Assembly: GCA_009922615.1 (NCBI GenBank)
Contig: RFVF01000001.1
Location: forward strand, 1-64,000
DNA from: Pseudomonadota bacterium
GTDB lineage: Bacteria; Verrucomicrobiota; Verrucomicrobiia; Limisphaerales; SXTU01
Direction: 5' to 3'
Length of the DNA: 64,000 bases
The notes below the pieces were generated by a model that was given only the letters and a program-made list of their open reading frames with translations, was not told where the DNA came from and did no database searches. Shown one piece after another: positions 1 through 64,000 of this stretch (the first letter of the stretch is position 1; each line of letters starts with the position of its first letter). A program made the translations under genes and the position numbers.

Positions 1-1
1 G

Positions 2-1324
2 CTGGACGTGATGATGCCCGGCACGGACGGATTGACTGTGTGCGGCAACCTGCGCGCGCATCCGGCGTTGTGTGACATTCCGATCATCATGCTGACGGCG
101 CTGGATGACCAAGAGACGCGGCTGGCCAGTCTGCGGGAAGGCGCGGATGAATTTCTCACCAAGCCTTTCAACGATCTGGAAATGAAGTTGCGTCTGCGGA
201 ATATGCTGGAGATAAATCGCTACCGAAGGATAGAGGACGAGCGGGCTCGGACACAGTGGCTTTTGGACGGATCCAAGGAAGCCTGCCTCATGCTGGACGA
301 CCAGCTATCGATCAAATACGCGAACACGCGGGCTAGGGCGCTGCTGGGTCTGCCCGAAGACATGAGCTCAGAGGAGCCGTTGAACTTTCAACTGGCTCTC
401 GGCGAATTTCACACGGAACCCCGGAAGCATTGGAGTGAATGGTTAGCCCAACCGCGTTCTAGTGACGCCGGATTACTGCACTTGCTACGCCCGGCTAGCA
501 ATTCCCGACCCAATCTGGCGCTGCAAATGCAGACTCATGTCCATTACCATCGAAGCCGCGCATCCATTTTGGTGAGGCTCACGGACGTCACTGCGGAAAC
601 CAACAGCCAACTGATGCGCTGGACCTTCCAATATCACGTGGCTCACAAGCTCTTCACGCCACTGACGGCCATCAAGGGGGGGCTGGAGATACTCGAGGAG
701 ACGGCGGCAGCACGGCTGGACAAATCTGAGTTGGAGGCCTTCGAAGCCGCCATGAAGTCCACCAACCGCCTGCTAAGTGACTGCCGTAAGGTAGTAGATT
801 ACCTCGAGTTGGGCCACGCCGCGCCGCTGGCTGGCAGATTCCCGGTCAGCGATATGGGAAAACTTTGCACCCAAGTATGGTCGGCTGCCGGCATACGCCT
901 TGGTATTTGTGACCTCGATGCAAAGCTGGAACGCAGTGACTTGGCCATATCGGAGCTCACCCTGACCGCCATCATTGCGGAACTCAGCGCCAACAGCCGG
1001 AAGTTCAGTCACGGCGGAGTGCCTCAAATCACCCTGCGAGTCGAATCCACCTCGAAGCAGACTGCGATCTTGAGTTTCACCGATGCGGGCATGCAAATCC
1101 AGCCCGAGCAGCTCGCGCATGTGTGGTTGCCGCACTATCAGGCGGAGAAGTCCTTGACTGGGTCAGTGCCGGGCATGGGCATGGGGCTCGCATCTGTGGC
1201 CCTGCAAGTGTGGCAGGTGGGGGGGGCGTGCGCCTTCAAGAACAATGAGCATGGCGGCGGCGTCACCGTATCCTTGGAGATCCCACTGGCTAAGCCGGAG
1301 CCTCCGGGAAACCTGCAGCCTTAG
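2..1324 (+). CDS. Hybrid response regulator/sensor histidine kinase (5' end outside window)
   Basis: The gene runs in from the left edge. It opens in the middle of a receiver domain at LDVMMPGTDG, whose Asp (bases 5-7) is the expected phosphoacceptor. The receiver continues through IIMLTALDD to the conserved Lys in FLTKPFND. A linker follows, then a PAS-like stretch (about residues 90-190). Next comes a dimerisation/phosphoacceptor helix with HKLFTPLTAIKGG, equivalent to the HELRTPL box, and a HATPase domain with N box ELSANSRKF, a weak G1 box (DAGMQI) and a G2 box GMGMGLA. Receiver-first hybrid kinases of this kind relay a signal from another kinase. The partner is not in the window. The G1 box is degenerate, so ATP binding may be weak. 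The domain order is clear; the signal sensed is unknown. Confidence 0.85.
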   Translation: MDVMMPGTDGLTVCGNLRAHPALCDIPIIMLTALDDQETRLASLREGADEFLTKPFNDLEMKLRLRNMLEINRYRRIEDERARTQWLLDGSKEACLMLDDQLSIKYANTRARALLGLPEDMSSEEPLNFQLALGEFHTEPRKHWSEWLAQPRSSDAGLLHLLRPASNSRPNLALQMQTHVHYHRSRASILVRLTDVTAETNSQLMRWTFQYHVAHKLFTPLTAIKGGLEILEETAAARLDKSELEAFEAAMKSTNRLLSDCRKVVDYLELGHAAPLAGRFPVSDMGKLCTQVWSAAGIRLGICDLDAKLERSDLAISELTLTAIIAELSANSRKFSHGGVPQITLRVESTSKQTAILSFTDAGMQIQPEQLAHVWLPHYQAEKSLTGSVPGMGMGLASVALQVWQVGGACAFKNNEHGGGVTVSLEIPLAKPEPPGNLQP

Positions 1325-1951
1325 AACTGATCCCCTAGCAGTGAATGCTGTAGTTTAGCAGGATTCCCGCCCGTTTGAACTCGGTGACGAGCCTAGTCAG
1401 TTGTTACTGGGTGATCGTTCGCCAGCAAACTGCACGAGCCGTTTGGCAAACCGACCGGCCAGTCTGCCAGCGCCCTTGGCCGACTGGGGACTTTTAGTTA
1501 CCGTCGAGGAAAGGGGTAATTGTCGTCTTACGTTTTCAGCCATGATGCGGAGTTCTCACCCGGACGCGGGTGCTTTGGCCGCTGCTTTGCCCCTGACTGA
1601 CGCCGGCTCCCGCCAAGCCGGCTGCCGGCGCAACTCCCTTAGTAACTTTTGCAGGAGCCCCTGCTTTTCTTGTAAAAAGTAGTGTGGTGGGCTCTCTGGA
1701 ACCCCCGTTCGCTGGTGAGGAGACGGGACAGATTTTAATAAGTGCGCGCCCCAATGCAGGGTCTTACGAGGCGATTTCTTCAACGAGCACCCCTCACTTT
1801 GCTCGCTTTTTATAAGGGTCAGCGCCGCATACAGGTAGCTTTTAGCCATCGCATCGCTGTCATTGGGGCACGCGGAATCAGTTGGAGGTGACACTTTTGG
1901 CACGCGGCGAGCTATGGCGTGTTGGCCAAAAGTTACAGCTTACAACAACCT
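1325..1951. other. Long intergenic region without a supportable gene
   Basis: About 600 bases separate the kinase from the surface protein. The short open frames here, on either strand, have no recognisable motif and no convincing start site. A GGAGGTGA run near 1883-1891 would make a strong ribosome binding site, but no start codon lies at the right distance in the frame of the next gene. The stretch may hold the promoter of the repeat protein or decayed sequence; I see no tRNA, known RNA or mobile gene in it. Confidence 0.4.
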
Positions 1952-4900
1952 ATGAGTAAACGACTGCTATCACTGACATCCACATTTAAGAGTCCCCACC
2001 CTGTGACGCGAGCCATGCGCTGCTTTTTGACGGCGCTGATGTTAGCGCTGGGCCTGCTGGATGGCAGGGCGCAATTGCTCGCGCCCCCGTATGGACCGGG
2101 ATTGTTGCGCGCCGGGCCCCTTAACAAAACCCATCATTTTCCCGATTGGTATCAAGACAAGAGCGGTGTGGCCTTCGAGTTTGGGACCCCCTTGACTCCA
2201 GCAGAGCTGGCCGGTGGCTGGGTGTTGCTGCTGGCAACCGACACCGTTGCTCCGGAGACCTACGTGTATCCGCGCGCCAACCCTTCTACCTTTTTCGATG
2301 AGCACTTTTATTGGCACGCTGCGGCAACCGACAAGGCCATTCCCGTGCCAACCACTGTCGACCCTTCAGGTTTCACCGCCATTCTGGTGGAAATGGGTCA
2401 TGAGGGAGCCTTTGCCAGCGGACCGTTGGAGGTGGATGGCGATCAGATCGTGTTCACCCGCATCCGTGTCTTCCTGCGGCAGGTGCCTTATGACGGCGAC
2501 TACGTTTTAGAAACCCCATATAAGACTTATTTTTTCCCCGGTCTAGTGGCTGGCACGCGGCTCTTCAACACTGATGACTACGGCGTGGCCAAAGCCCCCG
2601 AGGGTTTTCAAAGTTCCCTGAACGGTCCGATTGGTCGCTACCTGTTGCCCGCTGCCACCGAAGGCGGCGCAGAGTTGCCTCCCGTTGTCTTTGAGGGGCG
2701 GCAATATGCAGGCGACCCGGCGTTGACCTATTTTGTTACCGGCAGTCCGCTCAACAAGAATTACGTCCAGCTGACCGGGCCTAACGGTTTTGTATGGCGC
2801 ACCAACGGGTTCAGCGTGACGGGGCGCTACAAAACCGGCGCAATCCCCAGTAACGTGACCCTTCAACGCGCTTCCAAGTTCGACCAGCCTGGCGATCAGC
2901 GGGTGGACTCCTTTGGCACCACCGCTCCCACCTTGCAGCCCCGCGTGGGCACTGGCCCGATTGTTCCCCCTACCCATTCCAGTTTGACCATTTACCCGGC
3001 GCCGCCGCGCGTGGATGCCCAAGGCAACCTCGCTCTGCCTACTGGCGTGGGTGGGCTCGCCATGGCGAACAACGGTCCTCTCGGCAGTTCCCTCTACCTT
3101 CAGATTCCCCTTAATCCGATCCCGCCTTTTGTCACGGCTGTGGATGATGCCGGCTTCATTAGCTCGGTGCCTGTGGTGGACACCGTGCTCATCACCAAGG
3201 CAGACTACAACGCCAGCACCAAGACTCTGACGGTTGATGCGGTAACCGCCAACTTGAACACGCCCCCCTTGTTCACCCTTAAAGGAATTGATGGCATCGA
3301 TGCCAATACCACCTTTACCAGCTCCATCCAGATCCCGAATCTAAATGCTCCTCCCAGTCGAGTGACCGTTTTGTCTTCCCAAGGTGGGCAGGCGACCGTG
3401 GAAGTCAGCTGTGGCCTGCCGTTAAGCGCGTTCAATCATCCTCCCGTGGCTGCGGATGACCTCGCCGCGACCATTGCCAGGAACCCCGTGGTCATCCCGG
3501 TGTTGCTCAATGACGTTGATCAGGACGGGGACCGCCTGACCATTGATTCCGTGGTTCAACCTTCCAAGGGCGTTGTCACCATCACCGATTTGAACACCAC
3601 CCTGACTTTTACTGCCAATCTGGGCGTGAGCGGTCCGGTAACATTCACTTACACTGCCACCGACCGCCGGGGCGGCTTTAGCACGGCGACCGTCACGGTC
3701 AATGTGGACGGCCTTCCGGTTGCTTCTGCCGATACGGCCGTGGCCACCGCCGGTCAGGCGACGATCATCAACGTGCTGGCCAATGATTCGGATCCGGACA
3801 ACGATCCGTTGACCATCACCAGCGTCACCACACCACAAATCGGCGGTGTGGCTTTGGGCAATGTTTCCATCACGGATGCAGGTAAGACAGTGACCTATAC
3901 CCCCAATCCGGGGACAATCGGGATCCACACCTTCTCCTACACCATAACTGACGGAAAAGGCGGCTTCGCTACGGCTCAAGTGAATGTCACCATTAATAAT
4001 CCCCCGGTCGCGAACAGCGATTCCTTTGTGGATCTTGATGGTCAGCCGGTGTTGCTCGATGTCCTGAAGAATGACACGGATATCGATGGCGACCCCATCA
4101 CCATCATCGCGGTGGGATCAAATCCGCGTGCCACCATCGTGAATAACGGCGGAAACTCTATCACCTTCACTCCGCTCGCTGGTGTGCTGCCCATCGAGAC
4201 CTTTAGTTATACGATTTCCGATGGCCGGGGCGGTCAGGCGACTGGATTGGTAACGGTCACCCAAAACCATTCCCCTGTTGCCGTTAATGACAATGTGTTC
4301 GCCAACGCCGGAGGCGTGCCCAACACGCTCAATGTCTTGGCCAATGACACCGATGCTGACGGAAATCCGCTGACGATCAGCGGCGTCACCCAGCCGAATA
4401 ATGCCACGGTGGCCGTGTCCGCCGACAAAAAGTCCCTGGTGTTCACGTTCAGCCCGGCCACCACGGCGAACAGCGTTTTCACCTATACGGCCACCGACGG
4501 GCTGGGCGGGTTTTCTACCGCCACGGTGAATGTCACCCTTAATCACGCACCGGTTGCGAACCCCGACACGGCCTCGGCCCAGGCCGGCCGACCGGTGATC
4601 ATCAACGTCCTAGCTAATGACACCGATGCCGATGCCGATGTGCTAAATGTAATCAGCACCACGGTTGCAGGCACAGACACTGCACAGATCAATGCGGACA
4701 ATACCATCAGCTACACGCCTGGTGCGGCTGCCGTTCTGTCCCCGCGCACCTTCAGTTACACGGTCAGCGACGGCAAAGGGGGCATTAGCGTCGGCCAAGT
4801 CACCGTCACGGTAAACAATCCCCCGGTGGCGGTCGCGGATTCTGCTAACACCACCCTCGGTGCGTCAGTCACAATCGATGTTGTTGGTAACGACTCGGAT

Positions 4901-5629
4901 CCCAACGGTAATCCGCTCACGGTCACGGCTGTTACCCAGCCGATTGGCGGCAGCGTCAGCATTGTGACCACCGGCATTCAGGCGGGTAAGGCCGTCTTCG
5001 TCACACCCAATGTCACCGGCGTCTTGACCTTCAACTACACCGTATCCGACGGTCAGGGCGGCACTGCCGTTGGCACGGTGACCGTCAATGTGGCGGCTGC
5101 GGCCAATCGCGTGCCCTTGGCAGTGAATGACACCGCCACCACGGCCGGTCTCACGCCTGTGACTGTCAGTGTGTTGAACAATGACAGCGATCCCGATGGC
5201 GATCCGCTGACCGTCACGGCGGTCACCCAGCCGGCCGCCGGCACCGTGGCGATCAGTCAGGTCGGCAAAGCGGTCACGTTCACCCCGAATGCCAATTCGA
5301 GCATCACGACGCAGAGCTTCAATTACACCATCAGCGACGGCCGGGGTGGCACTGCCACCGCCTCCGTGAGCGTGAAGGTGAACGACGCTCCGACCATCAC
5401 TCAGGCGGATTATGTAGTGAACGGTTCCAAGTGGACCTTGGCTGGCACATCCGGGCCCTCGGCAACCGTGACCCTGAGCGCAGGTGGATCGACCATCGCG
5501 GTCGTCACGGCGGACGCCAGGGGGGCTTGGAAAGCGACCCCCACCGTCACGATTCAGACCACGGTCACCACCGTCAGCCTGACCTCCAGCCAGGGCGGCA
5601 CCGCCAGCAGGACGATAGTGCGCAAGTAG
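1952..5629 (+). CDS. Large secreted/surface protein with seven cadherin-like (Big_9/VCBS-type) repeats
   Basis: About 1,225 residues. The hydrophobic segment FLTALMLALGLL ending in DGRAQ is a signal peptide. The ATG at 1952 gives a long n-region; the ATG at 2015 gives a classic short signal, and a GTG at 1919 is also in frame. The N-terminal ~480 residues are a mostly beta region of unknown family. Then come seven tandem domains of about 90 residues, each built on the pattern PPVAxxD ... VLxNDxDxDGDPLTI ... FxYTxxDGxGG. This is the hallmark of bacterial Ig/cadherin-like repeats, whose NDxDxDGD loops usually bind calcium. A final Ig-like domain (about 80 residues) follows; there is no LPxTG or clear outer-membrane anchor. 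The likely role is adhesion or matrix formation. It stands alone and has its own terminator downstream. Confidence 0.85.
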   Translation: MSKRLLSLTSTFKSPHPVTRAMRCFLTALMLALGLLDGRAQLLAPPYGPGLLRAGPLNKTHHFPDWYQDKSGVAFEFGTPLTPAELAGGWVLLLATDTVAPETYVYPRANPSTFFDEHFYWHAAATDKAIPVPTTVDPSGFTAILVEMGHEGAFASGPLEVDGDQIVFTRIRVFLRQVPYDGDYVLETPYKTYFFPGLVAGTRLFNTDDYGVAKAPEGFQSSLNGPIGRYLLPAATEGGAELPPVVFEGRQYAGDPALTYFVTGSPLNKNYVQLTGPNGFVWRTNGFSVTGRYKTGAIPSNVTLQRASKFDQPGDQRVDSFGTTAPTLQPRVGTGPIVPPTHSSLTIYPAPPRVDAQGNLALPTGVGGLAMANNGPLGSSLYLQIPLNPIPPFVTAVDDAGFISSVPVVDTVLITKADYNASTKTLTVDAVTANLNTPPLFTLKGIDGIDANTTFTSSIQIPNLNAPPSRVTVLSSQGGQATVEVSCGLPLSAFNHPPVAADDLAATIARNPVVIPVLLNDVDQDGDRLTIDSVVQPSKGVVTITDLNTTLTFTANLGVSGPVTFTYTATDRRGGFSTATVTVNVDGLPVASADTAVATAGQATIINVLANDSDPDNDPLTITSVTTPQIGGVALGNVSITDAGKTVTYTPNPGTIGIHTFSYTITDGKGGFATAQVNVTINNPPVANSDSFVDLDGQPVLLDVLKNDTDIDGDPITIIAVGSNPRATIVNNGGNSITFTPLAGVLPIETFSYTISDGRGGQATGLVTVTQNHSPVAVNDNVFANAGGVPNTLNVLANDTDADGNPLTISGVTQPNNATVAVSADKKSLVFTFSPATTANSVFTYTATDGLGGFSTATVNVTLNHAPVANPDTASAQAGRPVIINVLANDTDADADVLNVISTTVAGTDTAQINADNTISYTPGAAAVLSPRTFSYTVSDGKGGISVGQVTVTVNNPPVAVADSANTTLGASVTIDVVGNDSDPNGNPLTVTAVTQPIGGSVSIVTTGIQAGKAVFVTPNVTGVLTFNYTVSDGQGGTAVGTVTVNVAAAANRVPLAVNDTATTAGLTPVTVSVLNNDSDPDGDPLTVTAVTQPAAGTVAISQVGKAVTFTPNANSSITTQSFNYTISDGRGGTATASVSVKVNDAPTITQADYVVNGSKWTLAGTSGPSATVTLSAGGSTIAVVTADARGAWKATPTVTIQTTVTTVSLTSSQGGTASRTIVRK
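3430..5385 (+). repeat. Seven tandem cadherin-like domain repeats within the surface protein
   Basis: Each unit is about 270-290 bp. Units begin at a PPVA/LPVA/SPVA/VPLA motif and carry an aspartate-rich loop (for example VLANDSDPDNDPLTI, VLANDTDADGNPLTI, VLNNDSDPDGDPLTV). The units are diverged at DNA level, so this is an old protein-domain array rather than a recent DNA duplication. Unit five has a weakened loop (NDTDADADVLNV). Confidence 0.85.
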
Positions 5630-5690
5630 CTGCACTTTGACTCCGAAAACTCGGAAGCTACTAAAAACTGAACCGAGCAGCATTAATCAA

Positions 5691-5725
5691 GGTGCTCAAC
5701 CCGTGAAAAGGTTGAGCACCTTTTT
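5691..5725 (+). terminator. Rho-independent terminator of the surface-protein gene
   Basis: GGTGCTCAAC (5691-5700) and GTTGAGCACC (5711-5720) form a perfect 10-bp stem around a 10-base loop, followed by TTTTT. It lies about 60 bases after the stop at 5629. It is the clearest intrinsic terminator in the window. Confidence 0.9.
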
Positions 5726-5891
5726 AATGTTTTTATGGTTTTCCTGCCGGCACCGGGACGACTTAACGAAGCCACCGCTTCCCAGTTCAGTTCAAGCTTT
5801 ATCGCTTATACCCATGAACATCAACTGTGGGCGGCGCACAGATTTAACGGCGGGAATTTCAACCGCACCATCCACATCGGCTTGAAACTGA

Positions 5892-6304
5892 TTTGCAGCC
5901 GACCTGCCGGAGTTTCAGGGTGATGCCGAGCCCCTGCAGTCGGTGATGACGAACCTGCTGTCGAACGCTATAAAATTTACGCCTGACGGGGGTAGAATAG
6001 CAGTGGACCTCGGGACTGAAAACGGGCACCTCTGCTTTGTTGTCCGGGACACCGGCGTTGGCATTGCCCTGGAGGATCAAAGCGGATTTTCGAAAAATTT
6101 TACCGCGTGAACAGAACGGGACAGCAAGTGCCCGGCACCGGTTTGGGCCTCACCAAGGTGCGAGCGGTTGTCGAGCACTACGGAGGACGTGTCCAAGTCG
6201 AAAGCAAAGTTGATCAGGGTTCCTGCTTTACCGTCTTTTTACCCTTAACCACCGTCCGCCAAGCGACGTTGCAGGAGCCGACGCGGAAGGAGCCGCTCCA
6301 TTGA
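5892..6304 (+). pseudogene. Remnant of a sensor histidine kinase ATPase domain, truncated and frameshifted
   Basis: Reading from 5892 gives a HATPase domain with N box NLLSNAIKFTPDGG and G1 box DTGVGI, then a stop at 6109. The continuation RIFEKFYRVNRTGQQ with G2 box GTGLGL and the last strand (SCFTVFLPL) is in another frame, ending at 6304. One missing base near 6080-6086 joins the two halves into a normal kinase C-terminus. In frame upstream there is a stop at 5889-5891, so the phosphoacceptor helix and all sensor domains are gone. It is not a duplicate fragment of the intact kinase at the left edge, which has different motifs. A sequencing error could explain the frameshift but not the missing N-terminus. 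Confidence 0.8.
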
Positions 6305-6465
6305 CAAGTGGAACTGCTGGGCTTCCCCGCCAGTGATCACCCATTTGACCCGAACTAGGCATCACCGGACCTCGAAGCTTGAAACGCTTTAGCCCGACGC
6401 TACGTTCCCGCGGATGCGTAGTCCGCCTGGTCACGTTGACCGACCAGGGTTGCTCCGCCGCTGAC

Positions 6466-7284
6466 ATGCTCCACGTCCACACCATTGCGAACCTCGACCA
6501 TCCGGCGCTTCAGCCTTACCTCACGATGCGGCGGCAAGAGGCGCATCGCGAGCAGCGCATCTTCGTGGCCGAGGGCGAAAAAGTCGTGCGACGGCTTTTG
6601 AAGAGCGATCTGGGCGTGGTGTCGTTGCTGGTCCACGCGGAATGGCTGGAGGAATTGCGCCCGTTACTGGACCAACGGGCCGCTGAGGAAATCCATGCCT
6701 TCGTCGCGCCCAAGGCCGAACTGGAAAAACTCGTCGGCTACCCCATGTATCAAGGGTTGCTGGCCATCGGTCGCATCCCGAAGTCCCAGACGCTTGCCGA
6801 TGCGCTCCATCGCAACCCATCCCCGCGCCTCTTCGTCGCCGTGGACGGACTCGGCAATGCGGAAAACCTCGGAGGGCTCGTGCGCAACTGCGCGGCCTTC
6901 GGTGGCCAGGCCTTGTTGGTGGGCGAAACGTGCAGCAGCCCGTGGTTGCGCCGCGCTGTCCGCGCGTCGATGGGCACGATCTACGATCTCTCGGTGGTGG
7001 AGCCGGTGTCGTTGTCCGCCACGTTGCAGGACTTGCGCCTCGCCGGCGTGCGGTGCATTGCAGCGCATCTGCATGCGAACCAACGCACGTTGGCTCAGGC
7101 GGACTTGCGCGGGGATTGCTGCGTGGTCTTCGGCAACGAAGGGCACGGCGTCTCCCCGGCGGTGCTCGCCTCGTGCGACGAGGCGGTCTTGGTGCCGATG
7201 GCGAATGGCGTGGACTCGCTGAATGTCGGCAGCGCGGCGGCGGTGTTTCTCTACGAGGCCGCCCGGCAGCGGGGCCGCGTCTGA
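6466..7284 (+). CDS. TrmH/SpoU-family RNA 2'-O-methyltransferase
   Basis: 272 residues from the ATG at 6466 (a TTG further upstream would add 29 unconvincing residues). The N-terminal ~105 residues form the small substrate-binding domain (MRRQEAHREQRIFVAEG, typical of rRNA 23S G2251/tRNA Gm18-type enzymes). The C-terminal SPOUT knot carries all three motifs: motif 1 NAENLGGLVRNCAAFG near residue 131, motif 2 VVFGNEGHGVSP near 221, motif 3 VDSLNVGSAAAVFLYE near 247. The family transfers methyl from S-adenosylmethionine to a ribose 2'-OH in rRNA or tRNA; the exact target cannot be read from the sequence. It lies 66 bases upstream of cimA on the same strand. Confidence 0.9.
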   Translation: MLHVHTIANLDHPALQPYLTMRRQEAHREQRIFVAEGEKVVRRLLKSDLGVVSLLVHAEWLEELRPLLDQRAAEEIHAFVAPKAELEKLVGYPMYQGLLAIGRIPKSQTLADALHRNPSPRLFVAVDGLGNAENLGGLVRNCAAFGGQALLVGETCSSPWLRRAVRASMGTIYDLSVVEPVSLSATLQDLRLAGVRCIAAHLHANQRTLAQADLRGDCCVVFGNEGHGVSPAVLASCDEAVLVPMANGVDSLNVGSAAAVFLYEAARQRGRV

Positions 7285-7330
7285 CCTTTTGGGATTTGCC
7301 AGCACTCGCGCATTCCCGTAGAAAACACGC

Positions 7331-7346
7331 TCCCGCTGCGGCGGGA
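7331..7346 (+). promoter_or_regulatory. Stable tetraloop hairpin directly before the cimA start
   Basis: TCCCGC-TGCG-GCGGGA forms a 6-bp stem closed over a TGCG loop, which fits the very stable C(UNCG)G tetraloop class. It ends four bases before the ATG at 7351, covering the place where the ribosome binding site should be. No Shine-Dalgarno sequence is visible apart from the GCGGGA arm of the stem. It could lower or tune initiation; a role is inference only. Confidence 0.4.
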
Positions 7347-7350
7347 TCGA

Positions 7351-8913
7351 ATGAAACCAGCAGTCGAACTCTACGATACGACCTTGCGCGATGGCTCGCA
7401 GGGTGAAGGCGTCAATTTCTCGGTCGCGGATAAGCTCCGCATCGCCGAGCGCATTGACGCCTTCGGGATTCATTACATCGAGGGCGGCTGGCCCGGCAGC
7501 AATCCGAAGGACATCGAGTTCTTCGCACAGGCCAAGCGCCGCAAGTTCAAGCACGCGAAGCTGGCGGCCTTCGGCTCCACTCGGAAGAAGGCCACGCCCG
7601 TCGAGCAAGACGACCAAGTCCGCCTTCTCATCGAAGCCGAGACGCCCGTGGTGACGATCTACGGCAAGACTTCGATGCTGCACGTGAAGGAAGTCCTGCG
7701 CTGCACGCCGGATGAAAACCTCGGCATGATCGGCGACACCGTGCGTTACCTGAAAGACCACGGGAAATATGTCATCTACGATGCCGAGCACGGCTTCGAC
7801 GGCTACAAGCTCGACCCCGAATACGCTCTCGCCACCTGGCAAGCTGCCGAGCAAGCGGGCGCGGACATGGTGGTGCTGTGCGACACCAACGGGGGGTGCT
7901 TGCCCAGTGAAGTTGCTGCCATCACCAAGACCGCCGCCGGCAAACTGAACTGCAAACTCGGCATCCACACACACGACGACATCGGTCTCGGCGTGGCGAA
8001 CGCGCTGGCGAGCATCGAAGCCGGCGCGGTTCAGGTGCAGGGCACCATCAACGGCTACGGCGAGCGCACGGGCAATTGCAACCTGACCAGCGTCATCCCC
8101 TGCCTGCAGTTGAAGATGGGCAAGGCGTGCTTGTCCGCCACGTCGCTCCGCAAGTTGAAGGAGCTGTCCCTCTTTGTGGATGAAGTGGCGAACCTCCGCC
8201 ACAACCCGCGCCAGCCGTGGGTTGGCTCGTCCGCCTTCGCGCATAAGGGCGGTGCGCACGTCAACGCCGTGCAGAAGCTCGCGTCGAGTTACGAGCACAT
8301 TGACCCCGCGCTCGTGGGCAACGAGCGGAACATCCTCGTGAGCGATCTCTCCGGCCGCAGCAACATCCTGCTCAAGGCGCGCGACCTCGGCTTCAAGCTT
8401 GCGGACGACGCGGCAGAGACGAAGGCGATCCTGAATCGCGTGAAGGAGTTGGAGCATGCTGGCTACGAGTTCGAGGCCGCCGAGGCGTCGCTTGCACTCC
8501 TCATCCGCAGCATCCTCGACCACAACCCCGATCTACTCTTCACGGTGGATGACTACCACGTTTCCATGCGCGGCAACCGCAAGTCCTCCACCAACGAGGC
8601 CACGGTCAAGGTTCGCGTCGGGAAGGAAGTTCACCACGAAGTCGCCGAGGGCGACGGCCCAGTGAACGCACTCGATGGCGCGCTTCGCCGGGCGCTGGCC
8701 AAGTCCTTTCCGCAGCTCAAGAAAGTCACGCTCACCGACTACAAGGTTCGCATCCTCGACGGCGTGGCCGGCACTGGCGCGAAGACCCGCGTGCTCATCA
8801 CCTCCACGGACGGCAAGCGCGAGTGGGGCACCGTAGGCGTGAGCGAAAACATCATCGAAGCGAGCCTTCAGGCGCTGGTGGACAGCATGGAGTTCGCGCT
8901 GGTGAGAAAGTAG
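7351..8913 (+). CDS. cimA: (R)-citramalate synthase
   Basis: 520 residues, the usual length for the CimA branch of the 2-isopropylmalate synthase family. The enzyme condenses acetyl-CoA with pyruvate to give citramalate, the first step of the threonine-independent route to isoleucine. The HMGL-like TIM barrel starts with LYDTTLRDGSQGEG (catalytic Arg-Asp pair). It continues with the GGWPGSNPKD substrate loop, which distinguishes citramalate from isopropylmalate synthases, and metal ligands in GIHTHDDIGLGVAN. The C-terminal LeuA dimerisation/allosteric domain occupies about residues 390-515 and ends in DSMEFAL. That domain usually gives feedback control by isoleucine. No other isoleucine gene is adjacent; valS lies downstream beyond an inverted repeat. 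Confidence 0.95.
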   Translation: MKPAVELYDTTLRDGSQGEGVNFSVADKLRIAERIDAFGIHYIEGGWPGSNPKDIEFFAQAKRRKFKHAKLAAFGSTRKKATPVEQDDQVRLLIEAETPVVTIYGKTSMLHVKEVLRCTPDENLGMIGDTVRYLKDHGKYVIYDAEHGFDGYKLDPEYALATWQAAEQAGADMVVLCDTNGGCLPSEVAAITKTAAGKLNCKLGIHTHDDIGLGVANALASIEAGAVQVQGTINGYGERTGNCNLTSVIPCLQLKMGKACLSATSLRKLKELSLFVDEVANLRHNPRQPWVGSSAFAHKGGAHVNAVQKLASSYEHIDPALVGNERNILVSDLSGRSNILLKARDLGFKLADDAAETKAILNRVKELEHAGYEFEAAEASLALLIRSILDHNPDLLFTVDDYHVSMRGNRKSSTNEATVKVRVGKEVHHEVAEGDGPVNALDGALRRALAKSFPQLKKVTLTDYKVRILDGVAGTGAKTRVLITSTDGKREWGTVGVSENIIEASLQALVDSMEFALVRK

Positions 8914-8918
8914 TTTTT

Positions 8919-8995
8919 AACCACAGAGACACAGAGGACACAGAGAAAGACAACTTGGGTTCTTGCCCCTCTGTGTCCTCTGTGCCTCTGTGGTT
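8919..8995. repeat. Inverted-repeat element A (CCACAGAGACACAGAGGACA type)
   Basis: Left arm 8919-8945 and right arm 8969-8995 are 27 bases each and match at 26 positions around a 23-base spacer. It fills nearly the whole gap between the cimA stop (8913) and the valS ATG (9005). Translated, it gives the HRDTEDTE / SVSSVPLW peptides that I recall from spurious short proteins in many bacterial genomes, so it is probably a widely dispersed repeat. It could act as a hairpin between the two messages. Confidence 0.85.
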
Positions 8996-9004
8996 CCATA
9001 AATC

Positions 9005-12000
9005 ATGACCGAGATTCCCAAAGCCTACGAGCCGCAGTCCGTGGAGGACAAATGGTATGACTTCTGGCAGCGCAACGGCTGCTTCACTGCCGACCCCGCG
9101 CGCGTGAGTGAAAAGCGCCCGGCCTATTCCATTGTAATCCCACCGCCGAACGTCACGGGCATGCTCCACATGGGGCACGTGCTCAACAACACCATCCAGG
9201 ACATCCTCAGCCGCAAGGCGCGTATGGACGGCAAGGAAGTCCTCTGGCTCCCCGGCACCGACCACGCCGGCATCGCCACCGAGGGCATGGTCGCCAAGCA
9301 GCTCAAGAAGGAGGAGCACAAGACCAAGCAGGACATCGGGCGCGAGGAGTTTCTCAAGCGCGTGTGGACGTGGAAGGAGAAGCACGGCGGCATCATCATC
9401 TCGCAGCTCAAGAAACTCGGCTGCTCGTGCGACTGGACGCGCGAGCGCTTCACGATGGACCCCGACTACGTGCGCAACGTGCAGCGCGTGTTCGTGGACC
9501 TCTACAAGAAGGGCCTCATCTATCGCGGCAAGCGGATGGTGAACTGGTGCCCCGCCACGCAGACCGCGCTGTCCGACGAGGAGGTGGAGATGAAGCCGCA
9601 GAAGGGCTTCATGTATCACTTCAAGGTCGAGGTGGCCGAATATGCCCCGGGTAGCAGCGGACGTGAGTCCGCTCAAACTCTTCTGGCAGCCAGTCAGAGC
9701 CGACTCACGTCGGCTGCTACAGGTGAGGAGAAGAAGGGCGGCCCCGAGATTGATTCCGAAGGTCGCGTCTGGCTGACGATTGCAACCACACGCCCGGAAA
9801 CCATCCCCGGCGACACCGCCGTGGCCGTGAACCCAAAGGACCCGCGTTACGCGCACCTCATCGGCAAGCACATCGTGCGACCGCTGCCGGCCGAGCTGCC
9901 GCGCGAGCAGAAGCTCATCCCCATCATCGGCGACGAGCACGTGGATTTTGAGTTCGGCACCGGCGTGCTCAAGGTGACGCCCGCGCACGACAAGGCGGAC
10001 TTCGACATCGGCACGCGCCACAAGCTGCCCATCGTGGACATCATGAACGCCGACGGCACGATGAACGACCTCGCCGGCGCAGACCTGCGCGGGCTGGAGC
10101 GGTTCAAGGCGCGCAAGCTGGCGTCGGAGAAGCTCGCGGAGCTGGGAGTGCTCGTGGAGGAGAAGCCTTACGAGAACAACGTCGGCTTCAGCCAGCGCGC
10201 GGACGTGCCCATCGAGCCACGCTTGAGTGAGCAGTGGTTTCTCAAGTATCCGAGCGTGGGGGTGAGCAAGGCGTGCGTGGCGGAAGGCCAGATGAAGTTC
10301 CATCCTGACCGCTGGGCGAAGGTGTATGACCACTGGCTCACGAACATTCAGGACTGGTGTATCAGCCGCCAGCTTTGGTGGGGACATCGCGTGCCGGTGT
10401 GGCATAAGCGGATTCATGTCACTGAAGACAATTGGGGGAAGACGCTGGACGCATGGGGGTGGGACGAATGGGTTGCTGGCAACTGGCAACGGCACGCCGA
10501 GTCAGACCCGAATGAAGCGACAGTCGTCAGAATGGTCCGCGTCTCGGATGGGACGGAAGTGGACCCGAAGATTCAACCCATGTCTCCGGCAGTGAAGGAG
10601 GATGAAGGCGAATATGATGTCTTCGTCGCGACACTTTCGCCCGCGCTGATCAAGAACTTCGAGAGCTGTGGCTTCACCCAAGACCCCGACGTGCTTGACA
10701 CTTGGTTCAGCTCCTGGCTCTGGCCGTTCGCCACGATGGGCTGGACCGGCGAGAAGGCCAGCGACGCCAACGCCGCAACCCTCCGCGCCTTCTACCCCAC
10801 CACCGACCTCGTCACTGGGCCGGACATCATTTTCTTCTGGGTCGCGCGCATGATCATGGCGGGCTACGAATACATGGGCGACCTGCCGTTCAAGAACGTC
10901 TATTTCACCGGCATCATCCGCGACAAGCAGGGCCGCAAGATGTCGAAGACGCTCGGCAACTCGCCCGACCCGCTCGACCTCATCGCCCGTTACGGCGCCG
11001 ACGCGCTCCGCTTCGGCACCATGCGCAGCGCGCCGCTCGGCCAGGACGTGTTGTTCGATGAAAAGGACGTCGAGCTCGGCCGCAACTTCTGCAACAAGCT
11101 CTGGAACGCCTGCCGCTTCCGCCAAATGCAGGGCGGCGAGGTGCAGGGCGAAATCAACGCCGCGCTGCTCTCTAGCGACGACCGCTGGATTCTCCTCCGC
11201 CTCGACCAGGCCATCCGCGAGGTCAGCGACGCGCTCGCGAGCTACAACTTCGCCACCGCCGTGCAATCGCTCTACCGCTTCTTCTGGAGCGAGTATTGCG
11301 ACTGGTATGTGGAGGCGAGCAAGGCTGCGTTCTTCGGCGAAGACGCCGCGCTCAAGGCGAACAAAGTCGCCGTCATCGACTTCGTCCTCTCGCACTTGCT
11401 GCGGATGTTCCACCCGTTGCTGCCGTTCATCACCGAGGAGCTGTGGCACGGGATGGGTTACTCCGCCGACATGCCGGAGGAACAGGGCGGCAAGACCATC
11501 ATGTTCGCCCGTTGGCCCAAGCCGCTTTCCGCCGAGGAGAAGGAAGCCTGGGGCCTTGACGACACCGTGGAGACGTTCGCGAACGTGAAGTTCGAGCTCG
11601 TCACGCAGGGCCGTAATCTCAAGACGCAGTTCAACATCGGCGCAGGCAAAAAGGGCAAGTTCACCCTCAAGCCCGCCGGCAATCTCGCGCCCGGCGAGGC
11701 CGAGGTGCTGCGCCTCTTGCTCAGCGCCGAGTCGCTCGACCTCGACCCGAACTTCGCGCCCAAGAAAGGCACGCCCACCGCGCTCACGAAGCTCGGGGAG
11801 CTTTACCTGCCACTCGATGGACTCGTGGACGTGGAAGTCGAGCGCGCGCGTTTGACGAAGGAACTGGCGAAGATTCAAGCCGAGATCGAGAAGGTTGAGC
11901 AGAAGCTCGCCAACCCGAGCTTCGCGCAGAAGGTTCCGGCCGCTGTGCTGGAAGAGCACAAGCAGCGCCTCGCCGACTGGCAAACGAAGCTGGCGCAGAC

Positions 12001-12028
12001 GAAGGCGGCTATCGAGGCGCTGGGCTGA
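9005..12028 (+). CDS. valS: Valyl-tRNA synthetase with extra insertions
   Basis: 1,007 residues, compared with about 870-950 in most bacteria. It charges tRNA-Val and edits misactivated threonine. Class I signatures are present: HIGH box MLHMGHVLNN near residue 53 and KMSKS box GRKMSKTLGNS near residue 643. The CP1 editing domain includes TIATTRPETIPGDTAV, and the LDTWFSS motif lies before the second catalytic half. The C-terminal ~70 residues are the Val-specific coiled-coil arm (VEVERARLTKELAKIQAEI). There are two oddities. Residues about 216-240 are encoded by a hairpin repeat inserted in frame at the start of the editing domain. The region before LDTWFSS, usually a short zinc-binding or hairpin segment, is expanded to about 100 residues with no Cys-pair ribbon. 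Both lie in surface segments, so function is probably kept. Confidence 0.95.
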   Translation: MTEIPKAYEPQSVEDKWYDFWQRNGCFTADPARVSEKRPAYSIVIPPPNVTGMLHMGHVLNNTIQDILSRKARMDGKEVLWLPGTDHAGIATEGMVAKQLKKEEHKTKQDIGREEFLKRVWTWKEKHGGIIISQLKKLGCSCDWTRERFTMDPDYVRNVQRVFVDLYKKGLIYRGKRMVNWCPATQTALSDEEVEMKPQKGFMYHFKVEVAEYAPGSSGRESAQTLLAASQSRLTSAATGEEKKGGPEIDSEGRVWLTIATTRPETIPGDTAVAVNPKDPRYAHLIGKHIVRPLPAELPREQKLIPIIGDEHVDFEFGTGVLKVTPAHDKADFDIGTRHKLPIVDIMNADGTMNDLAGADLRGLERFKARKLASEKLAELGVLVEEKPYENNVGFSQRADVPIEPRLSEQWFLKYPSVGVSKACVAEGQMKFHPDRWAKVYDHWLTNIQDWCISRQLWWGHRVPVWHKRIHVTEDNWGKTLDAWGWDEWVAGNWQRHAESDPNEATVVRMVRVSDGTEVDPKIQPMSPAVKEDEGEYDVFVATLSPALIKNFESCGFTQDPDVLDTWFSSWLWPFATMGWTGEKASDANAATLRAFYPTTDLVTGPDIIFFWVARMIMAGYEYMGDLPFKNVYFTGIIRDKQGRKMSKTLGNSPDPLDLIARYGADALRFGTMRSAPLGQDVLFDEKDVELGRNFCNKLWNACRFRQMQGGEVQGEINAALLSSDDRWILLRLDQAIREVSDALASYNFATAVQSLYRFFWSEYCDWYVEASKAAFFGEDAALKANKVAVIDFVLSHLLRMFHPLLPFITEELWHGMGYSADMPEEQGGKTIMFARWPKPLSAEEKEAWGLDDTVETFANVKFELVTQGRNLKTQFNIGAGKKGKFTLKPAGNLAPGEAEVLRLLLSAESLDLDPNFAPKKGTPTALTKLGELYLPLDGLVDVEVERARLTKELAKIQAEIEKVEQKLANPSFAQKVPAAVLEEHKQRLADWQTKLAQTKAAIEALG
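9651..9720. repeat. Inverted-repeat element B inserted in frame inside valS
   Basis: Arms 9651-9674 (GTAGCAGCGGACGTGAGTCC...) and 9697-9720 (...GACTCACGTCGGCTGCTAC) pair at 22 of 24 positions. The two mismatches are symmetric, and each arm also folds on itself (CGGAC-GTGA-GTCCG and CCGAC-TCAC-GTCGG), so the element is a double hairpin. It encodes about GSSGRESAQTLLAAS and SRLTSAAT without a stop and keeps the frame. Its architecture matches element C at 12061. Confidence 0.8.
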
Positions 12029-12060
12029 GCCCTAGAAGGTGGCACCGCGTCCGCCAAGAA

Positions 12061-12138
12061 CTGTAGCGGCGGTCTGCGACCGCCGAGGTATTGGCTAGGA
12101 CCGACGATTTCGTCGGCGCTCGCAGAGCGCCGCTACAG
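12061..12138. repeat. Inverted-repeat element C between convergent valS and cytochrome genes
   Basis: Arms 12061-12085 (CTGTAGCGGCGGTCTGCGAC...) and 12114-12138 pair at 23 of 25 positions. As in element B the mismatches are symmetric, because each arm is itself a small palindrome (GGCGGTC-TGC-GACCGCC; GGCGCTC-GCA-GAGCGCC). A third small hairpin, CCGACG-ATTT-CGTCGG, lies in the middle. It sits where a two-way terminator would be expected, but there is no T-run. Confidence 0.8.
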
Positions 12139-12220
12139 GTTTGGAACTTCGGAACGCCAAAGCAAACGGGCCAACCTGAGTGGTCGGCCCGTCTGTTGAA
12201 AACTGCTTGGAAGCTCGTCG

Positions 12221-13291
12221 TTACTTCTTCTTCTTTTTCTTCGGCTCTTCCTTCTTCTCGTCGGCCTTGGGCGCGTCGGGCTTCTTCTCGTCCTTCTTGG
12301 CGGCGGCTTCGGCTTTCTTGGCCTCCTCGGCCTTCTTGTCGGCTTCAGCCTTGGCGGCAGACGCGGCGGCGAAGGCCTTGAGGTCCGCACCGTTGTCAAT
12401 ACGGGCTGTGGGCAGAGCCTTCTTCAACTCGTCCACGCCAGCGTCCGTCACCTTCGACTCAAAGAGGTAAACGCTCTGGAGTTTTTTTAGCCCGGCAAGC
12501 TGCTTGAGGCCGGCGTCCGTGACCTGCGTGCCGACAAGGTTGAGGTATTCGAGGTTCGCCAGAGTCTTCAGGCCGGCGAGGCTGGAGTCCTTCACGGTGG
12601 CGTTGGCGAGGTTGAGGCGGCGCAGGTTGGTGAGCTTGCCAACCTTCGCGAGGTCGGCGTCGGTCAACTCAACGCCGGCGGCGTTCAGCTCAATGAGGTT
12701 GCCCACGTCCTTGATCTGGTCCCAGACCTTCGCGTCGAACTTCTTGCCGACGACGCGTAGGTTGATGTAGCGCCAGTTGCTGCCCTGCGCGATTTCGCGT
12801 GCGGAGATGCCAGCCTTGGCGAGTTCGGCGACGGCTTTGGTCTCGGCGGCGGTGGGCTTGGGCCCGGGGCCAAGGTCGGCTTCCTTCTTTCCACCGCTTG
12901 CCGCGCCTACCGCAGTCAGCTTGAGGCCTGTCGGCCAATCGGCACCGGCGTCGATCCAAGCCTTGAGCAGATCGGCGGTGGCCTTGGAAAGTGGCTCGCC
13001 TTTAGGCGGCATGATGTCGTCGTGGCCTTTGGGAAGCGTGACGACCTGATAGATGCGGCTATCGGCACCCTTGCCTGGGATGATGCCGGCCTTGCCGCTG
13101 TCGCCGCCCTTGAACGCCGCTTCCTTGCTATCGAGGCGGAGCTTGCCCTTTTGCTTGTCGGGGCCGTGGCATTCGATGCAGTTCTTGGCGAGGACGGGGC
13201 CGATGTCCTTGGCGAAGTCGGGCTTGCTGGCGGCGAAGGAAGTCGCGGCGCTCAACGCGGCGACTGTGAACAGTGACGTGGTCAGTTTCAT
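12221..13291 (-). CDS. Periplasmic c-type cytochrome fused to leucine-rich repeats
   Basis: 356 residues. A signal peptide ends at SFAAS. A single-haem domain of the planctomycete/verrucomicrobial type (PSCyt1-like) follows, with CIECH at residues 38-42 and a likely axial Met94 in DDIMPPKGEPL. A linker leads to five or so leucine-rich repeats (about residues 195-305; for example LTNLRRLNLANATV, LANLEYLNLVGTQVTDAGL). The last 50 residues are a Lys/Ala/Glu tail ending in six lysines. The haem domain suggests electron transfer or a redox sensor in the periplasm, while the repeats suggest protein binding; no partner is known. It is the last gene of a minus-strand run below the enolase-superfamily gene (gap 49 bases). 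Confidence 0.85.
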   Translation of the reverse strand: MKLTTSLFTVAALSAATSFAASKPDFAKDIGPVLAKNCIECHGPDKQKGKLRLDSKEAAFKGGDSGKAGIIPGKGADSRIYQVVTLPKGHDDIMPPKGEPLSKATADLLKAWIDAGADWPTGLKLTAVGAASGGKKEADLGPGPKPTAAETKAVAELAKAGISAREIAQGSNWRYINLRVVGKKFDAKVWDQIKDVGNLIELNAAGVELTDADLAKVGKLTNLRRLNLANATVKDSSLAGLKTLANLEYLNLVGTQVTDAGLKQLAGLKKLQSVYLFESKVTDAGVDELKKALPTARIDNGADLKAFAAASAAKAEADKKAEEAKKAEAAAKKDEKKPDAPKADEKKEEPKKKKKK

Positions 13292-13340
13292 GCTTGGTGC
13301 GATTTCAGCGAAGGTTCAGACGGAAAGCAAGGCCGGGGCT

Positions 13341-14552
13341 TCAATAGTCTGCAATGGAACCGTCCTTCAGCTTCGCCCCGGGCCATTTGTAGGTCTGCGG
13401 TTTCTTGGCCTCTTCATCGAGAATCTTCTCGACCATGTCCACACCGAGGCCCGGACCTTGCGGCAGCGCGACGTAGCCTTCTTTGTCCACCTGCCAGTCG
13501 ATGGTGGCGATGCCCCGGGGATTGAAGCCGAAGTTGGTCGGGTAGAACTCGTGAATGAGGAAGAGCGCCGTCGCGGCGATCGCGTGAATGCTCGCGGAAA
13601 TGCCCAGACTGCTCGCAGTGCAATGCGGCGCAAGCGGCGTCATGTAGGTCTCGGCCAGCGCGGCGATCTTGCGCATCTGGCTGATGCCTCCGGTGTGGCA
13701 GCAGTCGGGTTGGAGGATGTCCAGACAACGCTCCTGCAAATACGGGATGAAACCCCAGATCGTGCGGTCGCGCTCACCGGCGGCGAGCGGGATGTTGATT
13801 GCGGCCTTGAGGCGTTTGAAGACCTCGATGTTGCCGGGCACAGCGGGCTCCTCGATGAACAACAAGTCGTAGGGCTTCAACGCCCCGGCGAGTTGCATGA
13901 GCGTCGCGGGCGGCACGGCGCAATGCGCGTCGAACATCACCACGCCGTCCTGCCCGACCTTCTCGCGCGCATCGGCAATGGCCTTCACCATGCGCTGGAT
14001 GTCGGCGGGTGAACCGGCGTGTTCGTAGATGCCGTGCGGCGGGACTTTCAGCGCCTTGTTGGTGTGATACACGCGGATGCGATCACGCACCGGCCCACCG
14101 AGCAAACTGTAAACGGGCACGCCCCAGAGCTTGCCCGCGAGGTCCCACAACGCGATGTCGATGCCCGCGATGACGTGGACCATGAACGGGCCGCCGCGGA
14201 TGTCGCGGTGCGCGCGGTAGAGCTTTTGCCACAGATGCTCGATGCGCGTGGGGTTCTCGTCCTTGAGCAGCTCGAAGAGCGAAGTCATCAACGCCATGCC
14301 GACGCGCGGATCAATCGCCTTGATCTCACCCCAGCCGCTGACGCCGTGGTTGGTGTCGATGCGGATGTAAACGACGGGATTTATCCACCACATTTTGAAA
14401 CCCGTGATGCGGATCGAGGACGTCTTGTCCGCGACGGTCATGGCGGGGTTGCGCTCGGCGCTCAAGGCGTCCTGCACCATCCCAAAACCTGTGGCGGCAA
14501 GCGCGCCCAAGGCGACGAAATCCCGGCGAGAGGAAGCGGAAGGCTGATTCAT
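13341..14552 (-). CDS. Exported enolase-superfamily (mandelate racemase/muconate lactonizing type) enzyme
   Basis: 403 residues from the ATG at 14552; the upstream in-frame start adds residues that do not look like a signal. The N-terminus has a Tat-type signal (SSRRDFVALGALAATGFG). The enolase-fold core shows metal ligands in FDAHCAVPP, FIEEPAVPG and AAGERDRTIW, and a possible catalytic His in LAPHCTAS. The closest described groups are galactonate/mannonate dehydratases and RspA-like proteins, which dehydrate sugar acids. The substrate is not readable, and Tat export of such an enzyme is a trait of this phylum. It is followed by the cytochrome gene and preceded closely by the radical SAM gene. 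Confidence 0.85.
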   Translation of the reverse strand: MNQPSASSRRDFVALGALAATGFGMVQDALSAERNPAMTVADKTSSIRITGFKMWWINPVVYIRIDTNHGVSGWGEIKAIDPRVGMALMTSLFELLKDENPTRIEHLWQKLYRAHRDIRGGPFMVHVIAGIDIALWDLAGKLWGVPVYSLLGGPVRDRIRVYHTNKALKVPPHGIYEHAGSPADIQRMVKAIADAREKVGQDGVVMFDAHCAVPPATLMQLAGALKPYDLLFIEEPAVPGNIEVFKRLKAAINIPLAAGERDRTIWGFIPYLQERCLDILQPDCCHTGGISQMRKIAALAETYMTPLAPHCTASSLGISASIHAIAATALFLIHEFYPTNFGFNPRGIATIDWQVDKEGYVALPQGPGLGVDMVEKILDEEAKKPQTYKWPGAKLKDGSIADY

Positions 14553-14603
14553 GGGGCGAGTTTTCCGCCTCTCCGCCACGAATGCAAGCGCGTCCGTCAT
14601 CCG

Positions 14604-15506
14604 CTAGAAAACTTCGACGGGCAGGCCCGTTGTTGCGCGCACCGTCTGGGCAATGCGCGCCAAGCTGCGCAAGGGCAGGTGGCTGCATTCCGAGCGCGGC
14701 GTGGGCCGGTTCGCCGAGTAGATTTGCACGAGCGAGATTTTTGCGCCCGCTTCCTTCAGTTCCTTCAAGCGCTGGCTGTATTCGCGGATCTCCTGTTCCA
14801 GCGGCTCCTGGCCGCGCACCATTGGAAACAGGCTTTGGATTACCACGGGCCTTTGCTGCGCCAGGGACAGGATGTTGGCGAACACCTTGTCCAGCAGCAC
14901 GGTGGGCTGGTTGATGCGGTCCATGTAGGCCTGCGTGCCGGCGTCGAGCTTGGCCCACACTTCATCGCGCCCGGTCAGGCCCCGGATGCCCTCAATGACT
15001 TCCGGGCGGTTCAGGCCCGTCGCGTTGGTGATGAGCACGATCTTGAAGAACGGCAGCCCGCTGCGGGCGCGGACGTGCGAAACCGCCTGGACCACGTCGA
15101 GGAATACCGGGCAGAGCGTCGGCTCTCCATCGCCGCTCAAATTCACCTGCCGCAATTTCAGCAGGTCGGCCGGCAATCCTTGAAATCCCGGGGTCGTGGC
15201 CAGCGCTCCGGAATGAACCATTGCCAGCGTGCGGCTCAACTCTCCCGCCATCGCGTCCACATCCAGTTGGGCCGCTCGGCAACGATTCCGGCGATCCACC
15301 TCGCAGTATATACAGTCGAAGTTGCACTCCTGGTCCGGGTTGAGATTCACGCCGATGGACAGCCCGCGCGCGCGAGGCGACACCACGGCATACACGAAGC
15401 GGTTGCCCAGAAACTCGCGCGGCGAGCCAAAAGCCGTGCCGACCAACCGGGCCGGAACAGTTTTGTCGGCGGGCTTGCGAAGGGCAGGGGGTTCCACGGT
15501 AAGCAT
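14604..15506 (-). CDS. Radical SAM protein (COG0731-like)
   Basis: 300 residues from the ATG at 15506. The radical SAM cluster motif is CNFDCIYC (CxxxCxxC), preceded by LSIGVNLNPDQE. The SAM-binding GDGEPTL motif (VNLSGDGEPTLCP) is at about residue 133, and a strand with ITNATGLN follows. The family resembles the Fe-S oxidoreductases related to TYW1 but lacks the flavodoxin part. Its reaction is unknown. A much longer frame upstream overlaps the universal stress gene and is rejected as start. The gene lies 20 bases after the stress protein stop on the same strand, so the two are probably co-transcribed. Confidence 0.8.
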   Translation of the reverse strand: MLTVEPPALRKPADKTVPARLVGTAFGSPREFLGNRFVYAVVSPRARGLSIGVNLNPDQECNFDCIYCEVDRRNRCRAAQLDVDAMAGELSRTLAMVHSGALATTPGFQGLPADLLKLRQVNLSGDGEPTLCPVFLDVVQAVSHVRARSGLPFFKIVLITNATGLNRPEVIEGIRGLTGRDEVWAKLDAGTQAYMDRINQPTVLLDKVFANILSLAQQRPVVIQSLFPMVRGQEPLEQEIREYSQRLKELKEAGAKISLVQIYSANRPTPRSECSHLPLRSLARIAQTVRATTGLPVEVF

Positions 15507-15526
15507 GGCGTTGGCGGCAGTGGCGG

Positions 15527-16066
15527 TCAGGGGCGCAGAAACTCGTGTTCCTCTTCGCGCACCACGAGCACCGGGCACGGGGCGACGCGCGCGACGTTCT
15601 CCGTCACGCTGCCAAGGAACACATGCTTCAACCCCGTGTGACCGTGGGTCGAGATGATGATGAGATCGGCGTTCAGTTCCTTCGCAGCGGCGGCGATTTC
15701 CGAGGCGGGCCGACCGATGCGGGTCTGCTTCGTCGCCGGGACAGCGTCGCCGATCTCCTCCTTGAGGAGCTTGTCCATCGCCTGTTCGGCGGCTTCGCGG
15801 ACTTGCCCTTCCATCAGCGGCACGTCCACCACGCCAAACTCGCCGACCGCGTAATTGACCTGCGTGACAAACAGTAGCGTGAGGCTCGCGCCGAACTGCT
15901 TGGCAAACGGGATCGCGTAGCGCAACGCCTTGCGCGAACATTCCGAGAAATCCACCGGCACGAGGATTCGCTCGATGCAAAAGGGCGAAGCGGCCTTGCC
16001 GGGCAGGCCGGACTCCTTCGCCGTGAGTTCCACCACCACGCCATCGCCTGTAGGTTTGACTTTCAT
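15527..16066 (-). CDS. Universal stress protein (UspA family)
   Basis: 179 residues. One Usp domain begins at ERILVPVDFSE after a 30-residue N-terminal extension. The ATP-binding loop is present as STHGHTGLKHVFLGS followed by VTENVARVAPCPVLVV, the pattern of ATP-binding Usp proteins such as MJ0577. This suggests a nucleotide-dependent cytoplasmic stress role. It is the first gene of the minus-strand run towards the cytochrome and is divergent from the rhomboid gene. Confidence 0.9.
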   Translation of the reverse strand: MKVKPTGDGVVVELTAKESGLPGKAASPFCIERILVPVDFSECSRKALRYAIPFAKQFGASLTLLFVTQVNYAVGEFGVVDVPLMEGQVREAAEQAMDKLLKEEIGDAVPATKQTRIGRPASEIAAAAKELNADLIIISTHGHTGLKHVFLGSVTENVARVAPCPVLVVREEEHEFLRP

Positions 16067-16215
16067 GGTGGCAGCCTAGGCCGGACGGGGAAACCGACTA
16101 CACTGAGCTTGCCAAGGGATGGCCCTCCGTTGACCTCGGCAAAACAATTCCAGCGGAGCGAGCGCGAGGAAATCCTCCGTTGAAATGCGTGGTGTCCGCC
16201 GTTAGGTTCCGCGCC

Positions 16216-17127
16216 GTGCTCGACGACCGGGATTACATGCGCTCCACGGAAGGTTCCTTCCGGCGGACCATCACGTTTTACCTGATCGCGGCGATCGTGG
16301 GGCTCTTCTTCGTGCAGTGTTTCCTGCTGCTGGGCCGGTTTAATTTGGCGGACGTGCTGGCCCTGCGGCGCGAGGAACTGTTTCACGGCGAAATCTGGCG
16401 GCTGCTCACGTTTCAATTCGTCCACGAGTGCCCGTGGCCGATGCACGTGCTCTTCAACAGCGTGGGGCTCTACTTCATGGGCGTCGTGATCGAGGAGAAC
16501 TACGGCCCGCGCCATCTGCTTCGGCTGTTCTTTCTCGGCGGCACGCTCGGCGGGCTCGTGCATCTGGCGACCACCTACCTGCCGCATCAGACTTCCGTGG
16601 GCGTCATCGGTGCCTCCGGCGGCGTGCTGGCGCTGCTGGGGGCCTACGCTACGTTGAACCCCTGGCGTGAGATGTGTTTTGTGTTTTTGTTTTTCCCCGT
16701 GCGCTTGCGCGCCAGCGTGGTGCTTTGGTTTCTGCTGGGCATGGCCCTGTTCGGCATCATCTTTCCCTTCGGGGGCGTTTCCGGCGCGGCCCATCTTGGC
16801 GGCCTGCTCTTTGGCATCGGCTACGCGCGCCGCGCGCTGGGTGCCAGCGATGATTTTCCCTTGGCCAAACTGTTCAACTGGGAGGCCGTGTTGCCATCGC
16901 GGCGAAACCGTCCGTCCCGCACCTTTGAGCCCAGCCGCAGCAATGGCGGAACCAGCATTGAACTAAGCCGTCCCGCGAAGGCTGGCGAGCCATCCTCCGG
17001 CGACTTCATCAGCCGGGAAGTGGACCCCATCCTCGACAAGATTTCCGCCCACGGCATCCACAGCCTGACCGATCGTGAGCGCAAGATTCTGGAACAAGCC
17101 CGCGCGGCGATGGCGAAACGGAGTTGA
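16216..17127 (+). CDS. Rhomboid family intramembrane serine protease
   Basis: About 303 residues from a GTG at 16216 (MLDDRDYMRS..., a start seen in relatives); TTG 16180 and ATG 16237 are alternatives. Six membrane segments are visible. The catalytic dyad is Ser134 in VIGASGGVLALLG and the His in SGAAHLGGLLFG; the HVLFNSVGLYFMG helix supplies the oxyanion Asn. After the membrane domain comes a polar linker and a short conserved tail, DPILDKISAHGIHSLTDRER, found at the end of many rhomboids in this phylum and Bacteroidota. It cleaves single-span membrane proteins; the substrate is unknown. It is convergent with the formamidase gene, separated by inverted repeat D. Confidence 0.9.
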   Translation: MLDDRDYMRSTEGSFRRTITFYLIAAIVGLFFVQCFLLLGRFNLADVLALRREELFHGEIWRLLTFQFVHECPWPMHVLFNSVGLYFMGVVIEENYGPRHLLRLFFLGGTLGGLVHLATTYLPHQTSVGVIGASGGVLALLGAYATLNPWREMCFVFLFFPVRLRASVVLWFLLGMALFGIIFPFGGVSGAAHLGGLLFGIGYARRALGASDDFPLAKLFNWEAVLPSRRNRPSRTFEPSRSNGGTSIELSRPAKAGEPSSGDFISREVDPILDKISAHGIHSLTDRERKILEQARAAMAKRS

Positions 17128-17140
17128 GGCGGAAGTGTTT

Positions 17141-17303
17141 GCCGCGAAAGGGCGCAGAGAGCCCAAAGAGGAAGCAAAGGGAAACATCCAACGCTCAACG
17201 CCCAACTTTCAACGTCCAGAGAGGCAGCGAACACGCGCCGGTTGAACGTTCAGCGTTCGATGTTGGAAGCTTCCGCTTTGAGTTCTCTGCGCGCTCTCGC
17301 GGC
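17141..17303. repeat. Nested inverted-repeat element D between convergent genes
   Basis: The outer arms 17141-17168 (GCCGCGAAAGGGCGCAGAGA...) and 17276-17303 (...CTCTGCGCGCTCTCGCGGC) match at 24 of 28 positions. Inside, 17187-17214 (CCAACGCTCAACGCCCAACT...) pairs less perfectly with about 17241-17268 (GTTGAACGTTCAGCGTTCGA...). The two nested arms belong to different sequence families. The element fills the gap between the rhomboid stop (17127) and the stop codon of the formamidase gene (17303-17305), which touches the right arm. Confidence 0.75.
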
Positions 17304-18262
17304 TAAAGATATTTCTTCGGAATCTCCGCGCCGGCCACGTAGGCGAGCTTCCCGATGTTGCACATCTGATACACGTTGATGCGGAAGTCCGGGCAGGTGC
17401 TGACGAGGCAGTAGGCATCGGTCGGCGTGAAGTTGTGCTCCCGGATCAGCCAGTCCATCAAGTGGAACGTCGCCGTCTTCACCGCCTCCTCCAACGGCTT
17501 GGCCGCGTGGATCGCGATGAGTGCGTCGGGTTTCTCGATGCGCATCCAGGGCGTTTTCTTCCCCTTCAACACCTCGAAGCGCAGCCGCACCGTCGAGCAT
17601 GTCTCCGCCGCCGTGCCGGTGAATTCCGTATCGCCCTGGCTGGCGTGGACATCGCCCAGATAGAACTTCGCACCGGCGTGATGCACGGGCAGGAATATCT
17701 TGTTGCCGACGGTCACGTCGCGGATGTCGAGGTTGCCGCCCCACTCGCCCTGCCCGTCAATGCTAGTGCAGACCTCGCGGTCCGGCGCGGTGCCGAGCGT
17801 GCCGATGAACGGGGTGATCGGCCACGAGATGCGGTCGCTGAAATGCACCGTCCCATCGCGCAGCGTGCCGCTCGGGCCGGGCGTGTGGCGAAAAATCTTG
17901 GTCGTGTATTCGCCTGACAACTCCGGCCAGCGTGTGGACTCGCCCAACGGCCCGCGCTTCGGTCCGATGGCCACCCACGAGTAATCCGCCACGAGGATGT
18001 CCTCAATGTGCACCACCAACGTGTCGCCCCGCTCGGCGCCCTCGACGAACACGGGCCCGCCGACCGGGTTGGCCATGGCGGGGGTGCGGTCGAAGCCGGG
18101 ACGGTTGCCGGGGATGGCCTTGTCGGCTTCGGTCTTGAAGAAGCCGCTGGAGGCGTCCCAGGTCTCGATTTCAAAAGACTCGCCCGGCTGGACGCGAAGC
18201 TGGGGTTCCTCGCGCCCGTCGAGCGCGAACTTGCGGGCTTGGTCACGGAGGATACGTTGCAT
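17303..18262 (-). CDS. Acetamidase/formamidase family protein
   Basis: 319 residues from the ATG at 18262 (MQRILRDQARKFALDG); an upstream start adds 36 poor residues. The family fold is recognised by PGESFEIETWDASSG near the N-terminus, NPVGGPVFVEGAERGDTLVV, GGNLDIRDV with the metal-site region, LPVHHAGAKFYLGDVHASQGD and the C-terminal DFRINVYQMCNI. Family members hydrolyse formamide or acetamide to ammonia plus acid and use zinc. The substrate is not certain. It has no signal peptide. It is divergent from the porin gene across about 150 bases that should hold both promoters. Confidence 0.88.
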   Translation of the reverse strand: MQRILRDQARKFALDGREEPQLRVQPGESFEIETWDASSGFFKTEADKAIPGNRPGFDRTPAMANPVGGPVFVEGAERGDTLVVHIEDILVADYSWVAIGPKRGPLGESTRWPELSGEYTTKIFRHTPGPSGTLRDGTVHFSDRISWPITPFIGTLGTAPDREVCTSIDGQGEWGGNLDIRDVTVGNKIFLPVHHAGAKFYLGDVHASQGDTEFTGTAAETCSTVRLRFEVLKGKKTPWMRIEKPDALIAIHAAKPLEEAVKTATFHLMDWLIREHNFTPTDAYCLVSTCPDFRINVYQMCNIGKLAYVAGAEIPKKYL

Positions 18263-18413
18263 GATCGCAGAGTTAGCCAGAGGAAAGCACGAAAGTCCAA
18301 TCCGCATCCGTCTTGGCACCGGCTGGACGCACCCGCAGGCGGGAGCGCCGACCCCCGACTGGGCCTCCAAAAAGAACTTGTCTCGCTCATACCATAAATG
18401 GAGTATTCACCGC

Positions 18414-19760
18414 GTGATCCAATTGACCAAGCCTTCGACCCAATGGGAGCAGTCTTCAACTCGCTTGGGCGGTCCGCTCGCCGCCTTGGTGCTCGCGTGC
18501 GCCGCGCCCGGCGCGCTGGCGCAAAGCGCGGCGCCGGCCACCTATGATCCCGCGTTTGTGCAGCAAATGCTCAAGCGGCTCGACGCGCAGGACGCTGAGA
18601 TCAAGCGGCTCAAGAGCGAGTTGGCGCGCAACGGAGATGCGGCGGGCTCGGCGGAATCCGCCAAGGCGGAGGCGTTTCCGAGGTTGAGCTTTCACGGCTT
18701 TGGAAACATTGATTTCACCGCTCGCAACGCGCAGGACAATACTGGCAAGCGATCCGTGAAGGACACTTTCACACTGGGCCAGCTTGACTTCTTCCTTACG
18801 TCGCGGATCAACGAGTCCATGTCCATTTTGAGCGAGGTCGTGATGGAAGCCGGTTCGGACAACAAGATGGGCATCGATCTGGAACGGTTATTGTTCCAGT
18901 GGCGGTTCAACGACTACTTCAACATGGACGTTGGCCGGTATCACACGGCGGTCGGCTATTACAACACCGCGTATCACCACGGCACATGGTTTCAGACTGC
19001 GGTGGGGCGGCCTACGATGCTGGATTTCGAGGATGGTGGTGGCATCATTCCGGCGCACAACGTGGGCGTGCATTTTCACGGCGACATCCCCTCGGGCAGC
19101 GTCGGGTTGGGATACATCTTGGAGGTGGGCAATGGCCGGGCCTACAACGAAGCCGACCCTGGCACCGTGCAAAACGTCGGTGACGTGGACAAATACAAAG
19201 CTGTCAACCTAGCGTTCATCGCCCGGCCCGAAGCGATCCCCGGTTTGCAGGTGGGGGCTGGCGTCTATCACGATACGCTGCTGCCGATCTCCAACACGAC
19301 CGCTGCCGCCGGAACGCCGTTTCTCAATGCCGTCGGGCGGACCGATGAACTGATGTTTCATGCGCACGCGGTTTACAAGCACGGCCCGTGGGAATACCTC
19401 AGCGAAGGCTATTTGGTGCGACACAAAAGCGCCGGGGATGTTGCCCATCTGACTCCCGCCGGCTTTGCTCAACTGGCTTACAAGATTGACTCACTCACGC
19501 CTTACACCCGGTTCTCGTATGTGCATGCGCTCAACGCCGACCGGGCGTGGCCGTTTGTGGGCGCAGCCGGGTTGCACTACGGTCCTGGCGTCGGGCTCCG
19601 TTGGGATTTTTCCACCCTCGCGGCGTTCAAAGTGCAATACGACCTCATCCATAACAGCTTGGCCCCTGACGCAGCGTTTTACACCCTCAATGGTGGCACA
19701 CTGACCACCGTCAAGGGCTGGGACAGCATGTTCACCGCACAGATTGCCTTCACCTTCTAA
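18414..19760 (+). CDS. Outer-membrane porin-like protein
   Basis: About 448 residues from a GTG at 18414, with a GGAG 11 bases upstream; a longer frame overlaps the divergent amidase and is rejected. The signal peptide ends in APGALAQ. A short coiled coil (FVQQMLKRLDAQDAEIKRLK) follows, then a beta-rich domain of alternating residues with many aromatic girdles ending in QIAFTF, the terminal aromatic typical of outer-membrane barrels. This fits trimeric porins of the phosphate-selective/OprP-like type. It lies nine bases before a phosphate-binding-like protein and heads the chemosensory block, so it may supply the ligand that the block senses (inference). Confidence 0.8.
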   Translation: MIQLTKPSTQWEQSSTRLGGPLAALVLACAAPGALAQSAAPATYDPAFVQQMLKRLDAQDAEIKRLKSELARNGDAAGSAESAKAEAFPRLSFHGFGNIDFTARNAQDNTGKRSVKDTFTLGQLDFFLTSRINESMSILSEVVMEAGSDNKMGIDLERLLFQWRFNDYFNMDVGRYHTAVGYYNTAYHHGTWFQTAVGRPTMLDFEDGGGIIPAHNVGVHFHGDIPSGSVGLGYILEVGNGRAYNEADPGTVQNVGDVDKYKAVNLAFIARPEAIPGLQVGAGVYHDTLLPISNTTAAAGTPFLNAVGRTDELMFHAHAVYKHGPWEYLSEGYLVRHKSAGDVAHLTPAGFAQLAYKIDSLTPYTRFSYVHALNADRAWPFVGAAGLHYGPGVGLRWDFSTLAAFKVQYDLIHNSLAPDAAFYTLNGGTLTTVKGWDSMFTAQIAFTF

Positions 19761-19769
19761 CTAGCCGTC

Positions 19770-20249
19770 ATGCACACACGCTTCCTTTCGCTCGCTGTCA
19801 GCCTGCTCGTCGCCGGATTTAGTGTCCAAGCGGCTGACAAGGCGCAACACCTGGCCATCGTGGTCAACAAGAACAGCAGTCTCAGCGACATCACGAGCGC
19901 CGAGCTCGCCAAGTTTTTCAAGGCCGAGAAGAGCAAGGCCCCCGATGGCACCAAACTTGTGCTCGTGATGCAGGAGGCCGGCCGGCCGGAGCGGGAGGCG
20001 GCCTTGCAGCACGTCTTCAAGATGAGCGACGGCGAGTTTAACAAGTATTTCCTGCAGGCCACCTTCACGGGCGCGGTGGCCAGTGCCCCCCGGGCTCTGG
20101 CCAATGGGCGCGCCGTTCTCAGGTTTGTCAGCGAAAGCCCGGGTGCCCTCGGCTACGTGAAGGGCGACGAGGCTGACGACTCGGTGAAAGTCTTGAAGAT
20201 TGACGGCAAGGTGCCGGGCGACGCAGGCTACGCGCTCAGTTGCAAGTAG
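19770..20249 (+). CDS. Small periplasmic phosphate-binding-like (PstS-related) protein
   Basis: 159 residues with a signal peptide (LAVSLLVAGFSVQAA). The body, HLAIVVNKNSSLSDITSAELAKFFKAE and the end GALGYVKGDEADDSVKVLKI, matches the short phosphate-ABC-type periplasmic proteins that often stand alone without transporter subunits. It is half the length of true PstS, so it is probably a single-lobe binding or sensing protein. No ABC permease is near. Its place between a porin and a chemoreceptor suggests ligand presentation to the receptor (inference). Confidence 0.75.
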   Translation: MHTRFLSLAVSLLVAGFSVQAADKAQHLAIVVNKNSSLSDITSAELAKFFKAEKSKAPDGTKLVLVMQEAGRPEREAALQHVFKMSDGEFNKYFLQATFTGAVASAPRALANGRAVLRFVSESPGALGYVKGDEADDSVKVLKIDGKVPGDAGYALSCK

Positions 20250-20316
20250 CGCCGGGCTTCGCTGGTGCGTTCGCCGTTGGGTTGGTTGTGGCAGTTTGCG
20301 GTTGCGTTAAAGTCCG

Positions 20317-22020
20317 ATGCGCTCTCTCACACTTCGCACATACATCGCGGCGGGTTTCATCATCACGCTGGCGCTCACCTACTGGCTCGGCTTCCAAGCC
20401 AAGGAGAAGCTCAAGGAAATCAACACCCATGCCAGCCGCATCAACCAGGAAGCCCTGCCCGGTATTTTCCTGAGCGGGCGCATCGAGACCATCGCCCACG
20501 AAACGGGCATGCTCGTGCTGAAGAACCTCCTCTCCGTCAACGAGGACCAGCGGGCGGAATTTGGCGTTCGCATCAACGACAACCTCACCGAGCTGTCCGC
20601 CCGCTTTCACGAATACGAGCGCACCGTCCGCGGCGACTCCGCCAAACAACGCTTTGACAAGCTGGACGCGGCGCGCACCGAATACTCGGGCATCATAAAG
20701 CAGTTGCTGAAACTCAGCAATGATGGCAAGGCCCAAGAGGCCATGGAGTTGAACGTCACCCGTTTGGTCCCCGCGTTTGAGAACTTGATCAACGCCGCGC
20801 GCGCCGAGGTGGCGGCGGGTAAATTGAACAGCGACCTTGCCGCCACCGGCATTCTCAAATCCGTGTCCGGGGCCGAAGAAGGAATCCGAAATACCCTCTA
20901 CACCACCCTGTTCGTCAGTCTGCTGGTAGCCACTTTGATCATTGGGTTCGCCACCCGGCGCCTCAGCTCGGTCACCGCCTCCATCAACGAAAGCATCCGC
21001 CACGTGGCCGGCCAGGCGGTCGCGCTCAACACGGTGAGCGCCTCCGTGTCACACGGCGCGGGGGAACAGAGCATCGCCTTGCGTGACACGCGCAACACGC
21101 TGGCCGGACTCGCGGCCATCGCCGACAAGACCGCCGAGCAAAGCCAGCATGCCGAAAAACTTGCGCGCGAGGCCCGCAGCGCCACCACCACCGCCGCCGC
21201 CAGCACCACCGAAATGGCCGCTGCGATGAAGGCCATCAAGGACACCAATGCCGAGATGAGCGCTGTCACCAGCAACCTGTCTGCTTCCGCAGGCGAGCTG
21301 CAAGCGGCCGTCGATTCCATCCAGTCGGCCAGCCGTGAAGTCGCCAAGTTTGTCTCCACCGTTGACCAGATGGCCGCGCAAACCACGATTCTTGCTCTGA
21401 ATGCGACTGTCGAAGCCGCTCGCGCCGGTGAGGCAGGGCGCAGCTTTGCCGTGGTCGCCGCCGAGGTGAAGTCCCTGGCGCAACGCAGCGGCGTGGCCGC
21501 GCGCGACATTGGAGTGCGCATCAAGGACATGGTCGAACGCGGTGAGGTGGGCGTGCGCGTCAGCTCTCGCATGGTCGAAAGTATCCGCGTCCTCACCCAT
21601 CGCGCCACCGAGGTGCGCATCGGCGTGGATGAAAGTTCCGCGCGCGCCGCCGAGATCGAGGCGGCGTTGAACCACATCGCGGTGCTGACACAGAACGTGG
21701 ATGAATTCGTCACCCATGTGGCCAGCGCCGTGGGCGATCAAAACAAGAGCGTCAGCCGCATCACCAACGCCGTCGGGCGCATGAGCGAAGTCACCGAGCA
21801 CAACACCACCCATGCAGCCAACAGCCTGACGGCCGTGCGGGCGTTGCACGACGAGGTCGCACGGCTTGATGAGGCGGTGGCCCGCCTGCGCAGCCTGGCC
21901 GGCGGTTCGCGGAGCAACAGCGCCTTGGCCGCCGTTCCCGTGGCCGCCTCGGTCGCAGCTTCCCCGGCGGCTGTCTCGGGCAACGGGGTGTCCGTGGCCG
22001 AAACCGTCGAGCATCGCTGA
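20317..22020 (+). CDS. Methyl-accepting chemotaxis protein, HAMP-poor
   Basis: 567 residues. TM1 is at about residues 9-25 and TM2 at about 192-212 ([16 protein letters not shown]). They frame a periplasmic four-helix-type sensor of about 165 residues containing [19 protein letters not shown] normal HAMP domain is not seen after TM2. The signalling hairpin tip reads [20 protein letters not shown] then [18 protein letters not shown] at about 352-390, differing from the usual [20 protein letters not shown] at several positions. A long Ala/Val-rich tail follows without a CheR pentapeptide. First receptor of the operon, 84 bases before cheA. Confidence 0.92.
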
Positions 22021-22103
22021 TGGGCGTGGAAGTTTTGGGCGGGGGCGCGGGGGATGGACTTGAAATTAACTGCGGCGGGCTTCGTTGAGTGCGGAGTTGC
22101 GAC

Positions 22104-24809
22104 ATGGAATCACTGGGTGACATCGTCAAAGAATTTCTGATCGAGAGCCACGAGAACCTCGACCGGCTCGATCAGGATTTTGTCAAGCTGGAGCACGCTC
22201 CCGGCGACCGGGAGACACTCGCTTCCATCTTCCGCGTGATGCACACGATGAAGAGCAGCAGCGCGTTTCTCAGCTTGAAACGGCTGGAAGTGCTCGCCCA
22301 CGCCGCCGAACATTTGCTGGGTCGGCTGCGCGAAGGCAAACTGGTGCTCAACCCGGAAATCGCCAACACCCTGCTCGCCACCGTTGACAATGTCCGAGCG
22401 CAGTTGCGCGTTCTGGAAGACACGGGGGCGGAAAGCAAAGGGGACGACACCGAGCTCATCCAGTCGCTGCACCTGCTGGCCGATGGGAAAACCATTGCCA
22501 AGGCCCCGGCCCCGGTCGTTGCGCCCGCCGCGCCCGAGACCGCCGCTTCCCAAGTGGATGAGCTAACCCGCGAGTTTCTCATTGAAACCACCGAGAATCT
22601 CGATGCGCTTGACCGCAGCTTCGTCCGGCTTGAAAAGACTCCCGGTGATCGCGAGACGCTGGCTTCGATCTTTCGCACCTTTCATACGGTCAAGAGCACG
22701 AGTGGGTTCTTCGGTTTTGGCCGCTTGGAGCGGTTGACGCACGCCGCTGAAACACTGCTGGGTAAATTGCGCAGTGGCGAGCTGGCGCTCACGCGAGACA
22801 TGACGGATGCCTTGCTCGACACGGTGGACGTGATCCGCACGGTGCTCCGGCACGTGGAGGCCACCGGCAAAGAAACCACGCACGAACATCGCGATTTGAT
22901 CGACGCCTTCGCCCGATTATCCGGCGCGCCGGCCCCCCTGCCTAAGCCGCTGCACGCGTCACAAAAGGCCAGTTCCGTGGTCGATACCGCAGCGGACACC
23001 ACTCCCGATCCGAACGCGACCGACTCCGCACCCGCCGCTAAACCAGCGGCGGTCGAGGTGAAGATCATGGGCGGCCACGGCCCGGCTGAACCAGCGGCAG
23101 CCACCGGCGAGACCCGGCCGCAGAGTATTGCCGACACGAGCATCCGCGTGGATGTTGGCCAGTTGGACAAGCTGATGAATCTCGTTGGTGAACTCGTGCT
23201 GGCGCGCAATCGCCTCATGCCCTTCGCGGCGAGCCGGCCCGAGGCGGCCTTTATCGCGGCGACGCAGCGGCTCAACCAGATCACTAGCGAATTGCAGGAG
23301 CGGGTGATGAAGACCCGCATGCAACCCATTGGCAACCTGTGGAGCAAAATGCCGCGTCTGGTGCGCGATCTCGCCAACCAATGCGCCAAGCAGGTGAGCC
23401 TGGAATTCGAGGGCCAGGACACCGAACTGGACCGTTCGCTCCTCGAGGCGATCAAGGACCCGCTCACGCACATCGTGCGCAATGCGATCGATCACGGCAT
23501 CGAGACCCCGGCGCGCCGCGCGGAGCTGGGCAAGCCCGCTGCGGGCCGGCTGCACATGCGCGCTTTCCACGAGAGCGGGCAGGTGGTCATCGAAATCAGC
23601 GACGACGGCGGTGGCATTGACCTCGCCCGCATCCGTAAAAAGGCGGTGGAGAAAAACCTTTTCACCGAGGAGCAGGTGGCGCGGCTCACGGACCGGCAGG
23701 TGCTGGAAATCATTTTCCTGCCGGGCTTTTCCACGGCGGAAAAAACCACCAACGTCTCCGGCCGCGGCGTGGGCATGGATGTCGTCAAGACCAACATCGA
23801 GAACATCGGCGGCACGCTGGATTTGCAGAACCGACCGGGGCAGGGGACGACGCTGCGGCTGCGCATCCCGCTCACGCTCGCGATCATCCCGGCGCTGTTG
23901 GTGAGCTGCGGCGGCGAGAAGTTTGCCATCCCGCAGACCGGCCTCGTCGAGTTGGTGCGGCTCGATGGTGACCAGGCGGGCGCGGGCATCGAGATGATTT
24001 ACGGCGCACCAGTCGTGCGGTTGCGCGGCAAGCTGCTGCCGCTGGTCTTTCTGGGCAACGAATTGAAGCTGAACTCCACGCCGCCGCCTATCGGCAACGG
24101 CTCCGCGCGCGCGCCGGTCAATATCATCGTGCTCCAGGCCGAGTCGCATCACTATGGAGTCGTCGTGGATGAAGTGCACGACACGGAGGAAATCGTTGTG
24201 AAGCCGCTGGGCCGGCTGCTCAAGGGCGTGCCGTGTTTCGCGGGCGGGACGATTCTCGGCGACGGCCGCGTGTCCTTGATTCTCGACGTGGTAGGGCTCG
24301 CGTTGCACTCGGGCATCGTGGAGAAAATCCGTGATCGCGGCCTGGGTGAGGAGCCTGCGGCTGCGCCGGTCGCTGCGAGCAACGAGCAGTCGTTGCTGTT
24401 GTTCGATCTCGGCGCGGGCGAGCGCATGGCCATCCCGCTCGAACTCATCGCACGGCTCGAACGCCTGCCGCAGGAGGACATCGTCGTGAGCGGTGGCGGC
24501 GAAGTGGCGCGTTACCACGGCGAGATTCTGCCCATCCTGCGGGCGAACGATTTTGTCGCCGGCGAGCGGCTGCCCGCCGTCGCACAGCATGGCATCTACG
24601 ACGTGGTGGTGTTGAACGACCGCGGTCGCCGCGTGGGCCTGGTGGTCGGTCGTATTCACGACATCGTGAGCGAGTCGTTGAAGTTGCAGCCGTGGGCGGG
24701 CCGGCGCGGCCTGATTGGCTCGGCCATTGTGCAAAACGAAGTCACGGCGCTGCTGGACGTGCCGGGCATCTTGCGCGAGCTGCAAACCGAGGAAACGCAA
24801 ACCTCCTGA
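22104..24809 (+). CDS. cheA: Chemotaxis histidine kinase CheA with two Hpt and two CheW domains
   Basis: 901 residues. Two P1/Hpt domains are present, with phospho-His47 (VMHTMKSSSAFL) and His194 (TFHTVKSTSGFF). There is no P2 domain for CheY/CheB docking. The dimerisation helix pair begins at about 342 (DVGQLDKLMNLVGELVLARN). The HATPase domain follows, with HIVRNAIDHGIE near 451 and GRGVGMDVVK near 552. Two CheW-like domains come next, about 590-730 (ALLVSCGGEKFAIPQ) and 758-895 (SLLLFDLGAGERMAIPL). It autophosphorylates when receptors signal and passes phosphate to receivers such as CheB and the cyclase-linked receiver. The doubled P1 and P5 modules point to a pathway other than simple flagellar taxis. 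cheW starts six bases downstream. Confidence 0.95.
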   Translation: MESLGDIVKEFLIESHENLDRLDQDFVKLEHAPGDRETLASIFRVMHTMKSSSAFLSLKRLEVLAHAAEHLLGRLREGKLVLNPEIANTLLATVDNVRAQLRVLEDTGAESKGDDTELIQSLHLLADGKTIAKAPAPVVAPAAPETAASQVDELTREFLIETTENLDALDRSFVRLEKTPGDRETLASIFRTFHTVKSTSGFFGFGRLERLTHAAETLLGKLRSGELALTRDMTDALLDTVDVIRTVLRHVEATGKETTHEHRDLIDAFARLSGAPAPLPKPLHASQKASSVVDTAADTTPDPNATDSAPAAKPAAVEVKIMGGHGPAEPAAATGETRPQSIADTSIRVDVGQLDKLMNLVGELVLARNRLMPFAASRPEAAFIAATQRLNQITSELQERVMKTRMQPIGNLWSKMPRLVRDLANQCAKQVSLEFEGQDTELDRSLLEAIKDPLTHIVRNAIDHGIETPARRAELGKPAAGRLHMRAFHESGQVVIEISDDGGGIDLARIRKKAVEKNLFTEEQVARLTDRQVLEIIFLPGFSTAEKTTNVSGRGVGMDVVKTNIENIGGTLDLQNRPGQGTTLRLRIPLTLAIIPALLVSCGGEKFAIPQTGLVELVRLDGDQAGAGIEMIYGAPVVRLRGKLLPLVFLGNELKLNSTPPPIGNGSARAPVNIIVLQAESHHYGVVVDEVHDTEEIVVKPLGRLLKGVPCFAGGTILGDGRVSLILDVVGLALHSGIVEKIRDRGLGEEPAAAPVAASNEQSLLLFDLGAGERMAIPLELIARLERLPQEDIVVSGGGEVARYHGEILPILRANDFVAGERLPAVAQHGIYDVVVLNDRGRRVGLVVGRIHDIVSESLKLQPWAGRRGLIGSAIVQNEVTALLDVPGILRELQTEETQTS

Positions 24810-24815
24810 CCCCGC

Positions 24816-25286
24816 ATGGCTGCGACCCAAATTTTCGCCACGTTCATCGTTGATGGACTGCTGTTCGGCCTGCCGGCGGTCGAGGTGCTCGAGCTGACCA
24901 ATTGCCGCGAGATGACGCGCGTGCCGCTGGCGCCGTCCACCGTCGAGGGCCTGATGAATTTGCGCGGCCAGATCATCCCCGCCATTGATTTGCGCCGCCG
25001 CCTCGAGCTCAGCCCGCGCCCGGCGGGGAAGTTGCCGATGAACGTCGTCATGCGCACCGCTGATGAGCCGGTGAGCCTGCTTGTGGACCAGGTCGGCGAG
25101 GTGCTGGAACTCGGCGAGGAAACATTCGAAGCCGCGCCCGAGACCGTGCGCGGCGTGGCCCGCGAGCTGTTGCGCGGCGTGCACAAGCTGCCGGGCCGGC
25201 TCCTGCTCCTGCTCGATCCGCAGCGCATCATTGACGGCATCGTCGTGGAAAATCGCAAACCTGTCCGTCCCCCGCAGACTTCATGA
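24816..25286 (+). CDS. cheW: Chemotaxis coupling protein CheW
   Basis: 156 residues, a single CheW domain: [21 protein letters not shown] at the start, [20 protein letters not shown] in the middle (the conserved NLRGxIIPxxDL) and [11 protein letters not shown] at the end. It bridges receptors to CheA. The stop overlaps the start of the second receptor gene by four bases (ATGA), so they are translationally coupled. Confidence 0.95.
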
Positions 25287-27394
25287 AAACCTGGCTGCAC
25301 TCCCTCCGCATCCCCACCAAGCTCTTCCTCATTGGATTGGCGTTCGGCGTCCCGCTGGTTGTCTTGCTCGTGCTCATGGTGGGCAACGTCAACCGAATCA
25401 TTGCCTTCACCGCGAAGGAAATTGTCGGTAACGAATTCCAGCGCCCGCTTGTGGAATTGCTCGATGCCGTGGGCCGCCATCAGCTTATTGCGCAACGTGT
25501 CGCCGCCGGCGAAGCGTCGCTCTCCAGCCAGCTCGCTCCCGCGCAGACGCGGGTGGATCGCGCCTTCGAGGCGCTCGAAGCTGCAGGTGCCCGACACGGC
25601 GCCGCGCTGCAATTCACCGATGAAGGCCTGGCCAGCCGGCACCGGAGTTCCGCCCAGCCTTCGCTCATCAAACGCAACTGGCTGGACATCAAATCGCACG
25701 TGACCACGATGGCCATTGCCGACTCCACGAAACAGCACGCCGCCCTCCTCGGCGACTTGCGCTCGATGATCGCTCACGTCGGCGATACATCGAACCACAT
25801 CCTTGATCCGGACCTCGACAGCAATTACTTGATGAATGCGGCGGTCGTCCGGCTGCCGCAAATGCAGCAGCGGCTGGCCGAGCTGATGGTGGTCGCCGAG
25901 AGCGGGTTACGCCGAAAAACCAACACGATGAGCGAGCGCATTCAACTCGCTGTTTTCGCGAGCCAGCTACGGGAGGATCTCGCAGGCCTCCGCGCCGACT
26001 TGCAGACGGTGTTCAATGAAAACGCTGCGCGGCCAGAACGCAGCCGCGCGCTGCACGTCAAGCTGGACGGGCCGCTGAAGGAGCTGGAAAACAGCGCCGA
26101 GCTGGTGCTGACCCACTTGAAAAAGTGCAGCACTGGCGAAGGCAGTTTACCGGAACCCGATGAGTTCTTGTCGGTGGGCCTGAAGACGAGTGCAGCGAGC
26201 CTGACGTTGTGGAATGCTGCTTCCGGTGAGCTCGACACGTTGCTGCGCGCCCGCATCCAGCACTATGAAAGCCAGAACGTGGCGCAGTTGGCGGTGTTCT
26301 GCTTGCTGGCGGTCGGGGCGGTGATCTTCGCCTGGGCCGTGGCCCGGAGTATCACGCAGCCCATTGACCGTGCAGTGCAGTTGGTGGAAAGCGTCTCGCG
26401 CCGCGATCTCACGGTGCGTGTGGATTTGGGCGGCGGCGGCGAGATTGGCCAGATCGGCCGCGCGCTGAATCTCATGGTCGAACAGCTCCGCCTGAGCATC
26501 CGGGCCATCGGTCTGAACGCGCAGTCCGTCTCCAGCGCTTCGCAGGAATTAAGTGCCGTAAGCACCGAGGTCAGCGCCAACTCCGAGGAAACCGCCGCGC
26601 AGGGCCGCGCCGTTTCCGAGTCCGCCATGCAGGTCAGCCGCAACATCCAGACCGTGGCTGCCGCCACCGAGGAGATGACGGCGAGCATCAGCGAGATCGC
26701 GCGCAATGCCAGCCAGGCCTCGAAGGTCGCCACGCACGCCGTCACGGTCGCCGAACGCACCAATGCCACAGTGACAAAACTGGGCGAAAGTTCCGCCGAG
26801 ATCGGCCACGTGATCAAGGTCATCACTGGCATCGCTGACCAGACGAACCTGCTCGCGCTCAATGCAGCCATCGAGGCCGCGCGTGCCGGCGAGCGGGGCA
26901 AGGGCTTCGCCGTGGTGGCCAACGAAGTAAAAGAGCTCGCGCGCCAGACGGCGCTGGCCACGGAGGAAATCGCCGGCAAGGTCAGCGCCATTCAGGGCGA
27001 CGCGCAGAGCGCCGTGGCCGCCATCAAGGAGATCGCCGCGATCATCAAGGAGATCAACGACATCCAAACCGTAATTGCCGGTGCGGTGGAGGAACAGGCC
27101 GCGACGACGAACGAGATTTCCAACAACACTCAGCCTGCCGCCAAGGGCAGCGCCGAGATCGCGCGCAACATTTCCAGCGTCGCTGACGCGGCGCGCAGCA
27201 CCACGGCGGGTGCCACGCAGACTGCGGCGGCCGCGGGCGAGTTGGCCCGGCTGGCAGTGGAGTTGCAGCGGGTGGTGGATCAGTTCCGGGTTGAAGCCGC
27301 CGCCCCCTCATCCGCGCCGCACAGCAATGGGGCGCCGTTGGTGGCCCCTGCGTCGCGGGCTCCCGTTTTGACGCCGCCGGTTTCCCGCAACTGA
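25283..27394 (+). CDS. Methyl-accepting chemotaxis protein with HAMP domain
   Basis: 703 residues. TM1 is at 13-34 and TM2 near 335-355 ([19 protein letters not shown]), with a ~300-residue periplasmic sensor between. The sensor contains [17 protein letters not shown], a motif of helical-bundle sensors found in receptors and kinases. HAMP follows ([20 protein letters not shown]). The canonical signalling tip [20 protein letters not shown] with [18 protein letters not shown] is at about 516-555. No C-terminal CheR-tethering peptide is obvious. Ligand unknown. Coupled to cheW by an ATGA overlap and followed by cheB 54 bases later. Confidence 0.94.
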
Positions 27395-27448
27395 GTGACG
27401 TTGCGTCGCGGGCTTTCCATCTTCTTCCGGCCTCGGTAGCTTCCACCC

Positions 27449-28516
27449 ATGCGCAAGATTCGGGTGTTGGTTGTGGAAGATTCTCCAGTGATGCGGCGAG
27501 CCATCATGATGACGCTCGCCAAGGATGCTGCCGTGGAAGTGGTGGGGGCGGCCAAGCATGGACAGGAGGCGCTCGCGTTGCTGCCCGAACTCAAGCCGGA
27601 TTTGATCACGCTGGACATCGAGATGCCGGTGATGGACGGGCTGGCGACGTTGCGCGAATTGCGGAAGCTGCATCCGAATCTGCCGGTGATCATGTTCAGT
27701 TCGCTCACGCAGCGCGGGGCGGTGGCGACGGTGCTGGCCTTGACGATCGGGGCCACGGACTGTGTCGCCAAGCCGGCGAACATGAGCAACCTGTCGGAAT
27801 CCTGGCAGTGTCTGGAGGAGGAGCTGTTGCCCAGGGTGAAGTTTTACGGGGAAAACGTGATGCTCCGTTCGGAGCGTCCCCCGCGGCCAGCGGCGATCGA
27901 GGCTCCCTCGGCGACGGTGACGAGCTTGCGTCGCCGCCCGGTGCATGCGCTGTGCATCGGCGTGAGCACGGGCGGGCCTAACGCGCTGGTGCAGATCTTT
28001 TCCAAAATTCCGGACCCGCTGCCGGTGCCGGTGTTGATCGTGCAACACATGCCAGCCATGTTCACCCGGATGCTGGCGGAACGATTGACCAGCGTGGCGC
28101 AGATGGAATTTCACGAGGCGGCGGATGGCATGGAGGCCTTGCCCGGCCACGGTTATCTGGCGCCGGGAGGCAAGCATATGACGGTGGCGCAGGCGGACGG
28201 GGTGACGCGGTTGTTTTTGAACGAGCAGCCGCCGGAAAACTCCTGCCGGCCGGCGGTGGATGTTTTGTTCCGCAGCGCCGCCAGCACGTTTGGCCCCAAT
28301 TTGCTCGTGGCCGTGCTGACCGGCATGGGCAGGGATGGCACGCGGGGTTGCGAGGCGGTGCGAGCGCGCGGTGGCCGGGTGCTGGTGCAGGATGAGGCCA
28401 CGAGCGTGGTCTGGGGAATGCCGGGACAGGTTTGGGAGGCCGGCTTCGCTGACCGGATGTTGCCGCTGGATCAAATGGCGGACGAGTTCATCCGTTACTC
28501 CCAGATTGGGCGTTGA
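27449..28516 (+). CDS. cheB: Chemotaxis methylesterase/deamidase CheB
   Basis: 355 residues. The receiver domain has acidic residues VVEDSP, phosphoacceptor Asp56 (LITLDIEMPVMDG) and Lys in VAKPANM. A linker precedes the methylesterase domain with the catalytic triad Ser173 (GVSTGGPNAL), His200 (VQHMPAMFT) and Asp296 (TGMGRDGTRG). It removes methyl groups from, and deamidates, the receptors encoded in the same operon when phosphorylated by CheA. cheR follows at once, so both adaptation enzymes are present. Confidence 0.96.
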   Translation: MRKIRVLVVEDSPVMRRAIMMTLAKDAAVEVVGAAKHGQEALALLPELKPDLITLDIEMPVMDGLATLRELRKLHPNLPVIMFSSLTQRGAVATVLALTIGATDCVAKPANMSNLSESWQCLEEELLPRVKFYGENVMLRSERPPRPAAIEAPSATVTSLRRRPVHALCIGVSTGGPNALVQIFSKIPDPLPVPVLIVQHMPAMFTRMLAERLTSVAQMEFHEAADGMEALPGHGYLAPGGKHMTVAQADGVTRLFLNEQPPENSCRPAVDVLFRSAASTFGPNLLVAVLTGMGRDGTRGCEAVRARGGRVLVQDEATSVVWGMPGQVWEAGFADRMLPLDQMADEFIRYSQIGR

Positions 28517-28533
28517 GCGATGGTCGTGAACCC

Positions 28534-29391
28534 ATGATTGCCTCAACTCTGACCGCTGCCGACTACCGCTATTTGAGCGAGTTGGTGGAGACGCACTCGG
28601 GCATCTGTGTCGAGGACGGCAAGCAGTATTTGTTTGAGGCCCGGCTGGCCAGTGTCGTCCGGCAGCATGGGCATGCCAACATCAACCAGTTGGTGAACCA
28701 GTTGCGCGCCTCGGTCACGGGGGCGATCCATCGCGAAGCCGTCGAGGCGATGACGACGCAGGAGACCTCGTTCTTTCGGGACGGTCATCCCTTTGAAGCG
28801 CTGCGCAAGGTGATCCTGCCGGAGTTGATTGCTCGCCGGTCCCAGGCGCGACGGCTCACCATCTGGTCGGCGGCTTCCTCGACGGGGCAGGAGCCCTACA
28901 GCCTGGCCATTCTGCTCCGGGAACATTTTCCCAGTCTCGCCCACTGGGATGTCAAAATCATCGCCACAGATTTGTGCGAGTCCGTGCTCGGACGCGCCCG
29001 GACGGGCCGTTATAACCGGGCGGAGGCGGCGCGCGGGCTGTCGGCTCCGCTGCTGGCTCGCTATTTTCAGGAAGATGCCGATGGTTTTCTCCTCCGGGAG
29101 GAAGTGCGGCGCACGGTGGAGTTCCGCCAGTTCAACCTCGCTGGCCCGTGGGGAAGTTTGCCGGAGTTCGACTTGATCCTGCTGCGAAACGTGCTGATCT
29201 ACTTCGGCCCGGCGGCCAAGCGCCGGGTGTTGGAAAAAACTCGCGGTTACCTCAAGCCCGACGGCTACCTGCTGCTCGGGGCTGCGGAGACGACGCTGCA
29301 TGTGGATGAAGCCTACGAGGTGGTCCACCTGGAGCGGTCGTCGTTCTACCGTATCGCGCCGCCGCGTCCGCTTAACCGCGCGGCCCGTTGA
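28534..29391 (+). CDS. cheR: Chemotaxis protein methyltransferase CheR
   Basis: 285 residues from the ATG at 28534; a TTG at 28513 overlapping the cheB stop (TTGA) is possible and would add seven residues. The N-terminal helical domain has the TTQETSFFRDGHPFEAL motif. The SAM-binding domain shows IWSAASSTGQEPYSLAI, KIIATDLCESVLGRA and FDLILLRNVLIYF. It methylates receptor glutamates. There is no C-terminal TPR. The end overlaps the end of the convergent cyclase gene by 20 bases. Confidence 0.95.
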   Translation: MIASTLTAADYRYLSELVETHSGICVEDGKQYLFEARLASVVRQHGHANINQLVNQLRASVTGAIHREAVEAMTTQETSFFRDGHPFEALRKVILPELIARRSQARRLTIWSAASSTGQEPYSLAILLREHFPSLAHWDVKIIATDLCESVLGRARTGRYNRAEAARGLSAPLLARYFQEDADGFLLREEVRRTVEFRQFNLAGPWGSLPEFDLILLRNVLIYFGPAAKRRVLEKTRGYLKPDGYLLLGAAETTLHVDEAYEVVHLERSSFYRIAPPRPLNRAAR

Positions 29392-30565
29392 GGAAGTAGG
29401 TCGTGATGTCCCCCACGCCCTTGGCGTGAATCACGCCTCGCTCGGTGAACGTAAACTGGCCGCACAATTCCTCGTAGGTGGTTTGCGACACATGGATCCG
29501 GCCGGGCAAGCCGCCAGACTCCAGCCGGGCCGCCAAGTTCACCGTGGAACCCCAGAGGTCATAGCTGAATTTCTTCCGCCCGATGATGCCGGCGACCACC
29601 GGGCCGGTGTTGATGCCGATGCGGATGGCGCGCTCCGCGCTCGTCTCCACATTCAATTCCGAGATGGCCTCGATCATTTCCAGAGCCAGGGATGCCACCA
29701 CTTGGGCGTGGTTCTGCCGGACCACGGGCAGGCCGCCGACGACCATATAGCTGTCTCCGATGGTCTTGATTTTTTCCAGGCCGTGACGCTCCACCAAGTG
29801 GTCGAACTTGGTGAAGATCTGGTTGAGCATGTCCACGATCTCGCTGGCGTCCGTGTGCCGGGAAAGGTTCGTGAAGCCCACGAGGTCGGCGAACAGGACC
29901 GTGACGGATTGATAGGTCTCGGCGATGGTTTTCTCGCCACCCTTGAGCCGATCGGCGATGGCGCGCGGGAGAATGTTGAGCAGCAGCCGTTCGGATTTTT
30001 CCTTCTCGATCTGCAGCATTTCCTTTTCGAGCTGCAACTCCGTCAGGCGCATCCGGTCGAGATCGCGCAGCCGCTTTTTCTCCAGCGAGGAAGTCACCCG
30101 CGCCCGCAGCAGCACGGGGTTATACGGCTTGGGCAGATAATCTTCCGCCCCCATTTCGATGGCGCGGACTGCGCCCTCCATTTGCTCCTGGCCCGAGATC
30201 ACGATGACCGGCAGGTCGCGCAGCACGGCGTCGCTCTTCAGGTGTTGCAACACCTCGAACCCGTCCATCACCGGCATCTCGATGTCCAGCAAGATCAGGT
30301 CGAACTCCCGCTGGCTGGCGAGGTCCAGCGCATTGCGGCCGTCCACAGCCTCGGTGATGTTTGGGTAGCCCAAGCCATTGAGCGTGTGCACCAGTAATTT
30401 CCGCAACGTTCGGCTGTCGTCCACCACGAGGATCGCAGCAGCCGCGCTGGCCTTGTCATTGGTGATGGCCCGCAACCGCGCAGCATCTCCTTCTGACATG
30501 ACCCGGCTCTCGCCACCCCCGGAGCGCACCAGAAACATGGTCTGGCTCTCGTCTTGAAGTTTCAT
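29372..30565 (-). CDS. Response regulator with class III adenylate cyclase output
   Basis: 397 residues. The receiver domain starts at ILVVDDSRTLRK, with the phosphoacceptor in LILLDIEMPVMDG and Lys in LPKPYNP. A coiled coil (about 165-205, RLTELQLEKEMLQIEKEK) joins it to a class III nucleotidyl cyclase. The cyclase has metal Asp residues in LFADLVGFT and IGDSYMVV, Lys in EKIKTIG and Asp in YDLWGSTVNLAARLES. Lys plus Asp are the adenine-specifying pair, and Asn/Arg of the transition state are present. So it should make cAMP when the receiver is phosphorylated. It is convergent with cheR (20-base overlap) and is the only clear effector near the che operon. The CheA link is inference. Confidence 0.9.
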   Translation of the reverse strand: MKLQDESQTMFLVRSGGGESRVMSEGDAARLRAITNDKASAAAAILVVDDSRTLRKLLVHTLNGLGYPNITEAVDGRNALDLASQREFDLILLDIEMPVMDGFEVLQHLKSDAVLRDLPVIVISGQEQMEGAVRAIEMGAEDYLPKPYNPVLLRARVTSSLEKKRLRDLDRMRLTELQLEKEMLQIEKEKSERLLLNILPRAIADRLKGGEKTIAETYQSVTVLFADLVGFTNLSRHTDASEIVDMLNQIFTKFDHLVERHGLEKIKTIGDSYMVVGGLPVVRQNHAQVVASLALEMIEAISELNVETSAERAIRIGINTGPVVAGIIGRKKFSYDLWGSTVNLAARLESGGLPGRIHVSQTTYEELCGQFTFTERGVIHAKGVGDITTYFLNGPRG

Positions 30566-30783
30566 GGCGCGGATGGTGGCGGCTCCATTACGGTCACAGC
30601 CGTGAGGAGGCTTGCTCCCGTAAAACTAGCAGCGTGGCCCCTTGTGGGAAGCCAAATCGTGGGCATGCTGGCCATCGCGCATCGACCGGACCGGGCGCGG
30701 GCGGGGCGACCGCACCCGCCCCGCTGCGCCGGGAGAAATCTCCTTCCTTCGCACCCGCCGCCGAATCATCCTCCCGGAAAATT

Positions 30784-31458
30784 ATGGCGAAAAACTGGAT
30801 CGACATCTCGGTGGAAATGCGCGACGGCATGGTGCAATGGCCCGGTGATCCCGTCTGCCGGGTGGGTTTGCATGTGAAGTTGGGCGATCCTATCCCGGGC
30901 CAGCCCGGCAAGACCATTCCCTGTAACCTCACCACGCTTTCCCTCAGCGCCCACACCGGCACCCACATGGATGCCCCGCGACATTTCGTCGCCAACGGCA
31001 AGACCATGGAAACGCTCCCCCTCGATGCCGTGCTCGGCCCCTGCCGCGTCATCGAGTTGAAAGATAAAACCGCCATTACCGTGGCGGAACTCAAGCCGCA
31101 CAAACTCAAGCGCGGCGAACGCGTCCTCTTCAAAACGCGCAACTCCACCAGGAGCTGGAAGCTGGCCAAAACCGCCGTCTTCGACGAACACTTCATCTAC
31201 ATTCCCGCCGACACCGCGCAATACCTCGTGGACTGCGGCGTGATGACCGTGGGTGTGGATTACCTCAGCGTCGGCGGCTACAACAAGGACGGCGTGGAGT
31301 GCCACCAGATCATGCTCGGGGCCAGGCAGCCTATTTGGATTATCGAGGGCCTGAACCTGGCGAAGATCAAACCCGGCAAATACGAACTGGCCTGCCTGCC
31401 CTTGAAAATCGTTGGTGCCGACGGTGCTCCCTGCCGCGCCGCCCTGCGCCCGCTCTGA
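30784..31458 (+). CDS. Cyclase-family metal hydrolase (kynurenine formamidase-like)
   Basis: 224 residues from the ATG at 30784. The metal-binding signature HTGTHMDAPRHF is present (family pattern HxGTHxDxPxHF), with a second-half TVGVDYLSVGGYN motif and the ending LKIVGADGAPCRAALRPL, which is common to the PF04199 family. Members include KynB, which opens N-formylkynurenine, and other cyclic-amide or isatin hydrolases. The substrate cannot be assigned. No tryptophan-degradation gene is near. Stands alone with about 220 bases upstream. Confidence 0.88.
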   Translation: MAKNWIDISVEMRDGMVQWPGDPVCRVGLHVKLGDPIPGQPGKTIPCNLTTLSLSAHTGTHMDAPRHFVANGKTMETLPLDAVLGPCRVIELKDKTAITVAELKPHKLKRGERVLFKTRNSTRSWKLAKTAVFDEHFIYIPADTAQYLVDCGVMTVGVDYLSVGGYNKDGVECHQIMLGARQPIWIIEGLNLAKIKPGKYELACLPLKIVGADGAPCRAALRPL

Positions 31459-31643
31459 ATCGGTGCCCCGCGCCAGCGGTTTTCAACCATCGCGTGGCGG
31501 GTGGTAGGCACGAAAGACATCTCGGTTCACCTCTCATCGTCGCTTGGCCTCTGCTGCCAATTCTTTTCGCTGATCCCCGGACGAAGCGGTGAAGTCGGCG
31601 AAGAAATCTGGGTGAATGACCTTGCCGACGGCGCGTCAGCTAG

Positions 31644-32563
31644 GGACAGCATCAGACCCCGTCCATAAAAGCTCGTAACGACTACGACGCCCGGCGTGCT
31701 TCCCGCACGGGCTTCACCCTGATCGAACTGCTCGTCGTCATCGCCATCATTGCGATTTTGGCCGGGATGCTGTTGCCTGCGCTGGCCAGCGCGAAGAAGA
31801 AAGGCCAGGGCTCTGTCTGCATCAATAATCAAAAACAGTGGGGCCTCTCGGTGCAGCTCTACGCGGGTGAGGGTGATGATCGTTTGCCTTACGCATGGGG
31901 ACAAGGGGCGCTGCCCAGCACTGGTCAACCTTACTACAACGCCAATGGCGGCGGGTCATTGCTATCTCCCTTTCTGGCGGTGCCGCCTCCCACGCCGACA
32001 CTGGTGGCCGGGCAGAACCCGGTCGGTGTCACCGGCAACAGCAACTACGATTGTCCCGCGCAGGAACACACCAATCCCAACTACCAACCGACGACCGTCT
32101 TTACCTCGGGCAACATCAAGTATGTTGCGAACCAGCGTTACGGCTGAATCCCTATTTGAGCAGTCTTGGCTATGGCTGGGGGGCGCCCGGCACCACTTTT
32201 CCAGGCGCCTTCAAAATGACGGCCGTCAACAACCCCAAGGACAAAGTCTTTGCCTACGACACCGCATCCATGACGACGGCGAATGCGGGCTGCATGGTTC
32301 ACTATGCGTATTCCCTGACGCCCGGAAATTACACGGTAACCGGCTCATCTTATACCGGGGGTGCCAGTGGTGATCCCAGTGATCCGATGAACTACAGCGT
32401 CGGCGGGTATTGCATGCCCAACATCGGTATTCCACACGGCAAGCGGACGGGCATTGTTTTTATGGACGGCTCAGTTGAACTAGTGCCCAAGACCAGCCCC
32501 ATCACGTTTGGTGGCATCCCCACCGGCACGGCCAACGACAACAACTGGGATTTGAAATATTGA
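31644..32563 (+). pseudogene. Prepilin-like (DUF1559-type) gene with frameshift and no normal start
   Basis: The N-methylation segment [13 protein letters not shown] then [12 protein letters not shown] is clear from 31710. Upstream in this frame to the stop at 31641 there is no ATG, GTG or TTG. A neighbouring frame starting at ATG 31616 would need an indel to join. The first frame ends at 32147 ([11 protein letters not shown]), and the protein continues in another frame as [14 protein letters not shown] to a stop at 32563. One missing base near 32141 restores YRLNPYL, which matches FRVNPYL in the intact paralogue at 33397-34257. So at least one, perhaps two, lesions exist. Confidence 0.8.
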
Positions 32564-32672
32564 CCTGGATTTGCCTGTTTGCGTTGGGGGCGCTGAACAC
32601 ATTTATAGTCGTGACAACCCCGCCGAAGATTGGTTCGTTTCTTGCCACATGAATTCTCGGCTTCGTTAACCT

Positions 32673-33296
32673 ATGGACAAAAAATCACTCATCATCGCGA
32701 TCATCGCCGTTCTGGCCATTGCCGGAGGCACCATTCGGCTGATTATTTCCCAGTCCGACGGGTCCTCCAAAATGAACGCCAAGCCCTTTGAGTATCTGGG
32801 CTCCGTGGCGGGGGAGGAAACGGCAAAACTCTTGGGCAACCAAGGCACGGTCGTCGCGGTGGTCGAGGTGATCGAGGGAATGCAGAATCCGGCCAACGAG
32901 GCGCAAATCAAAGGGCTCAAGGCGGGGCTGGCCAAGAGCAAGGGCGTGACCCTCAAGGAAGTGAAGGAGCTCAAGCGCGACATGTCCGGTGATCCCCGGT
33001 TCTGGCCCGAGGGGCGAGCGGCGCAGCTCGCCGGGTTCGGCACGGGAGCGAGTGCGGTGGTGTTGTTCGTCAATTTCCCCCAGGCCCTGAATCCGCCCGA
33101 TGTGGCAGCACTCAAGGGCAGCAGTGCCAAGCTGATCGCGGTTACCGGGGCCTCACCCACGCTCGACGCATTGGTCAATCAAGGCGTCGTCCGTGTGGCG
33201 ATCGCGAATCGAGTGCCCCCCAAGCCGGTGGCCAGCGGTAAGGAAACGCCCGCGCAATGGTTTGAGCGGGTTTACGCCGTCACGAAGACTCCGTGA
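32673..33296 (+). CDS. Uncharacterised membrane-anchored protein
   Basis: 207 residues from the ATG at 32673. One N-terminal membrane segment (SLIIAIIAVLAIAGGTIRLII) is followed by a soluble alpha/beta region. Readable features are GSVAGEETAKLLGNQGTVVAVVEV and a strand GASAVVLFVNFP, which look like an alternating beta/alpha fold such as a periplasmic-binding half. I do not recognise the family. It is convergent with the prepilin-like gene that follows. Confidence 0.7.
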   Translation: MDKKSLIIAIIAVLAIAGGTIRLIISQSDGSSKMNAKPFEYLGSVAGEETAKLLGNQGTVVAVVEVIEGMQNPANEAQIKGLKAGLAKSKGVTLKEVKELKRDMSGDPRFWPEGRAAQLAGFGTGASAVVLFVNFPQALNPPDVAALKGSSAKLIAVTGASPTLDALVNQGVVRVAIANRVPPKPVASGKETPAQWFERVYAVTKTP

Positions 33297-33361
33297 GGCT
33301 ATTCTCGGCCGTCATCGGAATCGCTCGCGGGTTTAGGATCGTGGCCTCTGAGCTTCTTTGA

Positions 33362-33411
33362 ATGCTCACCAGTAACCTTGTCCGAGGCGAAGAAGTTTAC
33401 TGGTTGAGCAT
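33362..33411. terminator. Hairpin between convergent genes at the prepilin stop
   Basis: ATGCTCACCAGTAA (33362-33375) pairs with TTACTGGTTGAGCAT (33397-33411), with one bulged base and a 21-base loop. The right arm contains the stop codon and last codons of the minus-strand prepilin gene. It could terminate that transcript, but no T-run follows, so it may instead belong to the local set of inverted repeats. Confidence 0.45.
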
Positions 33412-34257
33412 CCAGTGGCTGTCAGTGAGATCATTGAAGAGGAAAGGACTGTCGAGACCTCCCTGTTCGGCGTGTCCGTCGAAGAAGGATACCCCTGCTT
33501 TTTTTGAGTGGTTAAGTCCGATGTTTGGGAAGGTCCAACCGTTCGGACCGTATTTGGTTGGATCGTTCCGATCGCCCGAGCCAATGTAAGTGGCGTTGGC
33601 TCCGCCGGGCGTGTTCCCATAGGGACGACTGTCCGAACAATCATAGGCGAAAACCAAATCGGAAGGATGCTGCATACCGGTCAAACGCCACGCGCGGTGG
33701 AGTCCGTTGTTGAACGTGCCACCATTCGCGCTGGTGGGATTTCCGCCAAGCGTTCCGGGGCCGACCCCAACAATGCCGAGATACGGATTTACCCGAAACT
33801 GTGGAGTGGTGATCCATGAAAACCCAAAACTGGTCGAATCTAAGACTGGGACAAGTTTGCCTCGCTGCACATTGCCAAGTCCGGGGACGAAGAGGTCTTC
33901 CTTGGGGAAACTCACGCAAGTAAAGCTTTTGAGGCCGCCGAGGTAGGGACTCACCATGGACATGCCATTACAAGCCCCATATCCCATCGTGTTGACATTG
34001 TAGGGAGGTGCAGCGGCGTTATAGGTCTGAGAAATCCACGCAAACATGAGTCGGTCATCGTTGTCAGCCGGGTAAAGCGTGGAAGCGATGGCAAACTGCT
34101 TTACTTGATTAAAACAGGCTGTGCCTTGTGCCTTGGCCTTGGCCTTCGAAAGCGCTGGCAAGAGCATTCCAGCCAGAATCGCGATAATCGCGATGACCAC
34201 GAGTAGTTCGATGAGTGTAAACCCACTACGGCGTTCCGGATTGCGCGGTGGTCGCAT
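33397..34257 (-). CDS. Prepilin-like secreted protein (DUF1559-type)
   Basis: 286 residues. The short basic leader [16 protein letters not shown] is a type IV prepilin peptidase site (cleavage after Gly, Glu at +5). A hydrophobic helix to [13 protein letters not shown] follows, and then [21 protein letters not shown], the pattern of the large Planctomycetota/Verrucomicrobiota pseudopilin family. The C-terminus has [10 protein letters not shown], the family's FxDGH motif. No secretion-system genes are near, as is usual for these solitary copies. Two relatives are in this window (31644-32563 broken; 43556-44410 intact). Confidence 0.88.
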
Positions 34258-34357
34258 GCTAGTTAACGCGACAGCGTCGCGCGTTGCTTGGATGAAATCT
34301 TGGGGACTGAATTCAAACTAACAATCGCCGTCGTTTGGTTCCGAAGCTGCGTGGGCG

Positions 34358-35872
34358 CTATTTCGACGTCTTCTCCCGGTGCCCCAGCCCCAGGAAGAAA
34401 ATGATCGTCGCCGAGATGCTCATCGAGAGGCACAGGAAGTAGAGCCCGCCCACGAAGGAGCCGGTGCTCTTCTCCACTGCGCCCAGCACCGTCGGGCCGA
34501 GGAAGCCGCCGAGGTTGCCCACGGAGTTGATGAGCCCGATGCTCCCCGCCGCCGCCGCCTCGGTGAGGAAGAGGCTGGGCAGCGACCAGAAGGCCGGCAT
34601 GTAGGCTTTGAATCCCGCGAACGCCACCATGAAGCACACGACGGTCAGCCACAGTTCCCCGCGCGTGAACGGTGCCAGGCCGATGGCACTCGCCCCGATG
34701 AGGATCGGCACCACGGCATGGTAACGCCGCTCCTTCATCCGGTCGGAACTCCAGCCGGCGAAGAGCTGGCTGCCCAACGCGACCAACGGCGGCAGCATCA
34801 CGAGCCAGGTCAGCTTGTTGAAATCTATCCCATACCAGTCCCGCAGAATGCTCGGCAAAAAGAACTCGATGCCGTAGCTGCCCGTGACGGTGCAGAAGTA
34901 GGCCAGCGCGAGCAGGAGCACCTTCGGATGACGCAACGCTTCCAGCACGGTCATCCGGTGGCCTTTGGCCCGGTCGGCGCGCTCGCGCTCCAGCTCTGCC
35001 TCCAACGCGTCGCGTTCCTCGGCGGTGAGCCACTTTGCATCCTTCGGCCGGTCCGTCATCGCAAACAGCACAACGATGCCCAGCACCACGGCGGGGATGC
35101 CCCAGAAGATGTAAACGCATTGCCAGCCGGCGAGGCCGAAAAAGTGAGGGTGCTGCACGGTCACACCCTTGACCGTTTCACTGGTGCCAATCGCCAGCAG
35201 CGCATTGGAAATCTTCGGGCTCATGATCTGCGCGAAGGGGGTGGCCACGAGGAAGTAGGCCAGGGCCTTGGCGCGGTCGCGGCTGGCAAACCAGTGGGTA
35301 AGATAGACGATGATGCCGGGGAAGAAGCCCGCTTCCATCAGCCCAAGTAAAAAGCGAACCTGATAGAATTGGAACACGGTGAGGCCATTGGGGCCTTCAA
35401 GTTGGGTCGCGAATCCTCCCGCTACATCCGATATCCAACGTTGTATCGCGTCCGGAATCCACTCGGCATTGACTTGCGCCACGAACTTCAGGACCGGAAC
35501 CAGGCATTTGATCACGAACTCGGCGAATTGCGTGAAGCCGGGAATCCGAAAATGAACAAACGCCGTCAGTGCCGCCACGATGCCCCACGAGATCATGATG
35601 CGGCTGATCCATTTCCGCGCGCTCCAGCGCTCGACGATCAACGTGCCGGGAATCTCCAGCAGGAAGTAGCCAAGGAAAAACATTCCCGCCCCAAGCCCGA
35701 TCACCGCGTTGTCAAAGCCCGGCAAATCCTTCGTCATCGTGAGCTTGGCGATGGACACGTTCGCTCGGTCCACGTAGGCAATGACATAGCAGGCGAAGAG
35801 CAGCGGCAGCAGCCGCCAGTAGGCCTTGCGGCGCGCGCGGTCGAGTGGCGAAGCGGGAGGGTCTGTGGCCAT
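34358..35872 (-). CDS. MFS transporter, anion:cation symporter (ACS)-like
   Basis: 504 residues with 12 predicted membrane segments. The start LLPLLFACYVIAYVDRANVSIA, then LGAGMFFLGYFLLEIPGTLI with a WSARKWISRIM loop, matches the phthalate/glucarate ACS group. A central ~30-residue insert (VLKFVAQVNAEWIPDAIQ) follows TM4. The middle cytoplasmic loop is ERDALEAELERERADRAKGH. Such proteins import organic acids such as glucarate or tartrate; the substrate is unknown. Divergent from the nucleoside transporter. Confidence 0.88.
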   Translation of the reverse strand: MATDPPASPLDRARRKAYWRLLPLLFACYVIAYVDRANVSIAKLTMTKDLPGFDNAVIGLGAGMFFLGYFLLEIPGTLIVERWSARKWISRIMISWGIVAALTAFVHFRIPGFTQFAEFVIKCLVPVLKFVAQVNAEWIPDAIQRWISDVAGGFATQLEGPNGLTVFQFYQVRFLLGLMEAGFFPGIIVYLTHWFASRDRAKALAYFLVATPFAQIMSPKISNALLAIGTSETVKGVTVQHPHFFGLAGWQCVYIFWGIPAVVLGIVVLFAMTDRPKDAKWLTAEERDALEAELERERADRAKGHRMTVLEALRHPKVLLLALAYFCTVTGSYGIEFFLPSILRDWYGIDFNKLTWLVMLPPLVALGSQLFAGWSSDRMKERRYHAVVPILIGASAIGLAPFTRGELWLTVVCFMVAFAGFKAYMPAFWSLPSLFLTEAAAAGSIGLINSVGNLGGFLGPTVLGAVEKSTGSFVGGLYFLCLSMSISATIIFFLGLGHREKTSK

Positions 35873-36109
35873 GCGGTGCGTTGGGCTGCGACGATGAGGG
35901 GAAGGCGGAGCTGACTCAAGGCTTCGTTCGCGAAATCACGCACGGAGTGACGGCTTCAGGCGGCGAGCTTTCAGAGAGCCGATGGCTCTTTGTGCGGATC
36001 GTCCCGTGCTTCGTTCGGTTCCACGGCGAGGCCGGGACCGCGTGCGTGACGAAGTTTTCACTGTCCGGGCTTTGCGCATTGTGGCATCAACGCGCAAAAT
36101 TTACCACGC

Positions 36110-37504
36110 ATGCAACTACCCGATTCGCCGGAGCCCGCCCCGGTCCCCGATTTGCAGCAGCCTCCGCCAGCGCTGTATCCGCCCACGCCGATCGCGTGGC
36201 GGCTTGGCATCGGTGGTGCAGTCCTGGCGCTGGGCCTTGCGGCGTATGCGTTGCGCGAAGCCATCGGCCCGCGCGGTCAAGCGGGCGCGGGCGTGTTTTG
36301 CTTCTTTGGCCTGGTCGCGATGTTTTCCTCTAATCTCCGCGCGGTGAACTGGCGGACCATCGGCTGGGGCGTGGCGTTGCAAGTCATACTGGCCTTGCTC
36401 GTGTTGAAAGTGGAGGCCGTGAACAAGGCGTTCAACGCCGCCAAGGTCGTCGTTGTCAGCTTCATTGAGTTTTCGGATGCAGGTGCCAAATTCGTCTTTG
36501 GTAATCTCGCGGTGCCAGGCGATCTGGCGCTGAATCAAGGCAAGGAGTTCCTGTTCATCTTCGCCTTCAAGGCGTTGCCGCCGATCCTTTTCATCTCCGC
36601 TTTTTTCACCGTGCTTTATCACTACGGCGTTCTACAGAAAATCGTGCAGCTTATGGCGCGCGTCATGGTCCACCTGATGGGCACGAGCGGTGCGGAGACG
36701 CTCTCCGTATCAGCCAACGTTTTCATGGGCCAGACCGAGGCGCCGCTCATCGTGAAGCCCTACGTGCCGCGCATGACGAACTCTGAACTCTTCGTGCTGA
36801 TGGCCAGCGGCATGGCGCACATCTCCGGTGGTATGATGGTCATCTATATTGGCTACGGGGCCGATCCCGTCGCCGTGCTCACGACTTGCATCATGGCGTG
36901 TCCGTGCAGCCTTTACCTCGCAAAATTGTTCATGCCGGAACTGAGCCAGCCAGAGACGGCCGGGACCGTCCACGGTCACGCGGGAAAATCGCCCTATGTG
37001 AACGGCATTGACGCCGCCGCGTCCGGCACGAGTGACGGACTGAAGCTCGCGTTGAACGTCGCCGCAATGCTGATCGTGTTCATCGCGTTTGTGGCGATGT
37101 TTGACAAGCTGATCTCAATCGTCGCTCACGACCTCTCGCTGCAAAAAATCTTCGGCATGATCTTCTCGCCGGCGGCGTTTCTCATGGGCGTCGAGGAGGC
37201 TGATATTGCCAAAGTCGGCACGCTGCTTGGCACGAAGCTGGCGATGAACGAGCATGTCGCCTACCTCACCATGAAAGGATGGAAGCTCAAGGATCACTTC
37301 ATGACCGACCGTTCGTATCAACTCACCGCCTTCGCACTGACGGGCTTTGCGAACTTTGCCTCGGTGGGCATCCAGCTCGGCGGCATCGGCGCGCTGGCCC
37401 CCGATCGCCGGCACGATCTGGCGCGGCTCGGCTTGAAGGCGCTCTTCGTCGGTTTCACCGCCACGCTGCTGAATGCGGCCATCGCGGGGATTCTCCTGCC
37501 GTAG
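36110..37504 (+). CDS. Concentrative nucleoside transporter (CNT/NupC family)
   Basis: 464 residues. N-terminal helices lead into the CNT core: NWRTIGWGVALQVILALLVLK, then FLFIFAFKALPPILFISAFFTVLYHYGVLQ. The conserved nucleoside-site region is NVFMGQTEAPLIVKPYV with RMTNSELFVLMASGMAHISGG, equivalent to GQSEIFLIIKPY in NupC. It imports nucleosides with Na+ or H+. An inserted cytoplasmic loop (ETAGTVHGHAGKSPYVNGID) separates the halves. The last ~100 residues end in TLLNAAIAGILLP. Convergent with the isomerase gene, 18 bases apart. Confidence 0.9.
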   Translation: MQLPDSPEPAPVPDLQQPPPALYPPTPIAWRLGIGGAVLALGLAAYALREAIGPRGQAGAGVFCFFGLVAMFSSNLRAVNWRTIGWGVALQVILALLVLKVEAVNKAFNAAKVVVVSFIEFSDAGAKFVFGNLAVPGDLALNQGKEFLFIFAFKALPPILFISAFFTVLYHYGVLQKIVQLMARVMVHLMGTSGAETLSVSANVFMGQTEAPLIVKPYVPRMTNSELFVLMASGMAHISGGMMVIYIGYGADPVAVLTTCIMACPCSLYLAKLFMPELSQPETAGTVHGHAGKSPYVNGIDAAASGTSDGLKLALNVAAMLIVFIAFVAMFDKLISIVAHDLSLQKIFGMIFSPAAFLMGVEEADIAKVGTLLGTKLAMNEHVAYLTMKGWKLKDHFMTDRSYQLTAFALTGFANFASVGIQLGGIGALAPDRRHDLARLGLKALFVGFTATLLNAAIAGILLP

Positions 37505-37522
37505 TCGCGGACCGGCAACGCT

Positions 37523-38446
37523 TCACGCGGCGAACAATTCCTTCATCCGCTTGAGCACCGGCGGCACGGCTTCATACGGGTTGGCCTTCGCCTCGAATTC
37601 CAGCGCGATGTAGCCCTGATAACGAGCGTCGCGCAGAATCTTCACCTTGCGCGCGAGATCAGCCGGCTCGGATTCCTTCGCGCCCAGCCGGTGAATCTCC
37701 GTCTTCATCTGCACGTTTACGGCGTAGGGCGCGATCTTCTCGAAGTCGTCGTAAGGATTTTCCGTGCGGAAGTTTCCCGAATCCAGATTGACGCCGAGCC
37801 AGCGGCTGTTGACCTGCTTGATGAGCTTGAGCAAATGCTCGGCGCTGCCGATGGCGTCATGGTTTTCGATGCCGAGGAAAATCCCCTTCTGTCCGGCGTA
37901 ATCGCTGCACTCCTCCAGTGCGGCGATTACGAGTTTGTCCGCATCCTCGCGCGACAGTTCCTTCGTCTGCCCGGCAAACACGCGCACGTGCGACGTGCCC
38001 AGCACGGCGGCGCGGTCGATCCATTGCTTCGTCAGCGCGATCTCGGCATCGCGCTTCTCGCCTTTGGGATGCGAGAAGTTGTTGCCGATGGCCGTGCCGC
38101 TGATGGCCACGCCCTTGACGAACGCGTGGCGGCGGATTTGCACGAGATAATCCGTCGCCAACGCCTTTGGGAAAAAATAGCTCGTCAACTCCGTGCCCTC
38201 GCACCCGTGCGCGGCGCAGAAGTCGATGAACTTGAACATGTCCATCGCCTGTCCGGCGGGGACGGCCTTGCCCGCGCCGCGCTGGAGTTCGCCGGTGAAA
38301 TACTCGCGGAACGAATAAGCAGCGAGACTGAGCAGCAGACGGGCCTTGCCCGTGCGGCCCAGCGGCTCGATGGCCCGGGCGACGGGCGCGGCGAGCAAGG
38401 TGGCGGCGGTAGCTTGGAGGAATTGGCGACGAGTCGGCGTGTTCAT
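37523..38446 (-). CDS. Exported sugar phosphate isomerase/epimerase-like TIM-barrel protein
   Basis: 307 residues with a Tat-type signal (TPTRRQFLQATAATLLAAPVARA). The AP-endonuclease-2 type barrel shows FIDFCAAHGCEGTELTSYFFP, GIFLGIENHDAIGSAEHLLKL, WLGVNLDSGNFRTENPYDDFEKIAPY and YIALEFEA, holding the Glu/Asp/His metal ligands. Relatives include hydroxypyruvate isomerase, inosose dehydratase and many unassigned exported copies in Verrucomicrobiota. Substrate unknown. The next gene on the other side is a response regulator, in the opposite direction. Confidence 0.87.
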   Translation of the reverse strand: MNTPTRRQFLQATAATLLAAPVARAIEPLGRTGKARLLLSLAAYSFREYFTGELQRGAGKAVPAGQAMDMFKFIDFCAAHGCEGTELTSYFFPKALATDYLVQIRRHAFVKGVAISGTAIGNNFSHPKGEKRDAEIALTKQWIDRAAVLGTSHVRVFAGQTKELSREDADKLVIAALEECSDYAGQKGIFLGIENHDAIGSAEHLLKLIKQVNSRWLGVNLDSGNFRTENPYDDFEKIAPYAVNVQMKTEIHRLGAKESEPADLARKVKILRDARYQGYIALEFEAKANPYEAVPPVLKRMKELFAA

Positions 38447-38659
38447 GGTTGGCCGAGGAGCGAAGCAGAAGGCGGACGGGACGGAAATCAGAAAATATTG
38501 AGTCCCTTAGCGCGTGCGCGTGTTCCCGAAGAAGCAGGCCGGGGAAATCCAGGTTGACTTGGGGGACGAGCCGCTCGCACGCTTCAAGTCAGCCGTAGTT
38601 TGGTGTGTTTGTTTTGAAACGCCCGTTGTGTTCGGGCAGCCGTGCCGTGTCGTGAGAAT

Positions 38660-39118
38660 ATGAACCCAGCCGCGCCGTTTGCTTTAGTTGTCGAAGACCA
38701 CCACGAGGTTGCGGAGAGCTTGCGCCGCGTGCTCGAAAAGATGGGGGTGGTTGCCGTTGTGGCCCAAGATGGCGAGGCCGCGTTAAAGGTCATGAACACC
38801 CAGCACTTCGACTTGATCGTCGTGGACATCCTGCTGCCGCGGGTGAACGGTTTGGAGGTAATGCGCGCCATCCGGCAGCTTTCCCATTTGCGGGAAGTGC
38901 CCGTAATAGTCATCAGTTGTGTCACCGACGCGGAAGCGCAGGCGCAGGCGGCGGCGATGGGAGCCGTGCATTACCTGTGCAAGCCGTTTGAGATGTTTGA
39001 GTTTCAAGCGCAGGTGGAACGCATTCTAAAACCCCAGTTGATGCGACGGCCGTTTGTGGCGAGCACTCCACCCTCCCCAGATGGACCTGCCCACTTACCG
39101 TGGCAACCACGACGTTAG
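38660..39118 (+). CDS. Single-domain response regulator with short tail
   Basis: 152 residues from the ATG at 38660; a GTG at 38642 is also in frame. The receiver has acidic VVEDHHEV, phosphoacceptor in LIVVDILLPRVNG, Ser in VIVISCV and Lys in YLCKPFEM. A 35-residue Pro-rich tail follows without an output domain, so it acts through protein contact, like CheY or Spo0F types. No kinase partner is adjacent; it is possibly served by a hybrid kinase elsewhere. Confidence 0.9.
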   Translation: MNPAAPFALVVEDHHEVAESLRRVLEKMGVVAVVAQDGEAALKVMNTQHFDLIVVDILLPRVNGLEVMRAIRQLSHLREVPVIVISCVTDAEAQAQAAAMGAVHYLCKPFEMFEFQAQVERILKPQLMRRPFVASTPPSPDGPAHLPWQPRR

Positions 39119-39167
39119 TCACCCGGGCGCCGCTCTCGCGAAATATGCGCCCGGGGCCGGACGGCGC

Positions 39168-40964
39168 TCATCCCTTCTGCGTTTCCTTCGCCCAAGTATC
39201 CTTGAGCGTGATTGTGCGGTTGAAGACGGGTTTGCCCGGCACGCTGTCCTTGTCCAAGCAGAAGTAGCCGAGGCGTTCGAATTGATAGCGCGCCGCGGGA
39301 TCGGCGGCTTGCAATGATGGTTCCAGTTTGGCCGTGATGACTTCGAGGCTCTTCTGGTTGAGCACGGTCTTGAAGTCGCGGCCGTCCGCCTCCGGTTCAG
39401 CCTCGGTGAAGAGCCGGTCGTAAAGGCGCACCTCGGCGTCCACGGCGTGCGCGGCGCTGACCCAGTGGATGGTGCCCTTGACCTTGCGGCCAGCGGTCGC
39501 GCCGCCGGTCTTGCTGTCGAGATCGGCGGTGCAACGCAGCTCGGTGACCTGGCCAGCAGCGTCTTTCACCACTTCCTCGCACTTGATGATGTAGGCGTAT
39601 TTGAGGCGCACTTCGCCACCGGGCTTGAGACGGAAATACTTGGGCGGCGGCACCTCGGCGAAGTCGTCGCGGTCGATGAAGAGCTCGCGGCTGAAGGGGA
39701 TTTTGCGTTTGCCGGCGGCTTCGTCTTCGGGGTTGTTGGTGGCGTCGAGTTCCTCGGTCTGGCCGGCGGGATAGTTCGTGATGACGACCTTGATGGGCCG
39801 TAGCACGGCGAGGCGGCGGAGGGCGCGCTTGTTCAAGTCTTCGCGGATGGCGTGCTCATAGACAGCGATGTCGGTGACACTGACAAACTTCGTCACGCCC
39901 ACGCCGATGGCGAAGGCGCGCAGGGCCTCGGGCGTCACACCGCGGCGGCGGATGCCGCTGATGGTGGGCAGGCGCGGATCGTCCCAGCCGGTGACGAGGC
40001 CGGCCTCTACGAGCGCGATGAGCTTGCGCTTGGAGACGATCATGTGGCTGGGGATGAGCTTGGCGAACTCGTATTGGTGTGGCAGTGCGCGGGGCAAATC
40101 GAGCGCGCCGAGGATCCAATCGTAGAGCGGGCGATGCACTTCAAACTCGAGCGTGCAGATGCTGTGCGTGATGCCTTCGAGGTAATCGCTCAGGCAGTGC
40201 GCGAAGTCATACATCGGGTAGATGCACCACTGGTCGCCCGTGTGATGGTGCGTGGCGTGGCGTATGCGGTAGAGCAGGGGATCGCGCAACCAGACATTCG
40301 GCGCGGTCACGTCGATCTTCGCGCGCAGCACGCGCGTGCCGTCGGGGAACTCGCCAGCCTTCATGCGGGCGAAGAGGTCGAGGTTCTCGGCGACGGAGCG
40401 GTCGCGGAAGGGTGACGGTTTCGCGGTGCGGCGATATTCGTCGGTGTCCTCGGGTGAGAGGTCGCAGACGAAGGCCTTGCCCTTCTCGATGAGCTGGACG
40501 GCGTAGGCGTGGATTTGGGTAAAGTAGTCGGAAGCGTAGAAGGGCTCCAGGGTTTGGGCACTCGGGTCTGGGGTGCCGGCCACAGGCGCGAGGTGGAAGT
40601 CTGATTTGCCATTCACTAACTGTGTCGCGGGCGTCGCGCCTCTGGCTTTCAAGCCCAGCTTGTCATCCGCCCAACCGGCGATGAGCCAGTTCACGTCTGC
40701 CTGGATGCTCTCGACATACTCGACTTCCTCCTTCGTCGGGTTGGTGTCGTCCATGCGGAGGTTGCACACGCCGCCGAACTCGCGCGCGATGCCGAAGTTG
40801 AGGCAGATGCTCTTGGCGTGGCCGATGTGAAGGTAGCCGTTGGGCTCGGGCGGAAAGCGTGTGTGGATGCGCGGGTAGCGTCCCTCGGTGACGTGCTGCG
40901 CGACGAGGTCGCGGATGAAATCGCTCGGGGCAGGCGCGGGCGGGGCGGCGTTTGGGTTGCTCAT
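39168..40964 (-). CDS. glnS: Glutaminyl-tRNA synthetase
   Basis: 598 residues from the ATG at 40964 (an upstream start adds 28 poor residues). It charges tRNA-Gln. The class I HIGH box is in PPEPNGYLHIGHAKS near residue 45, and the KMSKS equivalent is HMIVSKRKL. The two C-terminal beta barrels for anticodon reading are present (RELFIDRDDFAEVPPPKYF...). Compared with E. coli GlnRS (554 residues), it carries an extra ~35 residues between the NWLIAGW and YASDYF motifs (plus-strand 40545-40650), including LVNGKSDFHLAP. Stands alone, convergent with the response regulator. Confidence 0.95.
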   Translation of the reverse strand: MSNPNAAPPAPAPSDFIRDLVAQHVTEGRYPRIHTRFPPEPNGYLHIGHAKSICLNFGIAREFGGVCNLRMDDTNPTKEEVEYVESIQADVNWLIAGWADDKLGLKARGATPATQLVNGKSDFHLAPVAGTPDPSAQTLEPFYASDYFTQIHAYAVQLIEKGKAFVCDLSPEDTDEYRRTAKPSPFRDRSVAENLDLFARMKAGEFPDGTRVLRAKIDVTAPNVWLRDPLLYRIRHATHHHTGDQWCIYPMYDFAHCLSDYLEGITHSICTLEFEVHRPLYDWILGALDLPRALPHQYEFAKLIPSHMIVSKRKLIALVEAGLVTGWDDPRLPTISGIRRRGVTPEALRAFAIGVGVTKFVSVTDIAVYEHAIREDLNKRALRRLAVLRPIKVVITNYPAGQTEELDATNNPEDEAAGKRKIPFSRELFIDRDDFAEVPPPKYFRLKPGGEVRLKYAYIIKCEEVVKDAAGQVTELRCTADLDSKTGGATAGRKVKGTIHWVSAAHAVDAEVRLYDRLFTEAEPEADGRDFKTVLNQKSLEVITAKLEPSLQAADPAARYQFERLGYFCLDKDSVPGKPVFNRTITLKDTWAKETQKG

Positions 40965-41113
40965 TCGATGCGGGCGAGACGGTAGCAAAGGCATTCCGCA
41001 CGGCGAAAGAGGATTTCCTGCGTCGCACCCGAAGGCCGCGATTCTCATAAGGGGGGCACGCCAGCTTTTACGATCTTCGCGGTCGTTGCGTAAGGCTCTT
41101 TCAAAACCAAGGC

Positions 41114-41141
41114 TCGACCTTCACCCGTCGCACGCTACACT
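41114..41141 (+). promoter_or_regulatory. Possible sigma-70-type promoter of ispH
   Basis: TCGACC (41114-41119) and TACACT (41136-41141) with a 16-base spacer. Each box matches the consensus at four of six positions. Transcription would begin about where the ATG at 41151 lies, implying a leaderless message. Weak evidence. Confidence 0.25.
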
Positions 41142-41150
41142 AGCCTCGTC

Positions 41151-42380
41151 ATGTCAACGATTGCGCCGCCCGCGCCGCCGCAGAAAATTAACCTCCGCCG
41201 CCCCGACATCATGTCCGCCGTGCAGGCGCAGGTGGAGTCGCACTATCGTAGCACCTTGGTGGAACGCATCCGCGCCCACGGCAACCAGCTCGCCGCGCCG
41301 GGCCTGACCATCAAGCTCGCGAAGGAGTTCGGCTTCTGTTACGGCGTCGAGCGCGCCATTGACCTTGCCTACGCGGCGCGGCGCTCGTTCCCGCCGGAGA
41401 AACCGATCTATCTGCTGGGCGAAATCATTCACAACCCCGAGGTCAACGACCAGATCCGCAACCTCGGCATCCGCATGCTGGCCAACAAACCCACGGACGT
41501 GGAGCTTGCCGTGTTGCAACGCGAGGACGTGGTCATCATCCCCGCGTTCGGCACCGAGGTCGCCACCCGCCGCAAGTTGGAGGAGAAGGGCTGCTTGCTG
41601 GTGGACACCACCTGCGGCGACGTGATGAGCGTGTGGAAACGCGTCCGCCAATACTCGAAGGAGAGCGTCACCAGCATCATTCACGGCAAGGCCAAGCATG
41701 AGGAAACCAAGGCCACGACCTCGCAGGCCACGGCCTACGGCGCCGGCCACTACCTCGTCGTGTTCAACCTCGCGGAGACCGATTACGTCTGCGACTACAT
41801 CCTGCGTGGCGGCGACAAGGCGGAGTTCCTCGAGAAGTTCAAGGGTGCCCACTCGCCGGGCTTTGATCCGGACGAACATTTGCTCGCCGTGGGCGTGGCC
41901 AACCAGACGACGATGCTGCGCGGCGAGACCGAGGAAGTGCAGCGGCGCTTCAAGGCCGCGATGGAAAAGAAATACGGACCGGAACAACTCGAAACGCATT
42001 TCCGTTTCTTCGACACGATCTGCGGCGCGACGCAGGACCGGCAGGACGCGTTGGAAAAGCTGCTGCAAACCAAACTCGACCTCCTGCTGGTCGTGGGCGG
42101 CTACAACTCTTCGAATACCTCGCACCTCGCCGAGATGGGCGAGAAGGTGCTGCCCACCTACTTCATCAAGAACGCCGCGAAGATGGAGTCCGCCGCGCTC
42201 ATCCGGCATTGGAACCAGCACAAACACGTCGAGGAAAGCACGCCGAACTGGCTGCCCGCCGGCTCCATCACCGTGGGCATCACTGCCGGAGCGAGCTGCC
42301 CGAACAACTTGATCGAGGACGCGATCCGACGGCTCTTCGAGCTGCGAGGGATCGCGGTGCAGGAGTTGTTGGCGAACTGA
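41151..42380 (+). CDS. ispH: 4-hydroxy-3-methylbut-2-enyl diphosphate reductase, long (cyanobacterial/plant) type
   Basis: 409 residues. This is the last step of the methylerythritol phosphate pathway, giving IPP and DMAPP. The Fe-S cysteines are in FGFCYGVERAIDLAYAARR, VDTTCGDVMSVWKRV and ASCPNNLIEDAI. The His in EIIHNPEVN and the IHGKAKHEETKAT segment match the ~400-residue type found in cyanobacteria and chloroplasts, rather than the ~310-residue E. coli type. The N-terminal ~45 residues are an extension; ATG 41151 is chosen, and an internal ATG (41211) is possible. dgt starts 28 bases later on the same strand. Confidence 0.94.
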   Translation: MSTIAPPAPPQKINLRRPDIMSAVQAQVESHYRSTLVERIRAHGNQLAAPGLTIKLAKEFGFCYGVERAIDLAYAARRSFPPEKPIYLLGEIIHNPEVNDQIRNLGIRMLANKPTDVELAVLQREDVVIIPAFGTEVATRRKLEEKGCLLVDTTCGDVMSVWKRVRQYSKESVTSIIHGKAKHEETKATTSQATAYGAGHYLVVFNLAETDYVCDYILRGGDKAEFLEKFKGAHSPGFDPDEHLLAVGVANQTTMLRGETEEVQRRFKAAMEKKYGPEQLETHFRFFDTICGATQDRQDALEKLLQTKLDLLLVVGGYNSSNTSHLAEMGEKVLPTYFIKNAAKMESAALIRHWNQHKHVEESTPNWLPAGSITVGITAGASCPNNLIEDAIRRLFELRGIAVQELLAN

Positions 42381-42408
42381 CGGAAAGCTCCGCGTTCCGC
42401 ATTTCCCA

Positions 42409-43566
42409 ATGCCCTGCCCGCGCGAAGAACTTGAAGCCCGCGAGCGCCAGTTCCTTGCGCCGTTCGCGCAATTCTCTGCCGACACGCGCGGGCGCAAGCA
42501 CGCCGAACCGCCGCCCGAGTGGCGCACGCATTACCAGCGCGACCGCGACCGCATCATCCACTCGCGCGCGTTTCGTCGGCTGGAATACAAAACCCAGGTC
42601 TTCCTCAACGGCACCGGCGATCACCTCCGCACCCGGCTCACGCACACGATGGAAGTCGCCGGCATCGCCCGGAACATCGCCCGCGCGCTGCGGCTCAACG
42701 AGGATTTGACCGAAGCCATCGCCCTCGCGCATGACCTCGGCCATTCGCCCTTCGGCCACACGGGTGAGGAGACACTCGACCGGTTGATGCGCCAATACGG
42801 TGGCTTCGAGCACAACCGTCAGAGCCTGCGCGTCGTCGAGTTGCTGGAGCAGAAATATCCTGGTTTCCCCGGACTAAACCTGACGTGGGAAGTCCGCGAG
42901 GGCTTGGTGAAGCACTACTCCGCCTACGATCATCCCAGTAAGCGTCCCGGCTTCGACGCGAAGAGCTCCTCCCTCGAAGCGCAAGTTGCCAATCTGGCCG
43001 ACGAAATCGCCTACTACAGCCACGACCTTGATGACGGCCTCGATGCCGGCCTGCTCTCCGAGGCCAAGCTCCGCCGCGACGTGAAGGTGTGGGCGCAGGC
43101 GGCGCGCCGCACGAAGCGCGAGCATGGCGAACTGCCGGACGAATGCCGCCGCTACTTCATCATTCGCTGTCTAATTGATGACCACGTGCGTGACGTGGTG
43201 GAGACGAGCGAGGCGGCGATTGCTCAGGCTGGGGTGAAGTCGGCTGACGAAGTCCGGCTGCACGCCCAGCCACTCATCCGCTACAGCACCGCGCGGCGGA
43301 AGTTGAACTTGGAGCTGCGGAAATACCTCTATCAAAACCTTTATTTGAGCGATGCCGTCCACGAACCCCACGTGCGCGCGACGAAGATGCTCGAAGAGTT
43401 GTTTCACCACTTGCTGAAGCATCCTGCGGAAGTTGACGCATGGACGCGCAAGTCTGTCAAGATGGCGGGCCGGTCACGCGCGGTGTGTGATTACGTAGCG
43501 GGGATGACCGACCGGTATGCAATCGCCGAAAGCGAAAGAATCCGAGCCAACCCGATCAGGGGTTGA
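42409..43566 (+). CDS. dgt: Deoxyguanosinetriphosphate triphosphohydrolase (dGTPase-like)
   Basis: 385 residues. It hydrolyses dGTP (and often other dNTPs in this group) to the nucleoside plus triphosphate. The HD-domain metal ligands are His in [13 protein letters not shown], His-Asp in [16 protein letters not shown] and Asp in [16 protein letters not shown]. The N-terminal [20 protein letters not shown] motif is typical of Dgt type 2 (about 380 residues, not the 505 of E. coli). The end overlaps the convergent prepilin-like gene by 11 bases. Confidence 0.93.
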
Positions 43567-44410
43567 CCGCTCGATAAAGGTTGTTCCAAATCACGTCGAT
43601 ACCGAGCTTTTCGTCACCGCTAGCTTGCTGTGGAAGCAATGTGTTAGTGGACACAAGCGAAGAGTGCCCGTCGAGAAACACGATGTTTCCACCGCGGCCC
43701 CCGTGCCGGATGGCGAAGCTCCGCCACCGGTTCGCTGGATTCACAGAATTAAACCCAGGGGACGCGTTAATGACCTCTCCTGCCGGGTCGAATACGCTAT
43801 CAAACATCAGCACAGTGTTAGCTGGCTTCAAAATGCTAGCCATGCGGGGCATGTCGGGAAATGCTAGGCTTGGGCCACCAACACCTGATGCGTCAGCCTT
43901 TTTCAGATCGATGTTCATGACAAAACTGAAAAACCCGTATTGGCCATTTGGAGTGGGAGCTGAACCCTGTCGGGCGGCTGCACAATGCCATACCTTTCCT
44001 TTACCGCCAGGGTATGGCAGGCTCGCGGTGTTGTTAGCATAAACAGCAGATCCGGGAGCAGCCCAGTACGTGGAAAGTGGCTTTTCGCTCATGTAAGTCG
44101 GAAGCAAGTTGAACCATGCTGCCGCATCCGAAGGGTTGCCACTAGTCCCCGCAACACCGTAAGTGCCAGCTGCCCCCATGCCATCCCGAGGCATTTTGTC
44201 GTCGTAATCGCCTGCGTAAAGCAACTGGCCTAATCCCCATTGCTTGATTCCATTCAAACAACTCGTGCCTTTCGCCTTATCTTTTGCTTTGCTCAACGCT
44301 GGCAACAACATCCCCGCCAAGATCGCGACGATCGCGATGACGACGAGGAGTTCGATTAGGGTGAAGGCAAACCGGGGGCGGCCATCTCGGGTGGGCGCGG
44401 GCTGGTTCAT
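43556..44410 (-). CDS. Prepilin-like secreted protein (DUF1559-type)
   Basis: 284 residues from the ATG at 44410; 27 further upstream residues are unlikely. The leader [17 protein letters not shown] departs from the rule because Ala, not Gly, precedes the Phe, so cleavage by prepilin peptidase may be altered. It continues [14 protein letters not shown] and [21 protein letters not shown], and near the C-terminus [11 protein letters not shown] (the FxDGH motif). The C-terminal domain is large and probably surface exposed. Convergent with dgt. Confidence 0.87.
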
Positions 44411-44610
44411 GGGCTGCGGTTGGTGTTGATTGAGGCGCTTGGGCGCGTCAGTTTCCTGACGCACGATGGTGGGACCGTAGTCAGGGGGCACCAGCCCGGC
44501 AAGCGTTGATTCGTTACGGGATGGTGAAACTTATTGAGCATGTCCATGCACCGCATTTCACCGTGCGCGGCGTTGACACGGAGGCAGGGAAAAAGCTCTA
44601 CTGGCCGGGT

Positions 44611-45843
44611 ATGAAGTGCCATTTTTCTCTGGCCGCTGCGCTGTGCCTCAGTGTCGCGGGCGCGTTCGCGGCTGACGAAGCCACCGTCAAGGCCCCGCGC
44701 ATCAACGTCCGCGGCCAGCCCACCACCGGCAGCGAGGTCGTCACGCAGCTCAAGCAAGGCGAGAAGATCACTGTGCTTGAAGAGATCGTCCATCCCAAGC
44801 CCGGCAAGGACGAGCCGGCCAAGTGGCTGCGTATCGCACTGCCCGCCAACACGCCGGTGTGGGTCAGCACGCACTTCCTCACCAACGGCGTGGTGGCTGT
44901 GCCGCGCTTGAACATCCGCTCTGGTCCGGGCGAAAATTTCAGCGTCATCGGTCGCATGCCCAAGGGTTCGGCCATCAAGGAACTTCGCCGCAGCGGTGAC
45001 TGGCTCGAAATCGAGACGCCGCCCAACACCTTCGCCTACATCGCCGCCGACCTCGTCACGCGCAACGCCGCTGCGCCGGCTCCGTTGCCACCTTCGGCCA
45101 CCTCGCAGCTCGCCGGCAAAGGCAAAGCGCCCGGCAAGGCCGGTGACAAATCGGGCAAGCAGTTGGCCAAGGCCACGCCCAAAGGCCCGCCCATCGCCGC
45201 GCCGGACACCAAGCCCACGCTGGAGCCGGTGGAGGTCAAGCCGATTGGCACTCCGCCCGTCGCGTTGGCTCCCGGAGTGGCCGCGGTCAAGCCGCCCGCG
45301 GTCCCGCCGCCGGCGGCTGTGTTGACTCCCGTGCCGGCCACGAATCCGCCCGTCGTCGTCGCCGTGGCCGAACCGAAGCCCGAGCCCGCGAAGGTCCCGC
45401 CGCCGGCGGCGTTGACTGAGAATGTGCCACCGCCCGCCGACCCGTTCGAATCCACCGGTCGTTACAAAGTGGATCCTGAGCCCAAGAGCAGCGGCATCGG
45501 CGGCTGGTTCAAAAACTTGTTTGCCAAGAAGCCCGCCGAGCCCAAGGCCAAGGCCGCGCCCACCACCAAGCCGCCCTTGGATGAAGGCCCGCTGCCGATG
45601 CGCATCGTCACGCGCGAGGGCATCGTGGCGCGTTCGTGGAACATCCAGACGCCGAGTGACTGGGCGTTGCAGGACGCTGAATCCGGCCGTGTCATCAACT
45701 ATCTGTGGAGCTCATCCACGAACATTCCGTGGAAAACGCTCAAGGGCCGCACCGTCGTTGTCACCGGCGAGGAAGCGCTCGACGTGCGGTGGCCGAACAC
45801 GCCCGTGTTGAAGATCGACACGCTCAAGACGTTGGAGGAGTAA
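44611..45843 (+). CDS. Secreted protein with two SH3b domains and a proline/alanine-rich linker
   Basis: 410 residues from the ATG at 44611, giving a clean signal peptide (LAAALCLSVAGAFAA); the longer frame from 44506 is rejected. Two bacterial SH3 domains follow (ATVKAPRINVRGQPTTGSEV and VVAVPRLNIRSGPGENFSVIG), each with the INVR/NIR-x-GP signature. A ~170-residue linker rich in Pro, Ala and Lys comes next. The C-terminal ~110 residues (FKNLFAKKP...; MRIVTREGIVARSWNIQTP; VVTGEEALDVRWPNTPVLKI) form a conserved domain. SH3b domains usually bind peptidoglycan or stem peptides, so an envelope role is likely. Followed by inverted repeat E and folD. Confidence 0.8.
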   Translation: MKCHFSLAAALCLSVAGAFAADEATVKAPRINVRGQPTTGSEVVTQLKQGEKITVLEEIVHPKPGKDEPAKWLRIALPANTPVWVSTHFLTNGVVAVPRLNIRSGPGENFSVIGRMPKGSAIKELRRSGDWLEIETPPNTFAYIAADLVTRNAAAPAPLPPSATSQLAGKGKAPGKAGDKSGKQLAKATPKGPPIAAPDTKPTLEPVEVKPIGTPPVALAPGVAAVKPPAVPPPAAVLTPVPATNPPVVVAVAEPKPEPAKVPPPAALTENVPPPADPFESTGRYKVDPEPKSSGIGGWFKNLFAKKPAEPKAKAAPTTKPPLDEGPLPMRIVTREGIVARSWNIQTPSDWALQDAESGRVINYLWSSSTNIPWKTLKGRTVVVTGEEALDVRWPNTPVLKIDTLKTLEE

Positions 45844-45854
45844 GCGAAGGGTGC

Positions 45855-45947
45855 GGGATTAAGATCAGGTCTGGATTAAGAGCAGAACAGCAAGCTCCCG
45901 ATCCTCCGTCCCTTCCTGCTCTTACTCCTGCTCATCATCTCAATCCC
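45855..45947. repeat. Inverted-repeat element E just upstream of folD
   Basis: Left arm 45855-45885 (GGGATTAAGATCAGGTCTGG...) and right arm 45916-45947 (...CATCATCTCAATCCC) are imperfect complements over about 31 bases. Element-like AGCAGAACAGCAAGCTCCCG fills the loop. The right arm ends three bases before the folD ATG, so the ribosome site lies inside the element. Confidence 0.7.
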
Positions 45948-45950
45948 TGC

Positions 45951-46835
45951 ATGACCAACCTCATCGACGGCCGCGCTATCGCCGAGCAGATTCACGCCGA
46001 GACGACTCAACGCATCCTGGCGCTCAAGTCCCGCGGCATGCAGGCGGGTCTCGCATTCGTGCGCGTCGGCGAGGACCCCGCTTCCCGCGTTTACGTGGGA
46101 ATGAAGGAGAAGACCAGTGAACGCCTCGGTATCAAGTCCACGACCACTGTCCTGCCCGAGGCCACCACGCAGGCCGAACTGCTCGCGCTCATCACAAAAC
46201 TCAATGCCGACCCCGGCGTGCACGGCATCCTCGTTCAGGCTCCACTGCCCGCGCACATTGATCAAGCCACCATCTTCGCCGCCGTCTCGCCCGCAAAGGA
46301 TGTTGACGGCTTTCATCCCGTCAACGTCGGCAAGCTCATGCTCGGGGACACGACGGGCTTTGCGCCTTGCACACCGGCGGGCGTGCACGAACTGCTCATC
46401 CGCAGCGGTGTGAAAATCGCCGGCGCGGAAGTCGTGGTGCTCGGGCGCGGCAATATCGTCGGCAAGCCCATGACCGCGATTCTCTGCCAGAAGGCTAAGC
46501 ACGCCGACGCGACCGTCACACTCGTCCACTCGCGCACGCGGGATGTGGCTGCGCATTGTCGGCGGGCGGACATCATCGTTGCCGCGATGGGCGTCGCGCA
46601 TTTCGTGAAGGCGGACATGGTCCGCCCCGGAGCCGTGGTGATGGATGTGGGCGTCAACCGCATTCCCGATGCGACGGCGAAGAACGGCTCACGGCTGGTC
46701 GGCGACGTTGATTTTGCCGCCGTTCAACCGCTCGCCGGATTGATCACGCCAAATCCCGGCGGCATCGGCCCGATGACCATCGCGATGCTGATGCGCAACA
46801 CCGTCAAAGCCGCCGAGGTGGCGGTTAGCTATTAG
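45951..46835 (+). CDS. folD: Methylenetetrahydrofolate dehydrogenase/cyclohydrolase
   Basis: 294 residues from the ATG at 45951 (a longer frame enters the SH3 gene and is rejected). The bifunctional enzyme oxidises 5,10-methylene-THF to 10-formyl-THF. The N-terminal catalytic domain has YVGMKEKTSERLGI with the Lys of the YxxxK pair, VQAPLPAHID and PAKDVDGFHPVNVGKL. The NAD(P)-binding domain has GRGNIVGKPMTAILC. The end PNPGGIGPMTIAMLMRNTV is the family signature. The final residues (VAVSY, then TAG) are encoded by the left arm of inverted repeat F, so the C-terminus is set by the repeat. Confidence 0.96.
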   Translation: MTNLIDGRAIAEQIHAETTQRILALKSRGMQAGLAFVRVGEDPASRVYVGMKEKTSERLGIKSTTTVLPEATTQAELLALITKLNADPGVHGILVQAPLPAHIDQATIFAAVSPAKDVDGFHPVNVGKLMLGDTTGFAPCTPAGVHELLIRSGVKIAGAEVVVLGRGNIVGKPMTAILCQKAKHADATVTLVHSRTRDVAAHCRRADIIVAAMGVAHFVKADMVRPGAVVMDVGVNRIPDATAKNGSRLVGDVDFAAVQPLAGLITPNPGGIGPMTIAMLMRNTVKAAEVAVSY

Positions 46836-46899
46836 CGATTAGCTTTTAGCCTTTGCTCTCTCTCCCACACTAACCGCTAACTGCTAACCGCTAACCGCC
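46820..46899. repeat. Inverted-repeat element F overlapping the folD stop
   Basis: Left arm 46820-46849 (GGCGGTTAGCTATTAGCGAT...) and right arm 46870-46899 (CTAACCGCTAACTGCTAACC...) pair at 24 of 30 positions. Both arms are made of a seven-base unit (GCTAACC/GGTTAGC). The folD stop TAG at 46833-46835 lies inside the left arm, and the next gene's ATG (46908) lies eight bases after the right arm. Confidence 0.8.
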
Positions 46900-46907
46900 C
46901 GCTCCTC

Positions 46908-47342
46908 ATGAACGTCACTCGTATCCTTCCCGATCTCCAATGCGCCCTTGTCTGCGAAGATGTCCGCCAGGAGGTCAGCGGCAATTTCATCCTCCTTGGC
47001 GTCGCCGCATTTTTGCGGGTGCCGCAGGTCCCCATCGTCGCGTCGCGGCTCTGCGTCTTTTCGCGCTGGTGTGCAGGTGTGGGCAACTTCGTCGAATCCG
47101 TCCGCCTCATCGCGCCGGACCAGACCACCGTGCTTCGCGAAGTGAAGGTGAAGTTTGGCTTGCAGGATCCGGCACACAGCGCGACGAACTTGTCCGTCTT
47201 TGCGCAGCTCGAAATCACCGCCGGCGGCATTTACTTCATTGAGGTGCTCGTGGATGACGTGATGAAGCTGCGTTTCCCACTACCCGTCGTCGTCACGCCG
47301 CCGCCGAGCCAGGGGGCGCCGGCCGCGCCGCCGGCTGCCTGA
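46908..47342 (+). CDS. Small conserved-type protein of unknown function (DUF6941-like)
   Basis: 144 residues. Begins LPDLQCALVCEDVRQEVSGNFILLGV, a pattern like the DUF6941 group of small beta-rich proteins; this assignment is tentative. A middle strand SVFAQLEITAGGIYFIEVLVDDV suggests a beta-sandwich. A short Pro/Ala tail ends it. No signal or membrane segment. Lies directly after inverted repeat F. Confidence 0.6.
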   Translation: MNVTRILPDLQCALVCEDVRQEVSGNFILLGVAAFLRVPQVPIVASRLCVFSRWCAGVGNFVESVRLIAPDQTTVLREVKVKFGLQDPAHSATNLSVFAQLEITAGGIYFIEVLVDDVMKLRFPLPVVVTPPPSQGAPAAPPAA

Positions 47343-47379
47343 AGCCGCGCGAACTTCCATTGCCGCCTGCTCCCTCCGC

Positions 47380-48291
47380 GTGGTTTCATCGGGCAGCTTG
47401 AGTGAATCGCCCGAACTGCCCGTCTGGCAGCCGCTGACCTTCGGCGGTGTCGCCAGCTTTGCCCGCGCTCGCTGGGGGCGGCTGCTCCTGCTGCAAACCA
47501 TCGTCGCTGCATTCGTCGTGGCTGCTGGGGTGGTCTTCCTCAGCCGCTGCTGGTTTCCCGTGATGACGCAGGCGACGCAAGACCTGACAGCGTATGGGGC
47601 CGTGCGGGGCGGCCAGCTCGCGTGGCCCAAGACGGAGGCAGTGGTGCTCGCGGAGAATCGCTTCCTCAGCCTCGTGGTGGATCTCGCCGACAGCGGGGCC
47701 ACTGGCCAGGTGGCGGATTTGCAGGTGGAGTTCACCCGTGACCGCATCAAGTTCGCCTCCCTGCTGGGTTACACCGAACTGCCTTATCCCGTCGGCTGGG
47801 CGATCGAGTTGAACCGGCAGACACTCGACCCGTGGTGGAATGCCTGGCGGCCCGCGTTTTTGTTTGGCGGCATCGTCGCGACGCTGGTGTTTTTGTTCGT
47901 GAGCTGGTTTGTCTTGGCGACGCTTTACGCGCTGCCTGTGTGGGTGCTCGCGTGGATCGCTCGCCGCTCGGCGTCATTGGCCCAATGCTGGCGCATGGGG
48001 GCAGCGGCTCTGCTGCCCGGCGCGATCTGGCTGGGCGGCGCGATCCTGCTTTACGTGGGGGAACAGCTTTCGCTCGTCGGGCTGGGCGCGGCTTTCGGCC
48101 TGCACTTCGTGATCACGTGGGTCTATCTGCTGGGCGCGCCGTTCCACCTGCCGAAAAAGTCTCGTGCGATCTCGGCGACGGAGAAGAATCCCTTCACGCC
48201 CGCATCCCCGGCACCGCCCGGGTCGGCGCCCGCCGCCGCCCGGAGCGAAAACCCGTTTCATTCGCCGCCGCCGTCGGCGAATAACGGGTGA
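47380..48291 (+). CDS. Uncharacterised multi-pass membrane protein
   Basis: 303 residues from a GTG at 47380. Membrane segments are at about 34-54 (LLLLQTIVAAFVVAAGVVF), 163-190 (FLFGGIVATLVFLFVSWFVLATLYAL) and 215-260, with a ~100-residue extracytoplasmic loop between the first two. The tail is proline-rich and repeats NPF motifs (EKNPFTP, ENPFHS). Family not recognised. It sits 34-38 bases from each neighbour, so it is probably co-transcribed with the lipoprotein and ABC genes downstream. Confidence 0.6.
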   Translation: MVSSGSLSESPELPVWQPLTFGGVASFARARWGRLLLLQTIVAAFVVAAGVVFLSRCWFPVMTQATQDLTAYGAVRGGQLAWPKTEAVVLAENRFLSLVVDLADSGATGQVADLQVEFTRDRIKFASLLGYTELPYPVGWAIELNRQTLDPWWNAWRPAFLFGGIVATLVFLFVSWFVLATLYALPVWVLAWIARRSASLAQCWRMGAAALLPGAIWLGGAILLYVGEQLSLVGLGAAFGLHFVITWVYLLGAPFHLPKKSRAISATEKNPFTPASPAPPGSAPAAARSENPFHSPPPSANNG

Positions 48292-48327
48292 TTGCGTCGG
48301 CGGATTTTTTTCCGTTACGCTGCCGCC

Positions 48328-49158
48328 ATGATTTTTCCGGCGTGCCAACGCCTGCTTCCCCGGCTGCTCCTGCTGCTGGCCGTGTGCTTGGCCGGGTGCA
48401 TTCCCACGCGGGACGGCACGCAGGACGAGCAGCGCGAGCCGCTCTTCCTGCGCGGGCAGGAGTTGCGCCAGCAGCGTGATTATCGCGGCGCGGCCGAGGC
48501 CTTCGCGCGCGCGCTGGCGGCCAACCCCCGTTCCGCCTCCGCACACTTCGAGCTGGGGCTCCTTTTCGAACTGCAGCTCAACGATCCGGCGACGGCCATC
48601 TACCACTTCGAGCGCTTCCTCAAGCTCCGCCCGGCCTCGGACCGTGCGGAGATCGTTCGTCAGCGCGTGAACAACTGCAAAATGGAACTCGCCAAGCTCT
48701 TCCTCATCGCGCCCAACGCGCCCTCCGTGCAGAAGGAAATGGACAAGCTCAAATCGGAAGTCGAGCGGCTGGGCCTCGAAAATAACCAGCTCCGCCGACA
48801 GCTCGAAGCCGCGTCTGCCTCAGCCACCGCGCGAGGAACTGCCACTTCGGCCCCGCCGGTTTTGGCTGTCACCCCGCCGCCAGCCCCGAAGATTATCCCT
48901 GCTACCAACGTGGTCGAGGTCGCGCCCAAATCCAGTGTCTCGAAGCCGACGGATAATTCCCCCAAGCCCGCCAAGCCCTTGCCGCCATCAGCGGCCCCGG
49001 CTGCCGCTTCCCGCACTCACACGGTCAAGCAGGGCGACATCCCGGCCACCATTGCCAAACAATATGGCGTCAAACTCGAGGCGTTGATAGCGGCGAACCC
49101 GAACCTGGATCCCAAGCGCATGAAGATCGGGCAGACGGTCAGCATCCCTGCTCCCTGA
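48328..49158 (+). CDS. Lipoprotein with TPR and LysM domain
   Basis: 276 residues from the ATG at 48328 (TTG at 48292 rejected). The lipobox LAVCLAGC puts the lipid on Cys. Two or three TPR helices follow (FLRGQELRQQRDYRGAAEAFARAL; HFELGLLFELQLNDPATAIYHFERFL). Then comes a coiled coil (MDKLKSEVERLGLENNQLRRQL), a Pro/Ser linker and a C-terminal LysM domain (THTVKQGDIPATIAKQYGVK ... LIAANPNLDPKRMKIGQ). The LysM part should bind peptidoglycan, so the protein links an outer-membrane anchor to the wall. Upstream of the unknown 49169 gene by 10 bases. Confidence 0.85.
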   Translation: MIFPACQRLLPRLLLLLAVCLAGCIPTRDGTQDEQREPLFLRGQELRQQRDYRGAAEAFARALAANPRSASAHFELGLLFELQLNDPATAIYHFERFLKLRPASDRAEIVRQRVNNCKMELAKLFLIAPNAPSVQKEMDKLKSEVERLGLENNQLRRQLEAASASATARGTATSAPPVLAVTPPPAPKIIPATNVVEVAPKSSVSKPTDNSPKPAKPLPPSAAPAAASRTHTVKQGDIPATIAKQYGVKLEALIAANPNLDPKRMKIGQTVSIPAP

Positions 49159-49168
49159 CCTCGCCGGA

Positions 49169-50020
49169 ATGAGACGCCTTGCCTACTTCGCGATCACCGC
49201 GTTCTTCGTCACGATGAACGTGTTGCTCTGGCGTTCGGAATTTCGCGCGGTGGGCGACGGCACGCCGGTTCCGCTGGCGAAGGTGTGGGAAAAAATCCTT
49301 CGCGCTCCCGACGATTCGGACCTGGAGATTTTCCACCGCAAGAAAAAGGTCGGACACCTGCGCTGGGCGGCCAATGCCGGGGAAGCGGCAACAACGAACG
49401 CCGCTCCGGCCAGCGACAATTTGGAGGAGGGCATGGTCCGCAAGGTGGGCGGCTACACCATCGACATCCTCGACGGTCGCTTGGATCTCGGCGAGGGGCG
49501 CAAGCGTTCGCTGCGGTTCACCATGAACACGAGCTTCTCCACCAACCACCAGTGGCAGAACTTCGCCGTGCAGATTTCCCAGCGTCCCATGAGCCTCGGG
49601 CTCAACGCCTCCGCCACCAACGAAACGCTGGTCGTGGACTTCCAGCAAGGCGACGAACGGCTCAATCGCACCTTAACCTTTGCCCAGCTCCGGGATCCCA
49701 AACTGCTGCTGCAAGAAGTCGTCGGGCCGGTCCCCCTCGGGTTGCTCACGGGCGGCGTGCTCGGCGGCTTGGGCGAAGCGGGCGCCTCGCCGGAACTCGC
49801 CGCCCTGCCCGCCTTACAAAAAATGTCGCTCGGCGTGCAGTGGGATTCGCGCCAGGACTGGCTCAAGATTGGCAGTGCGAAGCTCCGTTGCTACCGGCTC
49901 CACGCCAGCCTGCTGGAGAAACACCACATCACCGTTTACGTCAGCCGCGTGGGCGAGCTCCTCCGCGTCGAGCTGCCCAACGACATCGTCCTCCAAAACA
50001 CCCGGATGCTTCTGCTGTGA
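49169..50020 (+). CDS. Uncharacterised membrane-anchored protein upstream of the ABC ATPase
   Basis: 283 residues. One N-terminal membrane helix (AYFAITAFFVTMNVLLW) anchors a periplasmic beta-rich domain containing YTIDILDGRLDLGEGRKRSL and VQWDSRQDWLKIGSAKLRCYR. The family is not recognised. The stop overlaps the start of the ABC ATPase by four bases (GTGA), so the two are translationally coupled. This may be the accessory protein of that transporter. Confidence 0.65.
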   Translation: MRRLAYFAITAFFVTMNVLLWRSEFRAVGDGTPVPLAKVWEKILRAPDDSDLEIFHRKKKVGHLRWAANAGEAATTNAAPASDNLEEGMVRKVGGYTIDILDGRLDLGEGRKRSLRFTMNTSFSTNHQWQNFAVQISQRPMSLGLNASATNETLVVDFQQGDERLNRTLTFAQLRDPKLLLQEVVGPVPLGLLTGGVLGGLGEAGASPELAALPALQKMSLGVQWDSRQDWLKIGSAKLRCYRLHASLLEKHHITVYVSRVGELLRVELPNDIVLQNTRMLLL

Positions 50021-50778
50021 TCGAACTCGTCAACCTCACCAAACGTTTCGGCGAACTCACCGCCGTCAACGACGTGACGCTCACCGTCAACCGCGGCGAG
50101 TTCTTCGCCGTGCTCGGTCCCAACGCCGCCGGCAAGACCACCACGATCAAGATGATCACCGGTCTCATCAAGCCCACCAGCGGCAGCGTCCGCGTGGCGG
50201 GCCACGATGTGCAGACCGAGCCGCTCGAAGTCCGCCGCCGCCTCGCCTACGTGCCGGACTTTCCATTCCTCTACGACAAGCTCACGCCGTGGGAATTCTT
50301 TCGCTTCATCGGCCATCTCTTTCAGATGTCGGAGGATCGCATCGAGGCCGCCGCCCGCGTCCTGATCCCGCGCTTCAACCTCGAGCCTTACCTGCGCAAG
50401 CCCGTTGAAGGCCTCTCCCACGGCACCCGCCAGCGCGTTGCCATCGCCGCCGCGCTGCTGCACGACCCCGAGGTCTTCGTCATCGACGAGCCGATGGTTG
50501 GCCTCGATCCGCACCACGCGCGCGTGGTGAAGGACATTCTCAAGGAGCGCTCCCGCACCGGCATGACCGTCTTCCTCTCCACGCACCAACTCAGCGTCGC
50601 CGAGGAAATGGCCGACCGCATCGGCATCATCCACCAGGGCAAGTTCGTCGCCGTCGGCACCAGCGAAGAGCTGCGCAAGCAAAGCGGCTCCGACGGCGTG
50701 CTCGAACACTCCTTCCTCGCGCTCACCAAACAGGAGGCCAACCTCAGCGAAGAAAACGCGAAGCTGAAGGCCGCTTGA
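50017..50778 (+). CDS. ABC transporter ATP-binding protein without an adjacent permease
   Basis: 253 residues from a GTG at 50017 that overlaps the upstream stop. All ATPase motifs are present: Walker A GPNAAGKTTT, signature LSHGTRQR (a variant of LSGGQ), Walker B VFVIDEPMVGLDP and switch His in STHQLSV. The CcmA/DrrA-type multidrug exporter pattern GDVxxEPLEVRRRL is seen as VQTEPLEVRRRLAYVPD. No permease lies beside it; an Hsp70 follows. The missing partner may be encoded elsewhere. Confidence 0.9.
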   Translation: MIELVNLTKRFGELTAVNDVTLTVNRGEFFAVLGPNAAGKTTTIKMITGLIKPTSGSVRVAGHDVQTEPLEVRRRLAYVPDFPFLYDKLTPWEFFRFIGHLFQMSEDRIEAAARVLIPRFNLEPYLRKPVEGLSHGTRQRVAIAAALLHDPEVFVIDEPMVGLDPHHARVVKDILKERSRTGMTVFLSTHQLSVAEEMADRIGIIHQGKFVAVGTSEELRKQSGSDGVLEHSFLALTKQEANLSEENAKLKAA

Positions 50779-50907
50779 GCCACAGATTTCCACAGATGAA
50801 ACACAGACCTGACGAAGTTGAATTAGGAAAGCAGGAAGGCAGGAAAGCGATTTTTCCTCCTGCCTTCCTGATTCTTTATGGGTGTTTCATCTGCGTGCAG
50901 CTGTGGC
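50779..50907. repeat. Nested inverted-repeat element G upstream of the Hsp70 gene
   Basis: Outer arms 50779-50804 (GCCACAGATTTCCACAGATG...) and 50882-50907 (GTGTTTCATCTGCGTGCAGC...) match at 21 of 26 positions. Inner arms, about 50825-50846 (AGGAAAGCAGGAAGGCAGGA...) and 50853-50875 (...CTGCCTTCCTGATTC), share a second repeat family. The outer arm touches the ABC ATPase stop (50776-50778) and ends 15 bases before the Hsp70 GTG. Confidence 0.8.
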
Positions 50908-50922
50908 TAATACACATTCCTT

Positions 50923-52863
50923 GTGAGCAAAATTGTCGGCATTGACCTCGGCACCACCAACTCGCTCGTCGCGACGGTGGATTCCGGCATCCCTTACGTC
51001 ATCGCGGACACGGACGGTCAGCGTCTCTGCCCGAGCGTCGTGCATTTCTCCGCCGCCGAAGCCGCGCCGCTCGTCGGCCACGCCGCCAACCGCGTGCGCG
51101 TGCTGCAACCCGCCACGACCGTTTACTCAGTCAAGCGCTTCATGGGCCGGCGCGGCGCGGACATCGCGCGCGAGGAATTGCAAGTCACTTACCCCGTGCG
51201 CGGCGAAGGCGCGGGCCCGGTCACGATTCCGATTCACGGCCGTGACTTCACGCCGGAGGAAATCTCCGCCGAGGTTTTGAAACGGCTGAAGCTCGCCGCC
51301 GAAGCCGACCTCGGCGAACCCGTCACGCGCGCCGTCATCACCGTCCCCGCCTACTTCAACGACGCCCAGCGCAACGCGACCAAAAGGGCAGGGGAGCTGG
51401 CCGGCTTCACCGTCGAGCGCATCGTCAACGAGCCCACCGCCGCCGCGCTGGCCTACGGGCTCGACCGCTTGCAGGAACATTCCAAGATCGCCGTGTATGA
51501 CCTCGGCGGCGGCACCTTCGATCTGTCGATCCTCGAACTGAACAATGGCGTCTTCCAAGTCCTCTCGGCCAACGGCAACACCCGCCTCGGCGGTGACGAC
51601 CTCGACCAACGCCTTGTCGCCCACCTCGCCACCCTCATCAAATCCAGCGGCGGCCCCGACTTGACGAGCTCTCAACTCTCCACTCCGAACTCTCATCATC
51701 TCCCCCTCCTCGCCCGCCTCCGCGAAGCCGCCGAGGCCGCCAAGATCCGCCTCTCCACCGAGACCAGCGTCGAGATTGCGCTCCCGTTCCTCACGCCGGA
51801 TTTCAGCTTCAGCTATCGGCTCACGTGCGAAGAATTGGAGCGGCTCACGCGCGACATCGTGGAGCGCACGCGCCCGCACTGCCTGCGTTCCCTCGCCGAC
51901 GCCAAGCTCGAAGCCCGGCAACTCGATCAAGTCATCCTCGTCGGCGGCCAGACGCGCATGCCCCTCGTGCGCCGTCTCGTCAGCGAATGGTTCAGCTGCG
52001 CGGAGTTCGAGGAGGAGCGCGGCGGCGTCCGCCTCGGCGATCGCTTCCACGAGCGCACCGGCCCGATGCTCAACACCTCGCAGAACCCCGACGAAGCCGT
52101 CGCGCTCGGCGCCGCCATTCAAGCCGAGATCCTCAGCGGCGGCTTCAAGAACGTCCTCCTGCTCGATGTCACCCCGCTCTCGCTCGGCATCGAAACCTTC
52201 GGCGGCTTGATGAACATCATCATCCCGCGCAACAGCACCATTCCCGTGAAGGCCGGCGAAGTCTTCACCACCGCCGTCGATCACCAGCGCGAGATGCTCA
52301 TCCACGTCCTGCAAGGCGAGCGCGAGCGCGCCGCCGACAACTGGAGCCTCGGTAAATTCGCCGTGCAGTTCGAGCGCGCCCCGCGCGGCGTCCCGCGTGT
52401 CGGCGTCCAGTTCGAGATCGACGCCAACGGGATTCTCCACGTCCTTGCGCGCGACCTGAAGACCGGCGTGCAGCAAGTCGTGCAGATGAAATCCGCCGTG
52501 GACGTGGCCGACACCGAGGTGCAGCGCATGGTCGAGGAATCCGTCGAGCACGCCTTCGAGGATTTGTCCGCGCGCCGGTGGATTGAGGCGAAGTTGAAAG
52601 CGCAGGAAGTCCTCACCGCCGCGCAAGCCGGCCTCGCCGAGTGCGCCACCGAACTCGACCCCGCCTACCGTGCGCAAGTCGAAGCCGCCATCCACGCCGT
52701 CACCGCCGCCCTCGCCACCGAGCAGCCCGCCACCCAGACCGGCGAGCTGGCCCGCCTCCAGGCCGCCCACGCCGCCCTCGACGCCGCCACCCAACCGCTC
52801 GCCGAAATCCTCATGGACAAAGCGATGGAAGCCATGCTCCGCCAGCGCGGCGCAATCACCTGA
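50923..52863 (+). CDS. Hsp70-family chaperone
   Basis: 646 residues from a GTG at 50923. The ATPase domain has GIDLGTTNSLVATVDSG, VITVPAYFNDAQRNATKRAG, VNEPTAAALAYGL, YDLGGGTFDLSIL and VILVGGQTRMPLVRRLV. The substrate domain begins at about residue 410 (LLLDVTPLSLGIETFGG) and has a helical lid. It refolds proteins using ATP with J-domain and GrpE partners, none of which are here. Residues 247-262 (LTSSQLSTPNSHH...) replace a short turn in subdomain IIB and look like translated intergenic repeat. The C-terminus lacks the EEVD-like or acidic tail and ends at a TGA followed in frame by the heptad repeat. It resembles HscA/HscC-type side copies more than the main dnaK. Confidence 0.93.
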   Translation: MSKIVGIDLGTTNSLVATVDSGIPYVIADTDGQRLCPSVVHFSAAEAAPLVGHAANRVRVLQPATTVYSVKRFMGRRGADIAREELQVTYPVRGEGAGPVTIPIHGRDFTPEEISAEVLKRLKLAAEADLGEPVTRAVITVPAYFNDAQRNATKRAGELAGFTVERIVNEPTAAALAYGLDRLQEHSKIAVYDLGGGTFDLSILELNNGVFQVLSANGNTRLGGDDLDQRLVAHLATLIKSSGGPDLTSSQLSTPNSHHLPLLARLREAAEAAKIRLSTETSVEIALPFLTPDFSFSYRLTCEELERLTRDIVERTRPHCLRSLADAKLEARQLDQVILVGGQTRMPLVRRLVSEWFSCAEFEEERGGVRLGDRFHERTGPMLNTSQNPDEAVALGAAIQAEILSGGFKNVLLLDVTPLSLGIETFGGLMNIIIPRNSTIPVKAGEVFTTAVDHQREMLIHVLQGERERAADNWSLGKFAVQFERAPRGVPRVGVQFEIDANGILHVLARDLKTGVQQVVQMKSAVDVADTEVQRMVEESVEHAFEDLSARRWIEAKLKAQEVLTAAQAGLAECATELDPAYRAQVEAAIHAVTAALATEQPATQTGELARLQAAHAALDAATQPLAEILMDKAMEAMLRQRGAIT

Positions 52864-52884
52864 CCGGCCACCCGGATTGACCGT

Positions 52885-53157
52885 CTGGAAATCGCCGCCG
52901 ACGGTCTGGAAATCGGGAATTACAAGAAGGAAACTTCCGCTAACACAGTGGAAATCGCCATTTACAAGAAGTCCATTGCCGCTAACCGACCGGAAATCGC
53001 CCCTGACAACGTGGAAATCACCACCGACAAGGCGGAAATCGCCGCTGACAGAGTGGAAATCGGCACTGACACCGTGGAAATGGACACTTACATGAATGGA
53101 ATCGCTGGTTTTTCGGTGCAAGCCAGCATTGCGTTCATGGAAACCACTGCTGACAAG
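52885..53157 (+). repeat. 21-bp tandem repeat encoding heptapeptides, in frame with the Hsp70 gene
   Basis: About 13 units of exactly 21 bases, consensus near GTGGAAATCGCCGCTGACAA, translate as VEIAADK-like heptads (LEIAADG, VEIAIYK, PEIAPDN, VEITTDK, AEIAADR, VEIGTDT). They begin 21 bases after the Hsp70 TGA, in the same frame, and the frame stays open to 53220. A GTG at 52948 could start a separate 90-residue protein. Units differ by a few bases, and the protein pattern is kept better than the DNA. This may be a minisatellite, a small repeat protein or a tail reached by stop readthrough. Confidence 0.75.
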
Positions 53158-53346
53158 GCGGAAAACGGCAAAAAACCAACCGTGAGCGATGAGTGGTTGA
53201 TGGGAACCCACTCGAACTAGGACCATTCTCCTTCAGCCAGGCAGCGAGAATGTTCCGCCTTCTGCCTTGGGCAGAAACCCGTCTCATCGATGACTTAATT
53301 GGTGGCTTACTGTCTCCCTGTTCGGGAGCGATGGCGCGTGTATTTT

Positions 53347-53616
53347 TCAGGCCATTTTTAACCGCTTATTCCATGCTGGTATCGCCTGTGATTCATTCTG
53401 GCAGAACGGTCCCTGACACGCACATTCCGTGCATTCAGCAAACCAGCGGCGAGAGGTGTCAGTGGCTTCGAGCTTAGGACATGGCTCCCATTCGACCGTG
53501 ATTTTGGACGCGCCACAGAACGGGCACGGCAGTGGACTAAACGTGCGACCCTGCGAACCACGCCCGGTAACAGCGTCGGCGAGCTCGGCCGGTCTGCCCG
53601 GGGGGTGGTCGATCAT
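53347..53616 (-). CDS. Lar-like zinc-ribbon protein (restriction alleviation type)
   Basis: About 89 residues from the ATG at 53616; a longer frame starts at 53679 inside the neighbour. The core is LPCPFCGASKITVEW ... WFAECTECACQGPFCQNES followed by AIPAWNKR, the pattern CPFCG ... CxxCxxxGP ... AIxAWN of Lar/PF14354 proteins. Those are short zinc proteins common in phages and prophages. One Cys pair is complete in each half. Its real role here is unknown. It lies in a low-density region with another short gene upstream on the same strand. Confidence 0.65.
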   Translation of the reverse strand: MIDHPPGRPAELADAVTGRGSQGRTFSPLPCPFCGASKITVEWEPCPKLEATDTSRRWFAECTECACQGPFCQNESQAIPAWNKRLKMA

Positions 53617-53659
53617 GCTGATTCGTTTACAGGGTTGGTGGCTTAATCTCATAGCACTC

Positions 53660-53896
53660 CTATAAATGCACCCATTCACCGTCCGGGAGCGGAACGGGCT
53701 TGCAGCGGCGCAAAAACCTTTGCCGGCCCTTCATTTCCAACTCATAGTCCCAAACCTCCGAATCAAGCCTGAGAGGTTCTAGAGTTTCGGCAAAGATCTT
53801 CTCACGGTCCGCGAAATCATCCTTGGCGCTTTCTGCCAAAAGTCGTGCATTAATGCCTGCCAATGACTTGGCCGGGATGTGGATGAAAGGGCTCAT
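53660..53896 (-). CDS. Small uncharacterised protein, possibly phage-derived
   Basis: 78 residues (MSPFIHIPAKSLAGINARLL...), a soluble acidic helix-rich protein with no known motif. It is immediately upstream of the Lar-like gene and probably shares its transcript. The two look like a small remnant of mobile DNA. Confidence 0.45.
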   Translation of the reverse strand: MSPFIHIPAKSLAGINARLLAESAKDDFADREKIFAETLEPLRLDSEVWDYELEMKGRQRFLRRCKPVPLPDGEWVHL

Positions 53897-54105
53897 TGGC
53901 GAAAACCACTATAACTAATGGATCTACGAGCAAAACGTCATGGCACAAAAGCGGCCCATCCTGCCGCGCCCGTAGTTTTCACGCCATATACATACACAGG
54001 AGCCGAGGTCAGAGTCATACAAAACAATACCCGCTGCCCGCCAAACAATTGACCATGCGGATACAGTGCCTCAGTTCTTTCGTCTGCGTAAATACCCCGA
54101 ACGGA

Positions 54106-54799
54106 TTACCCCCGCACCGATCCGCCCTGGCGCCAGCAGCCAGCCACCGCTTCCGCGCGGGAATGAATTCCCAATTTGGCGAAGATGCGCCGCGCGTGTG
54201 TCTTGACTGTTTCCACGCTTATTTTCTCCTGCTCGGCAATCTGATGATAGGCAAGCCCTCGGCCCAAGTAGTCCAAAATCTCTTGTTCGCGCTCCGTCAA
54301 ACTAGGATGCTGCGACAAACCCGGCGGAGGAGGACGGAAGTTTCGGCGGATTAACCTGCGAGTCAATTGAGGAGAGAGGGCGGCACCACCGGCGAGCACG
54401 GACTCAATCCCATGGGCCAGCGCCTCAATGCCGGTGCCTTTAATCAAGAACCCGTCCGCCCCCCATCCGAGCGTTTCCTCTAAAGCCCTGTCCGAGTCGT
54501 CACAGGTAAGCATCAGCACCGCCGGAACTGCTGCGCCCCTCCCTTGCCGCTTCAAGTGGCGCAAAAAATCGACGCCAGACATGGTCGGCATGTGCAAATC
54601 GAGCAACACCAAGTCCACAAGCTTGTGACGGAGCGCCTCAAGTGCCTGGACACCCTCCGCAAAGACACCACAGCACTCCATGCCATACTTTAACCAAGGT
54701 GTCGGCCAAAGTAGCGGCAACCTCGTAATCGTCATCGACAAGCGAGAATTTTACCCGCCTCAGCGAGGCGTAGCGAGGCGGGCTAGGGGCGTGGTTCAT
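54106..54799 (-). pseudogene. LuxR/NarL-type response regulator broken by a frameshift
   Basis: From the ATG at 54799 the frame gives RRVKFSLVDDDYEVAATLADTLVK, a normal receiver start with the acidic pocket. It then loses frame. The rest (YGMECCGVFAEGVQALEAL, phosphoacceptor LVLLDLHMPTMSG, FLIKGTG) runs in another frame to a GerE/LuxR helix-turn-helix (LTEREQEILDYLGRGLAYHQIA; VETVKTHARRIFAKLG) and a stop at 54106. A single extra base near 54685-54692 explains it. The first codons (PPRYASLRR) come from a small palindromic repeat. Could be a sequencing error; otherwise it is a dead gene. Confidence 0.75.
54754..54782. repeat. Short palindromic repeat at the 5' end of the regulator gene
   Basis: CCCGCCTC (54754-54761) and GAGGCGGG (54775-54782) form an 8-bp stem around a 13-base loop with repeated AGCGAGGCG units. 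It is read as codons for PPRYASLRR in the regulator. The motif CCCGCCTCGCTACGCCTCGC is one I recall as a dispersed repeat in other genomes. Confidence 0.6.
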
Positions 54800-55152
54800 G
54801 CCAGCAGTTCAACGCAAGTGTTGCCAAGAGGCAGTCGGACGACTTAGCCACCATAAATAGTCAGTGGCACTGTCGCAATTTGCCGTGCTCGCCTTTGCTT
54901 TTGGCGCGCAACTACAGGAACTAATGGTCCTGCCGGGACTGCTTAGGATCTTGCCTCGGTTGAGGAGGGGAGGGATCTCAACTTTGCGACCTTACTTTGC
55001 AAGGCATTTCGATTGGCCTTTGGGCGCCGTTTTTTCCGTTTGACGGCAGGGGATGGGTTTTTACTTTTTCCGGCGAAATCTCCCGCTTTAGGACCTCGTC
55101 ACCGAGGGGCGGTGGATCAGGAAAAAATCAAATCGCAGAAAGGAAGGACATC
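54800..55152. other. Intergenic region before the unknown protein at 55153
   Basis: About 350 bases without a convincing gene on either strand; an in-frame extension from 54997 has no sensible composition. It probably holds the promoters of the divergent regulator and of the 55153 gene. A good ribosome site (GGAAGGA, near 55142) precedes the latter. Confidence 0.4.
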
Positions 55153-55875
55153 ATGAACTCACGTCTCCAAAATCAGCTCGCGATGGTCGGCTCGTGCATC
55201 ACCATCGCCAACAGCGCCGAGCACAAGCTCGTGTGGGACGGCAAAGACCCCGCCGACTTCGGCACGGATTTGCCGGCAGTCCAGGCGGCCTACGGAGCCG
55301 TCACTGCCAAGGCCGCGCAGGCGGAGGCGGCCAGCGGCGGGGCCGCCGATACCAAGACGGTGGCCGAGACCACGCTGGAAGATGCGGCGTTTGTCCTGGC
55401 CCGCGCACTGGCGGTGCATTTCAAGAAGACCGGCAACCTCACGGACCGCGCGAAGGTGGACGTGAGCAAGCGCGAGATCATGAAATTGCGCACGCAGGAG
55501 CTGGTGAACAAGACCACGGTCATCCGCGACCTAGGCACCACGGCCGTGAGCCAGCCGGATGCGGCGAAGCGCGGCGTGACGGCCGCGCGCGTGGCGGCGC
55601 TCACCGCCGCCATCGCGGCATTCAGCAGCGTGATGAACGCGCCGCGTGGGGAGATCGTGAATCGCAGTGCGCTACTGCGCGAAGTGGAGACGGACATCGC
55701 GGCGTTGCTCGACGCGGTGAGCGATCTGCATGATTTGGTGTTGCAGTTCGATGGCACGGACGAGGGGAGATTGTTCATCGAGGCTTTGAAGCGCGCCCGT
55801 ATCATCGTGGACAGCGGCGGCGGACATAGCGCTCCCGCGCCCACCCCAACACCGACGCCGACGCCGAATCCTTGA
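55153..55875 (+). CDS. Uncharacterised helical protein with a Pro-Thr tail
   Basis: 240 residues from the ATG at 55153, with a clear GGAAGGA ribosome site about 8 bases upstream. No signal peptide or membrane segment. It is helical and Ala-rich, with a first part (MVGSCITIANSAEHKLVWDGKDPADFG) and a second part (EVETDIAALLDAVSDLHDLVLQF) that suggest helical bundles. The tail is Pro-Thr repeats (APTPTPTPTPNP), common in surface-linked or exported linkers. Family not recognised. Stands alone. Confidence 0.7.
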   Translation: MNSRLQNQLAMVGSCITIANSAEHKLVWDGKDPADFGTDLPAVQAAYGAVTAKAAQAEAASGGAADTKTVAETTLEDAAFVLARALAVHFKKTGNLTDRAKVDVSKREIMKLRTQELVNKTTVIRDLGTTAVSQPDAAKRGVTAARVAALTAAIAAFSSVMNAPRGEIVNRSALLREVETDIAALLDAVSDLHDLVLQFDGTDEGRLFIEALKRARIIVDSGGGHSAPAPTPTPTPTPNP

Positions 55876-55902
55876 TCTGGGGTGCGGCACACGGGCTGCG
55901 CG

Positions 55903-56805
55903 TCACGCGACACTCAAGTGTCCGAGCGCAAGCAGACCATAAAAGGTGTATTCCGCGTCGAGATGATCGTCGGCCCAGTGGCCGTGGAAGCCGCCTTCGG
56001 CGGACCAGAGTGTATCAATGAAATCAAGGCAGCGCTCGCGTTGAGCCGGCGTGAGGCGGCGGTCGAGGCTTGCAAGCGCGTGCAGCGCGGTGGCGGTGGA
56101 GAGCAGGTCGGGCATCGGCGCACCGGGCACGGCGGTGAAGCCGCCTTGCGGATGCAGGCGTGCGAGCAACCAGTCGCCGACGGCGGAGTTGATGGGCAGG
56201 TGTAAATGCCTCAGGAGAGTGACGGCACCCGCGGTGGGGTTGGTGGAGCCGATGGGCAGCCCGGGGGAGTTGTTCCACGCGTGGTCGGGCGTTTCGAGGC
56301 GCTTGAGGCTTTGCACGATGCGCAGCGGCTTGGGCGGAAGTTTGCCGAGGTCTTGATACGCACCGAGCGCGAGGAAGGACCCGTAGGCGGTGCCGTGGGT
56401 TTTCTTCGCGTCGTTGTCATAGCCGCCGTCTGGCTTGCGGAAGGTTTCGAGGCGCGAGAGGAGGGCTTTAGGCAGGCCGGTGGGCATCCGCTTCTTTCCC
56501 AGCGAAGCCCAACAGCGCGCGAGGGAGGTGAGGTGGACCAAGTCCAGACCTTCACCTTCGCCAAAGGACTTGAGCCACGTTTCCAACTGCGCGTCAGGAA
56601 TAGGAAGGCCGAGTGACTCGCAGCCGTTGAGCGTGAAGACGGTGTAATAGAGGTCCGGCCGGTCCGAGCGGTCGCGGCCCGCGCCGTCGGCCGTCCACTG
56701 GCGGCGGTAGAACTCGCGCACGAGTTCGGCGGAATCGCCGAGCAACTGCGCGCCGAGCCGGGCGACTTGGATGAGTTCGAGACGGACGCTCACGGGCGGG
56801 AGCAT
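55903..56805 (-). CDS. Prenyltransferase/squalene-cyclase-fold protein (alpha/alpha toroid)
   Basis: 300 residues from the ATG at 56805; the much longer frame upstream overlaps the esterase and is rejected. Contains repeats of the prenyltransferase beta-subunit/squalene oxidase type: FRKPDGGYDNDAKKTHGTAYGS, HPQGGFTAVPGAPMPDLLSTATALHAL and SAEGGFHGHWADDHLDAEYTFYGLLAL. The GGF/GGY turns with downstream Asp-Tyr-Thr helices fit. Real enzymes of this fold have DxD or Cys/His zinc motifs that are not obvious here, so it may be a non-catalytic or unknown-substrate member. Convergent with the 55153 gene. Confidence 0.7.
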   Translation of the reverse strand: MLPPVSVRLELIQVARLGAQLLGDSAELVREFYRRQWTADGAGRDRSDRPDLYYTVFTLNGCESLGLPIPDAQLETWLKSFGEGEGLDLVHLTSLARCWASLGKKRMPTGLPKALLSRLETFRKPDGGYDNDAKKTHGTAYGSFLALGAYQDLGKLPPKPLRIVQSLKRLETPDHAWNNSPGLPIGSTNPTAGAVTLLRHLHLPINSAVGDWLLARLHPQGGFTAVPGAPMPDLLSTATALHALASLDRRLTPAQRERCLDFIDTLWSAEGGFHGHWADDHLDAEYTFYGLLALGHLSVA

Positions 56806-56898
56806 CGGTGGATGCGGGCGGCGAGTCAGGCAGAATTCTTCCGGCGGCTCGGGGCTTGATGCCGTGCCACGAGTCCCGCACACTGCGCGGACTTGACC

Positions 56899-57768
56899 AT
56901 GAAACGCATTCTTCCGCTCCTGCTGCTCGCCTTCGCGTTCACCGCGCGCGCTGCCGACGAGTTCAAGATCACTCCCTACCACGAGGTGCAGCCCGGCGTG
57001 CCGCAGGGCAAGCTCATCAAGATGCCGGAGTGGCGCAGCAACATCTTCACGAACACCGTGCGCGACTGGTGGGTCTATGTGCCCGCGCAATACAAAGCGG
57101 AGAAGCCGGCGTGCGTGATGGTCTTCCAGGACGGCCACGATTACGTGAACCTCAAAGGCAGTTGGCGCGTGCCCACGGTCTTCGACAACCTCATCGCCAA
57201 GGGCGAAATGCCCGTGACCATCGCCATCCTCATCAACCCCGGCAACGAGATCAGCAAGCCGGCGCCGAAAAGTCCGTGGCAGGTGAGCAACCGCAGCTTC
57301 GAGTATGACTCGCTGGGCGATCGCTATGCGCGCTTCCTGCTGGAGGAAATACTGCCCGAGGTCGGCAAGCAGTATTCCCTCACGACGAACCCCGAGGGCC
57401 GCGCGATCTGCGGCGCGAGCAGCGGCGGTATTTGCTCGTGGACCGTCTGCTGGGAGCGGCCGAATGAGTTTCGCAAGGCGCTGACGACCATCGGCAGCTT
57501 CACAAACATCCGTGGCGGTCATGTGTATCCCGCGATGATCCGCAAGACCGAGCGCAAGCCCATCCGCGTCTCCATTCAGAGCGGCACCGACGACGTGAAG
57601 AACGACTTCGGCGACTGGTTCATCTGTAACCAGCAGATGGCCTCCGCGCTCAAGTTCGCTGGTTACGACGTGCGCGCCGACTTTGGCGAAGGTGGCCACA
57701 ACAGCAAGCACGGCGGCAGCATCTTCCCCGACGTGCTCAAGTGGCTCTGGCGGGATTATCCAAAGTGA
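56899..57768 (+). CDS. Secreted esterase of the enterochelin-esterase (alpha/beta hydrolase) type
   Basis: 289 residues from the ATG at 56899. A signal peptide is present (LPLLLLAFAFTARAA). The alpha/beta hydrolase fold has nucleophile Ser in ICGASSGGICSW, an Asp candidate in QSGTDDVKNDFG and His in GEGGHNSKHGG. The N-terminal WWVYVPAQYKAEKPACVMVFQDGHDY is the Esterase-D/Fes-like opening. Substrates of such periplasmic copies range from siderophores to xylan acetyl or feruloyl esters; unknown here. It sits about 105 bases before mreB. Confidence 0.87.
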   Translation: MKRILPLLLLAFAFTARAADEFKITPYHEVQPGVPQGKLIKMPEWRSNIFTNTVRDWWVYVPAQYKAEKPACVMVFQDGHDYVNLKGSWRVPTVFDNLIAKGEMPVTIAILINPGNEISKPAPKSPWQVSNRSFEYDSLGDRYARFLLEEILPEVGKQYSLTTNPEGRAICGASSGGICSWTVCWERPNEFRKALTTIGSFTNIRGGHVYPAMIRKTERKPIRVSIQSGTDDVKNDFGDWFICNQQMASALKFAGYDVRADFGEGGHNSKHGGSIFPDVLKWLWRDYPK

Positions 57769-57821
57769 GGCAACGGAAGCGGTCGGCGGCGCAATTTTCC
57801 TCCCAGTGGAAGTTTAATGGC

Positions 57822-57851
57822 TTGACCCGGTCTTTGACGCGCGGCTACGTT
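57822..57851 (+). promoter_or_regulatory. Possible promoter for the mre operon
   Basis: TTGACC (57822-57827) and TACGTT (57846-57851), 18-base spacer, about 22 bases before the mreB ATG. The -10 box is poor, so this is a weak call. Confidence 0.25.
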
Positions 57852-57873
57852 CACGAATTGCTAGGCGCACTTC

Positions 57874-58902
57874 ATGTTGTCGCAACTTAAAAGCCTGTTT
57901 TCCAACGACATCGGGATAGACCTCGGGACGGCTAACTCCCTGGTTTACGTGCGCGATCAGGGCATTGTCTTGAGAGAACCGTCGGTGGTCGCCATCCAAG
58001 CCGGGACGACCAACGTGCTCGCCGTCGGGGAGGAAGCCAAGCGGATGCTCGGCCGCACTCCGGGAAACATCCTCGCCATTCGTCCGATGAAGGACGGCGT
58101 CATCGCCGACTTCGAGATCACGGAGGCGATGCTGCGGCATTTCATTCAGAAGGTTCACCATCGCAAGCTGATCGCGCCGCGCGTGGTCGTCGCCGTGCCC
58201 TCGGGTATCACCGAAGTGGAGCGGCGCGCGGTCAAAGACTCGGCCACCCATGCCGGGGCGCGGGAGGTTTATTTGATCGAGCAGCCCATGGCCTCGGCCA
58301 TCGGCGTCGGTCTGCCGGTGCACGAGCCGGCCGGCAACATGATCGTGGACATCGGCGGCGGCACCTGCGAAATAGCGATCATTTCGCTCGCGGGCATCGT
58401 GTTCAGCCGGAGTCTCCGCGTGGGCGGGGACGAGTTTGACGAGACGATCGTCGCGCACATGAAGCGCACCTACAATTTGATGATTGGCGAACGGACGGCG
58501 GAGGAAATCAAAATCCGCGTCGGTTCAGCTTTTCCGCTGGAGCAGGAACTCACGATGGAGGTCAAGGGCCGCGATTTAAGCGCGGGACTTCCCAAGACCA
58601 TCACCATCCGCTCAGAAGAGATTCGCGAAGCCTTGAAGGAACCGTTGTCGAGCATCTTGGAATCGGTGCGCATCACGCTGGAACGCTGCCCCCCTGAACT
58701 GTCCGCGGACTTGATTGACCGCGGGATTGTGATGGCGGGTGGCGGGGCGTTGTTGCGCAACATCGATCGGCTCGTTGCGCAGGAAACCGGCTTGCCGGTG
58801 CACATTGCGGACGATCCGCTGACCGCCGTGGCCGAAGGCACCGGGCGCGTCCTCCAAGAACTCGCGTTCCTCAAGCGCGTCGCCACCTCCAGCCAAGGCT
58901 GA
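57874..58902 (+). CDS. mreB: Rod shape-determining protein MreB
   Basis: 342 residues, the usual length. The bacterial actin has phosphate-1 loop [14 protein letters not shown], the [16 protein letters not shown] type segment ([14 protein letters not shown]), [15 protein letters not shown] and [12 protein letters not shown]. It polymerises under the inner membrane and directs the elongation machinery. It is first in the operon mreB-mreC-mreD-mrdA-rodA. Confidence 0.97.
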
Positions 58903-58927
58903 CCGTTCGCCCGCAACTCTGCGGGCC

Positions 58928-59764
58928 ATGCTGCGCAAGCCGCACTACATCGCGTTTGGATTACTGGCGCTGGTCGGGCTGATACTTCTCAGCCTGCCGG
59001 AGTCAGCGGCTAACCGCGTCAAGCTCACGCTCACCGGGTTGTTCCTGCCGCTCTTCGGCTTCACGGAATCCACCCAAAGCGTGGCGCGTCGGGCTGGGAA
59101 CTCCGTCGTCCCTCGCGATGATTTGGTGCGCGAGCTCGAGCAACTCCGCGCTGAAAAGCAGAAGCTCGAATTCAACCTGGCGCAGACGCAGGAAGCGGTC
59201 CGGGAAAACGATCGTCTCCGGCAGTTCGCCGGTTTTCCCGCCCGTCAGCCGTGGAAGCTCAAGCCCGCGCGTGTCATCGCTCGCGATCCGGCGAACTGGT
59301 GGCGCACGGCGTTCATCGACGTGGGCAGCAAGGACGGCGTCCGTGTGGACATGCCGGTGATCACACCCGAGGGGCTGGCGGGCCGCGTGTCCGCCGTGAG
59401 CACGGCGCGTTCGCAGGTGGTGCTGCTCGGTGATCAGAACTGTCGCGTCGCGGCGTTGGTGAAGGAGACGGCGGAGAACGGCATCGTGGTGCCCTATGTT
59501 TCCGATCCGGCCATCGTGACCCTGACCTATCTGTCGCGCGGCACTCCGGCCAAGGTCGGTCAGGCCATCGTGACCAGTGGGTTGGAGCTGAAGCCCGGCC
59601 ATCAGGTGCTCTCCAGCGGGCTGGGGGGAGTCTTTCCCCGGGGCATTCGCATTGGCGAGATCGTGGACGTGCGCAACGTCGGCTTCGGACTCTATCAGGA
59701 AGCGCGCGTAAAACTCGCGGTCAACCTCAACGCCCTCGACCAAGTGTGGGTCGTCGCGCAATGA
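58928..59764 (+). CDS. mreC: Rod shape-determining protein MreC
   Basis: 278 residues. A short cytoplasmic start leads to a single membrane segment (IAFGLLALVGLILLSL). The coiled coil ELEQLRAEKQKLEFNLAQTQ follows, then the periplasmic double beta-barrel with RVIARDPANWWRTAFIDVGS, DMPVITPEGLAGRVSAV and SSGLGGVFPRGIRIGEI. It bridges MreB/MreD to PBP2. The stop overlaps the mreD start by four bases (ATGA). Confidence 0.95.
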   Translation: MLRKPHYIAFGLLALVGLILLSLPESAANRVKLTLTGLFLPLFGFTESTQSVARRAGNSVVPRDDLVRELEQLRAEKQKLEFNLAQTQEAVRENDRLRQFAGFPARQPWKLKPARVIARDPANWWRTAFIDVGSKDGVRVDMPVITPEGLAGRVSAVSTARSQVVLLGDQNCRVAALVKETAENGIVVPYVSDPAIVTLTYLSRGTPAKVGQAIVTSGLELKPGHQVLSSGLGGVFPRGIRIGEIVDVRNVGFGLYQEARVKLAVNLNALDQVWVVAQ

Positions 59765-60312
59765 ACCGCATCGAAAACATTTCCATTCTGCTCGCGGCGT
59801 GGCTTGCCGTGGCCTTCGAGGTGGCCTTCAACGGCTTCCGCGACTGGTTTGGTGCGCAAATCGGGCTGCTGCCGGCGCTGATGGTTTACGTGGCTTTGTC
59901 AGCATCCTGGCCTGGCGTGGTGCTGCTCGCGCTCGTGGGCGGCCTGATGCACGACTCCTTCTCCGCGAACCCGCTGGGCATCACGACCATCGCCCTGGCG
60001 GTGGTGGGATTGCTCATGCGCGCCCAGCGCGACCTCGTCCTGCGGACTCAAATCTATGCGCAAGTGATGATGGGCTTCATCGCCAGCGCGGCGGTGCCCG
60101 CGTGCGTGGTGCTGGTGCTGACGAACACCCATCATCCCGTGCCCCTGACGTGGCGACTTGTAGGGCAGGTGATGGTGATGGCCGTGGGTGGCGCGGTGGT
60201 GACGCCGCTGGTCTTCCTAGCCTTCAAGTGGCTGGGTCGCTGGTTCATCTACCAGCCGCTGCCGGAATCGCACTACCGCGACAGCCGGCAGATCAAGCGC
60301 ACCCGCAACTGA
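59761..60312 (+). CDS. mreD: Rod shape-determining protein MreD
   Basis: 183 residues from the ATG at 59761, coupled to mreC. Five or six membrane segments (ISILLAAWLAVAFEVAF; ALMVYVALSASWPGVVLLALV; GITTIALAVVGLLM; MGFIASAAVPACVVLVL; VMVMAVGGAVVTPLVFLAF) and the GGLMHDSFSANPLG motif characteristic of MreD. It helps assemble the elongasome. Confidence 0.9.
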   Translation: MNRIENISILLAAWLAVAFEVAFNGFRDWFGAQIGLLPALMVYVALSASWPGVVLLALVGGLMHDSFSANPLGITTIALAVVGLLMRAQRDLVLRTQIYAQVMMGFIASAAVPACVVLVLTNTHHPVPLTWRLVGQVMVMAVGGAVVTPLVFLAFKWLGRWFIYQPLPESHYRDSRQIKRTRN

Positions 60313-60315
60313 GCC

Positions 60316-62268
60316 ATGATCCCCGTCAACTCCATCAAGCAGCCGGACACGCAGCTTCGCGTGGTGGCGATCGTGCTGGCGGCGGGCTTTTGTGTGCTCC
60401 TCGGCGGGCTGTGGTATGTGCAGGTTTTCTCCTCGAAGAAATTCGCTGAAAGTCTGGAAGACCAGTCCGTGCGCACGGTTCGTCTCCCGGCGGTGCGGGG
60501 TAAGATCCTTGATCGCAACGGCCAACCGTTTGCCGAGAACCGCCCGACCTACAACGTCGAACTCTACCTCGCCGAACTGGGCAAGCACTTCCACGCCGAG
60601 TATCTGCGCATCCGGCCTTCAAGTGTCCGCACCCGGGCCGAGCGCGAGCAACTCGAGTGGACCGCGCGCTACAACGTGGTTAGCAACATCACCACGCAGG
60701 TCAGCGACTGGCTGCAGCAGCCGCAGCAGATCGATCAAAAATTGTTCCAGCGCCACTACAACGAGACCCGCGCGCTGCCGATTCCCATCCTGCAAAACCT
60801 CAACGCTTCACAGGTCGCGCGGTTTGCCGAACGCACGGGTGTTTTTCCGGGACTGGACTTGGAAATCCAACCATTGCGGGTATATCCGCACAATACCCTC
60901 GCGGCCCACGTGCTCGGTGCGTTGCGCAAGGACGACAGCTCGCAGGAGGAGGAAGACGCCTTCTATCATTACCGGCTGCCAGATTGGAAAGGGATGTCCG
61001 GCGTCGAGGGGATATTCGACACGCAACTGCGCGGCTCGGCGGGGGCGAAATCAATGATGGTCAACCGGCTGGGTTACCGCCAGCAGGAGACCCTACTCCG
61101 CACGCCGGAGCCGGGGGACAACCTCGTGCTCACGCTCGACATCAAGCTCCAGCAGGCCGTGGAGCAGGCGTTGGTCACGACGATGTTTGGCGCGCAGACG
61201 CGCGGCGCGGCGGTGGTGATGGATGTGCAGACGGGCGATGTGCTCGCGATGGCCTCCGCGCCGAGCTTCGAGCCGCGCGAGTTCATGGGGCACATTTCGC
61301 AAGAGCACTGGACCAACGTGCTGAATCATCCCATCCAAAAGCCGCTCCTCAATCGCGCCACACACGAGAACTATCACCCGGGATCCATCCTCAAGATGCT
61401 CATCGGCCTGGCCGCGCTCGAAGTGGGCACGCTCAATCCGCAGGCCACCTTCAATGTCGAAGAGGACCATGCGCGCCCCGGCAAGGGCTGCATTCATGTC
61501 GGTAACCGCCGCATCAAGGACACGGCGGATGCGGGGCCTTACAATTTCAAGAAGGCGCTCGTGCATTCTTCAAACGCCTACTTCATTCATCAGGGTTTGC
61601 AGCCGGGTGTGTTGCAAAAGATCATCATGCTCGGCGAGAAGTTTCATCTCGGCGAGCGCACGGGCATTCTGCCGCGTCAGGAGACGGCCGGAGATTTTCC
61701 CGATCAAACCGATCTGGTGCGCCACTGGCAGCCCGGCGACACGGCGAATCTGTGCATCGGTCAGGGCAAGGTTTCCGTCAGCCCGTTGCAAATGGCCGTG
61801 ATGACCTCCGCCATCGCCAACGGGGGCAAGGTGTTTTGGCCGCGGCTGATCATGCGTTTGGAGCCCAGCGAACCGCAGCCTGGTGAGAAGGCCTCTGAGT
61901 TCCCGGTCCGCCAGCGGGACGACCTCGGCGTGAAGCCGGAAAACTTGCGCATCATCCACGAGGCCATGCTCGCCGATGTGGAGGAGCGCGGCGGCACGGG
62001 CACGGCGGCGGCGGTGGTGGGGTTGAAAATCGGTGGCAAGACCGGCACGGCGGAAGTCGAGCACGCCGGCAAGATCGTGGACAAGACCACGTGGTTCGCC
62101 TCGTTCGCGCCGGTGGGCCAGCCCAAGTGGGCGGTCGTGGTGATGGTCGAGAGCGGGGCTTCGGGCGGCAAGACCTGCGCTCCCGTGGCGAAGAAAATTT
62201 ACGAGGCACTACAGCAACGCGAGCGGGCCGGCCCGCCGAAGAATTCTGTTTTCGCCAGCTTGAACTGA
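60316..62268 (+). CDS. mrdA: Penicillin-binding protein 2 (transpeptidase)
   Basis: 650 residues. One N-terminal membrane helix (VVAIVLAAGFCVLLGGLWYV), then the PBP dimerisation domain beginning RLPAVRGKILDRNGQPFAENR, then the transpeptidase domain. The three active-site motifs are S357xxK (HPGSILKM), SxN (VHSSNAYF) and KTG (GGKTGTAEV, Lys575). It cross-links peptidoglycan during elongation together with RodA. It starts four bases after mreD. Confidence 0.95.
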   Translation: MIPVNSIKQPDTQLRVVAIVLAAGFCVLLGGLWYVQVFSSKKFAESLEDQSVRTVRLPAVRGKILDRNGQPFAENRPTYNVELYLAELGKHFHAEYLRIRPSSVRTRAEREQLEWTARYNVVSNITTQVSDWLQQPQQIDQKLFQRHYNETRALPIPILQNLNASQVARFAERTGVFPGLDLEIQPLRVYPHNTLAAHVLGALRKDDSSQEEEDAFYHYRLPDWKGMSGVEGIFDTQLRGSAGAKSMMVNRLGYRQQETLLRTPEPGDNLVLTLDIKLQQAVEQALVTTMFGAQTRGAAVVMDVQTGDVLAMASAPSFEPREFMGHISQEHWTNVLNHPIQKPLLNRATHENYHPGSILKMLIGLAALEVGTLNPQATFNVEEDHARPGKGCIHVGNRRIKDTADAGPYNFKKALVHSSNAYFIHQGLQPGVLQKIIMLGEKFHLGERTGILPRQETAGDFPDQTDLVRHWQPGDTANLCIGQGKVSVSPLQMAVMTSAIANGGKVFWPRLIMRLEPSEPQPGEKASEFPVRQRDDLGVKPENLRIIHEAMLADVEERGGTGTAAAVVGLKIGGKTGTAEVEHAGKIVDKTTWFASFAPVGQPKWAVVVMVESGASGGKTCAPVAKKIYEALQQRERAGPPKNSVFASLN

Positions 62269-62271
62269 CGC

Positions 62272-63426
62272 ATGTTCGCCCGCCCCAACATCGCTGAAAA
62301 GCCCGCCCGGATTGACTGGGTGATGATGTGCGCATTGCTGGGGCTGATGGTGCTGGGCGTGTTGTTCATTTACAGCGCGCGGCTGGTTACGGACTCGGAC
62401 CTGCCGTGGTTCAGGCACCTGCACTTCAAGCAGATCATCTTCTATGTGCTCGGGCTGGCGGCCATGGCCGGCGTGTGCGTGATCCCGTATCAGACGCTGG
62501 CGCGCTGGTCCTATGTTTTCTACTGGGCCAGCATTCTCCTGCTGCTGCTGGTGCTGATCCCGCATGTCGGGGCGATGCGGTTTATTGCCTTCATTCTCGC
62601 GCTGGGAAATTTCCTCGCGCGGCCGCTGGATGAGCTGCGGCTCACGGGCAATTTCTGGAAGGCGCTCGGCATGTTGGGACTGCCGTTTGCGTTCATCCTC
62701 GTGGAGCCGGACCTCGGCTCGGCGCTGGTGCTGATCCCGACGGGCTTCGTGATGATGTATGTCGCGGGCATTCCGGCGCGGTATCTGCGGCGCTTTCTCG
62801 GCGGTTCGGCCATCGTCGTCCTCCTGCTGTTGGTGGATGTGCTCTTTGCTCCGCCGGGTTGGCAGTTGAAACTGCAAGACTACCAGCGCCGGCGTCTGCT
62901 CGTGTATTTCGACATGGACGCCAAGTATTTTGCTCCGCCCAACGCCACGGCGGCGGAGCTTCAGAAGGCCCAAATCCAAAAGCGCAATGATGAATACAAC
63001 ATCATCCAAGCGCTCATCTCGGTCGGCTCCGGCGGGCTGACGGGGAAGGGCTGGCGGCAGGGCACCCAGAATGTATTGGGCTACCTCCCGCGCGCCGTGG
63101 CCCACAACGACTTCATCTTCTCCGTGCTTGCCGAGGAGAGTGGATTCGTCGGGAGCGTAGTTGTGCTCTCGCTCTATGCGGTGGTTCTGTTCGCCGGAAT
63201 CAGAATCGCCGGCCAGGCGCGCGACCGCCTGGGCAAAATGATGGCGGCGGGAGTGGTAGCACTCCTGTTCAGCCACATGTTCATCAATATCGGCATGAAC
63301 ATCCGTTTGATGCCCGTGACGGGCGTGCCACTGCCGCTGTTATCATACGGCGGGACTTCAGTGATCTGCACCCTGGTCGCTGCGGGCCTCCTCCAAAACA
63401 TCTACCTGCACCGCAGGTCTTACTAA
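62272..63426 (+). CDS. rodA: Peptidoglycan glycosyltransferase RodA
   Basis: 384 residues, about ten membrane helices of the SEDS family. Conserved stretches are FILVEPDLGSALVLIPTGFVM, the loop GSGGLTGKGWRQGTQNVLGY with PRAVAHNDFIFSVLAEE (RodA-type Asp-containing signature), and the end MPVTGVPLPLLSYGGTSVI. It polymerises lipid II for side-wall growth with PBP2. It starts three bases after the mrdA stop. Confidence 0.95.
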   Translation: MFARPNIAEKPARIDWVMMCALLGLMVLGVLFIYSARLVTDSDLPWFRHLHFKQIIFYVLGLAAMAGVCVIPYQTLARWSYVFYWASILLLLLVLIPHVGAMRFIAFILALGNFLARPLDELRLTGNFWKALGMLGLPFAFILVEPDLGSALVLIPTGFVMMYVAGIPARYLRRFLGGSAIVVLLLLVDVLFAPPGWQLKLQDYQRRRLLVYFDMDAKYFAPPNATAAELQKAQIQKRNDEYNIIQALISVGSGGLTGKGWRQGTQNVLGYLPRAVAHNDFIFSVLAEESGFVGSVVVLSLYAVVLFAGIRIAGQARDRLGKMMAAGVVALLFSHMFINIGMNIRLMPVTGVPLPLLSYGGTSVICTLVAAGLLQNIYLHRRSY

Positions 63427-63432
63427 ACCCAC

Positions 63433-64000
63433 ATGAGCAATCGTTTCTCCAATCGCCGCGGCACCCACCGCTTCCGCCCCACTGGTGGCCTCAACCCCAA
63501 CGCCAAGCCGGACCGCGCCGCGCTGCAAGCCCGCCTCGCCGCCACGGGGGGCGGCCAGGCCAGCGGGGACGAATCCGTCTTCGCGCGCGGCCGCGAGCAT
63601 GAAATCCGCCGCGCGGAAAACCTCGCCGCCGGCCTGCCCGCCGAGGGCGAGCATCAGCCCGCGCCTAAGCCCGCCGGCCGCCACGACTATCGCGAGCCGA
63701 ATCTCGAAGCGCCCGAGGAGGCCAACCCCGAGGAAGAGGGTGAGTTCAAGCCCGTCGAGGTCAAGGAACAGCGCAAAGGGCTGCTCGCCTCCATCAAACA
63801 CGCCGCACAAAAGGTCGTGACGAAGGTGAAGAAGCTGATGAAGCCCGAGGTGAAGGTTCACAAGGAAGTCATCATCAACGCCGAGTCGCTCGAGACGCGC
63901 GTGGCCGTGCTTGAGGATGGCCGGCTCGAGGAGTTCACCATCGAGCGCACCACTGAGGAGCGGCTGGTCGGCAGCATCTACAAGGGCAAGATTCGCAACT
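63433..64000 (+). CDS. Ribonuclease E/G family protein (3' end outside window)
   Basis: The first 189 residues are seen. The N-terminal ~130 residues are a charged, proline- and glutamate-rich extension (RNRRGTHRFRP-like start, EEANPEEEGEFKPVEVKEQRKG) without a known domain. Then the catalytic part begins: KEVIINAESLETRVAVLEDG RLEEFTIERTTEERLVGSIYKGKIRN, the S1/RNase H start common to RNase E and G. It processes rRNA and degrades mRNA. It lies six bases after rodA, an arrangement (rod operon then RNase G) known in other bacteria. Confidence 0.9.
   Translation, partial: MSNRFSNRRGTHRFRPTGGLNPNAKPDRAALQARLAATGGGQASGDESVFARGREHEIRRAENLAAGLPAEGEHQPAPKPAGRHDYREPNLEAPEEANPEEEGEFKPVEVKEQRKGLLASIKHAAQKVVTKVKKLMKPEVKVHKEVIINAESLETRVAVLEDGRLEEFTIERTTEERLVGSIYKGKIRN

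Follow-up and report, generated by a model that had tools for sequence, protein, structure and literature searches.

A GTAG-tagged REP dimer in the editing-domain turn of valyl-tRNA synthetase, a turn occupied by different palindromes across a bacterial order

We investigated a palindromic element within the valS gene of a 64,000-nucleotide stretch of DNA (contig RFVF01000001.1, positions 1 to 64,000; hereafter, the window). We consider it probable (roughly 0.8) that this element is a REP dimer that was inserted into a permissive turn of valyl-tRNA synthetase (ValRS), and that the same loops have been filled repeatedly by different palindromic families through the survival of insertions there.

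Results

A REP dimer lies in frame within an intact valS gene

The valS frame (9005-12028, plus strand) encodes a product of 1007 residues, which is identified as ValRS by Pfam domains PF00133, PF08264 and PF10458 and by a match to the T. thermophilus structure 1gax (E 6.2e-199). An inverted repeat is present at 9651-9720, where a double-hairpin element had been predicted. Its arms (9651-9679 and 9692-9720, 29 nt each) are 86% complementary by inverted repeat search, and folding 9645-9725 as single-stranded DNA gave -25.4 kcal/mol (z -5.4; 0 of 200 shuffles as good). The element consists of two units placed head to head, with their GTAG tags outside. The first REP (9651-9673, plus strand) reads GTAG, one C, stem AGCGGAC, loop GTGA and stem GTCCGCT, and the second (9698-9720, minus strand) reads GTAG, one C, stem AGCCGAC, loop GTGA and stem GTCGGCT, the two differing by one compensated base pair; a 24-nt spacer (9674-9697) lies between them. 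With a 7-bp stem and a 4-nt loop, both units fall within the definition of a GTAG-REP (tag at the 5' foot, stem of 5-13 bp, loop of 2-20 nt), and the inverted units are able to pair as one long hairpin, an arrangement known as a REPIN or BIME.

The frame remains open throughout with the element included, so that no stop was brought in, and the 24 codons across it (9650-9721, plus strand) encode residues 216-239 (GSSGRESAQTLLAASQSRLTSAAT), where the CP1 editing domain begins; on both points the original prediction held. It had also given the length of the element as a multiple of three, which is not true of the palindrome itself (70 nt, or 3n+1); the net change in ValRS is in frame. The encoded residues fall within a loop spanning residues 212/213-254 (9641-9766, plus strand). 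Alignment of the window ValRS to 1gax breaks at residues 210 and 251, and T. thermophilus has only a short turn there. Our AlphaFold2 model was built on a shallow alignment (35 rows; mean pLDDT 72.5, pTM 0.54) and was therefore used solely to locate the loop. Mean pLDDT values in four blocks over residues 211-250 were 52, 52, 45 and 64, and the predicted loop is flanked by strands at 194-211 and 255-261, with a low-confidence helix at 223-234 within it. Judging from the model, a loop between two strands is plausibly a place where extra ValRS residues can be borne.

A second dimer of GTAG REPs, which is intergenic and has CT/AG flanks, lies downstream of valS (12063-12136; z -7.7 for the fold of 12055-12145). 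The two elements had been described as being of the same design; the design is indeed shared, but the stems differ, and the downstream element belongs to a second family (family B). A search of 8800-12300 against Rfam returned no known RNA family at gathering score. Upstream of valS we observed a very strong inverted repeat (ACCACAGAGACACAGAGGACACAGAG...CTCTGTGTCCTCTGTGCCTCTGTGGT; 8919-8996), with a predicted energy of -52.2 kcal/mol for 8914-9004 as RNA. It stops a few bases 5' of the valS start codon and may affect valS translation.

The valS family is dispersed and mostly intragenic

BLAST searches of the genome from which the window comes (G000) found matches to the valS element in two genes, mutS and one of PSD1 type, and also where a ubiD-like gene ends. 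A strict pattern census found only 4 units, and we used a looser one, with a limit of 2 mismatches, which found 14 units at 10 places; the family is low in copy number and dispersed, as REPs are. At up to 3 mismatches there were 30 matches, as against 54 in a reversed-pattern control, and because this count was no higher than that of the control, the weaker copies are not counted here. Both 19-base arms occur with 0 mismatches in three dimers, those of valS, mutS (contig C236) and contig C312, and with 1-2 mismatches at seven further places. The three exact dimers have different spacers, that of valS being unlike those of the mutS and C312 copies. Such exact copies at two other places, together with empty sites, suggest that the elements move, as had been proposed.

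Eight of the 10 places lie in Pfam-supported frames (same ORF), in line with the further proposal that coding insertions are tolerated. The usual position of REPs is mainly extragenic, although this is not a defining property in Di Nocera et al. (2013), and the valS family departs from it. In mutS, Pfam domains lie on both sides of the copy, and in the PSD1-type gene downstream only. Other Pfam-supported copies are found in dnaE, an 8-oxoguanine glycosylase-like gene and a DUF7133/cytochrome c gene, and one ketosynthase gene holds two copies, the second close to the end of the fetched frame. At C312, the coordinates show that the TAG stop of the ubiD-like frame is supplied by the GTAG of the REP, while the copy on C14 had no Pfam match in the two frames scanned. 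In-frame insertion with the gene kept open, as in Rickettsia palindromic elements (RPEs), was found for the valS, mutS, dnaE, 8-oxoguanine glycosylase-like, PSD1-type, DUF7133 and ketosynthase genes. The presence of mutS, dnaE and the 8-oxoguanine glycosylase-like gene in this set (L002, L345 and L348; contigs C236 and C69) echoes what Di Nocera et al. say of replication and repair genes. Among PSD1-type relatives, the insert-site motif could be located in 2 of 10 loci, from G000 and G004, and the G004 gene has repeat-like sequence at the insert site too. Family B gave 23 BLAST matches in the same genome; of the 16 places examined, 3 have a Pfam-supported frame that spans or adjoins the element (some short alternative frames were left out).

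Close relatives have a short turn in place of the insert

We next compared the turn with that of related enzymes, keeping 105 frames (match start below residue 150, end above residue 300, identity above 35). Relatives with a short turn read FKVEVAE-APGT-WLTIATT and lack the 24 residues, as an insertion would predict. The window ValRS is 39 residues longer than these (67 versus 28 in the compared stretch). Of the extra residues, 24 overlap the element and about 15 make up a longer loop form (..GEEKKGGPEIDSEGR..), which recurs, with other inserts, in further lineages. The presence of such inserts in the relatives that have the longer loop prevents an exact empty site from being defined. In a tree from which the turn was excluded (57 of 65 rows, 8 duplicates having been removed), the nearest ValRS is 89% identical over 843 columns and has the short turn, and the six-row clade around the window ValRS (support 99) contains three different inserts and three short turns. 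Also grouping with the window ValRS was L010, 76% identical to it, from a metagenome-assembled record whose title, Klebsiella pneumoniae, looks mislabelled. G001 has two ValRS genes, on C89 and C125, and the C125 copy (L092), which groups with a distant lineage, may reflect contamination or transfer.

Had the residues formed an old native loop, they would be expected in distant ValRS proteins. The 24-residue peptide was absent from all 145 other ValRS of our survey (see below), whereas L142, a locus belonging to a different family within the order, shares the loop ends and carries, at the same point, a diverged unit that agrees with the window's at 21 of its 24 bases (none of 200 shuffles did as well). 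This is still a repeat unit rather than a native loop. By its sequence, L142 appears to place the valS REP family at this point in another lineage, which the unit may have reached through inheritance, through transfer or by inserting a second time. An older insert that both lineages inherited, or that was passed on with a transferred valS, may lie behind the resemblance, and in view of this related unit we make no claim that the insertion in the window is recent. Of the 33 other inserts compared, that of L245 has a weaker candidate unit, equalled by 2 of 200 shuffles.

The same turn is occupied by different palindromes across the order

We searched 196 genomes of the order with ValRS residues 1-212, and 174 matched at E<=1e-50. 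Matches were listed by E-value with the weakest absent, so the sample leans to near relatives. We read 150 ValRS loci (30 directly and 119 fetched, all among the matches listed, and that of G001), 146 of which were readable across the turn: 34 had 72-288 nt (window included), 21 had 15-18 nt and 91 had 3 nt, all lengths being multiples of three. The four remaining loci were L128 (G004), which stops just before the turn, L140 (G169), which breaks off in sequence resembling the GGGAGCGC kind, L191, which ends past a short turn, and L306, which ends earlier; G009 was left out, its contig ending in the N-terminal half. Another G004 contig (L090) starts in sequence like the CCCTCACC kind. In two genomes, then, contigs start or stop within repeat-like sequence at the ValRS turn.

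As a group, the turn inserts show more structure than equal-length downstream controls from the same genes. Median z from RNA energies was -2.51 for inserts versus -0.25 for controls, z was below -3 in 16 of 34 inserts versus 0 of 33 controls, and the two sets differed by Mann-Whitney test (p = 1.5e-5 for z; p = 1e-7 for inverted-repeat score). Ten of the 34 inserts had z above -1, and the 120-nt insert of the window scored only -2.5 because half of it is not element. Sorting by arms, which was our own, gave GTAGCAGC (the window), GTAGCGGC, GTAG/GTGG-GACAGGC, GGAGCGCC-GAGCATTGC, GGGAGCGC, CCCTCACC and others. Automatic clustering gave 9 groups, the largest of which (14) is, in our reading, partly held together by a common loop form. 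Within the window's own genus (g1), three kinds of turn insert (G000, G002, G005) were found beside short turns in G001, G003, G007 and G010. The fewest changes needed on the ValRS tree were 16 with nine insert classes assigned by us, and 12 when inserts were scored as present or absent (55 rows; L039 and L043 omitted).

Two of the inserts from other genomes, each searched in host genomes, were dispersed as well. One gave 33 matches in G005 and 19 in G000, with 7 of 11 genus genomes positive, and another gave 31, 35 and 25 matches in G108, G146 and G012, 4 in G000 and 0 in G027; in these counts a palindrome may be matched on each strand, and the place from which the query came is included. Altogether, the turn looks like a place that is repeatedly tolerant of such insertions.

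Other loops of ValRS and MutS also carry palindromes

Palindromic inserts (at least 12 residues, z below -3) were found after ValRS residues 212-215 (10 of 28 segments, which are pieces because MAFFT splits this site into two gaps), 427 (17 of 22), 711 (10 of 16) and 777-779 (5 of 16), or in 42 of 82 segments at these four sites. At the other variable sites (338, 343, 495, 519, 531 and 626), z was below -3 in 0 of 37 segments, 24 of them at site 495. This comparison used 55 rows, with duplicates, L039, L043 and rows below 52% identity left out. At site 779, L023, from a different species, holds a repeat with a similar translation (SRGNEAP...QSLLTSAAT).

In MutS, the linker before the P-loop was readable in 5 of 8 genus loci. 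In G000 a valS-type REP dimer occupies it, G002, G004 and G010 have other sequence there that by eye looks repeat-like, and in G006 it is short. A second mutS loop, in G000, G002 and G004, looks like the site of an older dimer of the same kind, with an NAECGMRNAEF spacer.

A RAYT-type transposase is the likely mover

RAYT transposases have been proposed as movers of GTAG-tagged REPs (Di Nocera et al., 2013; PMC3733652), and the E. coli TnpA-REP is described as cutting at a CT adjoining the REP (PMC8266576), according to the available portions of these reports. We found no Y1 transposase (Y1_Tnp) in G000 (92.6% complete) at E<=0.001, and a Y1 transposase match in 8 of the 11 genomes of the genus. 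At 4 of the 12 Y1 loci scanned (L157, L160, L163 and L164, scanned with no shuffled control; the transposase match at L160 is weak, at 24.3 bits), the same tagged hairpin occurs repeatedly, and the stem of the valS family was seen at none of the 12. The cognate RAYT flanked by the same REPs that accompanies a REPIN was accordingly not among these loci for the valS family. As G000 yielded no Y1 transposase and the recurring hairpins never had the valS stem, we infer the mover, which is likely to be of RAYT type. The GTAG families of Di Nocera et al. are defined by sequence and not by RAYT, so that the missing RAYT limits what can be said of mechanism more than how the element is filed.

A CT lies directly before 14 of 17 units of family B, where the frequency of CT in the window is 0.05, in keeping with a cut of the TnpA-REP type; the valS family does not match this pattern, with a CT before 2 of 15 units. 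At 2 of 15, we do not take the CT flank as proof of RAYT action on the valS family.

Discussion

Repeats such as a REP dimer, or REPIN, are short and non-autonomous, and their movement is attributed to single-strand transposases of the RAYT/TnpA-REP type; one such dimer would have inserted into the surface turn of the ValRS editing domain. Insertions probably land in many places, and those that break an essential gene would be lost, while in-frame insertions in permissive loops would survive. Through loss on the one hand and survival on the other, a small set of loops, at least four of them in ValRS and one or two in MutS, would be occupied repeatedly, in each lineage by the palindromic family active there. 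The insert itself would then be neutral for ValRS.

We weighed this reading against three others. That the stretch is an old native ValRS loop, palindromic by chance, might be argued from the longer loop form (..GGPEIDSEGR..) that replaces the short turn in several relatives, from longer loops that are not palindromic (L209, L223, L232 and L233), and from the related sequence at the same point in L142. Yet the exact arms of the valS element recur in mutS and C312, the strength of its fold far exceeds that of shuffled sequence, and no other surveyed ValRS has the peptide. We find this explanation very hard to credit for the 24 residues, for which the dispersed copies led us to reject it, though for the approximately 15 flanking loop residues it is possible. 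It seems equally improbable that the insert was kept because it is useful, for instance in tuning ValRS editing or the folding of valS mRNA. It does form a strong hairpin, and it lies about 15 residues before the conserved editing-domain strand WLTIATTRPET, a stretch that we take to have a role in editing. Close relatives, however, do without the insert, and its sequence is the repeat's own, different lineages having unrelated residues at this point.

A somewhat less remote alternative, which we still regard as unlikely, is that the loops are actively targeted, or that palindromes are swapped there by recombination, the pattern reflecting site preference and not survival. The same four ValRS sites take several kinds of insert, and a single genus shows three kinds at one turn (G000, G002 and G005), as preference would predict; survival in permissive loops, however, predicts the identical pattern, insert kinds with unrelated arms use common sites, and the flanks of the valS family vary. 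In its boldest form, to which we give about the same small weight, a few core-protein loops (four in ValRS, one or two in MutS) would be standing landing sites at which unrelated palindromic families replace one another by targeted insertion or exchange, and the loop ahead of the editing strand, as it changes, would alter ValRS proofreading between species. We favor survival of insertions in permissive loops.

Most descriptions of protein-coding palindromes so far concern Rickettsia or scattered REPs. ValRS offers a natural series, in which the same loop is empty or filled by different mobile repeats in many species. The series makes it possible to test if small mobile repeats select permissive loops or are simply retained in them, and how an essential enzyme is affected by such inserts. 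It also cautions that, in this group, repeats shape the lengths of loops, the annotation of genes and the assemblies.

As an element, the valS dimer is nothing unusual, and it belongs to a kind already known from intragenic GTAG-REPs and Rickettsia palindromic elements. The available text of Di Nocera et al. (2013; PMC3733652) describes GTAG-tagged REPs, their head-to-head dimers and intragenic cases, and the valS element shares with these the GTAG tag, the short stem and loop, the outside position of the tags, partners that may differ in stem bases, and the encoding of 20-30 residues. GTAG ends that give neighboring genes their TAG stop, as in our ubiD-like gene at C312, are reported there as well. 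Replication and repair genes and tRNA synthetases are among the REP targets in that study, as here, and the most intragenic GTAG units were found in Opitutus terrae, which also belongs to the Verrucomicrobia. The REPINs of Pseudomonas fluorescens SBW25 (PMC3116915, in the part available) likewise consist of two inverted REPs and a spacer that form one long hairpin, but there only 14 of 1,067 16-mers overlap genes, as compared with 8 of 10 places in Pfam-supported frames here, and unlike SBW25, this genome has yielded no Y1 transposase.

Rickettsia palindromic elements, according to the accessible portions of two reviews (PMC2229807, PMC10969869), resemble the valS element in lying in frame in conserved genes that are not destroyed. 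These reviews, which cite Ogata et al. (2000, 2002), describe a guanylate kinase carrying an RPE as active, with changed substrate affinity. RPEs differ in being longer (105-146 bp) and in belonging to another phylum, and RPE-4 and RPE-6 were placed by Di Nocera et al. among CGTC and not GTAG repeats (PMC3733652, as far as available).

Our literature search, in which subscription papers were mostly beyond reach, found no published report of repeated insertion at these ValRS sites by different families. What appears to be new is that in a single essential enzyme unrelated kinds of repeat have repeatedly filled the same loops, other variable sites of that enzyme serving as an internal control. 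The REPs of Di Nocera et al. are, in the portion of that report available, mostly intergenic, and genes of the same category are hit at different sites, with the exception of recB of two Xanthomonas (PMC3733652). In contrast, several unrelated kinds occupy the same ValRS turn here, in many lineages.
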